Of a stretch of DNA of 64,000 nt, positions 1 through 64,000 are shown in pieces (the first letter of the stretch is position 1; each line of letters opens with the position of its first letter). The notes beneath the pieces were generated by a model. It saw only the letters and a program-made list of their open reading frames with translations. It searched no databases and was not told the origin of the DNA. This DNA is from Halodesulfurarchaeum sp. HSR-GB (GTDB taxonomy: Archaea; Halobacteriota; Halobacteria; Halobacteriales; Halobacteriaceae). Where the stretch lies: assembly GCF_031432215.1 (NCBI RefSeq), contig NZ_JAVKGN010000001.1:620001-684000 (forward strand), read 5' to 3'. Made by a program: the position numbers and the translations under genes.

Positions 1-2
1 AG

Positions 3-350
3 GAACTGATCGGGACCGACCGCCCCTGTTTCGTTCCGCGGGCGATCCCGGATTTCGACCGGGGCGTCGAACTCCTCTCGGGGGCCGCGGACCTGCTCAG
101 CCTGGCCCACCCGTTTCGGTACGCCGACCCGGCCGCCGCGCTCGCCCGCTGTGGCCCGCTCGATGCGGTCGAACGGTACTATCCCTACGGGCGTGACGTG
201 GTGGACCAGTCGCTGCTCGAATCGGCTATCGAGGAACACGACCTGCTGGTGACTGGCGGGAGCGACGCCCACGGCACCGAACTCGGGGCAGCCGGCCTCG
301 ATCGGCCGGACTACGAATCCATCGCGGCCCGGATTTCGCCCGAGCCGTGA
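3..350 (+). CDS. PHP-domain metal-dependent phosphoesterase, C-terminal part
   Basis: The 5' end lies outside the window; 115 residues remain, read in frame from base 3. Two PHP-type metal-ligand motifs are visible, LAHPFRY (about 34 residues in) and GSDAHG (about 29 residues before the end), which in this family hold catalytic metals for phosphoester hydrolysis. The substrate cannot be inferred from this fragment; haloarchaeal relatives are annotated as PHP phosphoesterases or PHP-associated proteins. The next gene follows on the same strand 32 bp later and may be cotranscribed. Confidence 0.8.
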   Translation, partial: ELIGTDRPCFVPRAIPDFDRGVELLSGAADLLSLAHPFRYADPAAALARCGPLDAVERYYPYGRDVVDQSLLESAIEEHDLLVTGGSDAHGTELGAAGLDRPDYESIAARISPEP

Positions 351-382
351 GGTTCAGGGTGCTCGGGCCGTTTGAGTCTCGT

Positions 383-544
383 ATGGAGTGTCACTACTGT
401 GGGCGCACCGCCGACGTCACCGTCGAATCCGACGGTGTCCGGGTCGGACTCTGTGAGGACCACTTCAAGGAACGGCTCGAGGAACTCTCCGAGTCGTCGG
501 CGTTCGAGGACCTCCAGGACGAACTCGATATCGACCGCGCCTAG
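383..544 (+). CDS. Small zinc-finger-like protein (DUF6757-like)
   Basis: A 53-residue acidic protein that starts MECHYCGR. An N-terminal CxxC pair, a later Cys and a His (LCEDHF) suggest one bound zinc, followed by an acidic helix. I chose the ATG at 383 because the Cys-rich motif begins there; an earlier GTG at 347 would add unconserved-looking residues and overlap the upstream gene. Small proteins of this type are conserved in haloarchaea next to alaS; from memory they match DUF6757, but the function is unknown. Its TAG stop overlaps the alaS stop within CTAG at 541-544. Confidence 0.75.
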
Positions 545-3315
545 TTGGCTTCGGCCCGTGACTGCAGGAGTTCGGGCACTGCCTCCAGGGCCTCGTCCAG
601 CGCGTCGACGTTCGGCCCGCCGCCCTGTGCGAAGTCAGCCGGGCCACCCCCGCCGCCGCCGACTCGACTGGCGAGTTCGGAGACGACCGCACCGGCATTG
701 ACCGGGGCGCCGTCCGGTGCGGCGACGACGAACTGCGCCCCGTCGACGCCGCTTGCGACCACCGCTATCGTGCCGTCCTCGGCGAGGGCGTTGGCCGTCG
801 CCCGGAGTTCGTCCATGTCCACGTCCAGGCGTTTGATCACGGCCTCCCAGTCCCCGACCGAGACCCGTTCGCCGCTCTCGGCTCCGGCGGCCCGGGCCTC
901 TGCGAGTTGTTCTTTCAGGTGTTCGATCTGCTTGCCGCGTTCCTTCCACTCCTCGAAGAAGCGTTCGGCAGTCGCCGGCACGTCGGCCGGCGAGACGTCG
1001 AAGGTTGCTGCAGCCGCCAGGAGATCCCGCTCCATCGACTCGACGTGCTCGATCGCAGCCTCGCCGGCGGCGAAGGTGAGTCGCTCGACCCCGTCCTGTA
1101 CCCGTTCGGTCGAGAGGATCTTGATCGCGCCGATCTCGCCCGTGCGAGCGACGTGGGTCCCGCCACAGGCCTGTACGTCCTCGCCGACGTGGATCAGGCG
1201 GATGTTCTGCCCGGCCGGAATGCCACCCTGGTAGAGGTCGAAGCCGTAGGTCTCCTCGGCTTCGTGGCGGTCCGGCCACTCCTGATGGACGTGGAGGTCC
1301 TCCATCACGGTCCGGTTCGCCCGCCGCTCGATCTCCTCGATCGTCTCCCGGTCCAGTCGCTCGAAGTGCCGAATGTCGATTCGCGAGGAATCCGTGCCCT
1401 TCTGGGCTCCGGCCTGTCGGACGTGATCGCCCAGGACCGACCGGGCGGCGTCGATGACCACGTGGGTGGCGGTGTGATGGCGCATTAAGCGTCGCCGGCG
1501 CTCCACGTCGATCTGGCCGGTCACGAACTCGCCCTTGCCGGGGTTGTCGTCCGTGTGGTGGCGGATCACGCCGTCCTCGATCTGCACGTCACGGACATCG
1601 ACACTGGTTTCGCCGGTCGAGAGGGTTCCATGGTCGGCCGGCTGGCCCCCGCCTTCGGGGTAGAACATGGTCTGATCCAGGACCACGTCGTAGCCGTCCT
1701 CGCGCTCGAAGACGTCGAGGACGATGGCCTCGAACTCGGTCCGGTACTGGTCGTCGTAGTAGAGCCGTTCGGTTTCGGGCAAATCGCCAAACCGCGAATC
1801 GCGGGTCTCCTGGGCCGTCTCCCCGCCCTCCTTGTCGTGTCGCTCGGCGACGAGACCGTAGAAGTTATCGGGGGTCTCGACCGCGACGCCGTACTCGGCG
1901 GCGATCTCCTCGACCATGTCCGGCTGGATGCCATGCGAGTCATAGAGCTCCACGAGGGCCGCCTCGGGGATCGGCGTGCCGGACTCGGCGTGGTCCTCGG
2001 CGAGTTGGCGCACCCGTCGGCCACCCCGTTCGAGGGTCTCCTGGTACTTCTCGACCTCCGACTCGACGATGTCCCGGATCGTCTCCCGGTTCTGATACTC
2101 CAGGCGCTCGGCCTGCATGTCGACCAGGTCGGCGATCGGAACCTCGATGTCGACCGATTCGAGGAGCCGGACGGTGCGACGGAGGACCATCCGGGCCAGA
2201 TACCCCGTGCCGACGTTCGAGGGGACGATCCCGTCCCCGAACATGTATGCGAGCGTGCGGGCGTGATCGGCGATCGCGTAGATGTCCTCCAGGGGCGACA
2301 TGAGCTCGTCGATGTAGGCGGCATCGACGTCTAGCTCCGCGGCGATCGTCTCCCGGGCGGCGTCCACGTCCTCGACCTCGTCGATGTCGAGTCGGCCGGC
2401 GAGTTTGGAGGCCCGATGGATCAGTGCCTCCTCCTCTGCGGTGAGTTCGATCGCCGCCTTCTCCTTGAGGAACTCGATCATCTCGGGGTAGATCGCCTCG
2501 TAGACGGTGGGTGTCCCCTGGCTCACCCAGGTCCACCGCTCCAGCCCGTAGCCCGTGTCCACGATGTAGGTGTCCATCGGGCTGTAGCGGTTGCCGTCTT
2601 TCATCTCGTACTCGCCCTCGGGGTCCTGCTCCATCGACATGAAGACGAGCGTGGCGAGTTCCGCCCCGCGGTACAGGACCTCGAAGGCCGGGCCGGCGTT
2701 GCCCCCGCCGACCCACGGGTCCTCGATGTAGGTGATCTCCTCGGGGTCCACACCCATCTCGACGAAGAACTCATCACAGAGTTCGACGGTCTCGTCCTTC
2801 CAGTAGACCTCGCCGTCGTAGGCGTACTCCTCTTCTGCGTCCTCGCGGACGTTGAAGGTGTGATGGGCCATCATTTCGAAGGCCATCGTGTGTCGACCCG
2901 TCTTGCCCACGTTGTCGATGTCCTGCATCCGGATGCAGGGCTGGCTGATCGTCAGCGGATTCGCCGGTGGCGGGGTCTTCCCGCTGGTCACGAGGGGCTG
3001 GAAGTCATAGATCGAGGCCTGGGTGAGCAACACGTCGTCCCGCCAGCGGTTCGCGGCCACTGGGTAGGGTTCGATACGCTCGTGGCCGTGGGCCTCGAAG
3101 AAGGAGAGGAACTTCTCGCGCATCTCCTCGAGGGTGTACTCCCGGTCGAGGCTGGGGTTGTCGATGAACTCGTACTCGTCACAGGGGGGCTCCCCGCAGG
3201 TCTCCCGGTCGGGATCGCGAGTCCAGAAGAAGCTCCCGCATTCCGAACACTGCTTCCGGACAAAGTCCTCCGTCTCGAAGTATTCGAGACGGTAGGCCTC
3301 CTCGAGGTCGCTCAT
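541..3315 (-). CDS. alaS: Alanyl-tRNA synthetase (archaeal type)
   Basis: 924 residues, the full length of an archaeal AlaRS; charges tRNA-Ala in the cytoplasm. The start is [13 protein letters not shown]; in-frame codons further upstream encode low-complexity sequence that is not part of the family. An N-terminal Cys-rich insert typical of archaeal AlaRS (CSECG...CGEPPC) precedes the class II catalytic core. The editing domain carries HHTATHV and the distal CGGTHV zinc/catalytic motif, so proofreading of mischarged Ser/Gly should be intact. A Gly-rich stretch near the C-terminus matches the DHHA1-type oligomerisation region. It lies 46 bp downstream of rfcS on the same strand and is probably cotranscribed with it. 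Confidence 0.97.
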
Positions 3316-3361
3316 TGCAGGGTAGTGGCCGATGCTGGGGTAAAACAGTTCCGGGACCGTG

Positions 3362-4339
3362 TTACTGCCCGTCGTTGGCGGCCAGCGCGACCGACGCCAA
3401 CAGCGCTTCGAGCTGGACCTGCTCGTTGGCCCCGGCACTGATGCGGTAATCGGCCTCGCCCAGCCGGTCCATAAGCTGCACGGCGGCCGCCTCGTCCAGA
3501 TCGAACTCCCAGACCGAGCGGTGGAGCTGATCGATGATGTCCCCGCCGGCCAGGCCCCGCTCGGTGATCAACTCGACCAGTCGCGCCCGCGCCCCCGTGA
3601 AGTCCCCGTCGAGGGCCCGCTCGATCATCGCCTCGATCTCTTCGGGGCGAGCGGTGCTCGTGATCGCGTAGACGGCCTCCTCGTCGACGACGCCGCCGGA
3701 CGCTGCGGCGGCCTGCAGTGCGTTGATGGCCCGTCGCATGTCCCCGTCGGCGGCATACGCCAGGGCCTCCAACCCCGTCTCGGTGAACTCGATGTCCTCG
3801 ATCTCGGCGATCTCACGGATCCGGTCGATCACAGCCGCGTCGTCGATCGGCGAGAACCGGAAGACGGCACAGCGGGACTGGATCGGGTCGATGATCTTCG
3901 AGGAGTAGTTACAGGAGAGGATGAAGCGGGTGTTCTTCGAGAACTGCTCCATCGTGCGCCGAAGCGCTGATTGAGCGTCTTGTGTAAGCGCGTCAGCCTC
4001 ATCAAGGAAGATGATCCGATAGTTGTACCCGCCAAAGGAGGTGCGGGCAAAATCCTTGATCCGCTCGCGAACCACGTCGATCCCGCGCTCGTCGGAGGCG
4101 TTGAGTTCGAGGAAGTTCTCCTGCCAGTCCTCGCCGTAGAGTTCCTTGGCGATGGCCTGGGCTGTTGCCGTTTTCCCGGTCCCGGCTGGCCCCGCAAAGA
4201 GCAAGTGCGGGAGGTCGTCCCGTTCGACGTAACTTTGCACCCGCGAGATGATCGCGTCGTGGCCGACCACGCCGTCCAGGCGCTCGGGCCGGTACTTCTC
4301 GACCCAGATCTCCTCGCGCCCGGCCGCGGACTCTGTCAT
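3362..4339 (-). CDS. rfcS: Replication factor C small subunit
   Basis: 325 residues, the usual length of the archaeal clamp-loader small subunit, which with RfcL opens PCNA and places it on primed DNA using ATP. Visible motifs: Walker A GPAGTGKT (about residues 50-57), Walker B FLDEAD (about 116-121), and the SRC arginine-finger motif within QSRCAVFRF. There is no intein, although archaeal rfc genes often carry one at Walker A. A TATA-like element lies 23-31 nt upstream of the ATG, so the mRNA is likely leaderless. The clamp gene pcn is at 25990 in this window. Confidence 0.97.
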
Positions 4340-4361
4340 GGCCCGAATTGGGTCCCTCGTG

Positions 4362-4370
4362 TTCTTAAAG
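4362..4370 (-). promoter_or_regulatory. TATA-like box of rfcS
   Basis: On the minus strand this reads CTTTAAGAA, ending 23 nt before the rfcS ATG (4339). That is the usual haloarchaeal spacing for a leaderless transcript. Confidence 0.6.
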
Positions 4371-4420
4371 TCCCCGAGACGGTGTGGCGGGCTGACTTCG
4401 GTCTGCCATTTCGTGTCAGC

Positions 4421-4430
4421 ATATATTTAT
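4421..4430 (+). promoter_or_regulatory. TATA box of the bactofilin-like gene
   Basis: ATATATTTAT lies 26 nt before the ATG at 4456. It is the strongest TATA element in this part of the window and stands out in an otherwise GC-rich region. Confidence 0.65.
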
Positions 4431-4455
4431 TGTTTGTCCAATCTAATATGAAGGC

Positions 4456-5583
4456 ATGAACCGTCACACTTCTCGCCGTCGAATCGCCGTCGTCCTCCTC
4501 GTCGTCTTGCTGACGCTGGGTCTTGGAGTCGGCCCGGCCGTCGCCCAGAGTGGGGGCACCGACTCGACGATGATGAGCGGCACCGTGATCGTCGACGCGG
4601 ACGAGACCGTCGAGGGCTTCACGGTGATGGCGGGGACGATCGTCGTCCGGGGCACCGTCACTGGCGATCTAGAGGGCTTTGGCGGTGACGTGGTCGTCGC
4701 CGAGTCAGGGATCGTGCAAGGCGATTTGAGCGTGGCGAGTGGCTCGCTGCGGATCGCCGGCACCGTCGATGGCAGTGTCTCGGCCGGCACGGGTTCGCTC
4801 GTCCTCACGCCGACGGGCCGGGTCGGCGGTGACTTCTCGGCCGGTGCCGGGTCGGTCCGCATCGAGGGGCAGATCGACGGTAACGCGGACGTGGGGGCCG
4901 AGACGATCACGCTGGGGCCGACCGCGGTCATCGGCGGTGAACTCCGGTACGACGGCGCGCTCACCCAGCAGACCGGCGCGACCGTCGGCGGGTCGGTGGT
5001 CCAGGACTCCGAACTCGGCACCTTCGGGCCAGTGGGTGTCTCTGGCTACTCCTGGCCGACGATGGGCTGGCTCGACGCCGTCTATGGTCTCTTCGCCAAC
5101 CTGCTACTGGGCGCGGTCTTGCTGTTCCTCCTCCCTTCGTTCTCCGAGGGGGTGGCGACCCGGGCCACCGAATCGACCGGTCGCTCCGCGCTCGTCGGGC
5201 TCCTCGCGCTGCTGGGAATTCCGGTCGTTCTCGTGCTCATCGCGGTGACCATCGTCGGCATCCCACTCGCGGTGCTGGGCGTTTTCGCCTACCTCTTCCT
5301 GCTCTGGGCGGGGGTGGTCTATGGCGAATACGCCGTCGGCCACTGGCTTTTGGCCCGGCGGACCGACCCGCCGAACCGGTGGTACGCACTCGGCCTCGGA
5401 CTCCTGCTCTTCACGATCCTCGGGGCCGTCCCCCTCATCGGTGGCCTGTTCGTCCTGGCCGCGCTGCTGGTGGGGATGGGCGCGCTGGCGTCGGTACTCT
5501 GGGGTTCGGCCCGCCGGCGACGCGGTTCGGGTGCAACGCCAACGACGGCCACTGACGACACGGACACGGCCGCCCCGGCCTGA
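4456..5583 (+). CDS. Secreted/membrane bactofilin-like (polymer-forming cytoskeletal) protein
   Basis: 375 residues. The N-terminus has a basic start (MNRHTSRRR) and a hydrophobic stretch ending AVAQ, which looks like a Sec signal peptide. Residues about 35-180 are a run of short Val/Gly-rich repeats (GTVTGDL, GTVDGSV, GQIDGNA) that predict a right-handed beta-helix as in bactofilins. About four membrane segments follow (residues 205-350), then a Thr/Ala-rich tail. Bactofilins polymerise without nucleotide; here the beta-helix would face outward if the signal is cleaved, unlike cytosolic bacterial bactofilins. No obvious operon partner. Confidence 0.8.
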   Translation: MNRHTSRRRIAVVLLVVLLTLGLGVGPAVAQSGGTDSTMMSGTVIVDADETVEGFTVMAGTIVVRGTVTGDLEGFGGDVVVAESGIVQGDLSVASGSLRIAGTVDGSVSAGTGSLVLTPTGRVGGDFSAGAGSVRIEGQIDGNADVGAETITLGPTAVIGGELRYDGALTQQTGATVGGSVVQDSELGTFGPVGVSGYSWPTMGWLDAVYGLFANLLLGAVLLFLLPSFSEGVATRATESTGRSALVGLLALLGIPVVLVLIAVTIVGIPLAVLGVFAYLFLLWAGVVYGEYAVGHWLLARRTDPPNRWYALGLGLLLFTILGAVPLIGGLFVLAALLVGMGALASVLWGSARRRRGSGATPTTATDDTDTAAPA

Positions 5584-5623
5584 GCCGGCACCCCTATTAT
5601 CGTCGGTCCAATATCCCGGCCCA

Positions 5624-5821
5624 ATGCAGGTGACCGTAGACGTGATCGGCGAGGGAAGCGAGACGGTCACAGTCGATGACCCCGATTACGGGGACCTCCT
5701 TGCGGCTGTCGATCTCAGTCCGCACGAGGCCAGCGTGTTCGTCGACGGCCAGCCCAAACCGGCCGATGGCACCGTCACCGAGGCCGAGGTGGAGGTCGTC
5801 CGACTCGTCCGCGGCGGATGA
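5624..5821 (+). CDS. samp2: Small archaeal modifier protein 2 (ubiquitin-like, Urm1/MoaD type)
   Basis: 65 residues with a beta-grasp pattern (alternating Val-rich strands, LSPHEASVFVDGQP) and the C-terminal Gly-Gly that the E1-like enzyme UbaA adenylates. The sequence closely resembles Haloferax SAMP2 as I remember it. SAMP2 is attached to lysines of target proteins and also carries sulfur for wobble-uridine thiolation of tRNA. A CTATTAT box at 5594-5600 lies 24 nt upstream. The stop overlaps the start of the next gene as ATGA, so the two are translationally coupled. Confidence 0.9.
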   Translation: MQVTVDVIGEGSETVTVDDPDYGDLLAAVDLSPHEASVFVDGQPKPADGTVTEAEVEVVRLVRGG

Positions 5822-6192
5822 TCGTCGAACCGGCCCAGGCGGGTGAGCTGGCGGCCGTGATGAACGTGCTCGACGGGGCGGACCTGGCCATCGAGGTCGG
5901 CCTCGTGGAACAAGCGATCGGGGCGGAGCAGGTACTTCTCGCCCGATCGAGGGCGGGGACGGTGCTGGGCGCGCTCGTCGGCCGCGCATGCGAGGACTCG
6001 ACCCGGATCGAGGCCATCGCGGTCCGACCGGGCCGGCGGGGACAGGGCATTGGCACGGCACTGATCCGCGCGGCGGGTGAGCGATGGGGCACGCTGACGG
6101 CCGAATTCGACCCGCCGCTTGCACCGTTTTATCGCCAGGCCGGATTCGAGATCGAGGGGGCGAAACGCCTTCGCGGTCGGCGAGATCGCTGA
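5818..6192 (+). CDS. GNAT-family N-acetyltransferase
   Basis: 124 residues. The acetyl-CoA binding signature is clear in IEAIAVRPGRRGQGIGTALI (about residues 64-83), with the pyrophosphate-loop R/Q-x-x-G-x-G/A pattern, and the fold ends with FYRQAGFE. The substrate is unknown. The ATG overlaps the samp2 stop by 4 bp, so the gene depends on samp2 transcription and translation; that pairing is the only functional hint. Confidence 0.85.
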   Translation: MIVEPAQAGELAAVMNVLDGADLAIEVGLVEQAIGAEQVLLARSRAGTVLGALVGRACEDSTRIEAIAVRPGRRGQGIGTALIRAAGERWGTLTAEFDPPLAPFYRQAGFEIEGAKRLRGRRDR

Positions 6193-6248
6193 ATCGACGC
6201 GTCGGCTTCTCCAGTCCTCCGGGCCCGGGGACCACAACGCCTTTCTTC

Positions 6249-6262
6249 CATATGGTCATATG
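6249..6262. promoter_or_regulatory. Candidate ArsR operator upstream of arsM
   Basis: Two CATATG palindromes separated by GT (6249-6254 and 6257-6262) form a 14-bp near-symmetric site ending 13 nt before the ATG at 6276. It covers the position where the core promoter of a leaderless gene would lie. The next protein has its own ArsR-type DNA-binding domain, so autoregulation here is a reasonable inference. Confidence 0.45.
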
Positions 6263-6275
6263 TACAAATACGCAA

Positions 6276-7457
6276 ATGAGCCAGCAGCCCACCGACGAAC
6301 CCACGAGCGAGCCGTGTTGTACAGCCGTTGAGCACGACCTCACGCGCGAGGAGATCGAGACCGACGTCGGTCGACTCGCCGCCATGGGGGCCGAGACACG
6401 TTACGAAATCCTTCGGCTCCTCGACGGGGCCCCCGAGCCCGTCTGTGCCTGTGATCTCACTCCCCATCTCGACGTGGATCAGAGCACGACCAGCCGCGCG
6501 CTCAAGCGCCTGTCCGAGGCCGGGCTCGTCGACCGGCGCAAAGACGGTCGCTGGCGGTACTATTCCGTGACCGACCGCGCGAAGCGCCTCCTCGACGCGC
6601 TGGACAGCGAGAGGGAGTTCGCCCGGGCAGATACGTCCCCTGCGGCCGGCGACAAGCGGGGTGCCGTCCGTGACCGGTACGGTGCGATCGCCTCCGGGTC
6701 AGCTGGTTCTCCGGAAGCCGAGGACGGATGTTGTGGCTCTTCGTCCGGCAGTAGCTCGTGCTGTGGCGATTCCTCCGGGGAGACCTTCGAGACGCGGCTG
6801 GGGTACGATCCGGCCCGCGTCGAGGCGGCTCCCGAGGGGGCGAACCTCGGGCTTGGCTGTGGCAACCCCCTCTCGATCGCCGACCTGTCGCCGGGCGAGA
6901 CGCTGCTCGATCTCGGTTCCGGGGGCGGATTCGACTGTTTCCTGGCCGCCCAGGAACTCGGACCGACGGGGCGGGTGATCGGCGTGGACATGACTCCCGA
7001 GATGGTCGAGCGGGCCCGCCGGAACGCCGAGCGCTCGCCACACGACACTGTGGAGTTTCGGCTCGGCGAGATCGAGTCCCTCCCGGTGTCAGACGCCTCG
7101 GTCGACGTCATCACCTCGAACTGCGTCGTCAACCTCTCCACGTCGAAATCACGGGTGTTCGAGGAGGCCTTCCGGGTACTGAAGCCGGGTGGCCGACTCG
7201 CGATTTCGGACATCGTGCTGACCGAGCGCGGGCAGGCCGAACTGGACGACGCTGACCTCGATCAGTACGCGAGCTGTCTCTCGGGTGCGGTCACGATCGA
7301 GCGCCTCCAGTCGCTCATCGAGGGAGCCGGCTTCGAGTCGGTCTCGGTCCGGCCGAAAGCCGAGAGTGACGCGATCGTCCGGGAGATGTACGGCGAAGAA
7401 GGGCTGACTGATCTCGTTCACTCGGCGCACATTTCCGGGTACAAACCCGACCGCTAA
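6276..7457 (+). CDS. arsM: ArsR HTH - ArsM fusion: arsenite S-adenosylmethionine methyltransferase with its own regulator domain
   Basis: 393 residues with two parts. Residues about 20-110 are an ArsR-type winged helix (LTREEIETDVGRLAAMGAET ..., recognition helix near TTSRALKRL) that contains CxC (C57, C59), the typical ArsR metalloid site; C14-C15 lie just before it. Residues about 150-390 are ArsM: a Cys-rich linker (C152-C153, C162-C163), LGLGCGNP (C195), SAM motif LDLGSGGGFD (211-220), SNCVVNL (C283) and CLSGA (C334), giving the cysteines ArsM uses to bind As(III). It should methylate arsenite to volatile or less toxic species. The ATG at 6276 follows the palindromes; an earlier in-frame start would run through the GNAT gene. 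Its stop overlaps that of the next gene. Confidence 0.9.
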   Translation: MSQQPTDEPTSEPCCTAVEHDLTREEIETDVGRLAAMGAETRYEILRLLDGAPEPVCACDLTPHLDVDQSTTSRALKRLSEAGLVDRRKDGRWRYYSVTDRAKRLLDALDSEREFARADTSPAAGDKRGAVRDRYGAIASGSAGSPEAEDGCCGSSSGSSSCCGDSSGETFETRLGYDPARVEAAPEGANLGLGCGNPLSIADLSPGETLLDLGSGGGFDCFLAAQELGPTGRVIGVDMTPEMVERARRNAERSPHDTVEFRLGEIESLPVSDASVDVITSNCVVNLSTSKSRVFEEAFRVLKPGGRLAISDIVLTERGQAELDDADLDQYASCLSGAVTIERLQSLIEGAGFESVSVRPKAESDAIVREMYGEEGLTDLVHSAHISGYKPDR

Positions 7458-8011
7458 GGCTGGTCGGCTTGCTGGGTCCAGCGCTTTTCGACATCGCGGT
7501 TCGCGACGACGACCAGGTCCCCGCTCGCAGCTCGAATCCGGGTCTTTCGGAGGTCGACCCGGACGATCGTCCCCGTGATCGAGGCCGTCTCCACGGCATC
7601 CCCGACGTTGAAATCGGGATCCCGGAGGAGATACACGCCGGCGACGGTGTCAGCGATCATCTCCTTGAGCGCGAAGGCCACTCCAAGTGCGATGAACCCG
7701 GTGGCGGTCCCCAGGCTGGCCGCGACCTCGCCCATCCCGAGGATCTTCAACAGGACGAGCAGCACCCCGAACCAGAGCAACCCGCCGATGATCACGATCG
7801 CGAGGTCCACGATCATGTCCTGTTCGGCCGGATATGCCCGATCGAGCACCCGACGCAGGACGCCCAAAATCGATTTGATCACCACCCAGGCCAGACTCAC
7901 GAAGAGCAGCCCGGAGAACAACCGCGGGAGCGACTCGCGCAGGGCCGCGAGGAACTCCCCGAGAACGTCACTCCAAAGCGACGTGGCTGTCGCCCAGCCG
8001 AGCAGAGTCAT
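7454..8011 (-). CDS. MscS-family mechanosensitive channel, small form
   Basis: 185 residues: two to three membrane segments (about 25-50, 62-90 and 95-115), the Gly/Ala-rich pore helix (LGTATGFIALGVAFALKEM) and a short beta domain (PDFNVGDAVETASITGTIVRVDLRKTRIRA) as in MscS. The C-terminal alpha/beta vestibule of full MscS is missing, as in many archaeal short homologues. It would release solutes on hypo-osmotic shock. The start MTLLGW at 8011 is preferred over a further-upstream one. The TAG stop shares bases with the arsM TAA (CTAA, 7454-7457). Confidence 0.85.
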   Translation of the reverse strand: MTLLGWATATSLWSDVLGEFLAALRESLPRLFSGLLFVSLAWVVIKSILGVLRRVLDRAYPAEQDMIVDLAIVIIGGLLWFGVLLVLLKILGMGEVAASLGTATGFIALGVAFALKEMIADTVAGVYLLRDPDFNVGDAVETASITGTIVRVDLRKTRIRAASGDLVVVANRDVEKRWTQQADQP

Positions 8012-8067
8012 GCCACAGTCTCCGACCAGCCGGGGCAAAAGTCCGGGGGCGATGAACAGAAGCCGGA

Positions 8068-9444
8068 CTAGACGAGCGGTTCGACGAGCTCCTGACCGGC
8101 CTCGAGGAGGGCCTCGACCCGGGCTTCGCTTTCGGCCTCGGCGTAGACTCTAATTTTGGGTTCGGTCCCGCTCGGCCGGACCAGCAGCCACGAGCCGTCG
8201 TCGAGGAGCGCCTTGACGCCGTCTGCGGGGTTGACCGACTCGACCTCGCGGTCGGCGATCGTCTCCGGGAGGGACTCGGCCAGTTCGTCGATCACCCGGG
8301 TCTTCGCCGCGTCTGGGCAGTCCACGCTCACCTTGTCCTGGTGGATTTCGCCGTGTTCCGCCCGCAACTCGTCGAGCCGGTCGTCGAAGGGCTGCTCAGA
8401 CTCGACGGCGGCCGCGAGCAGGCCCATCAGCACCCCGTCTTTCTCCCGGATGTGGCCCCGGATGGAGAAGCCGCCGGACTCCTCCCCGCCCATCAGCGCG
8501 TCGTGCTCCGCCATCGCCTGGGCGACCCACTTGAATCCGACCGGCGTCTCGATCACGTCCTCGCCGTGGGCCTGGGCCACCCGATCGATCAGGAAGGTCG
8601 TCGAGACCGTTCGAACGGCGGGTCCGGACTGGCTTTCGAGCAGGTAATCGTAGGTGGCGGCGAAAAACAGGTTCTCGTCGAGGGTACCCCGCTCGGGGGT
8701 GACGATCGCGACCCGGTCTGCATCACCGTCATTGGCGATTCCCAGGTCGGCGCCGGTCTCCCTGACCGCCTCCGCGAGGCCCGCGAGGTTCTCGGGACTG
8801 GGTTCCGGTGGCGTCCCGCCGAACGCCGCGTCGAGTTCGCAGCGCCGGCGCCGAACGCTGGCGCCGGCCGCTTCGAGCAACTGGTCGGTGACGCCGCGAC
8901 CGCTGCCGTGCATGGCGTCATAGACGATCGAGAGCCCCGAGAGGTCCGGATCGAGCAGGTCCATCGCGTGCTCGGCGTGGGGGCCCTGGAAGTCCACTTC
9001 CCGGACGGTGCCCCAATCCGCCTCCGGGGCCGGGTTCGGCGGCGCGAGCCGCGATTCGATGTCCGCCGTGACCTCGGGCATCGCGGGGGCGGCGTCCGCC
9101 GGGAAGAACTTGATGCCGTTGTACTCCGGTGGGTTGTGCGAGGCCGAGATCACCAGTCCGCCGGCCAGGTCTCGGTCCCTGATGGCGTATGCCACGAGCG
9201 GCGTCGGGACGTCCCGCTCGGGGAGCAACACGTCGTGGCCATTGACCGCGAGCACGCGGGCGACCTCCTCGGCGAAGCCCCGTGAACTCTCCCGGGCGTC
9301 ATAGCCCACCGCGACTGGCTCGCCGGCCGCCCCCTCGGCCGCGAGGTGGCTGGCCGTCGCCTGGGCGACCATCCGAACCCGTCGGTTCGTGAACGTATCC
9401 AGGGTCGCCCGCCACCCCGAGGTGCCAAAGGAGATCTGCTCCAT
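8068..9444 (-). CDS. Phosphoglucomutase/phosphomannomutase family protein
   Basis: 458 residues, full length for the alpha-D-phosphohexomutase family. All four family sites are present: the phosphoserine loop in ISASHNP (about 100-106), the metal loop DGDADR, the sugar-binding loop GGEESGG, and the phosphate-binding RPSGTEPKIRVY near the C-terminus. It interconverts 1- and 6-phosphosugars in the cytoplasm. Sequence alone does not separate glucose, mannose or glucosamine substrates. Single gene, no operon partner seen. Confidence 0.93.
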   Translation of the reverse strand: MEQISFGTSGWRATLDTFTNRRVRMVAQATASHLAAEGAAGEPVAVGYDARESSRGFAEEVARVLAVNGHDVLLPERDVPTPLVAYAIRDRDLAGGLVISASHNPPEYNGIKFFPADAAPAMPEVTADIESRLAPPNPAPEADWGTVREVDFQGPHAEHAMDLLDPDLSGLSIVYDAMHGSGRGVTDQLLEAAGASVRRRRCELDAAFGGTPPEPSPENLAGLAEAVRETGADLGIANDGDADRVAIVTPERGTLDENLFFAATYDYLLESQSGPAVRTVSTTFLIDRVAQAHGEDVIETPVGFKWVAQAMAEHDALMGGEESGGFSIRGHIREKDGVLMGLLAAAVESEQPFDDRLDELRAEHGEIHQDKVSVDCPDAAKTRVIDELAESLPETIADREVESVNPADGVKALLDDGSWLLVRPSGTEPKIRVYAEAESEARVEALLEAGQELVEPLV

Positions 9445-9692
9445 AGCCGGTGGCTAGGGGCCGGTGGAAAAAACCGCTCCGGTCGTCGATGGCGGTCGAA
9501 AATCGCCGTTCCGTCGGCCGATTTCGCCGCTCGACTCCGCTCGTTTCGAATCACAAAACGGCCGTGTTGGATCTGTATTGGGCCGAAATCGGGGGTTTCA
9601 CCGTTTCTGGAACCGCTTGCAGCCGGGCCCGATTTACGTAGCATTTGCGGTGTACGGACAGTTCGGGCTCTATGCTGCTTGATTTGAGAACG
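9445..9692. other. Intergenic spacer without a recognisable gene
   Basis: About 280 bp in all lie between two divergently transcribed genes (9445-9724, including the TATA box listed next). The AT content is higher than in coding DNA. I see no convincing small ORF, RNA gene or inverted repeat; it most likely holds the two promoters. Confidence 0.6.
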
Positions 9693-9699
9693 TTTATTA
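9693..9699 (+). promoter_or_regulatory. TATA box of the DUF1931-like gene
   Basis: TTTATTA lies 25 nt before the ATG at 9725, correct spacing for a leaderless haloarchaeal promoter. Confidence 0.6.
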
Positions 9700-9724
9700 C
9701 GGGCCGTAGGGAAAAACGAGGCGT

Positions 9725-9892
9725 ATGGCAGATCTGATCGTCAAAGCCGCCGTGAAGGAAGCACTCGACGACAAAAACGTATCCTCTGACTTCTACGACG
9801 CGCTCGACGAGCGTGTCGACGACCTCCTCGCCGACGCCGCCCGTCGCGCCGAGGAGAACGGTCGAAAGACGGTGCAGCCGCGCGACCTGTAA
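9725..9892 (+). CDS. Small histone-fold-like protein (DUF1931 type)
   Basis: 55 residues (MADLIVKAAVKEALDD ... KTVQPRDL), all predicted helical. The C-terminal pattern A-R-R-A-E-E-N-G-R-K-T-V-Q-P-R-D-L strongly resembles the loop and last helix of archaeal histones, and the family I recall for this sequence is DUF1931. Unlike haloarchaeal histones, which are two fused folds of about 140 residues, this is a single short unit. Whether it binds DNA is not known. It has its own TATA box and converges on rpiA with an 18-bp gap. Confidence 0.85.
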   Translation: MADLIVKAAVKEALDDKNVSSDFYDALDERVDDLLADAARRAEENGRKTVQPRDL

Positions 9893-9910
9893 CCCGGCTC
9901 ACCCGTCTTT

Positions 9911-10600
9911 TCAGTTCGTTTCGAGGACCCGCACAGCGTCGGGTCCGCCCACGACGATTTCGTCCGCGAGATCGACGAACAGTCCGTGCTCTAGCACGCC
10001 CGGCACCGAAGCGAGCGAGGCTCCCAGCGCCGCTGGGTCCGAAATTCGGCCGAAATCAACGTCGAGAACGACGTTCCCGTGCTGTGTGATCACGGGTCCG
10101 TCCTTCCGGCCCGCGTCCCGGAGGGTTGGCTCGCCGCCCAGGTCACTGATCGCGGCCATCGCCGTGGGCCGGGCTTCGGGGACTACTTCTACGGGGACTG
10201 GATGGGTGAGTTCGGCGGCCAGTTTGCCGTCGTCGACGACCACCACGAACCGGTCGGCCGCCGCGTCGACGATCTTCTCCTGGGCGTGTGCGGCCCCGCC
10301 GCCCTTGATCAACTGCCCCTCGACCACCTGGTCTGCCCCGTCGATGGCAATGTCGATGCCGTCGACGGCGTCCAGGGCCGTTAGCGGGATGCCCGCCTCG
10401 AGTGCGAGTGCCCGGGACTGATAGGAGGTCGGGATTCCCTCTATTTCCAGGCCCTGCTCGACCGCCTCGCCAAGGGCTTCGATCGCGTAGGCTGCGGTGC
10501 TTCCGGTCCCCAGTCCAACCACGTCACCCGCCGTGACCATTTCTACCGCTCGCTCGCCGGCCCGTCGCTTCCGCGCGGCCCTGGTACCCCCGTCGCTCAT
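9911..10600 (-). CDS. rpiA: Ribose-5-phosphate isomerase A
   Basis: 229 residues, the usual RpiA length. Substrate-binding and catalytic motifs are present: GLGTGSTA (phosphate loop), DGADQV with catalytic Asp residues, KGGGAAHAQEKIV with the catalytic Lys/Glu region. It interconverts ribose-5-phosphate and ribulose-5-phosphate for nucleotide synthesis. I chose the start MSDGGTRAARKR at 10600; an upstream in-frame codon adds only nine residues. The gene for archaetidylserine decarboxylase ends 38 bp upstream on the same strand. Confidence 0.95.
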   Translation of the reverse strand: MSDGGTRAARKRRAGERAVEMVTAGDVVGLGTGSTAAYAIEALGEAVEQGLEIEGIPTSYQSRALALEAGIPLTALDAVDGIDIAIDGADQVVEGQLIKGGGAAHAQEKIVDAAADRFVVVVDDGKLAAELTHPVPVEVVPEARPTAMAAISDLGGEPTLRDAGRKDGPVITQHGNVVLDVDFGRISDPAALGASLASVPGVLEHGLFVDLADEIVVGGPDAVRVLETN

Positions 10601-10638
10601 ATCTCGGTGACCGCCCCCGACCGACAAAAAGCCGCGGA

Positions 10639-11235
10639 TCAGTGCCGGGGGTCGTCGGCCAGCACGGACTCCCCGGCCCGAACCGTCTCGCCCGTCTCGA
10701 CGGTGACATCAGCCATCTCGAATCGCGGTGGCAGCAGCACGTCGGCCCGGCTTCCGAAGGAGACGTGACTGATCCGCTCGCCCCGGGAGACCACGGTCCC
10801 GGGCTCGACGTGGGGGTGAATCCGCCGGGCCACGGTGCCGGCGATGAGTGTTACACGCAGGTCCTCGTAGTCGACGTGGAGCCGCTCGTTTCGCTCTGCC
10901 TCCTTCGAGAACGCCGGCCAGTGCCCCCCGGGAACGTGTTCGACGCTGGTGATCTCTCCGGCGATCGGCGACCGGTTCACGTGCACGTCAGTGACGTTCA
11001 TGAACACGCCCACGCGAACCCGATCGTCCTCCGTACGGAGCACCGTCACCGTGCCATCGGCCGGCGACAGGAGGCCCGAATCAGGGGGATCCCGGTCCGG
11101 GTCGCGGTGGAACCAGACGACGAACCCGCCGAGTATCAGTCCGAGAAGCCCCCAGATCGGGGCGAAAAGGAGCCCGAGCCCGCCGAGAGCCAAAAGCGGC
11201 GCGGCGAGTCGCCAGGTGCCGGGGGCCAGATCCAT
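10639..11235 (-). CDS. asd: Archaetidylserine decarboxylase (Psd family, archaeal type)
   Basis: 198 residues. Two N-terminal membrane segments (about 8-45) precede the Psd domain, with HVNRSPIAGEI and the self-cleaving motif region SFGSRADVLLP, where the serine becomes the pyruvoyl group. The short length matches the archaeal/PSD-II subtype. It converts archaetidylserine to archaetidylethanolamine in the membrane. The neighbour rpiA is downstream on the same strand; priL is divergent with an 83-bp shared promoter region. Confidence 0.9.
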   Translation of the reverse strand: MDLAPGTWRLAAPLLALGGLGLLFAPIWGLLGLILGGFVVWFHRDPDRDPPDSGLLSPADGTVTVLRTEDDRVRVGVFMNVTDVHVNRSPIAGEITSVEHVPGGHWPAFSKEAERNERLHVDYEDLRVTLIAGTVARRIHPHVEPGTVVSRGERISHVSFGSRADVLLPPRFEMADVTVETGETVRAGESVLADDPRH

Positions 11236-11287
11236 AGGTGTCCTTCGCCGCCCGCCGAGTAGGGCCTTTCGGGTGGTCGGGCGAGGC

Positions 11288-11294
11288 CTTTATC
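11288..11294 (+). promoter_or_regulatory. TATA-like box of priL
   Basis: CTTTATC lies 24 nt before the priL ATG at 11319, which supports that ATG over an earlier in-frame start at 11238. Confidence 0.5.
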
Positions 11295-11318
11295 GGCATC
11301 GAGTGGGAACTCCCGTCG

Positions 11319-12383
11319 ATGGACGCCTACCACGCCCGTTATCCGTTCCTCCGGGCGGCCAGAGCGGCCGTCGAGGAGGCCGGCGTGGACCTCTCGGAGC
11401 TTGTCCGGACCGACGACGCAGTTGTCGATCGGGCCCGCGAGCGCGTCGAACGGGCGCTCACGGATCGGGAGATCGGCCCGGCGTCCCGATCGACCCGGGT
11501 CGAGTTGCTCTCCTATCCCGTCGCCCGCGTGATCGCCTCGCTCGTCGACGCGAACATCGTGAGACAGCGCTACGCCGAGGCGGAGGCCACGGCCGCCCGC
11601 GAGCGGTTCCAGGCGGATTTCGCGGATAGCGAGGAGATCAATTCGGTCGGGGCCCCCTCGCTGGACCGGGAGACGCTCCTCCGGGAGTTCGACCTGAAGT
11701 CGGCGGTCCGCCGGGCCGACGGGGGATTCGAGATGGCCGTCAGCGACTATCTGACCTACGCGGCGTCGCTCCGCCCGAGCAAGTGGCGACTCTCGACCCG
11801 TGTTCTCGCGGACGGCTGGGTTTCGATCACGGCCGACGAACTGGACCGGTTGCTCCAGCAGGCCGTGGAAACGCGAGTCGAGAGCGGCCTCCCGCTGTCG
11901 GTCCCCGATTCGATCGCGACGGAGTTGGCCGCGGCCGTCACCGCGATCGAACACACGCTTTCGGAACTGGATCTCACGCGGGAGATCGACACGGTCGTGC
12001 CGGAACTGTTCCCGCCCTGTATGCAACACCTGCTCGACCGGGTACAGTCCGGCGAGCACCTCGCCCATCACTCCCGCTTTGCGATCACGTCCTTTCTCAC
12101 GAACATCGGCCTGCAGACCGACGAGATCGTCGAACTCTATCGGACGAACCCGGGCTTTGGCGAGGAGATGACCCGCTATCAGACCGATCACATCCGGGGT
12201 GATTCCAGCCCGACCGAGTACACCGCCCCGGCCTGTGCAACGATGGTCGCCTACGGTGACTGTGTCAATCCCGACGATCTCTGTGATGCGATCTCACACC
12301 CGCTCTCCTACTACGAGGTCAAACTCGACGACGAGGCCGAGGACCACACCGACTGGCGCGAACGGGCCGAGGCCGAGGACTAG
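11319..12383 (+). CDS. priL: DNA primase large subunit
   Basis: 354 residues, the normal archaeal PriL length. The N-terminal helical half contacts PriS; the C-terminal domain has four cysteines for the 4Fe-4S cluster, in FPPCMQH, PACATMVAYGDC and DDLC. PriL helps the catalytic subunit start RNA/DNA primers. Start MDAYHARYPFL, as in homologues, placed by the TATA spacing. The stop TAG shares CTAG (12380-12383) with the stop of the convergent small gene. Confidence 0.95.
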   Translation: MDAYHARYPFLRAARAAVEEAGVDLSELVRTDDAVVDRARERVERALTDREIGPASRSTRVELLSYPVARVIASLVDANIVRQRYAEAEATAARERFQADFADSEEINSVGAPSLDRETLLREFDLKSAVRRADGGFEMAVSDYLTYAASLRPSKWRLSTRVLADGWVSITADELDRLLQQAVETRVESGLPLSVPDSIATELAAAVTAIEHTLSELDLTREIDTVVPELFPPCMQHLLDRVQSGEHLAHHSRFAITSFLTNIGLQTDEIVELYRTNPGFGEEMTRYQTDHIRGDSSPTEYTAPACATMVAYGDCVNPDDLCDAISHPLSYYEVKLDDEAEDHTDWRERAEAED

Positions 12384-12580
12384 TCCTCGTCCAGAAAGAG
12401 CAGCCCCAGCGCGCCCATGACGACGACGAAGGCGACGATCCCGCCGACCATCACGAAGGTCCCCATCGGCTCACCTTCGCCGGCCCCCATGAGGCTCCCG
12501 GCGACGAGAAACCCGACGAAGACGGCGACCCCGATCACGGCGAGCCCCGCCTCGCGGAGGGCCTGGCCTTCGATTTCCAT
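12380..12580 (-). CDS. Small membrane protein of unknown function
   Basis: 66 residues with two hydrophobic segments (about 11-31 and 41-62) separated by a short Gly/Glu-rich loop and ending in acidic LDED. This is the common pattern of small two-helix membrane proteins in haloarchaea; I do not recognise a functional family. It sits tail to tail with priL, and both stop codons lie in one CTAG. Confidence 0.7.
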   Translation of the reverse strand: MEIEGQALREAGLAVIGVAVFVGFLVAGSLMGAGEGEPMGTFVMVGGIVAFVVVMGALGLLFLDED

Positions 12581-12715
12581 ATCACCCGATTCCGGACCGC
12601 CGGCAAAAAAGCCGTCGAAGGTCGGCTGGGGGAGTGCGCTGGCCCTGATTACCCGGTACGTATTAAGTCGGCTACAGCCATTGGTACGTGGTAACGGGGA
12701 TAAAGCGAGTTACCG

Positions 12716-14023
12716 ATGGACACCCACAACTTCCTCTTCGTCTCGGCCGACGCGGCGCTGATCACCGACCTGGCCTGGCAGGTTCACCGTGAGGGCCACG
12801 ACGTGAAGTACTACATCGAAGCCGAAAGCGACCGAGAGATCGGTAACGGGTTCGTCCCGAAGACCGAGGACTGGCGCACGGAGGTCGAGTGGGCCGACGT
12901 CATCGTTTTCGACGACATCTGGGTCGGTTCGAGTGTCGGGACGGGCGCACTCGCTGCGGAACTCCGTGCGGACGGGAACGCCGTCGTCGGCGGCACGCCG
13001 AACACCGACCGACTCGAAGACGATCGGGGTTACGCGATGGACGTGCTCGAAGCACACGGAGTGAGCACCGTCGAACACCACAGTTTCGAGGACTTCGAGG
13101 CGGGCATCCAGCACGTTCTGGAGCACCCTGCCCCGTACGTCATCAAACCGCTCGGGGAGGTCCAGAACGTCAAGCGACTTCTCTATGTGGGAAGCGAGGA
13201 CGACGGGAGTGATGTCGTGGACGTGCTGAAAGCCTACGAGAAGGCCTGGGGCCACCGGATGAAGGGCTTTCAGCTCCAGCGGCGAGTCGAGGGCGTCGAG
13301 GTTGCCATCTGTGGCTTTTTCGACGGCGAGCGGTTCGTCGATCGGGTCAACTTCAACTTCGAGCACAAGAAACTCTTCCCGGGCAATATCGGTCCCTCGA
13401 CCGGCGAGATGGGCACGTCGATGTTCTGGGCCGGGCAGAACAGGCTGTTTCAAGAAACCCTGGGCAAACTCGAGGACTGGCTCGCCAATGAGGGCTATGT
13501 TGGCAGCATCGACCTGAACTGCATCGTGAACGAGAACGGGATCTATCCACTGGAGTTCACGCCGCGGTTCGGGTACCCAACGATCGCACTGCAGGAGGAA
13601 TCGATCGAGTCCTCGACGGGCGAGTTCTTCTACGAGTTGGCTCACGGCAACGACCCCGAGCCGACCGTCCATCGGGGCTACCAGGTCGGCGTTCGGATCG
13701 TGTTGCCGCCTTTTCCCTTCGACGACGAGCAGACCTACGACGAGAACTCACGGAACGCGGCCGTGGTCTTCGAGGCGGGTCGCGAGGGGATCCACCTGGA
13801 GGATACGAAACGAGTCGACGGTCAGTGGCGGGTCGCTGGCGAGAGTGGCATGCCACTCGTCGTGACCGGCACGGGCGAGACGATGCAGGCGGCCCGCGAG
13901 CAGGCCTACGAGCGCATCGATCACGTTTTGATGCCCAATATGTACTACCGGGATGACATCGGCGAGCGTTGGATCGACGGCGACGGCGACCGGCTACAGG
14001 CGTGGGGGTATCTGGGTCCGTAA
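12716..14023 (+). CDS. PurD-like ATP-grasp ligase
   Basis: 435 residues with an ATP-grasp fold similar to glycinamide ribonucleotide synthetase: an N-terminal Rossmann-like region, a central ATP-binding part (YVIKPLG, about 138-144) and the ligand-Mg residues near SIDLNCIV and LEFTPRFGYP. The canonical N-terminal PurD signature GxGGREHA is absent (here FVSADAALITDLAW). So this looks like the second, divergent PurD-type protein of haloarchaea rather than a certain PurD; the true substrate is open. A TATA-like GTATTAAG about 49 nt upstream implies a leader of roughly 20-30 nt. Confidence 0.75.
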   Translation: MDTHNFLFVSADAALITDLAWQVHREGHDVKYYIEAESDREIGNGFVPKTEDWRTEVEWADVIVFDDIWVGSSVGTGALAAELRADGNAVVGGTPNTDRLEDDRGYAMDVLEAHGVSTVEHHSFEDFEAGIQHVLEHPAPYVIKPLGEVQNVKRLLYVGSEDDGSDVVDVLKAYEKAWGHRMKGFQLQRRVEGVEVAICGFFDGERFVDRVNFNFEHKKLFPGNIGPSTGEMGTSMFWAGQNRLFQETLGKLEDWLANEGYVGSIDLNCIVNENGIYPLEFTPRFGYPTIALQEESIESSTGEFFYELAHGNDPEPTVHRGYQVGVRIVLPPFPFDDEQTYDENSRNAAVVFEAGREGIHLEDTKRVDGQWRVAGESGMPLVVTGTGETMQAAREQAYERIDHVLMPNMYYRDDIGERWIDGDGDRLQAWGYLGP

Positions 14024-14078
14024 ACGAACGGGAGTGCAACCGGGAGGCTTATCCGGCGATCCAGCAAACCGGCGGACG

Positions 14079-14327
14079 ATGGCAGCCGAACGACACTTCC
14101 AGTTACACCCCGAGTATACAGACGACGACGGTAATTTCTTCGCCGTCGATACCAGCGGCCAGTTCTACCTGCTCTCCGACACGGCGCCCACCGACGACCG
14201 CGTCGACGTCAGCGAACTCAGCGACGGCATGCGAATGCTCGCGATCGAGGATGACGAGGTCGTCGCCGATCTGGTGCTGTCCGACGATCTGGGGCCCGAC
14301 GAGGTTCCCATCGTCGACGGGTTCTGA
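14079..14327 (+). CDS. Conserved-looking small acidic protein, unknown function
   Basis: 82 residues, pI clearly acidic, no Cys and no membrane segment. The pattern FHLHP-like start (RHFQLHPEYTDDDGNFFAVD) followed by short beta strands (GQFYLLSDTAP; MRMLAIEDDEVVADLVL) suggests a small beta-sheet domain. A CTTATCC element about 25-31 nt before the ATG fits a leaderless start. No homologue that I can name. Confidence 0.7.
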   Translation: MAAERHFQLHPEYTDDDGNFFAVDTSGQFYLLSDTAPTDDRVDVSELSDGMRMLAIEDDEVVADLVLSDDLGPDEVPIVDGF

Positions 14328-14395
14328 CTCGGGGCAGCGCGGAACCAGCCGTTCGAAAACTCGCTCACTACAGACTGAAAGTCTTGATACTGGCC

Positions 14396-14464
14396 AGCCG
14401 CTAGCGGTCTTTTTCCCCAAGTTTTTGCGAGGGGCTGCTTCGCAGCCCCTCGGAAAAAGTGGGA
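14396..14464. repeat. 69-bp hairpin repeat, copy 1
   Basis: This segment recurs almost exactly at 60526-60594 and 60804-60872. It holds a perfect 10-bp stem (GAGGGGCTGC / GCAGCCCCTC) with loop TTC, and an outer imperfect stem CTTTTTCC / GGAAAAAG. It differs from the other copies at one base (CCGCTAGC versus CCGTTAGC) and in the loop (TTC versus GAA), the latter being what an inversion of the hairpin tip would give. All copies sit on the 3' side of a tRNA gene. Confidence 0.9.
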
Positions 14465-14520
14465 GTTGGCTCGCGGTTTCACCGCTCGCCATCGAGGTCT
14501 CACTGCGTTCGACCTCGCTA

Positions 14521-14622
14521 TGCGAGGGATGGGATTCGAACCGGAGGAAGACTCGCTCCCGATGGTCGCTCGTCTTCCAGGGCTCGAACCCATCCTTCTC
14601 GTTCGCTCGAAAACTCGCTCAC
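14521..14622 (-). repeat. Partial tRNA-Leu 3'-end copy plus hairpin unit
   Basis: Bases 14521-14542 repeat exactly the last 22 nt of the tRNA-Leu gene (14623-14644), shifted by 102 bp. The DNA between them forms an imperfect inverted repeat (GGAGGAAGAC ... GTCTTCCAG) followed by CTCGTTCGCTCGAAAACTCG at 14598-14617. The tRNA-Gly locus has the same order with a 101-bp shift. It looks like a duplicated tRNA 3' end, as left by integration or repeat expansion. Confidence 0.85.
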
Positions 14623-14705
14623 TGCGAGGGATGGGATTCGAACCCACGGACTCCTTCGAGAGCGGGTCTTAAGCCCGCCGCCGTTGGCCACTTGGCTACC
14701 CTCGC
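14623..14705 (-). tRNA. tRNA-Leu (anticodon UAA)
   Basis: 83 nt without CCA. Acceptor stem GCGAGGG/CCCTCGC with discriminator A, anticodon stem GCGGG/CCCGC with loop CTTAAGA (anticodon TAA), a long class II variable arm (TCTCGAAGGAGT) and T arm GTGGGTTCGAATCCCAT. No intron. CCA is not encoded. Minus strand, directly followed by duplicated 3'-end sequence. Confidence 0.97.
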
Positions 14706-14743
14706 GCTCCACTGTTCGTGAAGAAGTGGGTAAGCCCTTTCGC

Positions 14744-15259
14744 TTACTCCTCGATCGTGACCGATTCGAGCAGGATGTCCTTCTTGGGGTAGTCCTGACG
14801 GTCGGTCTTCGCGCCGGCGATCTCCCGAACGACGTCCATCCCGTCGGTTACCGTCCCGAAGACGGCGTGCTTGTCATCGAGGTGTGGCTGGGGGGCCAGC
14901 GTGATGAAAAACTGCGAGCCGTTCGTGTCCGGGCCGCGGTTGGCCATCGAGACGGTCCCGGCCTCGTCGTGGCGCAGGTCGTCGTGGAACTCATCGTCAA
15001 AGGTGTAGCCCGGGCCGCCGCGGCCGGTCCCGGTCGGATCGCCGGTCTGGATCATGAAGTCACCGATGATCCGGTGGAACGGAACGTCGTCGTAGAGCGG
15101 TTCGCCCTCGACCTCCGTCTCGGTCTCGGGGTCGACCCAGGTCCGCTCGCCCGTCGCCAGGCCGACGAAGTTCTCCACGGTCCGGGGGGCCCGCTCGTCG
15201 TAGAGTTCGATCTCGATGTCGCCTTCTGTCGTGTGCAGCACTGCAGACAGGTCTCCCAT
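14744..15259 (-). CDS. Cyclophilin-type peptidyl-prolyl cis-trans isomerase
   Basis: 171 residues, a single cyclophilin domain and no signal peptide, so cytoplasmic. Active-site segments are recognisable: PFHRIIGDFMIQTGDPTGTG (catalytic Arg in FHR; Phe and Gln in FMIQ), SMANRGPDTNGSQFFIT, and HLDDKHAVFGTV. The Trp of human CypA that binds cyclosporin is replaced by His (PHLDD), as in many prokaryotic forms. Start MGDLSAV at 15259. It assists protein folding; no operon link is evident. Confidence 0.95.
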   Translation of the reverse strand: MGDLSAVLHTTEGDIEIELYDERAPRTVENFVGLATGERTWVDPETETEVEGEPLYDDVPFHRIIGDFMIQTGDPTGTGRGGPGYTFDDEFHDDLRHDEAGTVSMANRGPDTNGSQFFITLAPQPHLDDKHAVFGTVTDGMDVVREIAGAKTDRQDYPKKDILLESVTIEE

Positions 15260-15296
15260 GGGTGACAATGCCGCTCTGCGGGGAAAACCCTGCTGC

Positions 15297-16415
15297 TTAG
15301 CTCAGTCGATTCAGCACCGCCTCCGGGTCGTAAGCCAGGCGCAGCGACCGGGAGCGGCCCCGGCCCTCCAGGGATTCGTACTCGGCCTCGATGAGTCCCA
15401 GATCGTCGAGTTTGTTGACGATCTCGGTGTACCGAGTGTACCCCAGGTCCGTCTCCTCGTGGAACGTCTCGTAGACGGCCCCGGCCTGCTCGGCGTCGGT
15501 CTCGGCGATGACCGTGAGGAGGGTGCGTTCCGGGTCCGAGAGCCCCTCCAGATGCCGTTCGAGGTGAACGTGACGGGCGGTGTCGAAGGTCTGCTCGATG
15601 TCTCGATGTTCGATCGTCTTGCTGGCCCGGCCCTCCGCGTTGAGCCCGGCCCGTCTGAGCAGATCGATGCCCACCCGGAGATCGCCGGTTTCGGCGGTCC
15701 GTGCGGCCACCTCGTCCAGTACGTCCGGCGGGACGACGTCGGGCCGGAACCCGACCTCGATACGGTTCGAGAGGATGTCGACGATCTCCGAGGTGTCATA
15801 CACCGGGAAGTACGCCTCTTCCGGGCGAAACACGCTCTGCACCCGACTGTCGAGGCCCTCGATGATGTCCAGATCCAGGTCCGAGGAGATCAGGATGACC
15901 CCGATCTTCGTCCCCGGGTGGGCCTCGTGGGCACGCAACAGCGAGTAGAGGGTCTCGGAGGCCTCGTTCTCGTAGAAGAGGTAGTTCACGTCGTCGAGGG
16001 CCACCACCAGGACGGTCTCTTCCTCGGTGAGCTTCTCGGCGATCTGGCCGAAGAGTTTCTTGAAGGAGATGCCCGAGGCCGGCGGTTCGTAGTCGAAAAG
16101 CGCCCGGAAGATCCGGGAGAAGACCGCATACCGGGTCGAATCCACCTGACAGTTCACCCGGACCGCCCGTACCCCCGGCTGGGCGTCGAGTTCGCCGAAG
16201 ACTTTCTGGATCGCCGTCGTCTTGCCTGTCCCCGGTGGACCGGTGGCGAGGACGTTGAGCGGTCTCGCTCCCCGCGTCGCTGGTCGCAGGGCGTGGGTCA
16301 ACGTCTCCAGTTGCGTGTCCCGGTGGTCGAAAACTTCCGGGACGTAATCGATCTCGAAGACGTGCTCGTCCCGGAAGATCGACTCGTCCCAGGAGAGCAT
16401 GTCCTCGTCAGCCAT
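15297..16415 (-). CDS. orc: Orc1/Cdc6 family AAA+ initiator-like protein
   Basis: 372 residues. AAA+ core with Walker A GPPGTGKT (about 60-67), Walker B VVALDDVNYL, sensor regions and a C-terminal winged helix (LSDPERTLLTVIAE ... YTRYTEIVNKLDDLGLI). Start MADEDMLSWDESIF is the form seen in a conserved haloarchaeal Orc paralogue. Archaeal Orc1 proteins bind origin repeats and load MCM. The short upstream gap (16416-16479) holds no visible origin recognition boxes, so this copy probably does not mark an origin here. Confidence 0.92.
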   Translation of the reverse strand: MADEDMLSWDESIFRDEHVFEIDYVPEVFDHRDTQLETLTHALRPATRGARPLNVLATGPPGTGKTTAIQKVFGELDAQPGVRAVRVNCQVDSTRYAVFSRIFRALFDYEPPASGISFKKLFGQIAEKLTEEETVLVVALDDVNYLFYENEASETLYSLLRAHEAHPGTKIGVILISSDLDLDIIEGLDSRVQSVFRPEEAYFPVYDTSEIVDILSNRIEVGFRPDVVPPDVLDEVAARTAETGDLRVGIDLLRRAGLNAEGRASKTIEHRDIEQTFDTARHVHLERHLEGLSDPERTLLTVIAETDAEQAGAVYETFHEETDLGYTRYTEIVNKLDDLGLIEAEYESLEGRGRSRSLRLAYDPEAVLNRLS

Positions 16416-16479
16416 GCTGTCAACCGAGCCACCACGGCCACTTAACCCTTCCCGCCAAAAAATCAGTCCGCGAACCGAT

Positions 16480-16818
16480 TCAGTCGGCTGCCGATTCCTC
16501 GCCGATGGTTTCGAGGGCCTTGATCTCGCTCTCGGACCAGTCGTAGAACGGCTCCTCGTTCTCTCGAAGCACCTCGACACACTCGTCGTGGCGGTCGACC
16601 GCCTCCTCGTAGTATGGGTCCCCCGGGTTGTTTTCGATCCAGTTCCGCAGGTCCTGCAACGCGGTGGGGGAGTAGGTGTCGATGGTTCCTTGACGTCTGA
16701 TGAGGTCGAGTTTGCGGTCCTCGTCGGTCAACGTGCGATACATCGCCCAGCCGCCGACCCCCCAGAGGAGGACGATCGAGCCGAGCATCATGACCCACGT
16801 GATTGGTGCCAGTGCCAT
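16480..16818 (-). CDS. Small accessory subunit of the adjacent NSS transporter (MetS-like)
   Basis: 112 residues: one N-terminal membrane helix (about 5-27, PITWVMMLGSIVLLWGVGGW) then a charged cytosolic tail rich in Glu/Asp. The helix resembles bacterial MetS small subunits, which are needed by their sodium-coupled amino-acid transporters, but the tail is much longer than in MetS. The gene begins 2 bp after the transporter stop, so both are made from one mRNA. Confidence 0.7.
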   Translation of the reverse strand: MALAPITWVMMLGSIVLLWGVGGWAMYRTLTDEDRKLDLIRRQGTIDTYSPTALQDLRNWIENNPGDPYYEEAVDRHDECVEVLRENEEPFYDWSESEIKALETIGEESAAD

Positions 16819-16820
16819 GA

Positions 16821-18281
16821 TCAGTCACCTCCCGAAACGGCCGGCCGTTCGTCCTCTGTCTGCATGTTCAGTGCCTGGGCCAGTCCGAGACTCGTAGCGA
16901 GGATGATCGCCATGAGCGCGAGGCCGCCGAACATGAGCGTCTCGTTCTCGGTTCCCAGACTCGTCACCGCGCCGTAGGCCATGATGAACAGCATCACGGC
17001 CGGAATGACAAAGCGGACGATCGGGTTCCACCACTGGCCGATGTGGATGTCGGCGTTGCGGTTCAGATCGAGCACGCGACCCCGCTCGGGTTTGAACTTC
17101 CAGCCGACAAGCGAGATGACCGCCAGCGTGGCGATCGGCAGGCCGAAGTTCCCGAACATGTAGTCCATCGTTCCCAGGAAGTTCTGGGAGAGCGCGCTCG
17201 GCACGCCCAAAAGCCAGATCAGGCCGACGACTCCCACGACGGTCTGACTCCGGGAGAAGCCCAGTTCTTCGTCGAGCGTGGTCACGATTGGTTCGGTCAG
17301 CGCGAACGCGGACGTGAACGCGGCGAAGAAGAAGCCGAGGAAGAACACGATCGCCCAGAGGCCGCCACCCGGCATCTGCGGGAAGACCTCGACCAGCGAG
17401 ATGAAGGCCAGACTCGTCCCCGCGGTGGGCTCAAGCCCGAAGGCAAAGACCACCGGGAAGACTGCGAAGATCGCGAGCAGGCCGATGCTGGTGTTCCCGA
17501 CGGCCGTGAACAGTGCACCGCCGAGGGGCACGTCGTCGTGCTTGCGGAGGTAGCTCCCGAAGGTCAGGGCGACCCCCCAGCCGAGGCCGGTGGAGAAAAG
17601 CGCCTGCCCAAGGGCCGCGACCCAGGTCTCCCCGCGCAGGAAGTAGTTCCAGTCGGGGTTGAAGGCAAAGGAAAGGCCCTCCATGCCGCCGGGAAGGGTC
17701 ACGCCGCGGATGGCGACCGCGACCAGCGCGATCGCCATCAGCGGGATCATGTACTTCGCCATCCGCTCGACCCCGTCCTTGATCCCCAGGGAGAGGACGG
17801 CGGCCACGCCGATGGCCACCGCGGTGTGGGTCCCGACGGTCAGCGCGGGCGAGTTGATGAAGCTATCCCAGAAGACCTCGGGCTGGAACGCGGAATCCAT
17901 GAAGGTGAAAAGCACCGAGTGGACCGCGTAGTACAGGATCTCGCCCACGAGCGGCAGGTAGTAGGTCATCAGCGCGAAGTTCACGATGACCACCACGAAC
18001 CCGAGCCCGCGCAGGGTCTTGTCGTCGAAGATCTGTTTGAACGTCCCGATGACGCCTTTCCCCGTGTACCGACCGATCATCGTCTCGGCCATCAGTCCCG
18101 GGATGGCGATGACATACAGCAGGATGATGTAGGCGAGCAGGAACGCGCCGCCGCCGTTCATCCCGGTCGTATAGGGCATTCGCCAGATGTTGCCGGCACC
18201 GACCATTGCCCCAATCATCGCCATCATGAACCCGAAACGGGTCCCCCACTCCTCACGCGACGTGGTCGCTTCTTCTGTCAT
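16821..18281 (-). CDS. Sodium-dependent amino-acid transporter, NSS/SNF family
   Basis: 486 residues with about 11-12 membrane helices. The first helix carries the family sodium/substrate motif GAMVGAGNIWRMPY (about 24-37), matching the unwound TM1 of LeuT-type carriers, and the N-terminal REEWGTRFGF is typical. It would import amino acids with Na+. The small subunit gene is 2 bp downstream. The specific substrate cannot be read from sequence. Confidence 0.93.
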   Translation of the reverse strand: MTEEATTSREEWGTRFGFMMAMIGAMVGAGNIWRMPYTTGMNGGGAFLLAYIILLYVIAIPGLMAETMIGRYTGKGVIGTFKQIFDDKTLRGLGFVVVIVNFALMTYYLPLVGEILYYAVHSVLFTFMDSAFQPEVFWDSFINSPALTVGTHTAVAIGVAAVLSLGIKDGVERMAKYMIPLMAIALVAVAIRGVTLPGGMEGLSFAFNPDWNYFLRGETWVAALGQALFSTGLGWGVALTFGSYLRKHDDVPLGGALFTAVGNTSIGLLAIFAVFPVVFAFGLEPTAGTSLAFISLVEVFPQMPGGGLWAIVFFLGFFFAAFTSAFALTEPIVTTLDEELGFSRSQTVVGVVGLIWLLGVPSALSQNFLGTMDYMFGNFGLPIATLAVISLVGWKFKPERGRVLDLNRNADIHIGQWWNPIVRFVIPAVMLFIMAYGAVTSLGTENETLMFGGLALMAIILATSLGLAQALNMQTEDERPAVSGGD

Positions 18282-18436
18282 GTGTCACCCATTGCCACAA
18301 GACTTCCCATTTCACTTAACTGTTGTGCCGCTCTGCAATAGGGGGATTTACGGGCAATGTCCTGTAATATTATACTAAGATTTACTTGTCCAAAATTTAT
18401 GATAGGCTGTTTCGGCAACAGCTGATTTCTACGCTC
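18282..18436. other. AT-rich intergenic DNA upstream of the NSS transporter
   Basis: No gene seen. The region is markedly AT-richer than the flanks (for example GTAATATTATACTAAGATTT). It should contain the minus-strand promoter of the transporter; a TTAAGTG-like element lies near 18314-18320. Confidence 0.5.
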
Positions 18437-18471
18437 AAAAATCGGCAATATAGTCCGTCTTATTTTGCCGA
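18437..18471 (-). terminator. Stem-loop plus T-run after the MutS-like gene
   Basis: Inverted repeat TCGGCAA (18442-18448) / TTGCCGA (18465-18471) with a 16-nt loop. Read on the minus strand, 11 bp past the MutS-like stop, the stem is followed by TTTTT, as in an intrinsic-type terminator; archaea mainly need the T-run. Confidence 0.45.
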
Positions 18472-18481
18472 CCTGTTTCGA

Positions 18482-20473
18482 TCAGAACTTTTCGAGCAGC
18501 GCCCGGTAGAACGCTTCCGTCCTGCCCTCGGTGTCTCCCTCTGCCAGTTTCTCGACGATCAACTCGGGTGTCGAACGGGCCAGGTGGTCTTTCTCCGGGG
18601 AGCGTTTGACCTGCAATTCGCCGTTTTCGAGCCCGAGCGCCCGAATCCCGTCGACCGTGACCGGGGTCTCACAGGCTTCCCGCACCCCGGCCGCGAGATG
18701 GGAGACGATGACCGCCGTGGCCTCGCTCTCTTGGAGGGCCTCGATGATCCCGGCGATGATCTTCGCCGAGGCCCCGGGTTCGGTGATGCTCTCGAGTTCG
18801 TCCACGAGGACGAGTTTGGTCGCTCCGCCCGCGGACAGCGAGGCGAAATCCCGGAGCGTGGTCTCCAGCGCGCCGGCGTCGAGGGTGCCACTGGATTTTG
18901 CGTGGTAGTGAATCTCCTCGATTTCGGGCACCCTGGCCGCGGTCGCCGGCACGGGTAGCCCCATGTGGGCCAGGATCGTGATCGCGGCGATCATGTCCAG
19001 GGTCGTGGTCTTGCCCCCGCTGTTCACTCCGGAGAGCAGCGCCACGTCCTCGACCGCGTAATCGACCGGTTCGACGGCCTCGGGCGGTTCCGCAAGCAGG
19101 GGTGACCGACCGCCCTCGATCTCGAACCCGCGTCCAGAGCGGTCGGCCATCACACAATCGAAGTCCGCCGCGAATCGCGAGATGGCCTGCTCGACGTCGA
19201 GTTCCAGCGCCCGCCGGACCAGTCCCCGGACTGGCTCGCGAGCCCCCGCAAGCTCCTCGGCCAACTCGCGCTTGACCTGTCCGGCCCGGCGGTCCCGGGC
19301 GGTCGTCAATGTCTCTTCAAGTCGGGACAGCGCCGACTCGTTTCGCTCGACCGGAAACGTCGGCTCCTCCGGGAAGACCCGAGCTGCCGCGGTGGCTTCC
19401 TCGTCCTGCAGATCGAGTGCCTCCACGAGGTGGTTCCGGGCGGCTTCGATAGCGCCATCGAACTCCTGGGTCAGCTCCCGGGCGAGGATCGAGTCCACTC
19501 CCGCTCCCCGCTCGGCCAGCGAGAGCAGGTCGGCCCCGTCGACGGTCACGTCGGTTTCCGAAATCGCCTCGGTGAGCCGGTCGTTCGCGATCGATTCGGC
19601 CGTCGAGACGGCCTCCTCCAGGTCATCGACGGCCGCAGCGAGCCGGGTCAGTTCGGCGTCGGAACTCACCTGCCCGTCGTCCTCGATCCGGGAAAGCGAC
19701 CCCGCAAGTGCGTCCAGGTCGAGTTCACACTCCAGGTTCGCGACGCGATGCACCTCGATCGCGGCCCGGATCGACTCGCGGTTCGCCCCGTAGAAGGCGA
19801 GCACTCGCTCCGGAACCAGCTCGGCAGGATTCTCCAGGGCGTCGGGTTCGACTCGAACGTCACCGTCGACCTCGACACCCGCAAACTCCCGGTCGAGGGC
19901 GATCACGGTCGCATAGCCTCGCGCGAGGTCGGCGAGCGCCCGGGCGTCGGAGACCAGCTCGACGCTCAACTCCGGGACCGCCTCGGTCGCCCGACTGTAG
20001 GTCTCGGCGTCGGTCGTCGCCAGACAGCGGTCTCGTACTCTGACCGCCCCGGGCTCGGAGAGCGGTTCCAGCCCCGTCAGGGCCTCCCGAACGGGCTCCC
20101 CGAACTCTCGCGCCATCGCCCGTTCGGCGACGGCACGGGTCTCCGCGATGCGGGCGGGCACCGCACTCGGATAGAAGGTCTCGATCCGTTTTCGGCCGTA
20201 GTCGGTCACGGCACGCTCGGCCAAAAGCGAGCGCAGGCCGTCGTAGACCGCTTCGGCGCGGTCGGTCGCGAGAAACCCGCCGGGATCGTCGTGGCGGTGA
20301 CGAATCGCGTTTCGGACGATGCGGACGGCCCGCCCCTGTGAGATTCCGGGGACTGCAGCGATCGCGGCGACGTCACCGCGCTCCAGGGCCTCGACCGGGT
20401 CCTCCAGGGTGGCAAGCGCCTCGCGGGTCTTCGGGCCGATCCCGGGGATCGCCTCGAGCTCCATCGAGTCCAC
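18482..20473 (-). CDS. MutS-family ATPase with N-terminal helix-hairpin-helix (MutS5-like)
   Basis: 663 residues. The N-terminus (about 1-60) has helix-hairpin-helix motifs (LEAIPGIGPKTREAL; IAAVPGISQGRA). A long helical middle follows, then a MutS-type ABC ATPase with Walker A GVNSGGKTTT (about 478-487), Walker B LVLVDELESI and the H-loop IVSHLA. The mismatch-recognition domain I of MutS1 is absent, so this is not the classic mismatch sensor; it resembles the archaeal MutS-related group. A role in recombination or repair is inference. ATG choice between codons 1 and 4 is uncertain. Confidence 0.85.
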   Translation of the reverse strand: MDSMELEAIPGIGPKTREALATLEDPVEALERGDVAAIAAVPGISQGRAVRIVRNAIRHRHDDPGGFLATDRAEAVYDGLRSLLAERAVTDYGRKRIETFYPSAVPARIAETRAVAERAMAREFGEPVREALTGLEPLSEPGAVRVRDRCLATTDAETYSRATEAVPELSVELVSDARALADLARGYATVIALDREFAGVEVDGDVRVEPDALENPAELVPERVLAFYGANRESIRAAIEVHRVANLECELDLDALAGSLSRIEDDGQVSSDAELTRLAAAVDDLEEAVSTAESIANDRLTEAISETDVTVDGADLLSLAERGAGVDSILARELTQEFDGAIEAARNHLVEALDLQDEEATAAARVFPEEPTFPVERNESALSRLEETLTTARDRRAGQVKRELAEELAGAREPVRGLVRRALELDVEQAISRFAADFDCVMADRSGRGFEIEGGRSPLLAEPPEAVEPVDYAVEDVALLSGVNSGGKTTTLDMIAAITILAHMGLPVPATAARVPEIEEIHYHAKSSGTLDAGALETTLRDFASLSAGGATKLVLVDELESITEPGASAKIIAGIIEALQESEATAVIVSHLAAGVREACETPVTVDGIRALGLENGELQVKRSPEKDHLARSTPELIVEKLAEGDTEGRTEAFYRALLEKF

Positions 20474-20505
20474 GGTTCACCCCGAGGGGCTAAACGATTG
20501 GGGAG

Positions 20506-21705
20506 TCACCCGTTCCCGCGGCCGGTCCAGCGGAGCAAGAGCAACGTGCCCTCGAAGAGCCCGATCATGGTTACAGCGACGAGGAACGGGGCCATGCCGG
20601 TCGGGTCCGGGCTGAAGAGGAAGGCGATCGCCAGGAACACCCCCCAGATGATGAGTCGGCGCTCCTCGAGCCAGGTCCGGGTGGTCAGGCCCATCATGAT
20701 CGCGAGCATGACAAACAGCGGGATCTGAAAGACCACCGCGAGAAAGCCCAACAGGACCAGCATGAGCGAGAAGGTCTGTCCGAGCGCGAAGGCGATGTCC
20801 ACCACGTCACGCGAGTACTGGAGGAAGTAGGTCATCACCGCCGGCAGGATGAGGAAGTACCCAAAGAGCAGTCCCACGAAGGCAAGGACCAGGCTCGTCG
20901 GGACGGCGGCGAGATAGTAGCGTCGCTCGTGGGGGTAGAGTCCAGGTCGCATGAACGCGTAGGTCTCGTAGACGAAGACGGGCAGCGCGAGAACCAGTCC
21001 CAGCAGGCTCGCCGCCTTGAGCTGGGTGACCACGAGCTCCAGTGGGTGATAGACGTGGGGTTTCGAGATGTCACTCGGGAGCACCGAGTACCAGAGGAAG
21101 TTGATGAACTCCTCGCCGTAGGGGAACGCGAGCAGGCTCACCACACCCGCGATGACGACGACCACGGCGACCCGCTTGACCATCTCCTCGATGTGCTCGG
21201 TCAGGGGCTGTTCCTGGTCCTCGGCCGGTCCGGTCTTGCGCTCGATCGGCGTCGTTTCCGTCTCGCTTTCGGGAGTTTCGGTGTCGGACTCCTCGTCCGT
21301 GTCTTCTGGCTCGTCGGTCGTCTCTTCGGCTTCGTCCGTGTCTTCGGCTTCCTCCCCCGTGTCCGCCGTCTCGTCTTTCGTCTCTTCAGCTTCGTCCGTG
21401 TCTTCTGGCTCGTCGGTCGTCTCTTCAGCCTCGTCGGCACCCTCCGCTGGCTCGGTGGTCGAGCCGTCCGCATGCGTCTCCGCTTCTCCAGAATCGTCGG
21501 ATTCGTCCTCGGTTTCCGCCGCCTCGCTTTCATCGTCGGTCCCGCCTGTGGCGTCGAAAGCGTCCGTCTCGTTCGGTTCCGCATTGTCCTCGGCGTCGAG
21601 ATCGACGATCTCGGTGCGGGAATCCTCGGAGTCCTGACGGTCCGCTCGCTGCTCGTCGGCGTCCGTCGGCTCCCCGTCCGAGCCCTCGCTCGGATCCCGC
21701 GACAT
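20506..21705 (-). CDS. tatC: Twin-arginine translocase subunit TatC with long acidic repeat N-terminus (TatCo)
   Basis: 399 residues. Residues about 1-160 are a disordered, strongly acidic extension with internal repeats (EETTDEPEDTDE appears twice). Residues about 165-395 form a normal TatC with six membrane helices (PLTEHIEEMVKR ... FMRPGLYPHERR). Tat exports folded proteins and is the main export route in haloarchaea. It is divergent from tatCt, the usual haloarchaeal pairing. A CATAAC-like box about 25 nt upstream supports the ATG at 21705. The long repeat tail is unusual for TatC. Confidence 0.93.
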   Translation of the reverse strand: MSRDPSEGSDGEPTDADEQRADRQDSEDSRTEIVDLDAEDNAEPNETDAFDATGGTDDESEAAETEDESDDSGEAETHADGSTTEPAEGADEAEETTDEPEDTDEAEETKDETADTGEEAEDTDEAEETTDEPEDTDEESDTETPESETETTPIERKTGPAEDQEQPLTEHIEEMVKRVAVVVVIAGVVSLLAFPYGEEFINFLWYSVLPSDISKPHVYHPLELVVTQLKAASLLGLVLALPVFVYETYAFMRPGLYPHERRYYLAAVPTSLVLAFVGLLFGYFLILPAVMTYFLQYSRDVVDIAFALGQTFSLMLVLLGFLAVVFQIPLFVMLAIMMGLTTRTWLEERRLIIWGVFLAIAFLFSPDPTGMAPFLVAVTMIGLFEGTLLLLRWTGRGNG

Positions 21706-21803
21706 GACCCCAGATAGGCAACGGCGTCGTTATGGGCCTTTTCGTTTTCCGACCGTCCCCAGAGAAGAAGATTGATAGTGGACACTGGGATAGGCCCAAC
21801 ACG

Positions 21804-23996
21804 ATGAGTGCCCCGGGGCCGATAGACGCGGATACCGCTCGATCGATCGAGAGCGGTCGACAAACCCTCGGGGCGATCCTCAAGACCGCCCAGAACCGCC
21901 TGAAGGTGGTCTTCGTCGCCTTCGTCGTGGGGCTTTTCGCCGGCGTGATCGCGATGCGGCTCTACATCTGGCCGACGCTCAAGCGGGACCTGCTCGCCCG
22001 CGGGGCCGCGGTCATCGCCCAGACGCCCTTCGACGTGATCCTCCTCCAGGTGAAGATCGGGCTGGCGGTCGGGATCATCTTCGCGCTGCCGGTGCTCCTG
22101 TACTACTCGAAGCGACCGCTGGCCGACCGAGGTCTGATTCCCGATCTGCATGTCCCCCGGTGGAAACTCGCCATCGTGGCGCTGATGGCGGTTTTCCTCT
22201 CGACCATCGGCATCGTCTACGCCTACTTCCTCTTCTTCCCGATCATGTTCACGTTCCTGGCGGGCAACGCCCTGGGGGCCGGGCTCGCGCCGCTTTACTC
22301 CATCGTGCACTGGACGGAGTTCATTCTCGTGCTGGCGCTGTCCTTCGGGCTCGCGGCCCAGCTTCCCCTGTTGATGACTGCCCTCTCCTACACGGAGATC
22401 GTCCCCTACGAGACCTTCCGTGACAAGTGGAAGTACGCCGTCATCGCCATCTTCTCCTTCGGCGCGATGTTCTCCCCACCGGACCCGTTCACCCAGTTGA
22501 TGTGGGCCTTCCCGCTTTTGCTCCTCTATGCCTTCAGTCTCTATCTCTCGAAACTGGTGACTGCCGGCAAGCGTGGCCGTCGCAATCTCGACTTTTTCGG
22601 GGCCCTCCGCCGCCGGCTCCACCGGGTCGCCGGCACGGCGGTCCTGGGCGGCGGGCTCGTCTACTGGTTCTACGGCGCGGGCGGTCTGGAGCTCTTCAAC
22701 GGGTCGATCCGGCCGGCGCTCCCGACGCTCGTTCGACCAGGGCCCGTGCCCTCGGCTGCGGCCGCGCTTGGTCTCTCGCCAGGGCTGGCCCTCCTGGTCG
22801 TCGTGCTGATCGGGGCTGTCGTCTTCGCCATCCTGGGCGCGCTGGTGGTGCTCTACCGGGCGACGATGCAGGCCCAGCCCGAAGATGGGCTCCCGCCGAA
22901 AGCGGCGACAGGCGAACCGGCGGCCGAGCCCGAAGAACCGCTCCCCGACATCGACGAGGTCGAGGGGGCCGAAGCCGTCCGGGCGCTGCCCATCGAGGTC
23001 TTTGCCGGTATGAGCGAGGAATCGGCGCTGGCGGCAGCCCAGCGGGCCATGGACGACGGCGACCCGGAGAAGGCAGAGGCGATCTTCGAGCGGTTCGACG
23101 ACGCGCCCGAGGAACTCAAAGCCGAGGAGGAGTCGGGGGGGACGTTCTCCCAGACCACCGCCGGGATGGTCAACGCCTTCACCGAGGAGGAGACGACCGA
23201 GGACGACATCGGCGGGTACTACCACGACATCGCCTTCATCCTCGACAGTCTGCGCTCCAGGACGTTTCACCTGGTCGGGATCTTCATGGTGGTCATGGCC
23301 GGGCTCTTCATGTTCCTCTATCGTGGTGGCATCGGCACCATCCGGGCGGACTTCATCTCCCGGATTCCCCCGGAGGTTCGACCGGACCCGGCTGCGACCC
23401 AGTGGCCGATCACGCTGCACCCGGTCGAGGCACTGGTCTTCGAGGTCAAGATCTCGATGGTCATCGGCGCCATCGTCACGCTGCCGGTGCTCTTCTACTA
23501 CGCCTGGCCGGCCCTGAGCGAGCGGGGCATCATCAGGGGCGACCGGCGTGCGGTCTCCCTCTGGGGTATCTCGATCATCCTCGGCATTATCGGGGGAAGT
23601 ATCATCGGGTATCTGTATGTCGCCCCGCCGATCATCTCGTATCTCGTCGAGGACGCGATCCGCGCCGGGATGGTGGTGAGCTACCGGGTGAACAACTTCT
23701 TCTGGATGGTGTTTTTCACCACGGCCGGGGTGGGCCTGCTCGCGGACATCCCCATCTCGATGTGGCTGTTCCACCGCGGCGGGATCATCAGTTACGAGCG
23801 CATGCGCCGGAGCTGGCGGGGAGTCGTCCTCGTGATCTTCGTATTCTCGACGTTCTTCTCCTCCAGTAGCATCTGGACGATGTTCCTCCTTGCAGTCCCG
23901 ACCTCCGCGGCCTACGTCTTCGGCCTCGGCGTGCTGTGGGTGGTCACGCTGGGCGGCCGACGCGGCGGGAAACCACGATCTGCCGAGCCGGCGTGA
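21804..23996 (+). CDS. tatCt: Double TatC fusion protein TatCt
   Basis: 730 residues made of two TatC domains joined by a linker. First domain about 25-245; linker about 250-480 with two extra membrane segments and an acidic stretch; second domain about 490-710. About 14 membrane helices in all, matching the haloarchaea-specific TatCt. With TatA and TatCo it exports folded Tat substrates. Start MSAPGPIDADTARS at 21804. It is divergently transcribed from tatC with 98 bp between them. Confidence 0.92.
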   Translation: MSAPGPIDADTARSIESGRQTLGAILKTAQNRLKVVFVAFVVGLFAGVIAMRLYIWPTLKRDLLARGAAVIAQTPFDVILLQVKIGLAVGIIFALPVLLYYSKRPLADRGLIPDLHVPRWKLAIVALMAVFLSTIGIVYAYFLFFPIMFTFLAGNALGAGLAPLYSIVHWTEFILVLALSFGLAAQLPLLMTALSYTEIVPYETFRDKWKYAVIAIFSFGAMFSPPDPFTQLMWAFPLLLLYAFSLYLSKLVTAGKRGRRNLDFFGALRRRLHRVAGTAVLGGGLVYWFYGAGGLELFNGSIRPALPTLVRPGPVPSAAAALGLSPGLALLVVVLIGAVVFAILGALVVLYRATMQAQPEDGLPPKAATGEPAAEPEEPLPDIDEVEGAEAVRALPIEVFAGMSEESALAAAQRAMDDGDPEKAEAIFERFDDAPEELKAEEESGGTFSQTTAGMVNAFTEEETTEDDIGGYYHDIAFILDSLRSRTFHLVGIFMVVMAGLFMFLYRGGIGTIRADFISRIPPEVRPDPAATQWPITLHPVEALVFEVKISMVIGAIVTLPVLFYYAWPALSERGIIRGDRRAVSLWGISIILGIIGGSIIGYLYVAPPIISYLVEDAIRAGMVVSYRVNNFFWMVFFTTAGVGLLADIPISMWLFHRGGIISYERMRRSWRGVVLVIFVFSTFFSSSSIWTMFLLAVPTSAAYVFGLGVLWVVTLGGRRGGKPRSAEPA

Positions 23997-24176
23997 GCTA
24001 CCATCAGCCGAGCTATTCAGGCCGGGTAGAAACGATTATCGGCCGTTTCGAGGGGGAGAGTACGAGTTTGATTTCCCGACGCCTCCCTGCGCTGCCATCG
24101 CCAGAGACTTCAACGATGCTCTCCGAGTACTCTTCCAAGAGCATCATGACGCCACTTTCGACTCGGGGTGACGCCA

Positions 24177-24356
24177 ATGCCCAAGATTAGCGTGGAGATT
24201 CCGGCCGAACTTCTCGCGGACCTCGACGAGCACGTCGGGGAGGACGGGAAGTTCGTCAATCGCAGCGACGCGATCCGGGCCTCGATCCGGAAGACCCTGG
24301 ACCGACTCGACGAGATCGACGCCCGACACGACCGCCTGGAGGCCGAGGATCAATGA
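24177..24356 (+). CDS. Ribbon-helix-helix DNA-binding protein (CopG/NikR type)
   Basis: 59 residues: MPKISVEIPAELLADLDEHV starts with the beta strand of an RHH fold, then two helices containing NRSDAIRASIRKTL. Such proteins bind DNA as dimers. The stop overlaps the ATG of the VUT transporter gene (ATGA), so it is coupled to it and may regulate it. The ATG at 24177 gives the canonical strand; a GTG nine bases earlier is less likely. Confidence 0.85.
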   Translation: MPKISVEIPAELLADLDEHVGEDGKFVNRSDAIRASIRKTLDRLDEIDARHDRLEAEDQ

Positions 24357-25069
24357 CTCGCCAGGCGATGCCCGCGCCGCAGGTGGCGCTGATCGGCCTG
24401 TTCGTCACGGCGCTGATCACCGCTCAGCTCACGGCCTCGAAGGTCCTCGGGTTCGAGCTGCCGTTCGCGATCCCGGTAGCCGGCGAGACCCTCGCGCTGC
24501 CCGGGGCGGCCCTGGCCTACGCGCTGACCTTCTTCGCGTCCGACGTCTACGCTGAGCTGTACGGTCGGAACGCGGCCCAGATCCTCGTGAACGTGGGCTT
24601 CGGGTTGAATTTCGTCCTGCTCGTGCTGGTCTGGAGCACGATCGCCGCCCCGGCGGCCGCCAGCTCCCCGGTCGCTCCGGAAACCTTCGCCACGGTGCTC
24701 GGGTCGAGTACGAACATCGTCATCGCCAGCCTGGCGGCCTATCTGGTGAGCCAGAACTGGGACGTGCTGGTCTTTCACGCCCTGCGTGAGCGCACCGACG
24801 GGGCCCATCTCTGGCTGCGAAACATCGCGTCGACGGGCACGAGTCAGCTCCTCGATACCGTGATCTTCGTCGGCCTGGGCTTCTATCTAATCCCGCGCTT
24901 TCTCGGGACCGGGGATCCGGCCCCACTCGCCGTGGTCGCGTCGCTTCTGGTCGGGCAGTACCTCCTGAAACTCCTCATCGCCGTCCTCGATACGCCCTTT
25001 GTCTACCTCGTCGTCGGCGCGCTCCGCCGACGGGAACAGGGCAGCCGTGCCGCGTCGGCGGCCGATTAG
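24353..25069 (+). CDS. VUT/YhhQ-family transporter, candidate queuosine/archaeosine precursor importer
   Basis: 238 residues with six to seven membrane helices. Family features include TASKVLGF, ALTFFASDVYAELYGRNAAQ, and the C-terminal repeat GTSQLLDTVIF. Bacterial YhhQ imports preQ0/preQ1. Archaea use preQ0 for archaeosine, and this window has tgtA, arcS and raSEA, so preQ0 or a related base is a sensible guess. Coupled to an upstream RHH gene. Its TAG stop overlaps the rlmE TAA in TTAG (25066-25069). Confidence 0.85.
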   Translation: MTRQAMPAPQVALIGLFVTALITAQLTASKVLGFELPFAIPVAGETLALPGAALAYALTFFASDVYAELYGRNAAQILVNVGFGLNFVLLVLVWSTIAAPAAASSPVAPETFATVLGSSTNIVIASLAAYLVSQNWDVLVFHALRERTDGAHLWLRNIASTGTSQLLDTVIFVGLGFYLIPRFLGTGDPAPLAVVASLLVGQYLLKLLIAVLDTPFVYLVVGALRRREQGSRAASAAD

Positions 25070-25830
25070 ACTGGTTCGGCGAACCCGAACCGTGGTTTCA
25101 CGCCGGTCACTTCGACCTCGATTTTATCACCGACCGCTGTGCCGGGAACAAAGAGTGAGTACCCTTCGACGTAGGCGATCCCGTCGCCGTCCTCGCCCGT
25201 CGCCTCGATGGTGACCGTCCGCGTTTCGCCCACCGAGACCGGGGCGGTCAGGTAGCCGATCCCGACGACGTACACCTCCGAGGAGGACTCCCGGGAGGCG
25301 TCCGGGCGAACGATGCTGACCTTGTCGAATTCGTCCTCGACGTCCGCGACGAAGGCATCGAGGTCCCGGCCCTGGAAGACCTTCACGACGAAGTTGCCAC
25401 CCGAATCCAGGAAGTCCTGAGCGACCTCGAAGGCCGTCCGGGCGAGGTGAACCGACCGGGCGTGGTCCAGGTCGTACTCGCCGGTCATGTTCGGGGCCAT
25501 GTCGGAGACGACCACGTCGACCCCTTCTGGGGCCGCCTGTTCGATTTTCTCGGTCGTCGAGTCCTCGGTCATGTCCCCGCGGATCGTCTCGACGTCGTGG
25601 TCTTCGAGCGGATCGATCCGCTGGAAGTCGACCCCGATGACCCGCCCCGTCTCCCCGACTCGCTCGGCGGCGACCTGCAGCCACCCGCCGGGAGCCGCCC
25701 CGAGATCGAGTACCGTGTCGCCGGCCGCAAGCAGCCCGACCTGGTCGTCGATCTGGGCAAGTTTGTAGGCCGAGCGAGCCCGGTAGCCCTGTTGCTTGGC
25801 CTTGTTGTAGTAGTGATCCTTGTGACTCAT
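25066..25830 (-). CDS. rlmE: 23S rRNA 2'-O-ribose methyltransferase RlmE/FtsJ with TRAM domain
   Basis: 254 residues. SAM-dependent methyltransferase of the RrmJ/FtsJ family: N-terminal KAKQQGYRARSAYKL with the first catalytic Lys, VLDLGAAPGGW (motif I), SDMAPNMTG (catalytic Asp), FVVKVFQG (catalytic Lys) and a Glu near the end of the domain. Residues about 200-254 form a TRAM RNA-binding domain, a typical archaeal addition. Expected to methylate the A-loop uridine of 23S rRNA. Start MSHKDHYYNKA. Confidence 0.93.
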   Translation of the reverse strand: MSHKDHYYNKAKQQGYRARSAYKLAQIDDQVGLLAAGDTVLDLGAAPGGWLQVAAERVGETGRVIGVDFQRIDPLEDHDVETIRGDMTEDSTTEKIEQAAPEGVDVVVSDMAPNMTGEYDLDHARSVHLARTAFEVAQDFLDSGGNFVVKVFQGRDLDAFVADVEDEFDKVSIVRPDASRESSSEVYVVGIGYLTAPVSVGETRTVTIEATGEDGDGIAYVEGYSLFVPGTAVGDKIEVEVTGVKPRFGFAEPV

Positions 25831-25957
25831 TGCGAGTGCGTTCGAGGCCGGTGGGGAAGTGGCTGGCGATGGGGTGGCCTCGGCCGCCGCTGGACCGCCG
25901 CGTACAGCCCCACACGCGGGACAGAACCGGCACCGGGCGGGAGGCTTGAAGAGGTGA

Positions 25958-25966
25958 CTTTTTAAG
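25958..25966 (+). promoter_or_regulatory. TATA box of pcn
   Basis: CTTTTTAAG, ending 23 nt before the ATG at 25990; a strong leaderless-type promoter for an abundant protein. Confidence 0.65.
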
Positions 25967-25989
25967 TCGGGTGTCCGTATACCGGAAAT

Positions 25990-26733
25990 ATGTTTACGGC
26001 CATCGTGAGCGCAGAGACGCTCCGGACCACGCTCGACTCCGTGAGCGTGTTGGTGGACGAGTGCAAGATCCACCTCACCGAAGACGGACTCGAAATCCGG
26101 GCGGTCGACCCGGCGAACGTGGGTATGGTTGATCTCGAACTCGAGGCCGCGGCCTTCGAGTCCTACGAGGCGGACGGCGGAATCATCGGCGTGGACCTCT
26201 CGCGACTGGAGGACATCGCCGGCATGGCCGACGCCGGCCAGCTCGTCCAGCTCGAACTCGACGAGGAGACCCGAAAACTCCACATCCACATCGACGGCCT
26301 GGAGTACACCCTCGCGCTCATCGATCCCGACTCCATCCGCCAGGAGCCGGACCTCCCCGACCTGGACCTTCCCGCCCGCATCGTGATCGAGGGCCGGGAC
26401 ATCGACCGGGCGGTGCGAGCGGCGGATATGGTCTCCGATCACATCGCGCTGGGCGTGGATACGGCCGCCGAGCACTTCTACGTCGACGCCGAGGGCGACA
26501 CCGACGACGTGCATCTGGAACTCGGCCCGGAGGATCTGATCTCCCTGGAGCTGGGCGAGGCCCACTCGCTTTTCTCGCTTGACTACCTCAAGGACATGAA
26601 CAAGGCCATCCCGGCCGACGGCGAGGTCGTCGTCGAACTCGGCGAGGAGTTCCCCGTGAAGTTCCACTTCGACATCGCCGAGGGCCTGGGCAACGTGACC
26701 TACATGCTCGCGCCGCGGATCCAGAGCGAGTAG
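25990..26733 (+). CDS. pcn: DNA polymerase sliding clamp (PCNA)
   Basis: 247 residues, exact PCNA length; homotrimeric ring around DNA that tethers polymerase, ligase and FEN1. Recognisable parts are the start [11 protein letters not shown], the interdomain connector near [14 protein letters not shown] and the C-terminal [10 protein letters not shown]. The surface is highly acidic, as in other haloarchaeal PCNAs. The clamp-loader subunit rfcS lies at 3362 in this window; hjc follows 45 bp downstream. Confidence 0.98.
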
Positions 26734-26778
26734 TCGAGCCGGTTCAGTTTTCACTTCTCCCCCCGTGCCATCCGGTAG

Positions 26779-27270
26779 ATGTCCGCCAACCGAAAGGGCG
26801 ACCGCCGGGAGCGGGAACTGGTCAACGCCCTCGATTCGGCCGGATTCGCCGTCATGCGAGCCCCGGCCAGCGGAAGCGCCACGGAGCGGGAACTCCCGGA
26901 CGTCCTCGCGGGGAACGGCACTGTCTTCTACGCCATCGAGGCCAAATCCAGTGCCGCCGACCCGATATATCTCACCAGCGAGGAAGTCGAGGCACTACGA
27001 TATTTCGCGGCGTCCTTCGGAGCGAAACCCCGGATCGCCGCCCGTTTCGATCGGGAGGACTGGGCCTTCTTCCACCCCGCTGAAACGCTCACCGAGAACG
27101 GGGCCTACCGCGTGAAACACGACCGGGCGGTCGAGGACGGCGAGCGGATCAAGGACCTCTGGGTCGAGGAGCCCGATCCGGAAGCCAGACGCGAGGACGT
27201 TCGTGGCATTCTCAACGCCCTCGATACGGGCGTGATGTCCGTCGAGGAGGCCGTGGAGTCGCTGTTGTAG
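26779..27270 (+). CDS. hjc: Holliday junction resolvase Hjc
   Basis: 163 residues. PD-(D/E)xK nuclease core: basic N-terminus [12 protein letters not shown] with the conserved Glu, then D41 in LPDVL and E54-A-K56. A C-terminal extension of about 40 residues follows the usual Hjc domain of 120-130 residues ([19 protein letters not shown]), common in haloarchaea. It cuts four-way junctions as a dimer. Downstream of pcn on the same strand and perhaps cotranscribed. Confidence 0.93.
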
Positions 27271-27379
27271 CTCTTCAGAACCGATCTCGGACAATTGGAG
27301 TTTCTGTAGCCGCCGGGTGTGAAATCTCTTGATGATCACCCGGTTGGTTGCATCAACCCGTCTGGCTATCACCGGAAGG

Positions 27380-27408
27380 TCTATTACATTATATTGCGTT
27401 CTATTACA
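27380..27408 (+). promoter_or_regulatory. Direct-repeat operator and TATA of the HTH/PemK pair
   Basis: TCTATTACA occurs at 27380-27388 and 27400-27408, exactly 20 bp apart (two helical turns), flanking the TATA-like ATTATATT at 27387-27394. The second copy ends 1 nt before the ATG. A dimeric winged-helix antitoxin binding both repeats would block the promoter. Confidence 0.55.
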
Positions 27409-27409
27409 C

Positions 27410-27730
27410 ATGCCAATCAGCATCGATCGTCTCGAAAACGAACCGCCCGAGGTGTTGGCCGTCCGGGAGGGGACACAGCCCTACACGGTGCTCCAGTTCC
27501 TCGCCAAAAACGACGACCAGGCGTACACACAGACGGAGATTGCGGAGACAACGGGGATCGACCGAGGGAGTGTCGGTGCTGTTCTCTCGCGTCTCGATGA
27601 TCGGGATCTCGTCCGGCACAAAGGCCGGTACTGGGCGATCGGGACGGACGACCGTCTGGCGGCGTTTGCGGCCCAGCAGCAGGCCAGTTCGATGTCGACG
27701 ACCGATGATTACTACGCCGGGGAGGAATGA
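27410..27730 (+). CDS. Winged-helix (MarR-like) protein, probable antitoxin
   Basis: 106 residues. A winged helix-turn-helix spans about 24-85 (PYTVLQFLAKNDDQAYTQTE ... DRGSVGAVLSRLDDRDLVRHKGRYW). The tail (about 86-106) is flexible and ends DDYYAGEE, a likely toxin-binding segment. Its stop overlaps the next ATG (ATGA). Base composition is more AT-rich than neighbours. In known MazEF modules the antitoxin is an AbrB or RHH protein, so a winged-helix partner differs from the textbook arrangement. The start at 27410 follows the operator. Confidence 0.75.
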   Translation: MPISIDRLENEPPEVLAVREGTQPYTVLQFLAKNDDQAYTQTEIAETTGIDRGSVGAVLSRLDDRDLVRHKGRYWAIGTDDRLAAFAAQQQASSMSTTDDYYAGEE

Positions 27731-28062
27731 CCGGGTACCAGCGTGGAGACGTTTTGAAAGGCCCGGACTTCTTCGGTGCTTCGCGGTTTCGGCCGTGGGT
27801 CTGTGTACACGACTCCGCTCATCCGTTCGGTGATCAAGAGGGTATCTTTGTCGCGATCACGACGACCCGACGATCCGAAGCGATCCCGCTCACCGATACT
27901 GACTTCCAAACTGGCGGGCTGCCAAAAACCAGCTACGTCAATCCCTGGACCGTAACGACGATCAAACACGCCGATATTCAATCCCGGGAGGGCGTCCTTA
28001 TTGAGGAGACGACAAACACCATCGCCGAGAAATTATGCGACTACCTCGGCGTGAACTGCTGA
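27727..28062 (+). CDS. PemK/MazF-like toxin (probable mRNA interferase)
   Basis: 111 residues of the SH3-like barrel type: an N-terminal YQRGDVLKGPDFFG where the conserved Gly-Asp loop binds RNA, strands PWVCVHD and IFVAITTTRRSEAIPL, and PKTSYVNPWTVTTIKHADI near the usual catalytic Ser/Thr. MazF-type toxins cleave single-stranded RNA at short sequences. It is coupled to the winged-helix gene and is unlike its repair-gene neighbours in composition, suggesting acquisition. Activity has not been shown by sequence alone. Confidence 0.75.
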   Translation: MTGYQRGDVLKGPDFFGASRFRPWVCVHDSAHPFGDQEGIFVAITTTRRSEAIPLTDTDFQTGGLPKTSYVNPWTVTTIKHADIQSREGVLIEETTNTIAEKLCDYLGVNC

Positions 28063-28129
28063 AGCAGGACGACTCATCATCCGCCGCCAACCCGAGGCGT
28101 GATTACGGTGGGGCCAGAACTGGCCCCTG

Positions 28130-29386
28130 ATGACAATCGACCCCGTCCACTACGACGGGATCGCCGCCCTCGCCAGTCGCATTCGTCACGACGCCGACCC
28201 CGAGGCCCACCGGGACCTCGCCGAGACCGTCTGGGCCGAGCATCTCGACCCGCTCCGGACGGACGGGGACCCGGTGCTGGAACCGATCGAGTCGGTGACT
28301 CGCCGGGCCGCGCCGATCGACGACCTGGCTTTGCAGCAGGCTCCCTTCGAAACGGCCCACGGCCTCGATTCTGGCACGATCAACCCGACGACGTTCAAGA
28401 ACGGGCTCCTGCTCGACCTCGCGCAGGCGGCGATGGCGGCCGTCCCCTCGGATCTGGACCTCCACCGGGCCCGGACCTACATCATGCCGGTCCACTCCAA
28501 CGACGCCTCGGTCAATCACGGCACGGATGGGTGGGACCCCTTCGACGAGGACCACGGCCGGGGCCGTATCGTCCAGACCGAGGCCCTGGCCCGCGACGAG
28601 GAGCGGATCGTCCACGGCCTGGCGCTCTACCTCGCCGAGAGCCATCACGCACTCGAACACGCCCACCGGGTCGAGGACGTGCTCTTCCTCGATGGCCCGC
28701 TGTATCCCAAAGGGCTGCTCCACTGGCGGGGCCGCCACGGCTCGATCGCGGAACTCGCCGGGGAGAACGATCTGGTGGCGGAGGTCCTCGAGAACTACGT
28801 CGCCCTCGTCGAGACGTTCCTGGAGCGGGAGATTCCCCTGGTCGGCTTCGTCAAGAGTCCCCAGTCCCGTGGGCTCATCAGAGCCCTCGCCGAGACGGGC
28901 CGACCGAGTCCCTGGGCGAGCGACACGGCGTTTTTCTCCCAGGTCCTCGAACAGCGCGAGGGCGGTGGCCGCCGAAACGAGCGGGTCACGGACCAGCTCT
29001 CCTGGACCGGCTGGTTCCGCTCCAGACTCGGGGCCGATGCGGTTTTCGCCGGGCCCGAGGCGGATCTGGGGGTCACCCGCGACCGCCCGGCCCCGGACTA
29101 CGAGGTCGCCTTCTTCGTGATCTATGACCCCCGGACGGAGCTCCTCTTCAAGGCTGAACTCCCCGGCGGGTTCGCGGAGGACCCGGCGGTTCGGTCGGCA
29201 GTCGAACAGTACGTGCTGCGGGGGGTGGCAGCCGAGCGTGGGCCACCGCTGCCGATCGCGAAGGCCGACGAACTGGCCCGGATCGGAAGCGAGGGCAAGG
29301 CGGAACTCGTCCGACGGCTGGAGGTTGCTTTCGACACCAGCGAGGACCGGAACTACGACGCCGAGCGGTGGGGGCCGGAGTTCTGA
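28130..29386 (+). CDS. nurA: NurA 5'-3' nuclease
   Basis: 418 residues. The NurA domain has the catalytic Asp in HGLDSG (D80) and the second acidic site in FLDGPLYP (about 186-193). With HerA, Mre11 and Rad50 it resects DNA ends for recombination. The herA gene follows 84 bp downstream on the same strand, the classical pairing. A TGATTACGG element about 22-30 nt upstream could be the promoter. Confidence 0.9.
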   Translation: MTIDPVHYDGIAALASRIRHDADPEAHRDLAETVWAEHLDPLRTDGDPVLEPIESVTRRAAPIDDLALQQAPFETAHGLDSGTINPTTFKNGLLLDLAQAAMAAVPSDLDLHRARTYIMPVHSNDASVNHGTDGWDPFDEDHGRGRIVQTEALARDEERIVHGLALYLAESHHALEHAHRVEDVLFLDGPLYPKGLLHWRGRHGSIAELAGENDLVAEVLENYVALVETFLEREIPLVGFVKSPQSRGLIRALAETGRPSPWASDTAFFSQVLEQREGGGRRNERVTDQLSWTGWFRSRLGADAVFAGPEADLGVTRDRPAPDYEVAFFVIYDPRTELLFKAELPGGFAEDPAVRSAVEQYVLRGVAAERGPPLPIAKADELARIGSEGKAELVRRLEVAFDTSEDRNYDAERWGPEF

Positions 29387-29470
29387 TCGGGAGCGAGATC
29401 AATTGTTCTGGGGGGAGGGTGATCGTGCAGCGGGGGAAAGGGGTTAGTTACCTCCGAACGGAGCAGTGCC

Positions 29471-31282
29471 ATGAGCGATCTCGGATCGTTTTCGGACTTC
29501 CGGGACAGTGAGTCGTCCGGGGACGAGGGCGGTGAGGAGCAGTCCGGCGGGAGCGGTCCCGAGGGGCGCGAGTTCGACCGCCCAGACGTGACCGCAAGCG
29601 GCAGCGATACCGGTGTCGGCGCGCTCGCCGTCTCGGAGGGCCTTCGGGTCGCCGAGGAGGCAGAGGAGAACCGGTTGCGGGCCTACGTGACGGCCCAGAA
29701 CCGAACGGATATCCGCCTCGGCACGTACCTGCTCGCGCCGTATCCGGACTACGAGACACTCTTCTGTCGCATCACCGGCCTGGAGTACGCCCAGGCCTAC
29801 CGGAGCGACGATGCCACCGAGATTCACGCCCGTCGGGCCATGCGCTCCTCGGGGATCGACGAACAGGATTACAAACTCATGGCCGATCTCGACCCCCTCG
29901 CGGTTCTCTATCCCGACGGCGAGACCCTGCGACGCCGGGCCCCGGACCGGGTCCCGAAACCCGAGACGGTCGTCAAACACGCCAGTGACCACGAGAAGAT
30001 CCGGACGGGGCTGGACCTCCCCGAGTCCGGGGCTTTTCTCGGCCACCTCTCCGTGGGCGGCGAGCGGGTACGCACCCAGGCCACGCCGCCGACGGTGGCC
30101 TACCGCCTCGAAGACGGGGATTCGGGGGCCGACCCGTTGATCTTCCGCCACGTGCTCATCGCGGGTGGCACCGGCTCGGGCAAGACCCACACCGCGAAGA
30201 ACGTCCTGCGCCAGTACCTCACCGAGGACCGGCGCTACGCCATCGAACCCGGGAGCAATCGCACCCCACGAGCGGCCGTCGTGCAGTTCGACCCCCAGGA
30301 CGAGTACGCCCAGATGCACGACGACAATCCGGACCTGGACGCGGCGACCGAACGCGACTACGACCGACAGGGCGTGGCCTCGGGCGGCCACGAGGACACC
30401 GTCGCATTCGTCCCGCAAGTGGGCAACGCCCGATACGCCGCAGGCCACCACCGCGCCGAGCAGCAGGCGTTCACCATCCCGTTCTCGATGGTCCGGGCGA
30501 ACAAGTGGCTCGTCGCCGGCGGCCGGCTCAACGACAACCAGTACAACGCGCTCACCTACCTCCTCGATCGCTTCTTCGACGAACGGAGCGGCGAGGCCAC
30601 CTACCAGGCCTTCCTGGATTTCCTCGACGATCCGGCGCTCAGACAGGAACTCGACGAGAGCGGTCGCGTGCACGAGGCGACCTTCGACGCCGTGAAACGC
30701 CGGGTTTCTGCGGTTCCGCGAGGCGTCTTCGATCAGGACGCCAGGCCGATAACCGAACTGGTCCACGAGTTCGTCCGGCCGGGCCGGCTCTCGGTGGTCC
30801 CGACCTATCACCTCTCCTCCACCCGGGCCGCCGAGATGGTGGTCCTCGCGCTCTCCAGTCTCCTCGTCGATCAGAAACTGTCGAGCGATCCGACCTTCGA
30901 GCGGATCAAGGAGACGCCGCTCATTCTGGGGATGGACGAGGCGCATAACTTCCTCGCGGACGCCGACAGCGTCCAGGCCCGCCAGGTGATCGGGAAGTTC
31001 ACCGAAGCCGCCAAACAGGGTCGCAAGGAACGGCTGGGACTGTTCCTGATCACCCAGGACCCACAGGACATCGCGGACCCGGTATTCAAACAGCTCAACA
31101 CCCGGATCGCGCTCACCCTGAGCGACGAGGACGCCGTCTCCAGTCTGAATCTGCCGACCGCACTGGAGTCCCGAATCACGGACATGGAGCGGGGCAATAT
31201 GGCCGTCTACTCGCCGGACAACTCCAAACCCGTCGAAGTGATGGGGCTCTCGACCTGTCTGACCCGCCACGGCCGGGATTGA
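29471..31282 (+). CDS. herA: HerA hexameric DNA translocase/helicase
   Basis: 603 residues. An acidic N-terminal tail (about 1-55) precedes a HAS-type beta domain, then the FtsK/HerA ATPase with Walker A AGGTGSGKTHTAKN (about 229-242), Walker B LILGMDEAHNF and a C-terminal LITQDPQDIADPVFKQLNTRI arginine-finger region. It pumps DNA to NurA during end resection. The Mre11/Rad50 genes are not in this window. Confidence 0.92.
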   Translation: MSDLGSFSDFRDSESSGDEGGEEQSGGSGPEGREFDRPDVTASGSDTGVGALAVSEGLRVAEEAEENRLRAYVTAQNRTDIRLGTYLLAPYPDYETLFCRITGLEYAQAYRSDDATEIHARRAMRSSGIDEQDYKLMADLDPLAVLYPDGETLRRRAPDRVPKPETVVKHASDHEKIRTGLDLPESGAFLGHLSVGGERVRTQATPPTVAYRLEDGDSGADPLIFRHVLIAGGTGSGKTHTAKNVLRQYLTEDRRYAIEPGSNRTPRAAVVQFDPQDEYAQMHDDNPDLDAATERDYDRQGVASGGHEDTVAFVPQVGNARYAAGHHRAEQQAFTIPFSMVRANKWLVAGGRLNDNQYNALTYLLDRFFDERSGEATYQAFLDFLDDPALRQELDESGRVHEATFDAVKRRVSAVPRGVFDQDARPITELVHEFVRPGRLSVVPTYHLSSTRAAEMVVLALSSLLVDQKLSSDPTFERIKETPLILGMDEAHNFLADADSVQARQVIGKFTEAAKQGRKERLGLFLITQDPQDIADPVFKQLNTRIALTLSDEDAVSSLNLPTALESRITDMERGNMAVYSPDNSKPVEVMGLSTCLTRHGRD

Positions 31283-31300
31283 ACCGCCGATTGGCCCGTA

Positions 31301-31309
31301 GATATATGC
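31301..31309 (+). promoter_or_regulatory. TATA box of the UspA gene
   Basis: TAGATATAT ends 23 nt before the ATG at 31333 and supports that start over an upstream in-frame one. Confidence 0.6.
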
Positions 31310-31332
31310 CCGCCGCCGCCGAAATTTCTCCC

Positions 31333-31749
31333 ATGCGAGTATTGGTACCGATCGACGGGTCCGCCCAGTCGAATGCGGCCCTCGAGTACGCCATCGACAC
31401 GTTCGCCCCGGACGACCTCGTCCTGCTTCACGTCATCGACCCGGTCGAGGCCGGGTACAGCGCCGCTGCGACCATGCCCGGCTACTCCGAGGAGTGGTAC
31501 GAGAATCGCAAGGAGGAGGCGGAGACACTCTTCGAGGAGGCCACGGCCAGTTTTGAAGGAATCGACACGACGACGGTCACGGAGGTCGGCCGGCCCTCCC
31601 GGGCGATCGTCTCCTACGTCGAGGAGCACGACGTCGATCACGTAGTCATGGGGAGCCACGGCCGCTCGGGGATGACCCGCATCCTGCTCGGGAGCGTCGC
31701 GGAGTCGGTCGTGCGCCGGTCGCCGATCCCGGTGACGATCGTTCGCTGA
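31333..31749 (+). CDS. Universal stress protein (UspA family)
   Basis: 138 residues, single Usp domain. Start MRVLVPIDGSAQSNAAL gives the first strand and helix; the ATP-binding motif G-x2-G-x9-G-(S/T) is complete in MGSHGRSGMTRILLGSVAESV near the C-terminus. It is probably nucleotide-binding and stress-related, but partners are unknown. Its TGA directly abuts the TCA (minus-strand TGA) of the next gene. Confidence 0.92.
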   Translation: MRVLVPIDGSAQSNAALEYAIDTFAPDDLVLLHVIDPVEAGYSAAATMPGYSEEWYENRKEEAETLFEEATASFEGIDTTTVTEVGRPSRAIVSYVEEHDVDHVVMGSHGRSGMTRILLGSVAESVVRRSPIPVTIVR

Positions 31750-32217
31750 TCAGGCACCCTCGCCGCCGGTCTCCCGCGCCCGGTTGCGGATCGCCTGCAC
31801 TCGTTCGTCATAATCGTACCCGGGGACGATGCCCTCGACCCAGGTACCTTCGACGTAGTTTGCCGCACCGAGCGCCGCTGCCGGTGCGTCCTGGGGATCG
31901 GCCGGGAGTTCGATCGTGACCCGCAGCGTCTCCCCCGTTCGCTCGACCGCTGGCTCGCCGCCCGGGCTGGAGACGACCTTCCCGACATCCGCCACGCGCC
32001 GGCGGAACGTTTCCTCCCACCCGTCGGCGACGACCTCGGCGACGGTCTCCCCCTGGACCGTGGAATCCAGTGTGGGCAGTTTCTGGGTGAGGGTCACGGT
32101 ATCGGACTCGACCGTGACACGGGCCTCGAAGTCGGTCCCGTCGATGGTGAATCTGCCACTGTCTGTCTCCTGAAACTCGGGCCGGGAGCGAAAGGCGTCG
32201 GCGAGGGCCGCAGTCAT
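31750..32217 (-). CDS. DUF5813-like haloarchaeal protein
   Basis: 155 residues, acidic, soluble, no signal or Cys. Alternating beta strands (FTIDGTDFEARVTVESDTVTL; ETLRVTIELPAD) and a C-terminal helix with YDYDERVQAIRNRA suggest a compact alpha/beta domain. From memory it matches the haloarchaeal DUF5813 family, function unknown. Start MTAALADAF at 32217. Convergent with the UspA gene with no gap. Confidence 0.7.
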   Translation of the reverse strand: MTAALADAFRSRPEFQETDSGRFTIDGTDFEARVTVESDTVTLTQKLPTLDSTVQGETVAEVVADGWEETFRRRVADVGKVVSSPGGEPAVERTGETLRVTIELPADPQDAPAAALGAANYVEGTWVEGIVPGYDYDERVQAIRNRARETGGEGA

Positions 32218-32263
32218 GGCCGTTGCCATGGGCCGGGTGGCAAAAACCTCCCGGGTTGGGGCG

Positions 32264-32497
32264 CTAGGCCCCGCGGCTGATGTAGGTTTCCGTGTTCACC
32301 ACGCCGTCGATGCGCCCGATCTGCTGGGCGACGACCTCGGAGATGGCCATCGGATCTGCGGCCTCGATCCGGGCGATCAACTCGACGTCCCCCGCGACGA
32401 TGTGAGCGGTCTGGACGGCCTCGATCCCAGCGACGGCTTCGAGCAGCCGATCCGTCTCCGGCGTGTCGGCCTCGAGTAATGCGTAGGCGACGACCAT
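32264..32497 (-). CDS. Stand-alone Lrp/AsnC ligand-binding (RAM) domain protein, first of a divergent pair
   Basis: 77 residues forming only the alpha/beta ferredoxin-like RAM domain (MVVAYALLEADTPETDRLLE ... AHIVAGDVELIARIEA). The DNA-binding part of Lrp is absent. Such proteins assemble as rings and bind small effectors, often amino acids, and can modulate partner regulators. A homologous 77-residue gene is divergent 83 bp away. Confidence 0.85.
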   Translation of the reverse strand: MVVAYALLEADTPETDRLLEAVAGIEAVQTAHIVAGDVELIARIEAADPMAISEVVAQQIGRIDGVVNTETYISRGA

Positions 32498-32518
32498 GGG
32501 TCCTCTTCACACGCCTCG

Positions 32519-32527
32519 CTATAAATC
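32519..32527 (-). promoter_or_regulatory. TATA box of the minus-strand RAM gene
   Basis: On the minus strand GATTTATAG lies 21-30 nt before the ATG at 32497, suitable for a leaderless mRNA. Confidence 0.55.
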
Positions 32528-32580
32528 GGTTCGCCCGAACCGTCGCGAGGATTTTTGACGGTCCGCTTCGAGGTGACTCC

Positions 32581-32814
32581 ATGGTACACGCCTACGTCAT
32601 GGTCAGGACCGAAGCGGGCGCCCCACAGGAAGTCCGGGACGCGGTTGCGGACCTGGATGCGGTCAGTGCCGCCCACGTCGTCGCCGGCGACTATGACCTC
32701 ATCGTCGAGGTCGACGCCCCTGAAGTCACGGACGTGCTGGATGTGGCGACCGACCAGATTCAGGGCCAGGCGGGAGTGCTGGAGACCAAGACCTACGTCG
32801 GGATGAGCGAGTAG
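32581..32814 (+). CDS. Stand-alone Lrp/AsnC ligand-binding (RAM) domain protein, second of a divergent pair
   Basis: 77 residues (MVHAYVMVRTEAGAPQEVRD ... AHVVAGDYDLIVEVDAP), the same length as the divergent gene and clearly homologous, especially AHxVAGDxxLI. No helix-turn-helix. Possibly hetero-oligomerises with its neighbour. Its TAG stop directly abuts the tmk stop. Confidence 0.85.
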   Translation: MVHAYVMVRTEAGAPQEVRDAVADLDAVSAAHVVAGDYDLIVEVDAPEVTDVLDVATDQIQGQAGVLETKTYVGMSE

Positions 32815-33405
32815 TCAGTCGGCCTGCCCGGCCGTCTCACGCTCGATGATCGACGCGACGGCCTCGAAGACGGCGTCCAGGGGCTGTTCGGCGTTCACCC
32901 TGACAAAGCGATCCGGTTCGGCGTCGATGAGCCGTTCGTAGTTTGCTTCGACGGATTCGAGAAACGCCTGCTGTTCCAGTTTGTTCGTCGCGCCGCTGCG
33001 TTCGACGCCGGTCGCGGGGTCGACCTCGAAGTAGATCGTGAGATCCGGGGGCCGCGTGAACGGCTGGTGAATCTCCTGGACGTACGCGACGGGGTCGGGG
33101 ACGAGCCCCTCGATCGCGGCCCCCTGGTAGGCATACCGGGAGTCCGAGTACCGGTCCGTGACCACCACCTCGCCCCGGTCGAGGGCCGGCTTCACGACCC
33201 GCGAGAGGTGATCGGCGTGATCGGCGGTGAACAGGAAGAGTTCGGCCAGCGGGTCCGCACCGTCAGTGTCGATCGATTTTCGAACGGCGTCGCCGTACCA
33301 GGAGTCCGTCGGCTCGTGGGTGAACGTATACGCCTCGCGCTCGGCGAGCCGTTCCCACACCGTCGTCTTGCCGCTACCGTCAAGCCCCTCCAGGGACACG
33401 AGCAT
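32815..33405 (-). CDS. tmk: Thymidylate kinase
   Basis: 196 residues. P-loop GLDGSGKTT (7-15), DR-x-Y motif [14 protein letters not shown] (about 83-96) and the lid region near [12 protein letters not shown]. It phosphorylates dTMP to dTDP for DNA synthesis. Start [10 protein letters not shown] at 33405 as in the family. Convergent with the RAM gene with no intergenic base. Confidence 0.95.
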
Positions 33406-33482
33406 GGCTTCGCGTTCGCCGACCGCTCACATAACCGTTCTGAGAGCAACCGGCAACCCGGGCCCGTCGCGACAAGCGTTAT

Positions 33483-33506
33483 CCCGAATGCGACCGAATT
33501 TTCGGG
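33483..33506 (+). promoter_or_regulatory. Inverted repeat just before the epimerase start
   Basis: CCCGAA (33483-33488) and TTCGGG (33501-33506) form a 6-bp dyad with a 12-nt spacer, ending 1 nt before the ATG at 33508 and directly downstream of a GTTATC TATA-like element (about 33477-33482). Possible operator. Confidence 0.35.
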
Positions 33507-33507
33507 T

Positions 33508-34395
33508 ATGAAGGTACTCGTCACGGGCGGCAGCGGTTTCGTCGGGAGCCACTTGAGCCGCGAACTCGCCTCGCGGGGTCACGAGGTGACGGCACTCTCC
33601 CGCTCACCCGACGGTGAGGAACTGCCCGATGCGGTCGAGACCGTCACCGGGGACGTCACCGAGTATGATTCACTCGTGGATCCGATCGACGGGCAGGACG
33701 TGGTCGTCAACCTGGTCGCGCTCTCGCCGCTTTTCAAACCGAAGGGTGGGGACGAGATGCACCGGAAGATCCACCTGGAGGGCACCCGCAACGTGATCCG
33801 GGCCGCCGAGGCGGGTGGTGTCTCCGCGATCGTCCAGATGAGCGCCCTCGGGGCCGACCCCGAAGGCGCGACGGCCTACATCCGGGCCAAGGGCCGGGCC
33901 GAGACCGTCGTGCAGGAGTCGGACCTGGCGTGGACGATCGTCCGGCCCTCGGTCATCTTCGGGGACGGGAGCGAGTTCCTGAAGTTCACCCGGACGCTGA
34001 CGACCCCCTACGTGACCGCGCTCCCGGCCGGGGGCTCGACCCGGTTCCAGCCGATCTGGATCGGGGATCTGGCCCCGATGCTCGCTGACTGCGTCGAGTC
34101 AGAGACACATCGCGGCCAGATATACGACATCGGGGGGCCAGAGGCGCTTTCGCTGGCCGACGTAGCCCGATTGCTCTACGAGGCCGAGGGCAAATCACTC
34201 TCGGTGATCCCGGTGCCGATGTCGTTGACCGAGATCGGGATGAACCTCGCGGACCCACTTTCCTTCGTTCCCTTCGGGCGAGACCAGTACCGCTCGCTGC
34301 AGTTCGACAACACGACTGCCGAGAACGACATCTCGGCCTTCGATCTGGAACCCGCTGACCTGCTGTCCCTCGCGGAGTACATCGAGTCGACCTGA
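33508..34395 (+). CDS. NAD(P)-dependent sugar epimerase / complex I NDUFA9-like SDR protein
   Basis: 295 residues. Rossmann motif TGGSGFVGSHL (6-16) and a truncated extended-SDR active site; the YxxxK is represented by AYIRAKGRAE. Substrate domain includes RPSVIFGDG and QPIWIGDLA, typical of the atypical SDR group called NDUFA9-like in archaea. The exact reaction is unknown: quinone/complex I-associated or sugar epimerase-like roles are both possible. Start MKVLVTGG at 33508. Confidence 0.85.
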   Translation: MKVLVTGGSGFVGSHLSRELASRGHEVTALSRSPDGEELPDAVETVTGDVTEYDSLVDPIDGQDVVVNLVALSPLFKPKGGDEMHRKIHLEGTRNVIRAAEAGGVSAIVQMSALGADPEGATAYIRAKGRAETVVQESDLAWTIVRPSVIFGDGSEFLKFTRTLTTPYVTALPAGGSTRFQPIWIGDLAPMLADCVESETHRGQIYDIGGPEALSLADVARLLYEAEGKSLSVIPVPMSLTEIGMNLADPLSFVPFGRDQYRSLQFDNTTAENDISAFDLEPADLLSLAEYIEST

Positions 34396-34522
34396 CTCGG
34401 TGCCGCCGGTTCTCGAAACCTATCACATACGGTGCAGATCTACCCTTCGTTCTCGGTCGATGCACGCCTCGTGTCTGACACATCTTGATAATCCCAACAA
34501 AAGCCTTATGGCCGCCATCACA

Positions 34523-34536
34523 CGTGTTTTCACGTA
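34523..34536. promoter_or_regulatory. Palindrome ACGTG-TTTT-CACGT upstream of cetZ1
   Basis: A perfect 5-bp inverted repeat with a 4-nt spacer, about 15-28 nt before the cetZ1 ATG and downstream of a CCTTATGG-like TATA at about 34505-34512. It would lie over the start of transcription, so a regulator site is plausible. Confidence 0.4.
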
Positions 34537-34550
34537 GAGTACACTGTAGC

Positions 34551-35732
34551 ATGAAACTCGCAATGATCGGGATCGGCCAGGCGGGGGGCAAGATACTCGA
34601 CAAGTTCCTCGAGTACGACGAGCGAACTGACTCGGGGATCGTCCGGTCCGCAATCGCGGTCAACACCGCGAAGGCCGACCTCATGGGGCTGGAGAAGGTC
34701 CCGGAGGACAACCGGGTACTGATCGGGCAGTCCCGGGTGAAGGGACACGGGGTCGGAGCGGACAACGAACTCGGCGCGGAGATCGCCGAGGAGGACATCG
34801 ACGAGATCCAGGGCGCGATCGACAACATACCGGTACACGAGGTCGACGCGTTTCTCATCATCGCCGCGCTGGGCGGCGGAACCGGGAGTGGGGGCGCACC
34901 GGTGCTCGCAAAGCACCTCAAGCGCATCTACACCGAACCGGTCTACGGGATCGGCGTCCTGCCGGGCAAGGACGAGGGCGGCATCTACACGCTGAACGCG
35001 GCCCGGTCCTTCCAGACGTTCGTCAGCGAGGTGGACAACCTCCTCGTGTTCGACAACGACGCCTGGCGCAAGTCCGGGGAGTCCATCCAGGGCGGCTACG
35101 ACGAGATCAACGAGGAGATCGTCACCCGCTTTGGCATCCTCTTCGGGGCCGGCGAGGTCACCGGGAGCGGCGACGTGGGGGAGAGTGTCGTCGACTCCAG
35201 TGAGATCATCAACACGCTTGCTGGAGGCGGCGTCTCGACCATCGGCTATGCGTCCGAGACCGTCGAGAACTCCGGTTCGAGCGGCGGTTTCCTCTCGAAG
35301 ATCACCGGGAGCGGGGGTTCGGAAACCGAGGACTCGGCGAACACGACCAACCGGATCACGAGTCTCGTCCGGAAGGCCGCACTGGGACGGCTTACCCTGC
35401 CCTGTGAGATCGAGGGGACCGAACGGGCACTGCTGGTCGTGGCCGGCCCGTCCAGTTACCTCAACCGGAAGGGCATCGAGCGCGGCCGGAAGTGGCTCGA
35501 AGAGCAGACCGGCAGCATGGAGGTCCGGGGTGGGGACTACCCCGTAGGCGACTCCTCGCAGGTCGCGGCGGTCACGCTGCTCTCCGGGGTCACGAACGTG
35601 CCACGCATCAAGGAACTCCAGGGCAAGGCCGTCGAGGCCCAGGAGAACATGGACGACATCCGGCAGGAAAGCGAAGCGGCCTTACAGGACTTGGTGGAAG
35701 ACGAGGACGATGAACTCGAGCCACTATTCTAA
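34551..35732 (+). CDS. cetZ1: Tubulin/FtsZ-like cytoskeletal GTPase CetZ1
   Basis: 393 residues, typical CetZ length. GTP-binding tubulin signature GGGTGSG (108-114), N-terminal MKLAMIGIGQAGGKILDKFLE and the acidic C-terminal tail DEDDELEPLF, all as in CetZ1 of Haloferax, which controls rod-shape formation and motility. It polymerises at the membrane/cell surface from the cytoplasm. The following gene overlaps its last 23 bp, giving a coupled pair. The ATG at 34551 is the family start. Confidence 0.93.
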   Translation: MKLAMIGIGQAGGKILDKFLEYDERTDSGIVRSAIAVNTAKADLMGLEKVPEDNRVLIGQSRVKGHGVGADNELGAEIAEEDIDEIQGAIDNIPVHEVDAFLIIAALGGGTGSGGAPVLAKHLKRIYTEPVYGIGVLPGKDEGGIYTLNAARSFQTFVSEVDNLLVFDNDAWRKSGESIQGGYDEINEEIVTRFGILFGAGEVTGSGDVGESVVDSSEIINTLAGGGVSTIGYASETVENSGSSGGFLSKITGSGGSETEDSANTTNRITSLVRKAALGRLTLPCEIEGTERALLVVAGPSSYLNRKGIERGRKWLEEQTGSMEVRGGDYPVGDSSQVAAVTLLSGVTNVPRIKELQGKAVEAQENMDDIRQESEAALQDLVEDEDDELEPLF

Positions 35733-36492
35733 ACTCGCGATCGCTGCGGTGCTCCTCGCGGTCGTCGCGGCCGGCCCGGCCGCGGCGGTGTCAGTGAGCG
35801 ACGCCACGGCTCCAGACTCCGTCGAGGTCGGCTCGACGGTCGACGTGACCTACACGGTCGAGGACCTCTATACCAACTACAACGAGTGGAGCCTGGAGGG
35901 GGCGACCGAACTCGAGTCGGTCACCTGGACGGTGACGACCTACGATCTCAGCGACAGTCAACTCGACAAACAGCAGTACAACGGCCAGGAGTTCAGCCAC
36001 GCCCTCGACAAGGAGGGTGACGTGGCGATGGTCGAAGTGCGACTCCAGGGCACGGTTCCCGAGTGGTCGAACTGGTCGTATGACCCGGCCCAGTCGATCA
36101 CGCTGGCTGACTTCACCGAGAGCCAGACCGGCGGCGCGGAGAACGACCTGCTAACCTCGACGGCGCGTCCGTATACTGAATCGAGTCAGTCCGCCCGGAC
36201 CGCCCTCGACGATGCGACCGCGGCGATCCAGGACGCCGAGGACGCCGGTGTCGACGTGACCGAGGCCACCGACCGCCTCGATAACGCCCAGTCCGCGTTC
36301 AACTCCGGCAACTTCGAGAACGCGCAGGACCTCGCGGGCGACGCCCAGGAGAGTGCCGAGTCCGCCCAGCAGCAAAGCCAGCGGACGAGCACGCTGCTCA
36401 TGATCGGCGGCGTCGTGCTGGTGCTCGCGATCCTCGCCGGTGTCGGCTACTGGTATCTCTCCAACCGGGAGACCTACGACAAACTCGGCTAG
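35710..36492 (+). CDS. Secreted, membrane-anchored coiled-coil protein overlapping cetZ1
   Basis: 260 residues. Signal-like N-terminus (about 1-26, KLAIAAVLLAVVAAGPAAA), an extracellular beta-rich domain (about 30-140), a helical, Ala-rich coiled region (about 155-225, ARTALDDATAAIQDAED ... SAFNSGNFENAQDLAGDAQE) with repeats of about 28 residues, and one C-terminal membrane helix (about 230-252) with a short tail. It begins 23 bp inside the end of cetZ1 in another frame and is 4 bp before cofC. Function unknown; genomic linkage suggests a cell-surface role with CetZ1. Confidence 0.85.
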   Translation: MNSSHYSKLAIAAVLLAVVAAGPAAAVSVSDATAPDSVEVGSTVDVTYTVEDLYTNYNEWSLEGATELESVTWTVTTYDLSDSQLDKQQYNGQEFSHALDKEGDVAMVEVRLQGTVPEWSNWSYDPAQSITLADFTESQTGGAENDLLTSTARPYTESSQSARTALDDATAAIQDAEDAGVDVTEATDRLDNAQSAFNSGNFENAQDLAGDAQESAESAQQQSQRTSTLLMIGGVVLVLAILAGVGYWYLSNRETYDKLG

Positions 36493-36496
36493 GCCC

Positions 36497-37126
36497 ATGC
36501 GGGCCTGTATTCCGTTCGACGCGACCACCCCCAAGCGACGGCTCGGTTCGGCACTTTCCGCCTCCGAGCGTGTGGACTTCGCGATCGCGATGTTGCGTGA
36601 CGTGCTGCAGGCGATGGCGCCCACCGAACTGGAACCGACCGTGATTGCGACTGAAAAACCCGACGCGACGTTGCCGGCCCCGATTCGAGTGGATGATCGC
36701 CCCCTTGATGCGGTGATCGAGGATGCTATCGAGGCGGAGACCCCCGTTGCGGTCGTCATGGCCGACCTGCCACTCGTCGAGCCGGAATCACTGGCTCGCC
36801 TGCAGGCGACCGCCGGTGACGTGGTCCTGGCCCCGGGGCGCGGGGGCGGGACGAACGCGATGCTCGTCCGGACGGACTCGTTCTCGGTCGATTATCACGG
36901 CGCGTCGATCCGTGATCACCGCCGAATCGCCGCGGCACGAGCCCTCGACGTAAGCGAGATCGATTCCTTCCGGCTGGGGACCGACGTGGACGAACCCGCG
37001 GATCTGATCGAGGTGTTGCTCCACGGCGGTCCTCACAGTGTGGCCTGGCTCCGGGAGGCGGGGTTCCGGATCGAGACGACCGCGGGCCGCCCGACGGTGA
37101 CGAGAGGCCCTCCGGGTAGCACTTAA
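36497..37126 (+). CDS. cofC: 2-phospho-L-lactate guanylyltransferase (F420 biosynthesis)
   Basis: 209 residues. Nucleotidyltransferase start MRACIPFDATTPKRRLGSAL, ADLPLVEP (metal/nucleotide site) and APGRGGGTNAMLV with the C-terminal DVDEPADL. CofC activates 2-phospholactate (or PEP) with GTP for coenzyme F420. cofG follows 25 bp downstream; the pair, plus cofH convergent, makes an F420 locus. Start chosen at MRACIPF, just 4 bp after the upstream stop. Confidence 0.92.
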   Translation: MRACIPFDATTPKRRLGSALSASERVDFAIAMLRDVLQAMAPTELEPTVIATEKPDATLPAPIRVDDRPLDAVIEDAIEAETPVAVVMADLPLVEPESLARLQATAGDVVLAPGRGGGTNAMLVRTDSFSVDYHGASIRDHRRIAAARALDVSEIDSFRLGTDVDEPADLIEVLLHGGPHSVAWLREAGFRIETTAGRPTVTRGPPGST

Positions 37127-37151
37127 CTGCCGGCCACCCGAGAGCCAACTC

Positions 37152-38261
37152 GTGTTTCCCGCGGCCGGCCTCGATCTGTCGATCGACCAGTCGGCAGTCG
37201 AGTCGCTGCTGGCGGTCGAGCCCACGGCGGTCGACCCGCCCGAAACCGTGACTGTCGCCCGGAACGTCTTTCTCCCACTGACGACGGCCTGTCGGTACGC
37301 CTGTGGCTACTGCACCTTCTACGATCCGCCGGGGGCGGCCGATCTGCTGGACCCGGAGGCGGTCCGCTCGGAACTTCGTCGCGGCCGCGAGGCGGGCTGT
37401 ACGGAGGCGCTTTTCACCTTCGGCGACGACCCGGACGAGCGGTACACGGCGATCCACGAGGAACTCTCCGGCCGCGGCTTCGAGTCCGTCCAGGACTACC
37501 TTCGGGCCGGTGCTGAGTGGGCCCTCGACGCTGGCTTGCTCCCGCATGGCAACCCGGGCGAGCAGACTCGCGAGGAACTGGCTGCGGTGGCCGACGTCAT
37601 GGCCAGCATGGGCGTGATGCTCGAAACGACGGCCGACGTGCCGGCCCACGCCGGGCCGCGGGGCAAATCGCCGGCCGATCGACTCCGGACGATTCGCGCC
37701 GCGGGCGAACTGTCGGTCCCGTTCACCACCGGCATCCTCGTGGGGATCGGCGAGGACTGGCGCGACCGCGCCGAGAGTCTGCTCGCGATTCGAGCCCTTC
37801 ACGAACGGCACGGCCACATTCAGGAGGTGATCGTCCAGCCGGTGACCCGGAACGAGCGCTGGCAGGGCGAGGAACCCGGAACGGAAACGCTCAGACGGGT
37901 CGTCGCGATGGCTCGAACGGCACTCCCCCCGGCGGTTGCCGTCCAGATCCCGCCGAACCTCACGGCCGTCGAACCCCTCCTTCGGGCCGGCGCGGACGAC
38001 CTGGGCGGGGTGTCCCCGGTGACGGTCGATCACGTGAACCCCGAGGCCGCCTGGCCCGCGTTCCGGGACCTGGCGGCGACCGTCGAGTCCATGGACATCG
38101 CGCTTCACGAACGGCTGCCGGTCCGCGAGCGATTCCTTCCCTCGTCCGGACTCGAAAACGAGTGGATCGGCGAGCCCGTGGGGCGGGTGCTCTACGGTGA
38201 TACCCCTGCTGGCCGGCACTATCGCGCCATCATCGGCGACACGGACGGCCCGCGAACCTAG
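37152..38261 (+). CDS. cofG: FO synthase subunit CofG (radical SAM)
   Basis: 369 residues. Radical SAM cluster motif CX3CX2C in CRYACGYC (C47, C51, C54), followed by a TIM-barrel pattern. With CofH it makes the deazaflavin chromophore FO from 5-amino-6-ribitylaminouracil and tyrosine. It starts with GTG (37152), which gives the family N-terminus; no upstream ATG is available. The TAG stop shares CTAG (38258-38261) with the cofH stop. Confidence 0.93.
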   Translation: MFPAAGLDLSIDQSAVESLLAVEPTAVDPPETVTVARNVFLPLTTACRYACGYCTFYDPPGAADLLDPEAVRSELRRGREAGCTEALFTFGDDPDERYTAIHEELSGRGFESVQDYLRAGAEWALDAGLLPHGNPGEQTREELAAVADVMASMGVMLETTADVPAHAGPRGKSPADRLRTIRAAGELSVPFTTGILVGIGEDWRDRAESLLAIRALHERHGHIQEVIVQPVTRNERWQGEEPGTETLRRVVAMARTALPPAVAVQIPPNLTAVEPLLRAGADDLGGVSPVTVDHVNPEAAWPAFRDLAATVESMDIALHERLPVRERFLPSSGLENEWIGEPVGRVLYGDTPAGRHYRAIIGDTDGPRT

Positions 38262-39631
38262 GGCTTGGGAACCGTCTCGCCCGGGGCCAGAAGCGGTGTT
38301 CCGTCCGCGAGCGGGCCCAACACTGGGCCGGGCCGCTCGCGCTCCGGGTCGATCCGGTGGCGGCGCTCGTAGTCCGTCGAGCGCTCGACCGGCACGCGAT
38401 CGAGGTCGTCGATCAGATCGACCAGGGCCGCGACCGAGCGGAACTCGCCGTGGTCCCCGCCAGCGCGACTGGTGATCGACTCCGCGAGGAGCGTGCCCGA
38501 GAGGTCATCAGCCCCACCCGCAAGTAGTGTCTTCGCCAGGTCGTCGCCGTGTTTTACCCAGGAGGCCTGGACGTGCTCGACGTTGTCCAGGAAGAGTCGG
38601 GCGACGGCCACGACGAGGCGGTCTTCGGCCAGCGTGGCACCGCCCGAAACCAGGCCTCGCCTCGCGAGCGGGGTGTCGTGATGGACAAAGGAGAGCGGGA
38701 CGAACTCGGTGATGGCTCCCGTCCGGTCCTGTAACTCACGGATCCGGGCGAGATGTCTGGCTCGATGTGCCTCGTTTTCGACGTGTCCGTACAGCATCGT
38801 CGCGGTCATCGGCAGACCAGCGGCCGCGGCGCCACGCATCGCGTCGAGCCAGCCCTGGGTGTCGATCTTCCCGGGGCAGATGACCTCCCGGACTTCCTCG
38901 ATTAGGATCTCGGCGGCGGTGCCGGGGACCGAATCGAGGCCCGCCTCGCTGAGCCGGCGGTAGACCGTCTCGAAGTCCCAGTCGGTCCCGCGACGGGCGT
39001 GATCGGCCTCTTCGGGAGTCATCGAGTGGACGTGGAGCCCGTCGACGGACATGGCCCGGAGTTGCTCGGCGTAGGTCCCCGGATCGGTGCGATAGGCTGC
39101 GGGCGGCCGGTAGGAGGGTCCGGATTCGGCCGCCAGGATCTCCCGGTGCTCGTCGTCGAGCGCGAGGGCGGGATGCAGCCCGCTCACGGTGGTGACTTCC
39201 GAGACCCCGCGCCGAACGGCGTCCAGCACGAGCGACCGGGATTGGGCCGGCGTGCGGGTGTAGCCACGCTCGTCGCCTCCATAGCCGGTCTCGAAGGTGT
39301 GGGCGCTGTCACGATAGTTGCAGAACAGACAGCCCGTGTCACAGGCAGTGGTGACGTTGTTGTTGAGGTTCGCGACGAAGGTGACCGACTCGCCGACGAC
39401 TTCCTCGCGGCGGCGGTCGGCGGCGGTGACAACCGCTTCGAGGCGTTCGGGGTCGATGCCCCGCCGATCGGAGCCGGTGGTTAGCAACTCGATCGCATCG
39501 GCGATGGTGAGCCGGTCCCCGGCACGGGCCCGGGCCAGGGCGTTCTCGAAGGACTGGTCGGTCTCCGGGCGGATTTCGAAGTCGAACTGCTCGCGGGGGA
39601 CACCGGTCGGCAGCGTGGGCCCGTCTCCCAT
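38258..39631 (-). CDS. cofH: FO synthase subunit CofH (radical SAM)
   Basis: 457 residues. CX3CX2C motif CDTGCLFC (C97, C101, C104) and the CofH-typical VHSMTPEEADHARRG and GLDSVPGTAAEIL stretches. It condenses the tyrosine-derived fragment onto the pyrimidine; CofG completes FO. Convergent with cofG rather than in the same operon. Start MGDGPTLPTGV at 39631; the reading frame extends further upstream but with no family similarity. Confidence 0.94.
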   Translation of the reverse strand: MGDGPTLPTGVPREQFDFEIRPETDQSFENALARARAGDRLTIADAIELLTTGSDRRGIDPERLEAVVTAADRRREEVVGESVTFVANLNNNVTTACDTGCLFCNYRDSAHTFETGYGGDERGYTRTPAQSRSLVLDAVRRGVSEVTTVSGLHPALALDDEHREILAAESGPSYRPPAAYRTDPGTYAEQLRAMSVDGLHVHSMTPEEADHARRGTDWDFETVYRRLSEAGLDSVPGTAAEILIEEVREVICPGKIDTQGWLDAMRGAAAAGLPMTATMLYGHVENEAHRARHLARIRELQDRTGAITEFVPLSFVHHDTPLARRGLVSGGATLAEDRLVVAVARLFLDNVEHVQASWVKHGDDLAKTLLAGGADDLSGTLLAESITSRAGGDHGEFRSVAALVDLIDDLDRVPVERSTDYERRHRIDPERERPGPVLGPLADGTPLLAPGETVPKP

Positions 39632-39712
39632 GGCGTCGCGTATTCGGTACAGCCCAAAAAGTTCGCGGGGTCGGTGAGAAACGCTTTGGGGCCCCCGCTC
39701 CCAGGTGCGCGT

Positions 39713-40729
39713 ATGACCAGCGTCAAGGACATCCGGGTCGAGACACCGGCCTCGGAGGGGACTCTCGGGCAGGGGGCGTTCGTCTTCAGCGACGACTATT
39801 CGGTTTTCGACTGGGGGCGGATGCCGGACGAGATACCCCGGAAAGGGGCGAGTCTCTGTGCGATGGGCGCGTACAACTTCGAGCGCCTGGAGGAGGCCGG
39901 CGTTTCGACTCACTATCGCGGCGTGATCGAGGACGGCGAGGTACTGCCACTCGCGGCCGTCGAGGAACCGCCGACCGAGATGGCGATCGATCTGGCCCAG
40001 GTTCCGGACCTGCCACACTCCGAGGCGGGCTACGATTACGAGGCCTATCACGCGGCCGGTGGCCCCATGGTCGTGCCGCTGGAGATCGTCTTTCGAAACG
40101 TCGTCCCGCCCGGATCGAGCCTGCGGCGCCGGACGAAGCCGGCCGATCACGGCCTCGAGTACGACACCTGGCCCGCGGAGACCGTCTCACTCGAGGAGCC
40201 AATCGTCGAGTTCTCGACCAAATACGAGAAGCAGGACCGCTACCTGGACCGCGAAGCGGCCGCGCAAATCGCTGGCCCGGCGAGCATCGACACACTCGAG
40301 GACTGTGCCCGGACGGTCAACCGCGTGATTTCGGAGCGGGCCGATCGAGTCGGGCTCACCCACCAGGACGGCAAGATCGAGTGTGTCTATCACGACGGCG
40401 CGGTGCTGGTCGCGGACGTGGCCGGCACCTTCGACGAGAACCGGTTCAGTTCGGACGGCATCCAGCTCTCCAAGGAGGTCATCCGCCAGTACTACCGCCG
40501 GACCGATTCGGAGTGGGTCGAGGCCGTCAAGGAAGCCAAGGACGAGGCTCTGGCGAGTGCGGACCCGGACTGGCGCGAATCAGTCGAGATCTCGCCCAAA
40601 CCGCTGCCCGAACACGTGCTCCGGCACGTCTCGAACATGTACGCGGCCGGCGCGAACACCTATCTCGGCCGGGACCTCTTCGACGCGCCACCCCTGGAGA
40701 CGGTTCTGGATCACCTCCGCTCGCTGTAG
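39713..40729 (+). CDS. purC: SAICAR synthetase (PurC)
   Basis: 338 residues. Recognisable SAICAR synthetase features: FVFSDDYSVFDWGRMPDEIP, the core MVVPLEIVFRNVVPPGSSLRRR with catalytic Arg, and DGKIECVYHDGAVLVADVAGTFDENRF near the nucleotide site. Longer than bacterial PurC (about 240) as usual in haloarchaea. Joins aspartate to CAIR in purine synthesis. purS and purQ follow 70 bp downstream. Confidence 0.93.
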   Translation: MTSVKDIRVETPASEGTLGQGAFVFSDDYSVFDWGRMPDEIPRKGASLCAMGAYNFERLEEAGVSTHYRGVIEDGEVLPLAAVEEPPTEMAIDLAQVPDLPHSEAGYDYEAYHAAGGPMVVPLEIVFRNVVPPGSSLRRRTKPADHGLEYDTWPAETVSLEEPIVEFSTKYEKQDRYLDREAAAQIAGPASIDTLEDCARTVNRVISERADRVGLTHQDGKIECVYHDGAVLVADVAGTFDENRFSSDGIQLSKEVIRQYYRRTDSEWVEAVKEAKDEALASADPDWRESVEISPKPLPEHVLRHVSNMYAAGANTYLGRDLFDAPPLETVLDHLRSL

Positions 40730-40799
40730 GTATTCAGGAACGTGGGCTAACCCGGCGGTTCCAAAAGAGTTTTTGAGCACAATCGCGCACGTTCACTCG

Positions 40800-41051
40800 A
40801 TGAGCGCCTACACCGCCACGGTGACGGTTCGTCTCAAGCGGGGCGTGCTCGACCCGGAGGCGACCACGACCCAGCGCGCCCTCGAACGCCTGGGCTTCGA
40901 ACTGGAGGACCTCCGCTCGGCCGATCAGTACCACATCGACCTGGACGCCGCGAACGCCGACGCCGCCGAGGATCGCGCCGCGGAGATGGCCGAACGGCTC
41001 CTGGCGAACCCCACGATTCACGATTACACGGTGGAGATCGCCGAGCGATGA
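40800..41051 (+). CDS. purS: Phosphoribosylformylglycinamidine synthase subunit PurS
   Basis: 83 residues, the usual PurS size, with the beta-alpha-beta pattern (TATVTVRLKRGVLDPEATTT ... LANPTIHDYTVEI). PurS links PurL and PurQ in the FGAM synthase complex. Its last bases overlap purQ by 4 (ATGA), ensuring equal synthesis. Confidence 0.94.
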   Translation: MSAYTATVTVRLKRGVLDPEATTTQRALERLGFELEDLRSADQYHIDLDAANADAAEDRAAEMAERLLANPTIHDYTVEIAER

Positions 41052-41740
41052 CCGTGGCAATCGTCCGGTTCGGCGGGTCGAACTGCGACCGGGACGCCGC
41101 CCGCGCGCTTGACTCCCTGGACATCGACAACGAGATCGTCTGGCACGAGGACGGCCTCCCCGCGGACACGACCGGCGTGATGCTTCCGGGCGGCTTCTCC
41201 TACGGTGACTATCTCCGGGCGGGCGCGATGGCCGCCCGCGCCCCGATCATGCAGGCCGTCAAGGAGCAGGCCGAGGCTGGCGTGCCCGTCCTGGGCATCT
41301 GTAACGGGGCCCAGATCGGCTGCGAGGCGAGTCTCACGCCGGGAGCCTTCACGACGAACGAGAGCGCCCGCTTCCAGTGTGAACACGTCCACGTTCGCGT
41401 GGAGAACGCCGACACCCGGTGGACCCGGGCCTACGAGGAGGGTCAGGTCCTCGAACTCCCGATCGCCCACGCCGAGGGCCGCTTTGAGATCAGCGAGGAC
41501 GCCCTGGCGGATCTTCAGGCCGCGGACCGGATCCTCTTCCGATACTCGACCCCCGACGGCGAAATCACTCCCGAAGCGAATCCGAACGGCTCGACTGACA
41601 ACGTCGCTGGCATTCTCGGCGAGCGCGAAAACGTGGCTGTGCTGATGCCCCATCCCGAACGGGCCGCACTCTCGGATATCGGCGGGACCGATGGGCGGGG
41701 TATTCTTGCGGGCTTTGCCTCTGCTACCGTTCCACAGTGA
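41048..41740 (+). CDS. purQ: FGAM synthase glutaminase subunit PurQ
   Basis: 230 residues. Class I glutaminase: nucleophile Cys85 in LGICNGAQ, and the His-Glu pair in LMPHPERA near the C-terminus. It supplies ammonia from glutamine to PurL. Coupled to purS. A small minus-strand ORF overlaps its last 17 bp. Confidence 0.95.
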   Translation: MTVAIVRFGGSNCDRDAARALDSLDIDNEIVWHEDGLPADTTGVMLPGGFSYGDYLRAGAMAARAPIMQAVKEQAEAGVPVLGICNGAQIGCEASLTPGAFTTNESARFQCEHVHVRVENADTRWTRAYEEGQVLELPIAHAEGRFEISEDALADLQAADRILFRYSTPDGEITPEANPNGSTDNVAGILGERENVAVLMPHPERAALSDIGGTDGRGILAGFASATVPQ

Positions 41741-41840
41741 CCGGATCGCGGCAGGCGATCCAGCAGTGTGGACCGGCGTCGTCCCGGACTTCGAACCAGC
41801 CGTCCGGACAACTGTATCCCTCTCGTCTGACGTCGGTCAT
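41724..41840 (-). CDS. Putative 38-residue Cys/His microprotein
   Basis: 38 codons with a Cys-Pro-Asp start and an HCWIACR motif (C10, H29, C30, C34), so possibly zinc-binding. It overlaps the end of purQ on the opposite strand, and its codon bias is haloarchaeal. Upstream on its own strand is a 7-bp hairpin (41853-41872). Size is below what gene finders report. I do not recognise a family; it could be chance. Confidence 0.45.
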   Translation of the reverse strand: MTDVRREGYSCPDGWFEVRDDAGPHCWIACRDPVTVER

Positions 41841-41852
41841 GGCCTGTCTCCC

Positions 41853-41872
41853 CTGCGGCGTGAAAGCCGCAG
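41853..41872. promoter_or_regulatory. Hairpin upstream of the microprotein ORF
   Basis: CTGCGGC / GCCGCAG with a 6-nt loop GTGAAA. It lies 12 nt upstream of the minus-strand ORF start and downstream of purQ, so it could be an operator, a leader hairpin, or a purQ terminator. Confidence 0.35.
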
Positions 41873-41951
41873 CCATGGTGTTCGACCCCATCCCTAATCA
41901 ATCAATGGTACGTTCTCCTGCTATTTCCTGGAATCCGATAGATCCGGCCGG

Positions 41952-43016
41952 TCAGCTCTCGAGTGGCATGTTGTAACTTTGCTCCCGTTCGAGGACCGTC
42001 TCCCAGGTCCGCTCACAGGCACAGGACACCTCGCCGAAGACGGTTGGGTCCTGTCGCCGGTTGAAGTCCCCGATGGCCCGCTCGACGGTCTCATCACACT
42101 CCCCGCAGTTGTGCGGGCCGCGATCGCTGCCAGCCCCGACTGGGTCCGAGACGACGATGGCGTCCACGGCTGCTGTCCGTTCGAGCACATCCGCGACCGA
42201 CCAGAGCCAGGGTGGGCGGTAGCCCCCGTCGTAGTACAGTTCCTCGATGAGCGTGTCCTCCATCACGGTCGTCGGGTTCAGCGAAACGGTGTGTGCGAAC
42301 TCCGCGACCTGCTCGATCGATTCGACGGCGTCCTCGATGGCCTCGGACTCGGTGAGGAAGGGTGGCTTCAACAGGAGATAGCCCTTCACGCCCGCACCAG
42401 CCTCTTGGGCGACGGTCGCGGCCTCCCGGACCGCCTCGAAGTCGAAGTACTTGTTCACGGCGTCCCGCCGGACCCGGTCGCTCGCGGTCTCGATCCCGAC
42501 GGCGACGTCCGTCGCCAGCCCGGCTTCGAGGAACGGTTCGAGTCGGTCCGCGGTCACGAAGTCGGGGAGGGTCTCGATGACGATCCGCTCCCGGTCGGCG
42601 AAGGTCTCGGCGATGGCCGCTCGCGTCTCCGGCCCGACCTCCCGGTCGTCCAGGATCGATCCCGAGGAGTAGAGTTTCACCACCTCAGCGGGCTGGTCGG
42701 CCTGCTCGGCTTCTCGCTCCAGGGCGGTCTCGATCTGTGCCAGCAGGGCCTCGTGACTGACGCCCTCGGCGTTTTCGGACTCCGAGACGTATCCACACAT
42801 CGTACAGCCCCCGGCCCGTGCCCAGCGACACCCACCGGTGTCGAGGATGATCGTGAGCGAGGACCTGATCCCGTCGGGTGTCAGGTCCTCGTCGAGCCAG
42901 GTCCGGGTCGGCTGGGTCGGGTCCCCACCTTCGTGTCGGGACCGAAGCCGACCGGTAGCCCGGTTGAGCGCGTCGAGGTGGTTCCCGTAGTCGTATTCCG
43001 GTCTCGATTCGGCCAT
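41952..43016 (-). CDS. raSEA: Radical SAM archaeosine biosynthesis protein RaSEA
   Basis: 354 residues. Radical SAM cysteines are C63, C71 and C74 (GGCRWARAGGCTMCGY), a spacing of CX7CX2C that differs from the common CX3CX2C but is seen in this Elp3-like family. Later parts: LYSSGSILDD, VAVGIETASDRVR, and C-terminal Cys-rich HNCGECDETVERAIGDF and SCACERTW. RaSEA works with ArcS: ArcS adds lysine to preQ0 in tRNA and RaSEA cleaves it to archaeosine. arcS (47272) and tgtA (49057) are nearby. Confidence 0.88.
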   Translation of the reverse strand: MAESRPEYDYGNHLDALNRATGRLRSRHEGGDPTQPTRTWLDEDLTPDGIRSSLTIILDTGGCRWARAGGCTMCGYVSESENAEGVSHEALLAQIETALEREAEQADQPAEVVKLYSSGSILDDREVGPETRAAIAETFADRERIVIETLPDFVTADRLEPFLEAGLATDVAVGIETASDRVRRDAVNKYFDFEAVREAATVAQEAGAGVKGYLLLKPPFLTESEAIEDAVESIEQVAEFAHTVSLNPTTVMEDTLIEELYYDGGYRPPWLWSVADVLERTAAVDAIVVSDPVGAGSDRGPHNCGECDETVERAIGDFNRRQDPTVFGEVSCACERTWETVLEREQSYNMPLES

Positions 43017-43127
43017 TGATGCAATCTACGCGTCGGCGCGTAAAGTGCCGTCGCTCGCGGCCCGTAACGGGTATTCGTTACATACTGACGGCAAGGACTA
43101 CCCCATCTCCGCCCGTGGATGAATAGT

Positions 43128-43132
43128 GGAGG
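43128..43132 (+). promoter_or_regulatory. Shine-Dalgarno GGAGG of the oxidoreductase gene
   Basis: A clear GGAGG sits 6 nt before the ATG at 43139. Most genes in the window lack such a site, so this gene probably has a real 5' leader. Confidence 0.6.
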
Positions 43133-43138
43133 TTACTC

Positions 43139-45061
43139 ATGACCGAACTTGGCGGATTTAACGACTGTGTCGCCCGCGTCGATCTGACAGACGGGGCGGT
43201 GGATTACGAGAGCATTCCGGAGGAGGACGCGAAGAAGTATATCGGGGCCCGGGGCCTCGGTGCCAAGTACGTCTTCGACAACGGCCCGGAGGTAGACCCC
43301 GAAAGCGAGGAGAACATCCTCACCTTCATGACCGGCCCGCTGACGGGTTCGCGGGCGGTCATGTCGGGCCGAATCGCCGTGGTTACGAAGTCCCCGCTGA
43401 CGGGCACCGTAACTGACTCCCATCACGGCGGGTGGAGTGGGGCCCGACTCAAGTGGGCCGGCCTGGACGGCCTCGTCTTCGAGGGTGCGGCCGACGAACC
43501 CGTCTACGCCGTCGTCGAGGACGGCGAGGTCGAACTTCGTGATGCCTCCCACGTCTGGGGGATGACCACCCACGAGGCCCGGGAGACTCTCGAGGAGGAA
43601 GTCGAGGGCGAGTACGGCAAGAACCTGAGCTACATGGGCATCGGCCCGGCCGGTGAGGAGGGCGTAAAATACGCCTGCATCATCAACGAGGACGACCGCG
43701 CGAGCGGTCGCGGTGGCACGGGCTGTGTCATGGGGTCGAAGAACCTCAAGGCGGTCATGGTCAAGTCCAAGACGGACATGCTGGACCCGGCCAACCCCGA
43801 GGCCTTCGCGGACGGCACCGGCCAGGCCATGAGTGCGGTCCAGGGTTCCGACGTCACAGCGCCCAACGAGGGCGGCCTCTCGGTGTACGGGACGAACGTC
43901 CTGATGAACCTCACCGAGGAAATCGATGCCCTGCCGACCCGGAACGGGAAGTACACCTCGACCCGTGCCGAGCGCGAGGACGACCCCGAAGACCCCAACA
44001 TCGAGGCCGAGAACGTCTCCGGGGAGTACGTCCGGGAGAACATTCTGGTCGACGAACCGACCTGTCACTCCTGTCCGGTCGCCTGCAAGAAGGAAGTCGA
44101 GGTCGAGACGACCGTCGACGGCGAGGACATCAACGTCCGGATGGAGTCCCTGGAGTACGAGCCGGCCTTCACCTTCGGCCCGAACTCCATGAACGACGAC
44201 GTGGAGAAGCTGGCGGTCATGATCGACCGGTGTAACAAGATGGGCATCGACGCCATCGAGACCGGGAACATGATGGCCATGGCCATGGAGATGGACGAGA
44301 AGGGCTACGTCGAGGACACCATCGACTGGGGCGACGCCGACCAGATGATCGGCCTGATCGAGCGGATCGGTCGTCGCGAGGACGACTTCGCCGACGCACT
44401 CGCCGAGGGCGCGGCGGGGGCCGCCGAACGCCTGGACGCCCATGACACCCGGCTCGATGTCAAGAACCAGACCATCCCGGCCTACGACCCGCGTGGCATG
44501 AAGGGCATGGCCATCGGCTATGCGACCTCGAACCGCGGGGCGTGTCACCTTCGCGGGTACACGCCGGCCGCGGAAGTCCTCGGCATCCCCGAGGAGGTCG
44601 ACCCCATCGAGGCCGAGGGCAAGGGCGAACTCCTGACGGTCTTCCAGGACCTGCACGCGGTCTCTGACTCCTTTGACATCTGCAAGTTCAGCGCCTTCGC
44701 GGAGGGCATCGAGGAGTACACCAAACAGTACAACGGCATGACCGGCCGTGACCTCACCGAGGAGGAACTCAACGAGGCCGGCGAGCGCATCTACACGCTC
44801 GAACGCTACTACAACAACCTCAACGGCTTCGACGGCGAGGACGACTCCCTCCCGAGTCGCTTCCTCGAAGGGGCCGAGGACGCGGTTCCCGGCTCCGGTG
44901 CCGCCGAGGGCGAACTCGTCGATCTCGACTTCCTCAAAGACGAGTACTACGACGTCCGTGGCTGGGAGGACGGCGTCGTGCCCGAGGCAAAACTCGACGA
45001 ACTCGGAATCGAAGTCGGACCCGGGACCGGCGTCGGCGGTGCGGCCTCCGCCGACGACTAA
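43139..45061 (+). CDS. Tungsten/molybdopterin aldehyde:ferredoxin oxidoreductase (AOR family)
   Basis: 640 residues, full AOR length. Starts with the AOR N-domain (VDLTDGAVDYESIPEEDAKK), contains GRGGTGCVMGSKNLKAVMVK, and has the 4Fe-4S ligands CHSCPVAC (about 307-314) plus a distal Cys near DSFDICKF. Bis-pterin tungsten cofactor with an iron-sulfur cluster oxidises aldehydes to acids with ferredoxin. Other paralogues serve keto-acid or glyceraldehyde substrates, so specificity is open. A leadered mRNA with GGAGG. SAMP3- and MoaE-type genes that feed pterin cofactor synthesis lie nearby. Confidence 0.9.
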   Translation: MTELGGFNDCVARVDLTDGAVDYESIPEEDAKKYIGARGLGAKYVFDNGPEVDPESEENILTFMTGPLTGSRAVMSGRIAVVTKSPLTGTVTDSHHGGWSGARLKWAGLDGLVFEGAADEPVYAVVEDGEVELRDASHVWGMTTHEARETLEEEVEGEYGKNLSYMGIGPAGEEGVKYACIINEDDRASGRGGTGCVMGSKNLKAVMVKSKTDMLDPANPEAFADGTGQAMSAVQGSDVTAPNEGGLSVYGTNVLMNLTEEIDALPTRNGKYTSTRAEREDDPEDPNIEAENVSGEYVRENILVDEPTCHSCPVACKKEVEVETTVDGEDINVRMESLEYEPAFTFGPNSMNDDVEKLAVMIDRCNKMGIDAIETGNMMAMAMEMDEKGYVEDTIDWGDADQMIGLIERIGRREDDFADALAEGAAGAAERLDAHDTRLDVKNQTIPAYDPRGMKGMAIGYATSNRGACHLRGYTPAAEVLGIPEEVDPIEAEGKGELLTVFQDLHAVSDSFDICKFSAFAEGIEEYTKQYNGMTGRDLTEEELNEAGERIYTLERYYNNLNGFDGEDDSLPSRFLEGAEDAVPGSGAAEGELVDLDFLKDEYYDVRGWEDGVVPEAKLDELGIEVGPGTGVGGAASADD

Positions 45062-45089
45062 CCACGCCCCAGTCGACCGAAGACAGGGG

Positions 45090-45098
45090 CCTTAAGAG
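45090..45098 (+). promoter_or_regulatory. TATA box of panB
   Basis: CCTTAAGAG ends 22 nt before the ATG at 45121, so panB has its own leaderless promoter despite following the oxidoreductase gene. Confidence 0.55.
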
Positions 45099-45120
45099 AG
45101 CGCATTGATTGGTGGGAAAC

Positions 45121-45933
45121 ATGCCCACCGTCGCTGACATTCGTTCCCACGACGCGGACGACGACCCGCTGACCTTTCTGACGGCGTATGACGCACCGAC
45201 TGCCGCTGCACTCGAGGCGGCCGGTATCGACATCATCCTCGTCGGCGACAGCGTCGGCAACACGATGCTCGGGTACGACTCGACCCTTCCCGTGACCGTC
45301 GAGGAAATCCTGAGCCACACCGGCGCAGTCACCCGGGCGACCGACGAGTCCCTGGTAATCGCTGACATGCCCTTCATGAGCTACGGGGCCGACCCCGACG
45401 AGGCCATCGAGACGGCCGGGCGGATGATCAAGGAGGCCGGCGCGCAGGCGATCAAACACGAGAGCGGCCCCCACACCATCGAACTGACCGAGCGACTGGT
45501 TCAAAACGGCATCCCCGTGATGGCCCATCTCGGGCTGGCTCCACAGAGTGTCAACGAGACCGGCGATCTGACCCGCCGGGCGACCGACGCCGAGGAGGCC
45601 GAGGAGATCCTGGAACTCGCGAAAGCCCACGAGGACGCCGGCGCGTTCGCGCTCCTGCTCGAACATATCCCGGCGAACGTCGCCAGACGTATCGACGAGG
45701 CCCTCTCGATCCCGACGATCGGGATCGGGGCCGGCCCGCACGTGAGCGGCCAGGGCCTGATCATCACCGACGTCTTGGGCGTGGGTGACTGGGTCCCGCC
45801 CTTCGCCAAGCAGTACGCCGACGTGCAATCCGAGATGGAGAAGGGCGTCGAGGGCTTCCGCGAGGAGGTACAAAACGGCCAGTTCCCCGCGAGCGATCAC
45901 TACGTCGAGGAGTCCATCGAGGGCTGGGAGTAA
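45121..45933 (+). CDS. panB: 3-methyl-2-oxobutanoate hydroxymethyltransferase (PanB)
   Basis: 270 residues. KPHMT signature: LTAYDAPTA, VGDSVGNTMLGYDSTLPVTV (metal Asp and substrate loop), IADMPFMSYG, LEHIPANVA and IGIGAGPHVSGQ. Makes ketopantoate from ketoisovalerate with a methylene-folate donor in coenzyme A synthesis. Convergent with the 84-residue gene with a 1-bp gap. Confidence 0.95.
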   Translation: MPTVADIRSHDADDDPLTFLTAYDAPTAAALEAAGIDIILVGDSVGNTMLGYDSTLPVTVEEILSHTGAVTRATDESLVIADMPFMSYGADPDEAIETAGRMIKEAGAQAIKHESGPHTIELTERLVQNGIPVMAHLGLAPQSVNETGDLTRRATDAEEAEEILELAKAHEDAGAFALLLEHIPANVARRIDEALSIPTIGIGAGPHVSGQGLIITDVLGVGDWVPPFAKQYADVQSEMEKGVEGFREEVQNGQFPASDHYVEESIEGWE

Positions 45934-45934
45934 C

Positions 45935-46189
45935 TCACCCGCCCGACCGAACGGCTTTCCGGGCGAAATCCGCGACGACGTCCTCGAGTACGGATTCCTC
46001 GCCCTCGAAGACGATCGTTATCTCGGTCAACTCGATCGAGGGGCCGATCGCGATCTTCTCGGCGGCGAATTCGGCGTGCCAGCCGGGGCCGGACGCCTGA
46101 TCGTCCTCGACTGACTCGGCCCCGACCGATTCGAGGTAGATGCGGACCAGATCGGGGGTGATACCCCGGAACGTCCGCTCGACGCGCAT
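45935..46189 (-). CDS. Small protein linked to SAMP3, resembling MoaD-related C-terminal domain
   Basis: 84 residues (MRVERTFRGITPDLVRIYLE ... FARKAVRSGG) with an alpha-beta fold pattern and a C-terminal Gly-Gly, which is interesting beside a Gly-Gly modifier. It follows the SAMP3-like gene with no intergenic base, on the same strand. It recalls the extra domain found on some MoaD proteins, but I cannot be sure of the family. Role probably in SAMP/pterin sulfur metabolism. Confidence 0.6.
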   Translation of the reverse strand: MRVERTFRGITPDLVRIYLESVGAESVEDDQASGPGWHAEFAAEKIAIGPSIELTEITIVFEGEESVLEDVVADFARKAVRSGG

Positions 46190-46468
46190 CTATCCACCTG
46201 CCACCGGCGGGAAGATCGAGAGCCGATCGCCCGTTTCGAGGGACTCCGCGAGTCCGTCGAGATACGAGACCTCTCGGCCGTTCTTGAGGACGTTGAGCTG
46301 TGGCTGAAGGCCGTCCTCGGCGAGGATCTCGCCCTCCAGGTCCGGGAACTCGGCCTCGAGGGACTCCAGGACTGCACCCACCGTGACCGGCTTTTCGAAC
46401 GTCCGGGTGATGGTCTTCTGCCCGACGGCCTCCCGGAACGTGGCAAAGAGCCGGATTTCGAGTTCCAT
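46190..46468 (-). CDS. samp3: Ubiquitin-like small archaeal modifier (SAMP1/SAMP3, MoaD type)
   Basis: 92 residues of beta-grasp fold, ending FPPVAGG, with the diglycine used for adenylation by UbaA. The start MELEIRLFATFREAVGQK and the segment QLNVLKNGREVSYLDGL match, as I recall, SAMP3 of Haloferax, including its 92-residue length; SAMP1 is the alternative. MoaD-type proteins carry sulfur to MoaE for molybdopterin and can be conjugated to lysines. Next to it lies an 84-residue gene ending in GG. Confidence 0.85.
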   Translation of the reverse strand: MELEIRLFATFREAVGQKTITRTFEKPVTVGAVLESLEAEFPDLEGEILAEDGLQPQLNVLKNGREVSYLDGLAESLETGDRLSIFPPVAGG

Positions 46469-46469
46469 G

Positions 46470-46859
46470 CTACTCCGTCTCCTCCAGGCGGATGCCGTCC
46501 TCGACCAGGCGGGCGTTTCGCTCCCGATCGATGAGGGCGGCGATCTCCTCGTGCTCGTGGATCTGGGCGATCAGGTCGGCATAGAGATTCCGCCAGCCGA
46601 TGGCATAGATCGGAGACTGTCCCCAGGCGCGCAGTTCCGCGACGAACTCGTCGTACTCCTCCTGGCGGTCCTCGAAGCGTTCGAGGACGTCGACGACCCG
46701 GCTGGCGGCCTCCTGGTCGGTGGCGGCCTCCTCGATGAATCGGTTGAGGCGGCTCTCCCAGGCGGCGACGGCCGATTGCATGTCCGCGGCCGCGTCGTCC
46801 TCGGATTCGGGAAGCGACTCAAGGATCTGACGCGGGACACCGAGTGAGATGTCTTCCAT
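46470..46859 (-). CDS. Conserved-looking helical protein of unknown function
   Basis: 129 residues, strongly acidic and almost entirely helical (QSAVAAWESRLNRFIEEAAT ... LADLIAQIHEHEEIAALIDRE pattern). No Cys, no membrane helix, no signal. It begins 1 bp before the SAMP3-like gene on the same mRNA strand (46470 versus 46468), so these two are very likely cotranscribed. Function unknown. Confidence 0.7.
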   Translation of the reverse strand: MEDISLGVPRQILESLPESEDDAAADMQSAVAAWESRLNRFIEEAATDQEAASRVVDVLERFEDRQEEYDEFVAELRAWGQSPIYAIGWRNLYADLIAQIHEHEEIAALIDRERNARLVEDGIRLEETE

Positions 46860-46944
46860 GCTCACGGATGGGTCCCCCAGGCACAAAAGGGCCGCGTCGG
46901 GGGCGAATGAGGGCCGGTTCGGTCACCGCCCGACGAAAATCAGT

Positions 46945-47226
46945 TCAGTGAAGCTTCGACGGTCGGACGGGGTAGGTGTACAGCCCCATCTTCACGCGCT
47001 GCCAGAACGTCTCTGCCTCCTCGGCCTCCCGCTCTTCGGGGCCCCGTTCCTTGCCCGAGGGCCCGCGACTGAGCAGTTTTTCGGTCGCCTCCCGCACGCC
47101 GAAGTCGAACTCGACGTACCGGACCGGATAGTGCCAGGGGCGGACGTTCATGACGAAGTACAGACTCGCCAGGAGCACCACCCAGCCGAGCGCCGCGAGA
47201 CCGAGGTAGCCGAGATTGATCGCCAT
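46945..47226 (-). CDS. Small single-pass membrane protein, unknown function
   Basis: 93 residues with one N-terminal membrane helix (about 4-26, LGYLGLAALGWVVLLASLYFV) and a soluble tail with an acidic-basic helix (RGPSGKERGPEEREAEEAET). It sits between arcS and the helical gene in the same-strand run. I do not recognise its family. Confidence 0.65.
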   Translation of the reverse strand: MAINLGYLGLAALGWVVLLASLYFVMNVRPWHYPVRYVEFDFGVREATEKLLSRGPSGKERGPEEREAEEAETFWQRVKMGLYTYPVRPSKLH

Positions 47227-47271
47227 GACTCAACCGAGGAATCCAACGACCGAAAAGGTATCCATATCGAG

Positions 47272-49029
47272 TCAGTCGATCGGCTCGGTGTGTCGCACGT
47301 CGACGGCTTCCCCTCGCGTACTTCGTTCCATCGCGGTTCCGTGCATCGTCGCCCGACCGATTCCGAACGCGTTGGGCCCTTCAAAGAGCACCTCTTCGCC
47401 CACCTGGATCGAGGATTCGGCCGCCCGGATCCCCGGCGCGAGGATGCTGCCATGGGGCTGGAACGCGTCGATCTCGACCCGTTTTGTCTCGATCGAACTC
47501 TCGGCCCAGGCGTGTGCGCCGGCCAGCGTGAGCGCGAGGGTGCCATACTGGGGCACCAGGGCCGCCACCTGATCGCCGTCGGGGTCGAGTGCCTGGAGCC
47601 GGGGGTAGCGGCCCTGGAGTGTCAGTTCATCGAATAGCTCCTCGCCCGCACCGGCCCCGAACTGGTAGTCCGCGATCGCCCGCAGGGTCGCCCGCTCCTT
47701 CTCCTCGACGCGGATCGTCCGCTCACCGTCCAGAGCCTCACCCAGTGCGGAAAGCGAGTCGCCGTCTGTGGGGTGGCCCGAAACGGTATAAGTGACCGGT
47801 AGGTCCAGGTCCGCCGTGGCTCGTTCGACGATCGCCCGGTAGCCGTCCTCGGGGACGTGAGCGACGATCCGCGGGTAGTCCGTCCGTTCCAGATACGTCC
47901 GGAGCCGGTCGGCGACGACCTGGATCTCGGTCTCGCTCCAGGACCCGGTGACGGCGGCGTCGTAGTGCTGGGCGGGGTAGGTCAGTTCGAGCTCCTGGGG
48001 GACGACCCCCAGCGGCGAAGTCAGCGAGACCTTGTGCGCGCGATAGCGAGCGGCCTCCTGGAACCGCCGGTGGCTCTTGGAGTCGCTGTAGGGCTTGCCG
48101 GCCGAACAGGGGACGAGCAACAGCGGCACGTCCGAAAAGCGGCTCGTGTATCGCTCTGCCACTCGATCGGCGAACTGGGCGACCGCGGGCCGGAACAGCG
48201 AGTCCTCGGTCGTCGCGAGGAGTTCGCTGCCCCGAAAGAGCGGGGTCCGCTCGCGGAGGTAGGTCCCCTCCTGATCGAGCCGTCGGAGCGCGGCAGTCAG
48301 CCAGGGCTCGTGTCTGACTTGCCCTTCGAGGTACTCGCGGAGCGTGCCCGCCCGGATCCGCTCGCGAACTCGCGTGAGTTCGGCCCGAAGCGCTGCGACG
48401 TTGTGTTCGACACAGTCCGATCGGGTAAACTCCACACGCGGGCCCTGACAGGCCGGACAGGCACAGCCGAGTTCCGCCCGATCTTCCAGGAACGTCTCGC
48501 CCGTCGAATCGAGGTATCGACCCTCGGTCCCCGCCACCACCGCCCGATGGTCGTCCACGAGGTCCACGCCAGCGTAGGCCAACAGGCCCACGTTCGCCGG
48601 CGTGGCGATCCCCGACACCACGAGGGCAGCGTCGTCGGGAATCGTCCGCCGAACGTCGAGGAGCGTCTCCACGAGCGCTCGCGCGTGGCCCACCAGCCGA
48701 CCGGGGCCGGAGAGCACGTAGGCGTCAGTACCGAGATCCGCGACGGTCTCGGGCGAGACGACGGCGGCACTCGGGCCGTCGATCTCGGGGGCCGGAACGT
48801 CCATGGCCGACTGCAGGTCCGCCGGCGTGCCAGCGGGGAAGGCCCGGTGGGGGAGCACCGTGAGTTTCCCCGGGTTCCCCTCGGGGACAGTTCGGTCCGC
48901 TGCCCAGAGACTCCCGGCGTCGGCCAGCGCGTCGCCGACCAGGCCAGGGGTCGCCCGGGGCTCCGTGAGCCGAAGCTCACCCCGTCGGGCGGGCCCGTCC
49001 CGGTCGAGGACCTCGAAGTACTCGGTCAT
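47272..49029 (-). CDS. arcS: Archaeosine synthase ArcS (alpha subunit)
   Basis: 585 residues. N-terminal TGT-like region, a zinc site CxCxxC (C189, C191, C194) with H209, the ArcS signature PCSAGKPYSDSKSH (307-320) and a C-terminal PUA RNA-binding domain (about 505-580). It adds lysine to preQ0 at position 15 of tRNA, and RaSEA then releases archaeosine. The tgtA gene starts 27 bp upstream on the same strand, so tgtA-arcS is likely an operon. Confidence 0.95.
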   Translation of the reverse strand: MTEYFEVLDRDGPARRGELRLTEPRATPGLVGDALADAGSLWAADRTVPEGNPGKLTVLPHRAFPAGTPADLQSAMDVPAPEIDGPSAAVVSPETVADLGTDAYVLSGPGRLVGHARALVETLLDVRRTIPDDAALVVSGIATPANVGLLAYAGVDLVDDHRAVVAGTEGRYLDSTGETFLEDRAELGCACPACQGPRVEFTRSDCVEHNVAALRAELTRVRERIRAGTLREYLEGQVRHEPWLTAALRRLDQEGTYLRERTPLFRGSELLATTEDSLFRPAVAQFADRVAERYTSRFSDVPLLLVPCSAGKPYSDSKSHRRFQEAARYRAHKVSLTSPLGVVPQELELTYPAQHYDAAVTGSWSETEIQVVADRLRTYLERTDYPRIVAHVPEDGYRAIVERATADLDLPVTYTVSGHPTDGDSLSALGEALDGERTIRVEEKERATLRAIADYQFGAGAGEELFDELTLQGRYPRLQALDPDGDQVAALVPQYGTLALTLAGAHAWAESSIETKRVEIDAFQPHGSILAPGIRAAESSIQVGEEVLFEGPNAFGIGRATMHGTAMERSTRGEAVDVRHTEPID

Positions 49030-49056
49030 GTCCGCTTCTGGGGCCCCGGTCGGGAA

Positions 49057-50532
49057 CTATCTTCCCATCCCCGACCCCAGATCTTCGACAGTCACGCGGG
49101 CCGGCAGGGTTTCGATCGCTTCGCGGGGCCAGTCGAACTGTGCGAGGACAAATTCGGTCCCGGGATTGGCCTCGACGAGCCGCTTGACTCCGCGAGCGGC
49201 GGCCACGTACCCCGAATCGTCCATGCGTTCGGGGACCTCCGCCGTCAACGGGTACGTGGTCGAGAGGGCCGGCGGGACCGGACCGAACGGGGGCTTGAGC
49301 CGCCAGGAATCCCCGTAGCGGTCGTCGGATTGGCCCTCGGTGAGCAAGAGTGGGCCCTCCACGTCCAGGCGGCCCAGCCGGTCGTGATGTCGCCTGACCT
49401 CCGGGCGACGGGCGCTGTCCTCCGAGAGGTAGAAGAAGGTCGACTTGCTCGCCCGGTCGGCTCGCTCCAGTTGCTCGACGTGATCGAGCAGGGTGCGATA
49501 GCCGTCGAGCAGGCTCGGGTGGGCGTGGGCCCGGGACTCGACCAGTTCCAGGAGCGATCCCTCACGGATCGCCTCCCGGATCCGCCGCATCTCGGCCATC
49601 GAGACGTGGAGGTTGTGTTCGGCCAGCAGGCGGGTCCGGGTCGTCTCGTCGGCGTCCCGTAGCGCCGCCGGGTCGTGCTCGGTGCAGACCGGACAGGTGC
49701 AGGAAAACTCCTCGATGTCTTCGAGGTGTCTGGTCCCGCGGACGGTGAGGTATCGCTCGTCGCGGGCGAACAGGGCGTAGGCGGCCGAGTCGAAGAGGTC
49801 CGCGCCCATCGCGACCATCAACGCGAAGGTCATCGGGTGCCCGGCACCGAAGAGATGGACCGGCCTGGACGGGCCGAGGCCGCGTTTCGCCGCGGCGAGC
49901 AGGTCGACTGCCTCGGCGTAGCGGTAGTTGTTCAGGAGGGGCACGACCGCCCCGACCGGGAACACGTCGAGATCCGTCGCCGCCGCGTTCGCCCCGGCCT
50001 GCTCGCGGAGGTCGGGGAAGGTCCCACCCTGGACCGGGGCCGTGACGAGCATGTCGCCGGTGTCGACTGATTCGGCGGTCGCGAGCCGGCGTTCGGTCTC
50101 CGCCAGGTCCGATTCGACGGTTTCCCGGTCGGCGTCCGGGTGGGTCGGGATGTCGACCGGCGTCGCGATGTCCGAGCCCATCTCGGCCTGGAACGCCAGA
50201 ATCTCCTCGGTCGTCACCGAGATGTCCCCGTACTCCGCGAGCTGGAAGGACCCCGAGTCGGTCATGATCGGCCCGTCGAAGCCGATCAGTTCGTGGAGCC
50301 CCTCGGATCGAGCCCGCTCGCGGAGTTCCTCGTCCTGGTAGATGATGTAGGAGTTCGTGATGAGCATCTGCACGCCGAACGCCGGGAGCCGGTCGGGGTC
50401 GATCGTCCGATAGTGCGGATTGACCACTGGCAACAGTGCCGGCGTCTCGACGGTCCGGTCGACGCGAGGGACCTCTAGCTCGCCGATCCGGCCGGCGGCG
50501 TCCTGCTGCCGGATCTCGAAGGGCGCAGTCAT
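49057..50532 (-). CDS. tgtA: Archaeal tRNA-guanine transglycosylase (TgtA)
   Basis: 491 residues. TIM-barrel TGT with the active-site loop [13 protein letters not shown] (D92), [12 protein letters not shown] and the zinc site CTCPVC plus distal His. It swaps guanine-15 of tRNA for preQ0, the first step of archaeosine. The N-terminal TGT part (about 1-350) is followed by a domain of about 140 residues as in archaeal TGT. Start [17 protein letters not shown] at 50532. Upstream of arcS by 27 bp. Confidence 0.96.
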
Positions 50533-50555
50533 TGCCCGCCATTGGCCCCGCGCGG

Positions 50556-51179
50556 TCAAACCCGTTCTGTTGTGGGTGGCGCGACCGTCACCTGATCTTC
50601 CTGCTCGGCCACGTATCGCAGGAGCCCGAGGGCGGTTCGGCCGTCCCGGAGGTCCCCGGCCAGCACTCGCTCCAGAAGCGCGCCAAGCGTGCTCGTCGTC
50701 ACCTGGATGCTTTCGTTTTCGTCGAGGTCCCGTGTTCCCGTGGGTTCACAGCCCGTCGCCACGAAGAAGTGGAAGACGGCATCGGTGATTCCGGTCGCCG
50801 GCTCGAAGCTGTCGAGTGCGGTAAGCGCCTCGGCCTCGTAGCCCGTCTCCTCGGTGAGTTCCCGCCGGGCGGCCGCAGCAAGGTCTTCGCCCGGTTCAAC
50901 CCCGCCAGCCGGGAATCCGAGGGTCACGCCTTTGACCGCCTGTCGCCACTCCTCGATGAGAACGAGTTCGCCCTCCGTCGTGAACGGCAAAATTACGACG
51001 CTCGGGGCGTCGTGCAGGTAATCGAAGTCCGTCTCGGTGCCATCGGGCAGGGTGATTTCCTCGTGCACGATCGAGAATCCCGGACAGGTGTAGGCGGTCG
51101 ACCGCGATTCGGTTCGCCAGCGAAGCGAGTCGGCCCCCGTTCGGTCGTCGGCGTCGGCTTCGGGGCCTGTATCGTCCAT
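50556..51179 (-). CDS. NUDIX hydrolase (ADP-ribose pyrophosphatase-like)
   Basis: 207 residues. The Nudix box GX5EX7REUXEEXGU is intact ([20 protein letters not shown], then TGYE), and upstream [18 protein letters not shown] is the typical NudF segment. It likely hydrolyses ADP-ribose or a related nucleoside diphosphate sugar. It is 24 bp upstream of tgtA on the same strand. Confidence 0.88.
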
Positions 51180-51253
51180 GTCTGTGTGTGGGCCGCTCGC
51201 TCGCAAAAACGTCCCGGTGGGAAACTGGTGGCCGACCGCGAAAAGGGGGCTCA

Positions 51254-51263
51254 GGGGGGGGGG
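51254..51263. repeat. Homopolymer run G10
   Basis: Ten consecutive G on the plus strand, between the NUDIX gene start region and the DUF7123-like stop (51272). Long G runs are rare in coding DNA and can slip during replication or sequencing. Confidence 0.9.
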
Positions 51264-51271
51264 AGGACTGT

Positions 51272-51511
51272 TCAGGCGGGACTGACACGCCAGGTCGTCG
51301 CGCTCGTGTACGACCACTTCTCGATCTCCAGGTCCGGGGCGCTCTCCTTGAGTTTGACCATCAGCGCGCCGATCTCCTTCGGCGAGAGGTCGACGTCCTC
51401 GGCGATGAACTTGCTCTTGAAGTAGAGCTCGCCGTCGGTCGCCTTCTCCCGCAGGTAGGAACGGAGCCGTGCTTCCTTGGGTTCGGCAGTGGTGGTCGTG
51501 GAGGGGCTCAT
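51272..51511 (-). CDS. DUF7123-like small winged-helix protein
   Basis: 79 residues. After a Thr-rich start (MSPSTTTTAEPK) come helices ARLRSYLREKATDGELYFKS and KFIAEDVDLSPKEIGALMVK, then a beta wing (EIEKWSYTSATTWRVS), a compact HTH-like fold. I recall it as the haloarchaeal DUF7123 family. A regulatory role is inference. It has its own TATA box and repeated palindromes upstream. Confidence 0.75.
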   Translation of the reverse strand: MSPSTTTTAEPKEARLRSYLREKATDGELYFKSKFIAEDVDLSPKEIGALMVKLKESAPDLEIEKWSYTSATTWRVSPA

Positions 51512-51537
51512 ACACGATACCATACTGTCCCCGGTAT

Positions 51538-51544
51538 CTTATAG
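51538..51544 (-). promoter_or_regulatory. TATA box of the DUF7123-like gene
   Basis: Minus strand CTATAAG lies 27 nt before the ATG at 51511, a good leaderless TATA element. Confidence 0.6.
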
Positions 51545-51550
51545 CGGGGT

Positions 51551-51640
51551 GAACGTTCGATCAAATTCGGTCACTTTCACGCCGACTCGATCCTTTTGGG
51601 ACGTTTTATAAACCGCTCAGAACGTTCGAGACGTTTTACA
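51551..51640. promoter_or_regulatory. Paired GAACGTTC palindromes and ACGTTTTA repeats
   Basis: The 8-bp palindrome GAACGTTC occurs at 51551-51558 and 51620-51627. ACGTTTTATA (51601-51610) and ACGTTTTACA (51631-51640) are direct repeats 30 bp apart. All lie upstream of the DUF7123-like promoter on the minus strand and so are candidates for a regulator array. Confidence 0.45.
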
Positions 51641-51680
51641 ATGTGTTCTGCATCCGTAAGCGGAAAAATGGGGGCCAGCC

Positions 51681-52460
51681 TCAATGTTCGCGCTCGTGAA
51701 CCCAGAATTCCTCCGCGACGGTCGTTTCCTTCTTGAAAATCGGGACCTCGTCCTTGATCCGGTTGATGCCCGCCTCCACGGCCTCGAAGGCCTGGCCGCG
51801 GTGGCCGGCCAGCACGACGACGAAGACGATGTCCTCGCCGCGCTCGATCCGCCCGACCCGATGGTGCATCGCGACCTCGTAGACCCCATCCCAGTCGGTC
51901 AACTCGGCTTCGATCTCGGCCATGCGGGTCTCGGCGACGCCCTCGTACTTCTCGAAGGTCAGCGATTCGGTCGGATCGTCTTCGGGGTCTTCTTTTGCTC
52001 TGACTCGCCCGGTGAAGGTCGCGATTGCCCCCGAGAGTTCGGCTCTGGGGGAAGCCTTCACTTGTGCGATCAGGCTGTCAAGCGTCTCGATCGGTTCGCC
52101 CGCCTCGGCAGTCGAGACGACGGCGTCCAGATCGAGGGCCTGTGGTGACTCCGCGAGCATGGCTGGCTCCTCGATGTCGGCTGTCCCGACGGCGATCTGT
52201 GGGACTGCTGCGTCCGGGAAATCGACGAGCAGACCGTAATCGTGGGCCGTCGCCACCTTCGACAGCGCGCTTTCGGCGTCGAGGCCCTCGCCCCGGGCGG
52301 CCCAGCCGTCCTCGCCGACCTCGTAGACGGTTCGCTCGGCCGTCGACTCGCCGGGCCGAACGACACCGACCGAGCCCTCGGCTTCCAGACGGTCCAGCAC
52401 CGGTTCGAGGACGCTGTCGGGGGACGTTTCCGGCCCCGTGACGATCCCCAGTGGGTACAT
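51681..52460 (-). CDS. moaE: Molybdopterin synthase catalytic subunit MoaE with N-terminal MobB-like domain
   Basis: 259 residues. N-terminal part (about 1-110, VTGPETSPDSVLEPVLDRLE) is a MobB-like remnant without a complete P-loop; the C-terminal part (about 125-259) is MoaE with GAIATFTGRVR, MHHRVGRIERGEDIVFVVVL and FKKETTVAEEFWV, including the conserved catalytic Lys. MoaE takes sulfur from MoaD-type proteins to make molybdopterin, and in Haloferax it is the main SAMP1 conjugate. Start MYPLGIVTG. Divergent from pyrH. Confidence 0.92.
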   Translation of the reverse strand: MYPLGIVTGPETSPDSVLEPVLDRLEAEGSVGVVRPGESTAERTVYEVGEDGWAARGEGLDAESALSKVATAHDYGLLVDFPDAAVPQIAVGTADIEEPAMLAESPQALDLDAVVSTAEAGEPIETLDSLIAQVKASPRAELSGAIATFTGRVRAKEDPEDDPTESLTFEKYEGVAETRMAEIEAELTDWDGVYEVAMHHRVGRIERGEDIVFVVVLAGHRGQAFEAVEAGINRIKDEVPIFKKETTVAEEFWVHEREH

Positions 52461-52520
52461 ATCTCCACGCAGGGGCGGGCGCGGTTTGTAGGTGTCGTAC
52501 GCGGCGGTGGGGATACCAAT

Positions 52521-52529
52521 CCTTAAGAC
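52521..52529 (+). promoter_or_regulatory. TATA box of pyrH
   Basis: CCTTAAGAC ends 23 nt before the ATG at 52553. Confidence 0.55.
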
Positions 52530-52552
52530 CGCTACCGGGTTAGCAGGGCTCA

Positions 52553-53266
52553 ATGAGGGTGGTGGTTTCTATCGGCGGCAGCGTTCTCGCACCCGACCTC
52601 GACGAGTCGGTCGTGCAGGGGCACGCTGACGCCATCGAACAACTGGACGCGACCGGGATCGACCTCGGCGTGGTCGTGGGTGGCGGGTCGGTCGCCCGCG
52701 AGTACATCGAGGCCGCACGAAACCTCGGAGAAAACGAGATCGCGCTGGACGACATCGGGATCGGGGTCACCCGGCTCAACGCCAGGTTGCTCATCGCGGC
52801 GCTTGAGGATATCGCCGCGCCGGCCCCGATCGAGAGCTATCAGGGCGGCCTGGAAGCGATGCGACGGGGGGACGTGCCCGTGCTGGGTGGGGTCACCCCC
52901 GGCCAGACGACCGACGCCGTCTCGGCGGCGCTCGCGGAGTACGTCGAGGCCGATCTCCTGGTCTATGCCACGAGCGTGCCGGGCGTGTTCACCGCCGACC
53001 CGGACGAGGACGAGACGGCCCGGCACATCGAGGCCATGACGCCCCAGGAACTAATCGACGTGATCGTCGACACCGAACTCGTCGCCGGGAGTTCGGCCCC
53101 GGTCGACCTGCTGGCGGCCAAACTAATCGAGCGCTCCGGGATGCGAACTATCGTGCTCGACGGGACCGACCCCGATCGCATCGTCGATGCGGTACTCCGT
53201 GGGGACCACGACGGCACCGACGTGACGGCCGACGGCACGCGAACCATGCTCCCCGAGTGGCAGTGA
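52553..53266 (+). CDS. pyrH: UMP kinase
   Basis: 237 residues, amino-acid kinase fold of the archaeal type (MRVVVSIGGSVLAPD, VVVGGGSVAREYI, VLGGVTPGQTTDAVSAALAE). Phosphorylates UMP to UDP. Its TGA overlaps the lysS ATG by one base, so the two are coupled. Confidence 0.95.
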   Translation: MRVVVSIGGSVLAPDLDESVVQGHADAIEQLDATGIDLGVVVGGGSVAREYIEAARNLGENEIALDDIGIGVTRLNARLLIAALEDIAAPAPIESYQGGLEAMRRGDVPVLGGVTPGQTTDAVSAALAEYVEADLLVYATSVPGVFTADPDEDETARHIEAMTPQELIDVIVDTELVAGSSAPVDLLAAKLIERSGMRTIVLDGTDPDRIVDAVLRGDHDGTDVTADGTRTMLPEWQ

Positions 53267-54936
53267 TGTCCGACGAGCAATCCTTTATGCCCGACGAGAC
53301 AGACCCCTACGTCCTCGACTCGGTGGACTCCCGGCGGGTCTTCTGGGCCGATACGGTTGCGGACCTGATCGAGGCCAGAGAGCCGACCGATCCCATCGTC
53401 ATCAAGGGCGGTATCTCGCCCTCGGGGGTCCCACACTTCGGGAACATGAACGAGATCGTTCGGGGCTACTTCGTCGCCGAGGTGCTCCGGGAGCGAGGGT
53501 ATACGGTCAGACAGATATTCACCAGCGACGACCGGGATCCGCTTCGCAAACTCCCGCGGAAACTGGCCGCTCTCGACGGGGAGATCGTCGATCTGGGCGC
53601 CGTCGATGCCGGGGCGCTCGGCCGGAACCTGGGCAAGCCATACACCGACATCCCCGACCCCTTCGGCTGCTGTGACTCCTACGGTGCACACTTCGCGAGC
53701 CTCGTCGAGCAGTCGGCGGCGGCACTCGACATCCCGGTGGAGATGATCTCGAACACCGAACAATACGAGGACGGGGCCTTCGAGACTGCCACGCGAACGG
53801 TTCTCGAACGGGCCGACGAGGCTCGCGAGTTGCTCGCGGCCTACCAGGACAAAGTCGACGCGGAGTATGTCCCGTTCAATCCGATCTGTGAGAACTGTGG
53901 TCAGATTACCGAGACCGTGACGGACGTCGACCTGGATGCGGGTACGGTCTCGTACCGATGTACAGATATGGAGGCCGGCGACCAGGTCATCGAGGGCTGT
54001 GGACACGAGGGCACGACCTCGCTCCGAAATGGAAAACTCCCCTGGCGGTTCGAGTGGCCGGCCCAGTGGCAACTGCTGGGGGTGGACCACGAGCCCTTCG
54101 GCAAGGACCACGCCGAGGGCTCCTGGCCCAGCGGCGCGGAGATCTCCCGCGCGATCTTCGACCACCAGCCGCCGGTGCCGATGGTCTACGAGTGGTTCAC
54201 CCTCGACGGCGCGCCCTTCTCCTCCTCGGCGGGCAACGTCATCCTCGTCTCGGAGGTCCTGGAGTTTCTGGAAGTCCCGGTGGTCAAGTACTTCTTCAGC
54301 AAGGACCCCCGGAAGGCCCGGGACTTCTCGATCGAACACGCCGACCAGCTGGTCGCGGAGTTCGACCGCCTGGAGGCGATCTACTTCGACGAGATCGAGG
54401 ACGCAAGCGAGGACGAACGAAAGCGGGCCGAGCGGGTCTACCCCTTCCTCGTGGACTCGATCCGCCCCGAGCGGATCCGGATCCCCTTCTCCTTCGCTGC
54501 GGTCCTCGGCATGACCGAGGACGAGGAGCTTCGGGCGGAGATCGCCAGGCGGGAGGGCCACATCCCCGAGAACGCCCCCGAGTGGGCGATCGAGGCGGCC
54601 CTCGACCGCGTCGAGCGAGCCCGGGAGTGGGCCCGTCGGACTGACAACGCCTTCAACTACGACCTCAAGCGGGCCTCGATGCCCGAAGTCGAGATCGACG
54701 AGCCGACGGCGGCGGCCCTGGACGACCTCGCGGATTTCATCGAGGCGGGGGCCAGCCCCGAGGAGATCCAGGGCGAGATCTACGAGACGGCTCGCCGACA
54801 CGACATCGAGGTTGGGGACTTTTTCGCCACGGGGTATCGACTCTTCTTCGACCAGCCCGAGGGTCCGAAACTCGGCACCTTCCTCGGGAAACTCGACGAG
54901 CCCTTTGTGCTGGCACGTCTGCGCCGGGAGCGCTAG
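53266..54936 (+). CDS. lysS: Lysyl-tRNA synthetase, class I
   Basis: 556 residues. Class I LysRS, the archaeal form: HIGH-like SGVPHFGNMNE, the KMSKS-equivalent FSSSAGN (about 313-319) and zinc-type CENCGQI plus GCGHE. Charges tRNA-Lys. The ATG at 53266 overlaps the pyrH stop; a second Met at codon 8 is possible. The TAG stop at 54934-54936 shares CTAG with the inferred stop of the convergent gene. Confidence 0.95.
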   Translation: MSDEQSFMPDETDPYVLDSVDSRRVFWADTVADLIEAREPTDPIVIKGGISPSGVPHFGNMNEIVRGYFVAEVLRERGYTVRQIFTSDDRDPLRKLPRKLAALDGEIVDLGAVDAGALGRNLGKPYTDIPDPFGCCDSYGAHFASLVEQSAAALDIPVEMISNTEQYEDGAFETATRTVLERADEARELLAAYQDKVDAEYVPFNPICENCGQITETVTDVDLDAGTVSYRCTDMEAGDQVIEGCGHEGTTSLRNGKLPWRFEWPAQWQLLGVDHEPFGKDHAEGSWPSGAEISRAIFDHQPPVPMVYEWFTLDGAPFSSSAGNVILVSEVLEFLEVPVVKYFFSKDPRKARDFSIEHADQLVAEFDRLEAIYFDEIEDASEDERKRAERVYPFLVDSIRPERIRIPFSFAAVLGMTEDEELRAEIARREGHIPENAPEWAIEAALDRVERAREWARRTDNAFNYDLKRASMPEVEIDEPTAAALDDLADFIEAGASPEEIQGEIYETARRHDIEVGDFFATGYRLFFDQPEGPKLGTFLGKLDEPFVLARLRRER

Positions 54937-55554
54937 GGGCGGTCTGCCTCCCTCCCCGTAGAGCCCAGTGGTCACGACGATCCGCAGCCCCTCGGTCACC
55001 GAGAGCTCCGTCGCGATGACCTTCGAGCGGGCCACGATGGTGAGATAGCCGCCCATCGGGTTCGGGCTCATCGGGATGTAGACGTCCACGTACGCCGACT
55101 CCGGAAGCCGGGTCGAGAGCCGATCTGGGGTCTCGTCGGTCACGAATCCGAGCGTGTAGACTCCCTTCCGTGGCCACTCGACGAGGACGACCCGCTCGAA
55201 CTGGTCGCCGTGTTTCAACAGGGCCGTCGAGGCTTCACGCGTCGGCGAGTAGATGGTGCGGACGATCGGGATCCGCTCCATCACGTGATCGAACTGGACG
55301 ACCAACTCGTCGCCGGTCCCCCGTCGAAACGCGATTCCGAGTCCGGTGATGACTCCCACGAGCAAGATCAGGGCCACGGCGTTCTCGACGAACCCGGTCT
55401 CGCCGGGCCAGAGCGCGAGCAGGGGCTCGATCGCGGAGACGAGCCAGCCAAAGAGGACGGACAGCACGAGCCAGGTGACCACGAGCGGGGCCACGACGAC
55501 CACGCCGCTCACGAACCCGGTTCGAAGCGTCCGCAGTAGGTCCTGCCCGTTCAC
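54933..55554 (-). CDS. DUF502 family membrane protein with apparent 3' frameshift
   Basis: About 206 residues. Two N-terminal membrane helices (about 10-38 and 57-77) and a soluble DUF502 domain (MERIPIVRTIYSPTREA, MSPNPMGGYLTIVARSK, VTEGLRIVVTTG). As written, the frame does not stop and runs antisense through lysS. Skipping one base in the G-rich tract at 54946-54960 would give an ending GLYGEEADRP and a TAG within CTAG (54933-54936) shared with lysS. This suggests an indel from sequencing error or a recent mutation. Family function is unknown. Confidence 0.8.
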
Positions 55555-55638
55555 GGTAGCCTATTTTCACCCCGGGCCCAAATAGCTCGCCCGGGCACCC
55601 AACCCGAACGCCTAACCCGTTTCGGGACGGCTCTCCCG

Positions 55639-57408
55639 ATGATGAATCCCTGGTCCTGGGTCCTCGGCGGCCTGCTGGCCTACTGGCTGGCGCTCTCTCT
55701 GCTCCGCTCCCGAGACTGGTTCCCGGAGTTTATCGGCGTGACGGGCCCGATACTGACTGTCCACACGAAACGAGGCCGTGACCTGCTCGACCGCCTGGCG
55801 AGTCCCCGTCGGCTCTGGCGGGTCTGGGCGAACATGGGACTTGGGTTCGCACTGGTGATCCTCGTCGGGTCATTCCTGCTGTTGCTCGCGAACGCGGTCC
55901 AGGTCCTCCGGAACCCGCCACAGCCAACCGCGGTCAACCAGCCACAGAACTTCCTGGTCATCCCGGGCGTGAACGACTTCCTCCCGCTCGCGGTGGCCCC
56001 GGAGATCCTCTTTGGCCTCTTCATCGGCATGCTGGTCCACGAGGGCGGGCACGGCATCCTCTCCCGGGTCGAGGGCATCGACGTCGAATCCATGGGCGTG
56101 GTGCTGCTCGCGATCCTCCCGATCGGGGCCTTCGTGGAACCCGAAGAGGAGAGTGTCGAGGCCGCCGATCGAGGGAGCCAGGCCCGGATGTTCGCCGCCG
56201 GCGTGACGAACAACTTCCTGCTGACCGCGATCGCTTTCGCCATCCTCTTCGGGCCGGTCGTGGGCTCGATCGGTGTCGCACCGGGCGCGGCGGTCGGTGG
56301 GGTCTTCCCCGGTTCGCCGGCCGCCCAGGCGGGCATCGACGCCGGCGACCGGATCGTCGCGGTCGGCGAGCAACCCGTCGAACAGAACGCCGACCTCGAG
56401 GAGACGCTGGTTGCCTCGGGCGCCGACCGGGTGACGCTGACCCTCGGAGACGGAACCGAGACCAGCGTCCGCCGGTCGGTACTGGTCACTGGTGTCGCGG
56501 ACGAGTCGCCCTTCGCGTCGCTTGGAACCAATACGACCATCACGGCGGTGAACGGGACGCCAGTCCAGACCGAAGCTGACCTCCGGGCCGCGGTGGCGAA
56601 CGAGACGGTTGTGACACTGGATACGGCCGGGGGTGACCGCGTGACGGGACCAGCAGGGGCGCTCGTCACCGTCGTCCCGGACGGGCCGGCGGCGTCGGAT
56701 GGGCTACCGACGGAGACCCCTATCGTCGTCACTGAGATCGGCGGGCAACGGGTTGCCTCTCAGACACAGTTGAACGCCGTGCTGGACGGGTTTGACGAGG
56801 GTGAGACCGTCTCGGTGAGGACCTACCAGAACGGGGCGGCCGAGACGACCGACGTGAAACTGGGCGCCCAGGACGGCACGAGTTACCTCGGCGTGCAGGT
56901 CTATCGGGGGATCAGCGGCCTCGTCGTCTCGGACTTCGGGACGACACTCTACCCCGCCCAGACCTACCTCGATATGGCCGGTGGTGAGGCCACGGGGCCG
57001 GGTATCGTGGGCTTCCTCCGGGGGATCGGCGTGAGCCTGCTGCTCCCGCTGATCGGGAGCGTGGGCCTGACCGGTCTGGAGTACAACTTCGCCGGATTCG
57101 TCGGGTGGAACCTGGGCTTTTTCACCGTCGAGGGACCGCTTGCGCCGCTGGGGGGTGGCGTGTTCGTCCTCGCGAACGTCCTCTTCTGGACGGGCTGGAT
57201 CAACCTCAACCTGGGCTTTTTCAACTGCATTCCGGCCTTCCCCCTGGACGGCGGGCACCTCTTGCGCATGATTGCCGAGGCGGTGGTCTCCAGGCTCCCG
57301 ATCGAGGACCGCCAGGTCGCGGTCCGGGCGATCACCACGTCGGTCGGTCTGACGATGCTGCTTGCCCTGCTCTTGATGCTGTTCGGGCCACAGTTACTCG
57401 GTGGCTGA
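55639..57408 (+). CDS. Site-2-protease-like M50 metallopeptidase with PDZ domain
   Basis: 589 residues with about six to eight membrane helices. Zinc site HEGGH (134-138) in the membrane; third ligand in NCIPAFPLDGGHLL (about 535-548). Between them lies a PDZ domain (about 205-285, PGSPAAQAGIDAGDRIVAVG) and a second PDZ-like segment (about 345-420). It cleaves membrane-bound regulators within the bilayer. Substrate unknown. Stop TGA directly abuts TCA of the next gene. Confidence 0.93.
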   Translation: MMNPWSWVLGGLLAYWLALSLLRSRDWFPEFIGVTGPILTVHTKRGRDLLDRLASPRRLWRVWANMGLGFALVILVGSFLLLLANAVQVLRNPPQPTAVNQPQNFLVIPGVNDFLPLAVAPEILFGLFIGMLVHEGGHGILSRVEGIDVESMGVVLLAILPIGAFVEPEEESVEAADRGSQARMFAAGVTNNFLLTAIAFAILFGPVVGSIGVAPGAAVGGVFPGSPAAQAGIDAGDRIVAVGEQPVEQNADLEETLVASGADRVTLTLGDGTETSVRRSVLVTGVADESPFASLGTNTTITAVNGTPVQTEADLRAAVANETVVTLDTAGGDRVTGPAGALVTVVPDGPAASDGLPTETPIVVTEIGGQRVASQTQLNAVLDGFDEGETVSVRTYQNGAAETTDVKLGAQDGTSYLGVQVYRGISGLVVSDFGTTLYPAQTYLDMAGGEATGPGIVGFLRGIGVSLLLPLIGSVGLTGLEYNFAGFVGWNLGFFTVEGPLAPLGGGVFVLANVLFWTGWINLNLGFFNCIPAFPLDGGHLLRMIAEAVVSRLPIEDRQVAVRAITTSVGLTMLLALLLMLFGPQLLGG

Positions 57409-57603
57409 TCAGATCGAGAATCGGACCCAGACGTCGTGGCCTTCCTGACAGGTCAGCAACCGCGTTTTCGAGTCCGCCGTCGTGGTCGGCTTACCGCCCT
57501 GGCTCACCTCGAGGACCTCGCTCTCCCGTGGCACGCCGACCCTGATCTCGCTTTCACAGGACGGACACTGAACGTACTCGACGCCCATGCCAGGGAGTTC
57601 CAT
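57409..57603 (-). CDS. Small zinc-ribbon-like protein
   Basis: 64 residues. One CxxC (VQCPSCESEI) and a distal Cys-x3-His (LTCQEGHDVWVRF) could bind zinc in a small beta-ribbon. No clear family. Convergent with the M50 gene with no gap. The Met at codon 6 is an alternative start. Confidence 0.7.
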   Translation of the reverse strand: MELPGMGVEYVQCPSCESEIRVGVPRESEVLEVSQGGKPTTTADSKTRLLTCQEGHDVWVRFSI

Positions 57604-57746
57604 GGCAGTCGGGAAAACGATGTCGCCTCCGGGTGTTTATTTCGGTGCCGCCTGTAGGGCCCCGTGCATGCTGGGACCAGGGACCGCAACGCGCCGTGCA
57701 GCTGGCACTCGGTGGCCGTCCCCTGTGGGCGGTCGGGAGGGCTAAC

Positions 57747-59330
57747 ATGGGGGAGACGCCTGCGGACGAACGCATCGCGGAGCTCTCCGTCGAGGAGGAA
57801 CTGCACCTCAAGGAGGACGCCATGGACGCCGCGCCGGTCGGTATCTCGATCTCCGATCCGTCGCTCCCGGACAACCCGCTCATCTACGTCAACGACCAGT
57901 TTACCGAGACCACCGGCTACGAGCGCACGGAGATCCTGGGCACGAACTGCCGATTCCTGCAGGGCCCGGAGACGGACATGGACCGGGTGGCGAAGATGGC
58001 CGAGGCGGTGACCGAACAGAAACAGGTTGCCGTCGAACTCAAGAACTACCGGAAGGACGGCGAACTGTTCTGGAACCGCGTCGAGATCGCCCCGATTTAC
58101 GACGAGAGCGGCGACGTGGCGTATTACGTGGGCTATCAGGCCGACGTCACCGACCGCAAGGAGGCCGAACTCGCACTCGCGGCCGAACGGCAGACCCTGG
58201 ATCACGTCCTTTCCCGGGTTACCTCGCTGGTGCCGGACATCGCTGAGACGATCGTCGACTCGGACACCAGGGAGGACCTGGAGGCCTCGATCGCCGAGCG
58301 TTTCGCGACCGTGCCGGATCTCACCGCGGCCTGGGTCGGCCGCTACAACCCCTCGACCGGGCTGTTGCGTCCTGTCGCGGGTGACAATCGTCCCACGGAG
58401 CCACTCGGGGCCGCCGACGTCACCGGACTCGCCGCCGCGATCGACTCCGGAACCGTCGAAGTGCTCACGGACTCCACGGGCCTGTTCGCCGGGATGGAGC
58501 CCCCTGCCGCCACGGCGCTCGTTCCACTTCGCTACCGCGACAGCGTCTACGGCCTGCTCGCGGTCGCGACGGCCGAGGCGGACGTGTTCGACGAGCGGGA
58601 GACTGTCGTTCTGGAGGCCATCGGCCAGTCCGCCGGGGCCGCGATCAACGCCCTCGAACGGGTGAGTCTCTCCGCCGGGGAGTCGGTCATCGAGGTCCGA
58701 CTGGAGGTCGCCGATCCGACCATGCCGCTGGTCGAACTCGCCGACTCGCTCTCGGGCGAGGTGACCGCCGACGGCCAGGCCACCATCTCGGACGGCCAGC
58801 CGACGCTCCTGCTCACTGTCTCGGACGTCCCCTCCTCATCGGTCGCCGAGCAGGTCAAGCGAACCGGCGATCTGAAACTGGTCGCCGGGAGCGAATCGGG
58901 GACTGTCCTGGAGTGGACCGTCCCTCCGGGGCCGTTCGCCCGCTCGATCGTCCAGGACGCCGTCCGGCTCGAACACCTCTCGGCGACCCCGTCGAGCGTA
59001 CGCCTCACCTTCGCGGCCGCCTCCGAGCACATGGGCAACACCGTCGTCGGACGCTTCCGGGACGGCTATGACGGGGTCGAACTGCTGGCCTTCCACGAGG
59101 TCGCGGACCGCGACCAATCGGCGGAGAGCTTTCGTGACCATGTGACCGACGATCTCACCGATCGGCAGCTCGAAGCCCTGCAGAAGGCCTACGTCAGTGG
59201 CTTCTTCGAGTGGCCGCGGGCAGTCGAGGGCGAGTCCCTGGCCGCGGCGATGGACATTCACCCCTCGACCTTCCACCAGCATCTCCGGGCCGCCGAGCGC
59301 AAGCTCATCAGCGCGTACTTCGAGGGCTGA
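57747..59330 (+). CDS. LOV-PAS / GAF / Bat-type HTH transcription regulator
   Basis: 527 residues. PAS domain (about 25-145) with the LOV signature GTNCRFLQ (C68) that forms a flavin adduct in blue-light sensors; then a GAF domain (about 165-330), a Bat/HalX-like middle domain, and a C-terminal HTH_10 (about 470-527, [20 protein letters not shown] ... [14 protein letters not shown]). This is the bacterio-opsin activator arrangement. The PAS has the Cys, Arg and Gln of photoactive LOV, so light or redox sensing is plausible but unproven. Target genes unknown. Confidence 0.88.
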
Positions 59331-59356
59331 ACTCGGATTTTCGCGGACCTGGGCAT

Positions 59357-59365
59357 AGTTTATTA
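59357..59365 (+). promoter_or_regulatory. TATA box of the aIF1 gene
   Basis: AGTTTATTA ends 24 nt before the ATG at 59390, supporting that start. Confidence 0.6.
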
Positions 59366-59389
59366 CCGTGGCTCGGGAACACAGACAGT

Positions 59390-59695
59390 ATGGCGGAGGT
59401 CTGCCCGACGTGCGGGCTCCCCGAAGAGCTCTGTGTCTGTGAGGACGTGGCAAAAGAGTCCCAGCAACTGTCCGTGCACATCGAGACCCGACAGTACGGC
59501 AAGGAGATGACTGTTATCGAGGGATTCGATGAAAACGACGTGGACGTGGGCTCGCTTTCGAGTACACTCAAGTCCAAGCTCGCCTGCGGAGGGACCGTCA
59601 AGGACGGGGCCATCGAACTCCAGGGCAATCATCTGAACCGCATCGAATCGATCCTCGAAGACGAGGGCTTCAGCATCGGGTCGATCGAGCGCTGA
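59390..59695 (+). CDS. Translation initiation factor aIF1 (SUI1)
   Basis: 101 residues. SUI1 domain: [40 protein letters not shown]-terminal Cys pair clusters (C5-x2-C8, C15-x-C17) suggest a zinc knuckle, as in archaeal aIF1. It improves start-codon selection on the 30S subunit. Stop TGA abuts TCA of the following gene. Confidence 0.93.
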
Positions 59696-60409
59696 TCAGC
59701 GTTTCTTTACTGTGGCCCCGTGGGCCTGTATCTCAGTGCCGATCGTCTCCCAGAGTTCCGCGTTCGCGTCGCTGGCGCTGAAAAACCGGATCGAGCCGCT
59801 CTCGTAGAACCCCACCGAGACTGCCGATCCCGCCCGCTCGAACGTCGTTCCGAGATAGGAGATGTCCCCCGCGTAGTCGGCGATGTACGAATCGGCCTGG
59901 GAATCCTCGGGGATCGCCATTCGATAGCTGCCCGTGGCCTGCTCGTCGATCGCCAGATTGCGAACCTGGAGTGAGCTGACCGAGACGTCCCAGTCGGTTT
60001 CGGTGGCGGCGTCGTAGACGCCCGCCAGGTCCAACCCTAACTGAACCGGGGGTTGCCCCAGGTCGATCCGTTGCTGGATTGCCGACGCGACCGCCCTGGT
60101 GTCTCGGCCGTTCGAGAACACTTCGAGGCGCTGTCGGTCGAAGTCCAGCCGGAAGGGAATCGACTCGACGGTCTGGACTTCTTCATCGACCAACTCTCCC
60201 GTGTCGGTGTCGTAGGACTGGATCTCGATGGGCCGGGATCGCAGGAGTCGGGCCGTGACCCGGTCGGATTCGACGCCTTCGATCTCGAAGCCCGTGGCCC
60301 CGTCCGCGCCGAACGCCGCTTTGCCCAGGGTGTCTGTGACCGCCTTGAACTGACTGTCGTCGATGCCGATCGTCGCGAGGTTGACGGTGAACGGCCCGGA
60401 ATCGAGCAT
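59696..60409 (-). CDS. Haloarchaeal protein of unknown function
   Basis: 237 residues, acidic and soluble, alternating strands (MLDSGPFTVNLATIGIDD ... GFEIEGVESDRVTARLL; LDLAGVYDAATETDWDVSVS). No Cys, no membrane helix, no signal; a two-subdomain beta-rich fold is likely. Its codon use is normal for the genome. I do not recognise it. It is convergent with the aIF1 gene and precedes the tRNA-Gly repeat region. Confidence 0.6.
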   Translation of the reverse strand: MLDSGPFTVNLATIGIDDSQFKAVTDTLGKAAFGADGATGFEIEGVESDRVTARLLRSRPIEIQSYDTDTGELVDEEVQTVESIPFRLDFDRQRLEVFSNGRDTRAVASAIQQRIDLGQPPVQLGLDLAGVYDAATETDWDVSVSSLQVRNLAIDEQATGSYRMAIPEDSQADSYIADYAGDISYLGTTFERAGSAVSVGFYESGSIRFFSASDANAELWETIGTEIQAHGATVKKR

Positions 60410-60515
60410 GTCTGGAGGTCCTGTGGTGACCGAATGAAGGTTTTCCTTCGGGTTGTTGGGTTGTCACGTTCTCCGCGCTCGGCTACATGATTCAATTTGC
60501 GGCCCAGCGTATCAG

Positions 60516-60619
60516 CCAATTCAACAGCCGTTAGCGGTCTTTTTCCCCAAGTTTTTGCGAGGGGCTGCGAAGCAGCCCCTCGGAAAAAGTGGGAATGCGC
60601 CGGCCGGGAATTGAACCCG
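60516..60619. repeat. 104-bp perfect direct repeat, copy A
   Basis: Identical base for base to 60794-60897, 278 bp away. It contains the 69-bp hairpin repeat (60526-60594, loop GAA) plus 24 bp of the tRNA-Gly 3' end (TGCGCCGGCCGGGAATTG and following bases). It mimics a duplicated insertion site. Confidence 0.95.
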
Positions 60620-60662
60620 ATGGCGAATCCTCGCTCGCGCTCGGATTCGCGTGGTTCAATTC
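60606..60662. repeat. Imperfect inverted repeat built from tRNA T-arm sequence
   Basis: GGAATTGAACC and GGTTCAATTCC flank GCGAATCC / GGATTCGC, with a 12-nt loop. The outer arms are the T-arm of tRNA-Gly in both orientations. Confidence 0.75.
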
Positions 60663-60696
60663 CTGCCCTGCTCGTTCGCTCGTAAAACTCGCTCAC

Positions 60697-60783
60697 TGCG
60701 CCGGCCGGGAATTGAACCAGAGGAAGCCGTGCTCACTCACTCCGTTCGTTGCGCGCGCCTTCCAGGGCTCAATTCCCGGCGTT
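60697..60783 (-). repeat. Second tRNA-Gly 3'-end copy with inverted repeat
   Basis: 60697-60718 repeats the 22-nt tRNA-Gly 3' end (101 bp from copy 1). GGGAATTGA near 60707 pairs imperfectly with TCAATTCCC near 60771, with GGAAG/CTTCC inside. The same layout is found beside tRNA-Leu. Confidence 0.75.
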
Positions 60784-60793
60784 GCGATTTCAC

Positions 60794-60897
60794 CCAATTC
60801 AACAGCCGTTAGCGGTCTTTTTCCCCAAGTTTTTGCGAGGGGCTGCGAAGCAGCCCCTCGGAAAAAGTGGGAATGCGCCGGCCGGGAATTGAACCCG
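60794..60897. repeat. 104-bp perfect direct repeat, copy B
   Basis: Second copy of the repeat at 60516-60619. Its last 24 bp are the real 3' end of the tRNA-Gly gene, so this copy is the parent and copy A the duplicate, or both derive from one event. Confidence 0.95.
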
Positions 60898-60944
60898 GGC
60901 TATGAGCTTGGGAAGCTCATGTCCTACCACTAGACCACCGGCGC
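60874..60944 (-). tRNA. tRNA-Gly (anticodon CCC)
   Basis: 71 nt without CCA. Acceptor GCGCCGG/CCGGCGC with discriminator A, D arm GGTCTAGTGGTAGGAC, anticodon stem TGAGC/GCTCA with loop TTCCCAA (anticodon CCC), T arm CCGGGTTCAATTCCCGG. No intron; CCA not encoded. Its 3' 22-24 nt are repeated downstream. Confidence 0.96.
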
Positions 60945-60999
60945 TCGAATCTGACTTTCCGAGGAACGCACTAAAACGTAGCGCTTGCGGTCGGGACCC

Positions 61000-61007
61000 C
61001 TATTATG
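61000..61007 (+). promoter_or_regulatory. TATA box of nadE
   Basis: CTATTATG lies 21-29 nt before the ATG at 61029. It overlaps an in-frame ATG at 61005, which therefore cannot be the translated start. Confidence 0.55.
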
Positions 61008-61028
61008 CTGGGCGACCCACACCCGAAC

Positions 61029-61847
61029 ATGACAGGGCCGGACGAGCTGGAACCCCTCGATCTGCGATTCGAGCCGGACGAACTCGACCCGGTCGTCGAC
61101 TCGATCGAGTCGTTCATCCAGGAGACGATGAGCCAGGCCGGGGTCGACCGGGCGATTCTCGGCCTCTCCGGCGGTATCGACAGCACCACGACCGCCCACC
61201 TGCTGGTCGACGCGCTCGGCCCGGAGGCAGTCCACGGGCTGGTGATGCCCGGGCGGGTGAGCCAGGCGGACAACATGGGGGACGCCGAGCGGGTCGCCCT
61301 CGATCTGGGTATCGAGTACGACGTCATCGAGATCGAACCCTTCGTCGACAAACTCGTCGGCGCGTTCCCCGAGACCGAGATCGATCAGTTCGCGATCGGC
61401 AACGCCCGGGCGCGGGTTCGGGCGGTTCTCAACTACCTCCTCGCGAACCACGAGGACGGGCTGGTCGTCGGGACCGGGAACCGGACCGAGATTCTGGTGG
61501 GCTACTTCACCAAGTACGGCGACGGGGCCGTGGACTGCAACCCGATCGGCCGGCTCTACAAACAGCAGGTTCGACAGGTCGCCCGCCACCTCGGCGTCGA
61601 TGAGGACCTGGTGACCAAGACGCCCACCGCGGGCCTCTGGACCGGACAGACCGACGAGGACGAGCTGGGGGTCGAGTACGAGGTCCTGGACGCGATTCTC
61701 GCCCTGCATATCGATGGTCGGCTCTCGGCCGGGGCGACGGCTCGGCTGCTGGACGTGGATCGGGACCTGGTCGAACGCGTGGGCACGATGGTCCAGCGGA
61801 CCGAACACAAACGGACGCCCCCGACAACACCGACTCCACACGACTAA
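61029..61847 (+). CDS. nadE: NAD+ synthetase (ammonia-dependent type)
   Basis: 272 residues. PP-loop LSGGIDST (46-53), GNARARVRAVLNYLLANHED and VVGTGNRTEILVGYFTKYGDG as in NadE; no glutaminase domain, so ammonia is the donor unless another protein feeds it. Makes NAD+ from deamido-NAD+. Start at 61029, set by the TATA box. Confidence 0.94.
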   Translation: MTGPDELEPLDLRFEPDELDPVVDSIESFIQETMSQAGVDRAILGLSGGIDSTTTAHLLVDALGPEAVHGLVMPGRVSQADNMGDAERVALDLGIEYDVIEIEPFVDKLVGAFPETEIDQFAIGNARARVRAVLNYLLANHEDGLVVGTGNRTEILVGYFTKYGDGAVDCNPIGRLYKQQVRQVARHLGVDEDLVTKTPTAGLWTGQTDEDELGVEYEVLDAILALHIDGRLSAGATARLLDVDRDLVERVGTMVQRTEHKRTPPTTPTPHD

Positions 61848-61942
61848 CTGCACTGGGACCGACGCTTTGGGGGCACGAGTTCGGGGGTGTGGTTTGGTCC
61901 TTTCCAAAGGTCTTTGCCGCTCCCCACCATAAATCGGGTACG

Positions 61943-62602
61943 ATGGACGAGGTCGCGCAGGCGCGCATCGCGGTGACGGAGGCGATCAGGGAGATCACTC
62001 CCGATCGGCTCAGAGAGACGATGGACGCCCACATTCTCGGGACGTCCATGATTCCCGGCGTGCTCGCCCTTCTCAGTGCCTCGGTGGCCGCCGGCGACGC
62101 GGAGGAGCCAGCCGTTTCCAACCGCGCTGCCGGCGTCCAGCTCATTTATGACGGGCTCCGGCTCACTCGGGCCCTGGTCCACGACGAGCCCTGGACCGGC
62201 ACCGGCGACGCCGAGGACGATCTCGACGTGCTGGCCGCCGACGTGCTCGTCGCCCGGGGGTTTCAACTCCTCTCGCACACCGAAGCCGCCGACAAGGCCG
62301 TCGAGACGGTTCGGGAGTTCGGCCAGGAGCAGACCGAACTCCGGAGCGGGGGGACCACCGCCCGCTCGCTTGAGGCCAACGTCTTCGAACTGGCGGTGAT
62401 TGCCGGCGCGACCGCCACGGGCGGGGAGACGCCACTCTCGCTGCGCCAGTACGTGGTTGGGTTAGCTCGGAACCACGGCGAGCCACCGCTCCCGTCGGCC
62501 CCGGAGGGCCTGCCGGACGGCATCGAGGACGCCATGCGCCGGGTCGGTGGTCGGGCGACCGGCGAGGAACCGGTTCGAACCCCCTCCGCGACGGACACCT
62601 GA
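61943..62602 (+). CDS. Haloarchaeal protein of unknown function (DUF7114-like)
   Basis: 219 residues, mostly helical, acidic (MDEVAQARIAVTEAIREITP, AAGVQLIYDGLRLTRALVHD, and DDLDVLAADVLVARGFQLLS). The helical D-rich pattern recalls prenyl-synthase-like folds, but no DDxxD pair is present, so I infer no enzyme activity. From memory it may be DUF7114. CATAAATC at 61928 is only 8 nt from this ATG, so the TATA spacing is not ideal. Confidence 0.65.
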   Translation: MDEVAQARIAVTEAIREITPDRLRETMDAHILGTSMIPGVLALLSASVAAGDAEEPAVSNRAAGVQLIYDGLRLTRALVHDEPWTGTGDAEDDLDVLAADVLVARGFQLLSHTEAADKAVETVREFGQEQTELRSGGTTARSLEANVFELAVIAGATATGGETPLSLRQYVVGLARNHGEPPLPSAPEGLPDGIEDAMRRVGGRATGEEPVRTPSATDT

Positions 62603-62655
62603 TCGGGCGTAATCGAAACCCCTAACAGGGGTCGGGTTCCTCTCATCGACTGCCT

Positions 62656-62727
62656 GCCTGGGTAGCTTAGCGGTAAAGCGCGTCCTTGGTAAGGACGAGA
62701 GCCCGGGTTCAAATCCCGGCCTAGGCT
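62656..62727 (+). tRNA. tRNA-Thr (anticodon GGU)
   Basis: 72 nt without CCA. Acceptor GCCTGGG pairs with CCTAGGC with one G-U, D arm AGCTTAGCGGTAAAGC, anticodon stem CGTCC/GGACG with loop TTGGTAA (anticodon GGT), T arm CCGGGTTCAAATCCCGG, discriminator U. No intron. Unlike the other two tRNAs it has no attached repeats. Confidence 0.95.
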
Positions 62728-63047
62728 TCTGCTGTTTCCAGTTTTGAGATGTTTTCTCACTGACTTTCCTCTCCGGGGAGAGACAGCCATCGAACTCGTG
62801 GAGTTCTAGTTCACTACCCACTGCTCTCCGCAGCCTCCCGAATCGTCCAACGAGCGGGATATTCACCCGTAGTCGCAGTTGGCGGCTGGTGAAACCCGAT
62901 ACCGAAATAGCAGTTCCTGGCAGACCTCAAACCTAACGTAGATCGAACGAGGGGCCCCCACTCTCCCAAAGGAAAGACTCCCTGTCCACACGAACCCATT
63001 TATTTGCCCTCCGCTCCAGAAAAAACACGAACCCCTTTCGATCACCG
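62728..63047. other. Non-coding spacer before the potassium channel gene
   Basis: About 320 bp with no supported gene. It is AT-richer than coding DNA. CATTTATTTG at 62996-63005 is a candidate TATA box, implying a leader of about 15 nt for the channel. Confidence 0.5.
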
Positions 63048-64000
63048 ATGTCACCTTCCCTCCGTCTCCGCGATTCCCTGTCCGTCGACCCCGACTCGCT
63101 TGCGCCGCGGGTCACAGTCGGGTTGACCATCGCCGTCGCCCTCCTCTCGATCGTGACCGGCGTGGCGAACATCAGCGCCCAGAGCGTCGTCGGGCCGCTG
63201 GCGGAGTTCATCCCGGTGGGCGTCCAGCGGACCGCCGGGTTCACCGGCGTGCTGACTGGCTTTTTGATGCTCGCGAGCGCGCTTGGCCTCCGTCGTGGCC
63301 TCCGGGTGGCCTGGTTCTCGACGATCGCGTTGCTGCCGCTCACGGCCGTCCAGGGACTCCTGCAATCGAGCCCGCTCTCGCTTCCACTCGTGGTGCTCTC
63401 AGTACTGTCCCTGCCGGGTGTGGTGTACAACCGCTCGCGGTTCACCCGGTCGCTCTCGCTTTCGACCTCACAGCTGGCGGCGCTTTTCGCCATCGTCGGC
63501 GTGCAGGTCTATGGCACCGTCGGGACCTACGCCCTCCGCGAGGAGTTCGCCTCGGTCGAGACCCTCGTCGATGCCTTCTACTACACGCTTGTTACCGCCT
63601 CGACGGTAGGCTACGGCGACGCGACTCCCCTGACACAGGTCGCCCGGCTCTTCGGGATGTCCGTGGTCGTCTTCGGCACGGCGAGCTTCGCGCTGGCCCT
63701 CGGTACACTCTTGGGGCCGCTCCTCGAAGCTCGATTCGCCAGAGCGCTTGGACGCATGACCGACCGAAACTACGACCTCCTCGAGAACCACGTCCTCATC
63801 CTCGGCTGGGGGGAACTGACCGAGGCCATCCTGGAGGAGATCGAGCCTGGGGAGTCCTACGTCCTCGTCACCGAGGAGACCGACCGCGTCGCCAGACTGG
63901 CCGATCGTGACATCGAGGTGCTCATGGGGAACCCGAGTGACGAGGCCCCGCTCCGGTCGGCCGGCATCGAACACGCCCGGACGGTGCTGGTGGCGACGAA
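63048..64000 (+). CDS. Ion channel with TrkA-N (RCK) domain, 3' end outside the window
   Basis: At least 317 residues; the reading frame continues past 64000. About four N-terminal membrane helices (about 28-140), then a pore module: helix, pore loop with selectivity filter TVGYGD (186-191) and a second helix (FGMSVVVFGTASFALALGTL). After that comes an RCK Rossmann domain (NHVLILGWGELTEAILEEIE). This is a K+ channel gated by nucleotide or ions through its RCK domain. The extra N-terminal helices resemble the haloarchaeal larger type. Confidence 0.9.
   Translation, partial: MSPSLRLRDSLSVDPDSLAPRVTVGLTIAVALLSIVTGVANISAQSVVGPLAEFIPVGVQRTAGFTGVLTGFLMLASALGLRRGLRVAWFSTIALLPLTAVQGLLQSSPLSLPLVVLSVLSLPGVVYNRSRFTRSLSLSTSQLAALFAIVGVQVYGTVGTYALREEFASVETLVDAFYYTLVTASTVGYGDATPLTQVARLFGMSVVVFGTASFALALGTLLGPLLEARFARALGRMTDRNYDLLENHVLILGWGELTEAILEEIEPGESYVLVTEETDRVARLADRDIEVLMGNPSDEAPLRSAGIEHARTVLVAT

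Follow-up and report, generated by a model that had tools for sequence, protein, structure and literature searches.

Behind the tRNA-Gly(CCC) gene of Halodesulfurarchaeum sp. HSR-GB, we found an array in which direct copies of the tRNA 3' end (D) alternate with imperfect inverted copies of the same end (I), and such arrays, whose D copies are specific to the local tRNA, are linked to tRNA genes across the whole class Halobacteria and differ greatly between congeners. We consider it probable that they are mosaic palindromic arrays of a BIME-like kind built on the tRNA 3' end, with cassettes gained and lost by recombination between D copies. Integrating viruses and plasmids dock mainly at the 3' ends of tRNA genes; apparently, these ends also grow arrays of their own, throughout an archaeal class and in several lineages of DPANN, among them tiny archaea that occur alongside haloarchaea.

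The window analysed here is a stretch of 64,000 nucleotides (contig NZ_JAVKGN010000001.1, positions 620,001 to 684,000), and all positions below refer to it unless a locus is named. The initial annotation had reported a perfect 104-bp direct repeat at this locus, and the repeat holds as described: no mismatch separates 60516-60619 from 60794-60897 over the 104 bp, both copies terminate in the final 24 nt of the tRNA-Gly(CCC) gene, and identity extends 0 bp beyond either edge (a 108-nt alignment is at 99%). The third copy of the tRNA end that it had placed at 60697-60718 is present as well, exact over 22 nt and with one mismatch over 24 nt. A repeat this long cannot have arisen by chance. Both 104-bp copies lie downstream of the tRNA-Gly(CCC) 3' end and in the sense of the tRNA. 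The accompanying idea of a tandem expansion from a tRNA came close, but it overlooked what defines the architecture, namely two imperfect inverted copies of the tRNA end, at 60766-60781 and 60653-60668, which alternate with the direct ones and were recovered within the 278-bp interval as repeat-finder pairs I5, I6, I10, I16 and I17. Read from the tRNA outwards, the array is D0-H1-I1-core1-D1-linker2-I2-core2-D2-H2, where H is an 80-nt T-rich hairpin, and the 104-bp repeat is D+H present twice. Its parts are as follows.

60874-60944, minus strand: tRNA-Gly(CCC), the array anchor, whose 3' end (60874-60895/60897) is D0 (ARAGORN; Rfam RF00005, 70.7 bits).
60790-60873, minus strand: H1, T-rich hairpin linker (CCCACTTTTTCCGAGGGGCTGC..GCAGCCCCTCGCAAAAACTTGGGG), identical to H2 over 60794-60873, with homologous hairpins behind six other tRNA genes.
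60766-60781, minus strand: I1, imperfect inverted tRNA 3'-end copy covering the T-arm and part of the acceptor (inverted-repeat pairs I10, I16, I17).
60719-60765, minus strand: core hairpin linker 1 (CCTGGAAGGC...GGCTTCCTCTGG) of foldback cassette 1, folding with I1 and D1 at -48.3 kcal/mol (z -4.3).
60697-60718, minus strand: D1, direct tRNA 3'-end copy (repeat comparison).
60669-60696, minus strand: D-to-I linker 2 (GTGAGCGAGTTTTACGAGCGAACGAGCA), which also opens cassettes behind Gly-TCC and Leu-TAA.
60653-60668, minus strand: I2, imperfect inverted tRNA 3'-end copy (inverted-repeat pairs I5, I6).
60620-60652, minus strand: core hairpin linker 2 (ACGCGAATCCG...CGGATTCGCCAT), folding with I2 and D2 at -42.7 kcal/mol (z -5.2).
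60596-60619, minus strand: D2, direct tRNA 3'-end copy (repeat comparison).
60512-60595, minus strand: H2, second copy of hairpin H, identical to H1 over 60516-60595.
60491-60501, minus strand: possible third inverted-copy remnant beyond H2, weak (D/I pattern match with at most 2 mismatches in 11).

The locus had also been read as attL/attR of a single element of about 280 bp. Its direct tRNA 3'-end repeats are indeed att-like, but a single element is too narrow a reading and was rejected: the 278-bp interval comprises at least two cassettes and one hairpin, without an integrase, and the same modules stand behind many tRNA genes. A search for the 278-bp unit at other tRNA genes had been suggested, and in this genome (G000) modules of this kind do lie behind many of them. 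An "empty" state does exist in a relative, since the tRNA-Gly(CCC) gene of a sister species (G001) is followed by one H hairpin and no foldback cassette.

A similarity search of G000 with the window array returned a family of matches, all strong ones of which lie behind tRNA genes. Hairpin H is also found behind the Gly-TCC, Gly-GCC, Leu-CAA, Leu-GAG, Leu-TAG and Leu-TAA tRNA genes, and a 25-mer of it recurs in the window at 14406, in a second array.

14623-14705, minus strand: tRNA-Leu(TAA), anchor of the window's second array (tRNA prediction).
14395-14622, minus strand: array behind tRNA-Leu(TAA), which ends in an H hairpin and has one foldback cassette, with D1 at 14521-14542.

Using the last 20 nt of each tRNA as query, with at most 3 mismatches and within 600 nt, in stretches around predicted tRNA genes, we found own 3'-end copies downstream of 19 of the 45 tRNA genes of G000 (27 copies), a set that holds at least one false ARAGORN call within an array, and downstream of 22/43 in G001 (40 copies); upstream, the counts were 1/45 and 1/43. 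A swapped control using another tRNA's end gave about 0.15 in G000 and 0.15-0.3 over G000 and G001. The arrays matter for tRNA annotation because software predicts false tRNAs inside them: the ARAGORN "tRNA-Ser(cga)" calls at loci L018 and L064 are false predictions of this sort, and the annotation of haloarchaeal tRNAs may be contaminated by others like them. At Ala, Val, Phe and Pro tRNA flanks of G000 (L016, L018, L022, L027, L041), a second family of long hairpins (CACCTTTTTC..CTCGAAAAATCTGCACC) was seen.

In the arrays of G000 and G001, 136 of 149 transitions alternate (DI 74, ID 62, DD 10, II 3), every junction is filled with a short hairpin drawn from one linker set for D-to-I and another for I-to-D, and hairpin H followed D in 15/15 cases examined and never followed I. 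D copies match the acceptor strand of their own tRNA at 7.3 of 8 positions, compared to 3.3/8 when shuffled, and 94 of 132 are perfect. I copies pair with the T-arm but retain little of the acceptor (1.96/6 versus 5.49/6 for D); in those of one core class, about 92% of cells pair over nine positions. The T-arm conservation is partly built in, as the search patterns required the T-arm. A comparison based on the core motif only is free of this requirement. The core linker TCAGGGAG..CGACCGTGG occurs behind 30 isoacceptors of 15 amino acids, and there too the flanking arms fit the local tRNA (duplex of -19.5 kcal/mol versus -15.1 kcal/mol when swapped, with 62 of 73 beating the swapped-arm median). 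At about one third of array-bearing loci, the rule is imperfect or other cassette types are present, which counts against the explanation that we favor; Arg and Ala arrays carry a D that lacks the T-loop. When the array loci were scanned with Rfam, only genuine tRNA genes scored above the gathering threshold, no tRNA-like fold was found inside the arrays, and no known family other than tRNA was matched.

Searches across genomes, made with patterns picked after sequence inspection and on loci whose shared ancestry makes the counts non-independent, recovered the strict pattern GGATTTGA-N15..45-GGTTCAAATCC in 216 of 292 Halobacteria genomes and 66 of 77 genera, while its reversed control had no match in any of these 292 genomes. 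The TTCGAATCC variant was present in 19/33 Halobacteria and in 0/164 other genomes of the phylum sample. At loci of haloarchaeal base composition, 132 of 147 modules lie at most 500 nt downstream of a same-strand tRNA gene, covering 30 isoacceptor types. A broader scan took one genome per species (84,980 species), and among the 120 matches listed (at least 120 exist), modules were tRNA-linked at 69 of the 76 Halobacteria loci (29 named genera), at 3/3 Nanohalarchaeota loci, at 1/1 Woesearchaeota loci and at 0/40 loci from other taxa. The DPANN loci (L172, L177, L251 and L276) contain copies of the local tRNA end or T-arm, with foldbacks. Perfect or near-perfect palindromes of tRNA 3' halves (e.g., GGATTTGAACCATGTTCCTCTGG..CCAGAGGAACATGGTTCAAATCC) were also seen in Bifidobacterium (L191, L195) and Verrucomicrobia (L189) and on IMG/VR contigs (L112, L116, L118, L124, L126, L136), with no adjoining tRNA gene found; these palindromes are a separate, bacterial phenomenon.

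A full comparison of arrays was made between two species of the genus, G000 and G001, whose tRNA genes are mostly identical. Flank similarity was mostly 0.9-1.0 for array-free tRNAs, against about 0.3-0.85 for array-bearing ones, and both the copy number of an array (usually) and its content differ between the two species: the Ser-TGA gene is followed by five cassettes of alternating kinds in G001 versus two in G000, and in its linker arrangement Gly-CCC of G001 resembles Gly-TCC of G000, and vice versa. The tRNA-Leu(TAA) array of G001 (L057) holds a cassette with a tRNA-Leu(TAG)-like 3' end, and the junction lies in the T-arm, at a downstream copy. At tRNA-Leu(CAA) of G001 (L320), the H hairpin is duplicated, and so is a larger part of the tRNA, running from the anticodon stem to the 3' end. 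In G001, the array copies at tRNA-Arg(TCT) (TTCGAATCCCACCGTGCCC) match the tRNA of G000 but not the 3' end of the G001 tRNA itself (TTCAAATCCCGTCGTGCCC) (L311 versus L031), and the G001 array seems to preserve an older tRNA end.

Since the array alternates and differs in number, D-D recombination is the simplest inference: whole D-to-D cassettes would be gained, lost and exchanged via recombination between near-identical D copies, a process that would also keep D matched to the tRNA end and leave I to decay. A single D-D exchange deleting 278 bp would convert the window array into a one-hairpin array like the one in G001. Foldback (snap-back) synthesis at the tRNA end may have produced the inverted copies and hairpins themselves, and most of the rearrangement would fall on the copies downstream and not on the tRNA. 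At 20-22 bp, D offers little length for ordinary homologous recombination, which speaks against D-D recombination. The data can be explained with no cellular role for the arrays, such as terminator or pre-tRNA chaperone, although they may have one. If this turnover is true, strain comparisons can be used to read the arrays as a natural record of tRNA-gene recombination. A more ambitious proposal, which we put forward tentatively, is that these tRNA-end-templated alternating arrays are a new class of repeats that takes its unit from the gene to which it is attached, is maintained by dedicated recombination or foldback replication, is common to haloarchaea and DPANN (Nanohalarchaeota and one Woesearchaeote) and possibly shields tRNA genes by serving as a downstream landing pad for integrases.

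The strongest competitor, which we nevertheless judge rather unlikely, is that the cassettes are att-site products: tiny non-autonomous elements, or scars of larger ones, put into the tRNA T-loop by a trans-acting tyrosine recombinase, with D as the att core and each D-to-D stretch as a mini-element. Integrases that target tRNAs classically leave direct repeats of the tRNA 3' end, D copies would also be recombined by an integrase working on the T-loop, and the exchange in the Leu-TAA cassette of G001 took place inside the T-arm. Archaeal integrases prefer tRNA 3' ends, the T-loop being a known sub-location (PMC8371274). In another genome (G165, L084:1-1560), a gene that reads as integrase-like ends beside a tRNA-Val 3'-end fragment (AATCCGCCCCAACCCA); a D/I module follows directly, and no tRNA lies within 1.5 kb. 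Judging from the sequence, this is apparently an integrative element that has pushed the module away from its tRNA gene. However, simple integration accounts for the direct copies and not for strictly alternating inverted ones, and none of the four integrase matches in G000 lies near arrays. A viral attP carrying the module was sought and rejected: 37 IMG/VR contigs match the pattern, but these matches are bacterial palindromes, coding chance or tRNA-internal, and none of the 37 holds a haloarchaeal module or linkers. The phage collection gave no module match, and the plasmid collection gave only two short matches, over the tRNA itself.

Less likely again is that the array acts as RNA, being co-transcribed with the tRNA as a structured trailer in which the I-core-D hairpin would be a conserved RNA element, for instance a tRNase Z substrate or a decoy that stops I from pairing with the tRNA. 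I-core-D units do form long hairpins whose stability far exceeds that of shuffled sequence (z -4.3 to -6.5), with arms that track each other, the first modules mostly start 30-50 or 70-80 nt behind the tRNA, and in Haloferax tRNase Z acts on tRNA-like elements (PMC4326828). Nevertheless, congeners differ in whether a given tRNA has an array, and hence no single tRNA requires one, and the absence of a tRNA-like fold from the Rfam scans does not favor a trailer either. Arm mismatches at positions 4-9 (14 G-T versus 15 A-C) reveal no clear pairing bias in the tRNA sense, and half of the D copies begin with a T-run that could end transcription early. Neither a bulge-helix-bulge splicing motif nor a K-turn appears to fit the core, as judged from its sequence. 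Whatever their origin, the arrays bear on how haloarchaeal tRNA transcripts end and are trimmed, and Haloferax volcanii is a tractable species in which deletion and sequencing work would be feasible if its own arrays are confirmed. Finally, an assembly error or a lone chance tandem duplication at the window locus, which the perfect 104-bp identity by itself would permit, is extremely improbable because many tRNA genes of this genome are followed by the same architecture, which hundreds of independent assemblies also show, and because Leu-CAA of G001 has its own comparable duplicated hairpin.

Returning to the BIME-like array with D-D recombination, we compared it with known systems. BIMEs have conserved, orientation-specific linkers, are intergenic and vary in copy number. 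According to PMC2817692, their REP palindromic units alternate in orientation. The tRNA-end arrays resemble them in both respects, with palindromic units that alternate and linkers that depend on orientation, as the transition counts and the restriction of H to positions after D illustrate; in contrast, a REP family is one sequence found genome-wide between many genes, whereas the unit of an array is a copy of the adjacent tRNA end and nearly all copies sit immediately behind a tRNA gene. BIMEs and REPs are also associated with a REP-associated tyrosine transposase (RAYT); Y1 transposase matches, of RAYT or IS200 type, number two in G000 and one in G001, and none is close to the window array. 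Integrative elements and att scars at tRNA genes, as known for the haloarchaeal SNJ2, HSTV2 and pR1SE integrase families (PMC8371274), share a duplicated tRNA 3' end beside an intact tRNA gene, and the window array has the direct tRNA 3'-end repeats of the att type (D0, D1, D2), but the arrays are gene-free tandem cassettes of ~75-150 bp with inverted copies and no integrase nearby in G000. The SMRs, PATEs and MITEs of Haloquadratum walsbyi are likewise short non-coding repeats (~80-110 bp) with inverted repeats, and some show strong target preference (PMC3119063); their terminal inverted repeats are, however, the element's own, while the repeated ends of an array are those of the target tRNA and the linkers between them vary. 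The t-elements of Haloferax volcanii are also tRNA-derived sequences outside canonical tRNAs in a haloarchaeon, but they adopt a tRNA-like fold, and RNase P and tRNase Z cut them (PMC4326828), whereas the arrays contain the T-arm/acceptor 3' strand only and no tRNA match. We found no description of such tRNA-end arrays in the open-access literature, and an account in a subscription journal is possible; they are apparently a widespread and previously undescribed kind of repeat. We file them as a variant of mosaic palindromic repeats that is a member of none of these groups, be it BIME, att scar, SMR/PATE/MITE or t-element.
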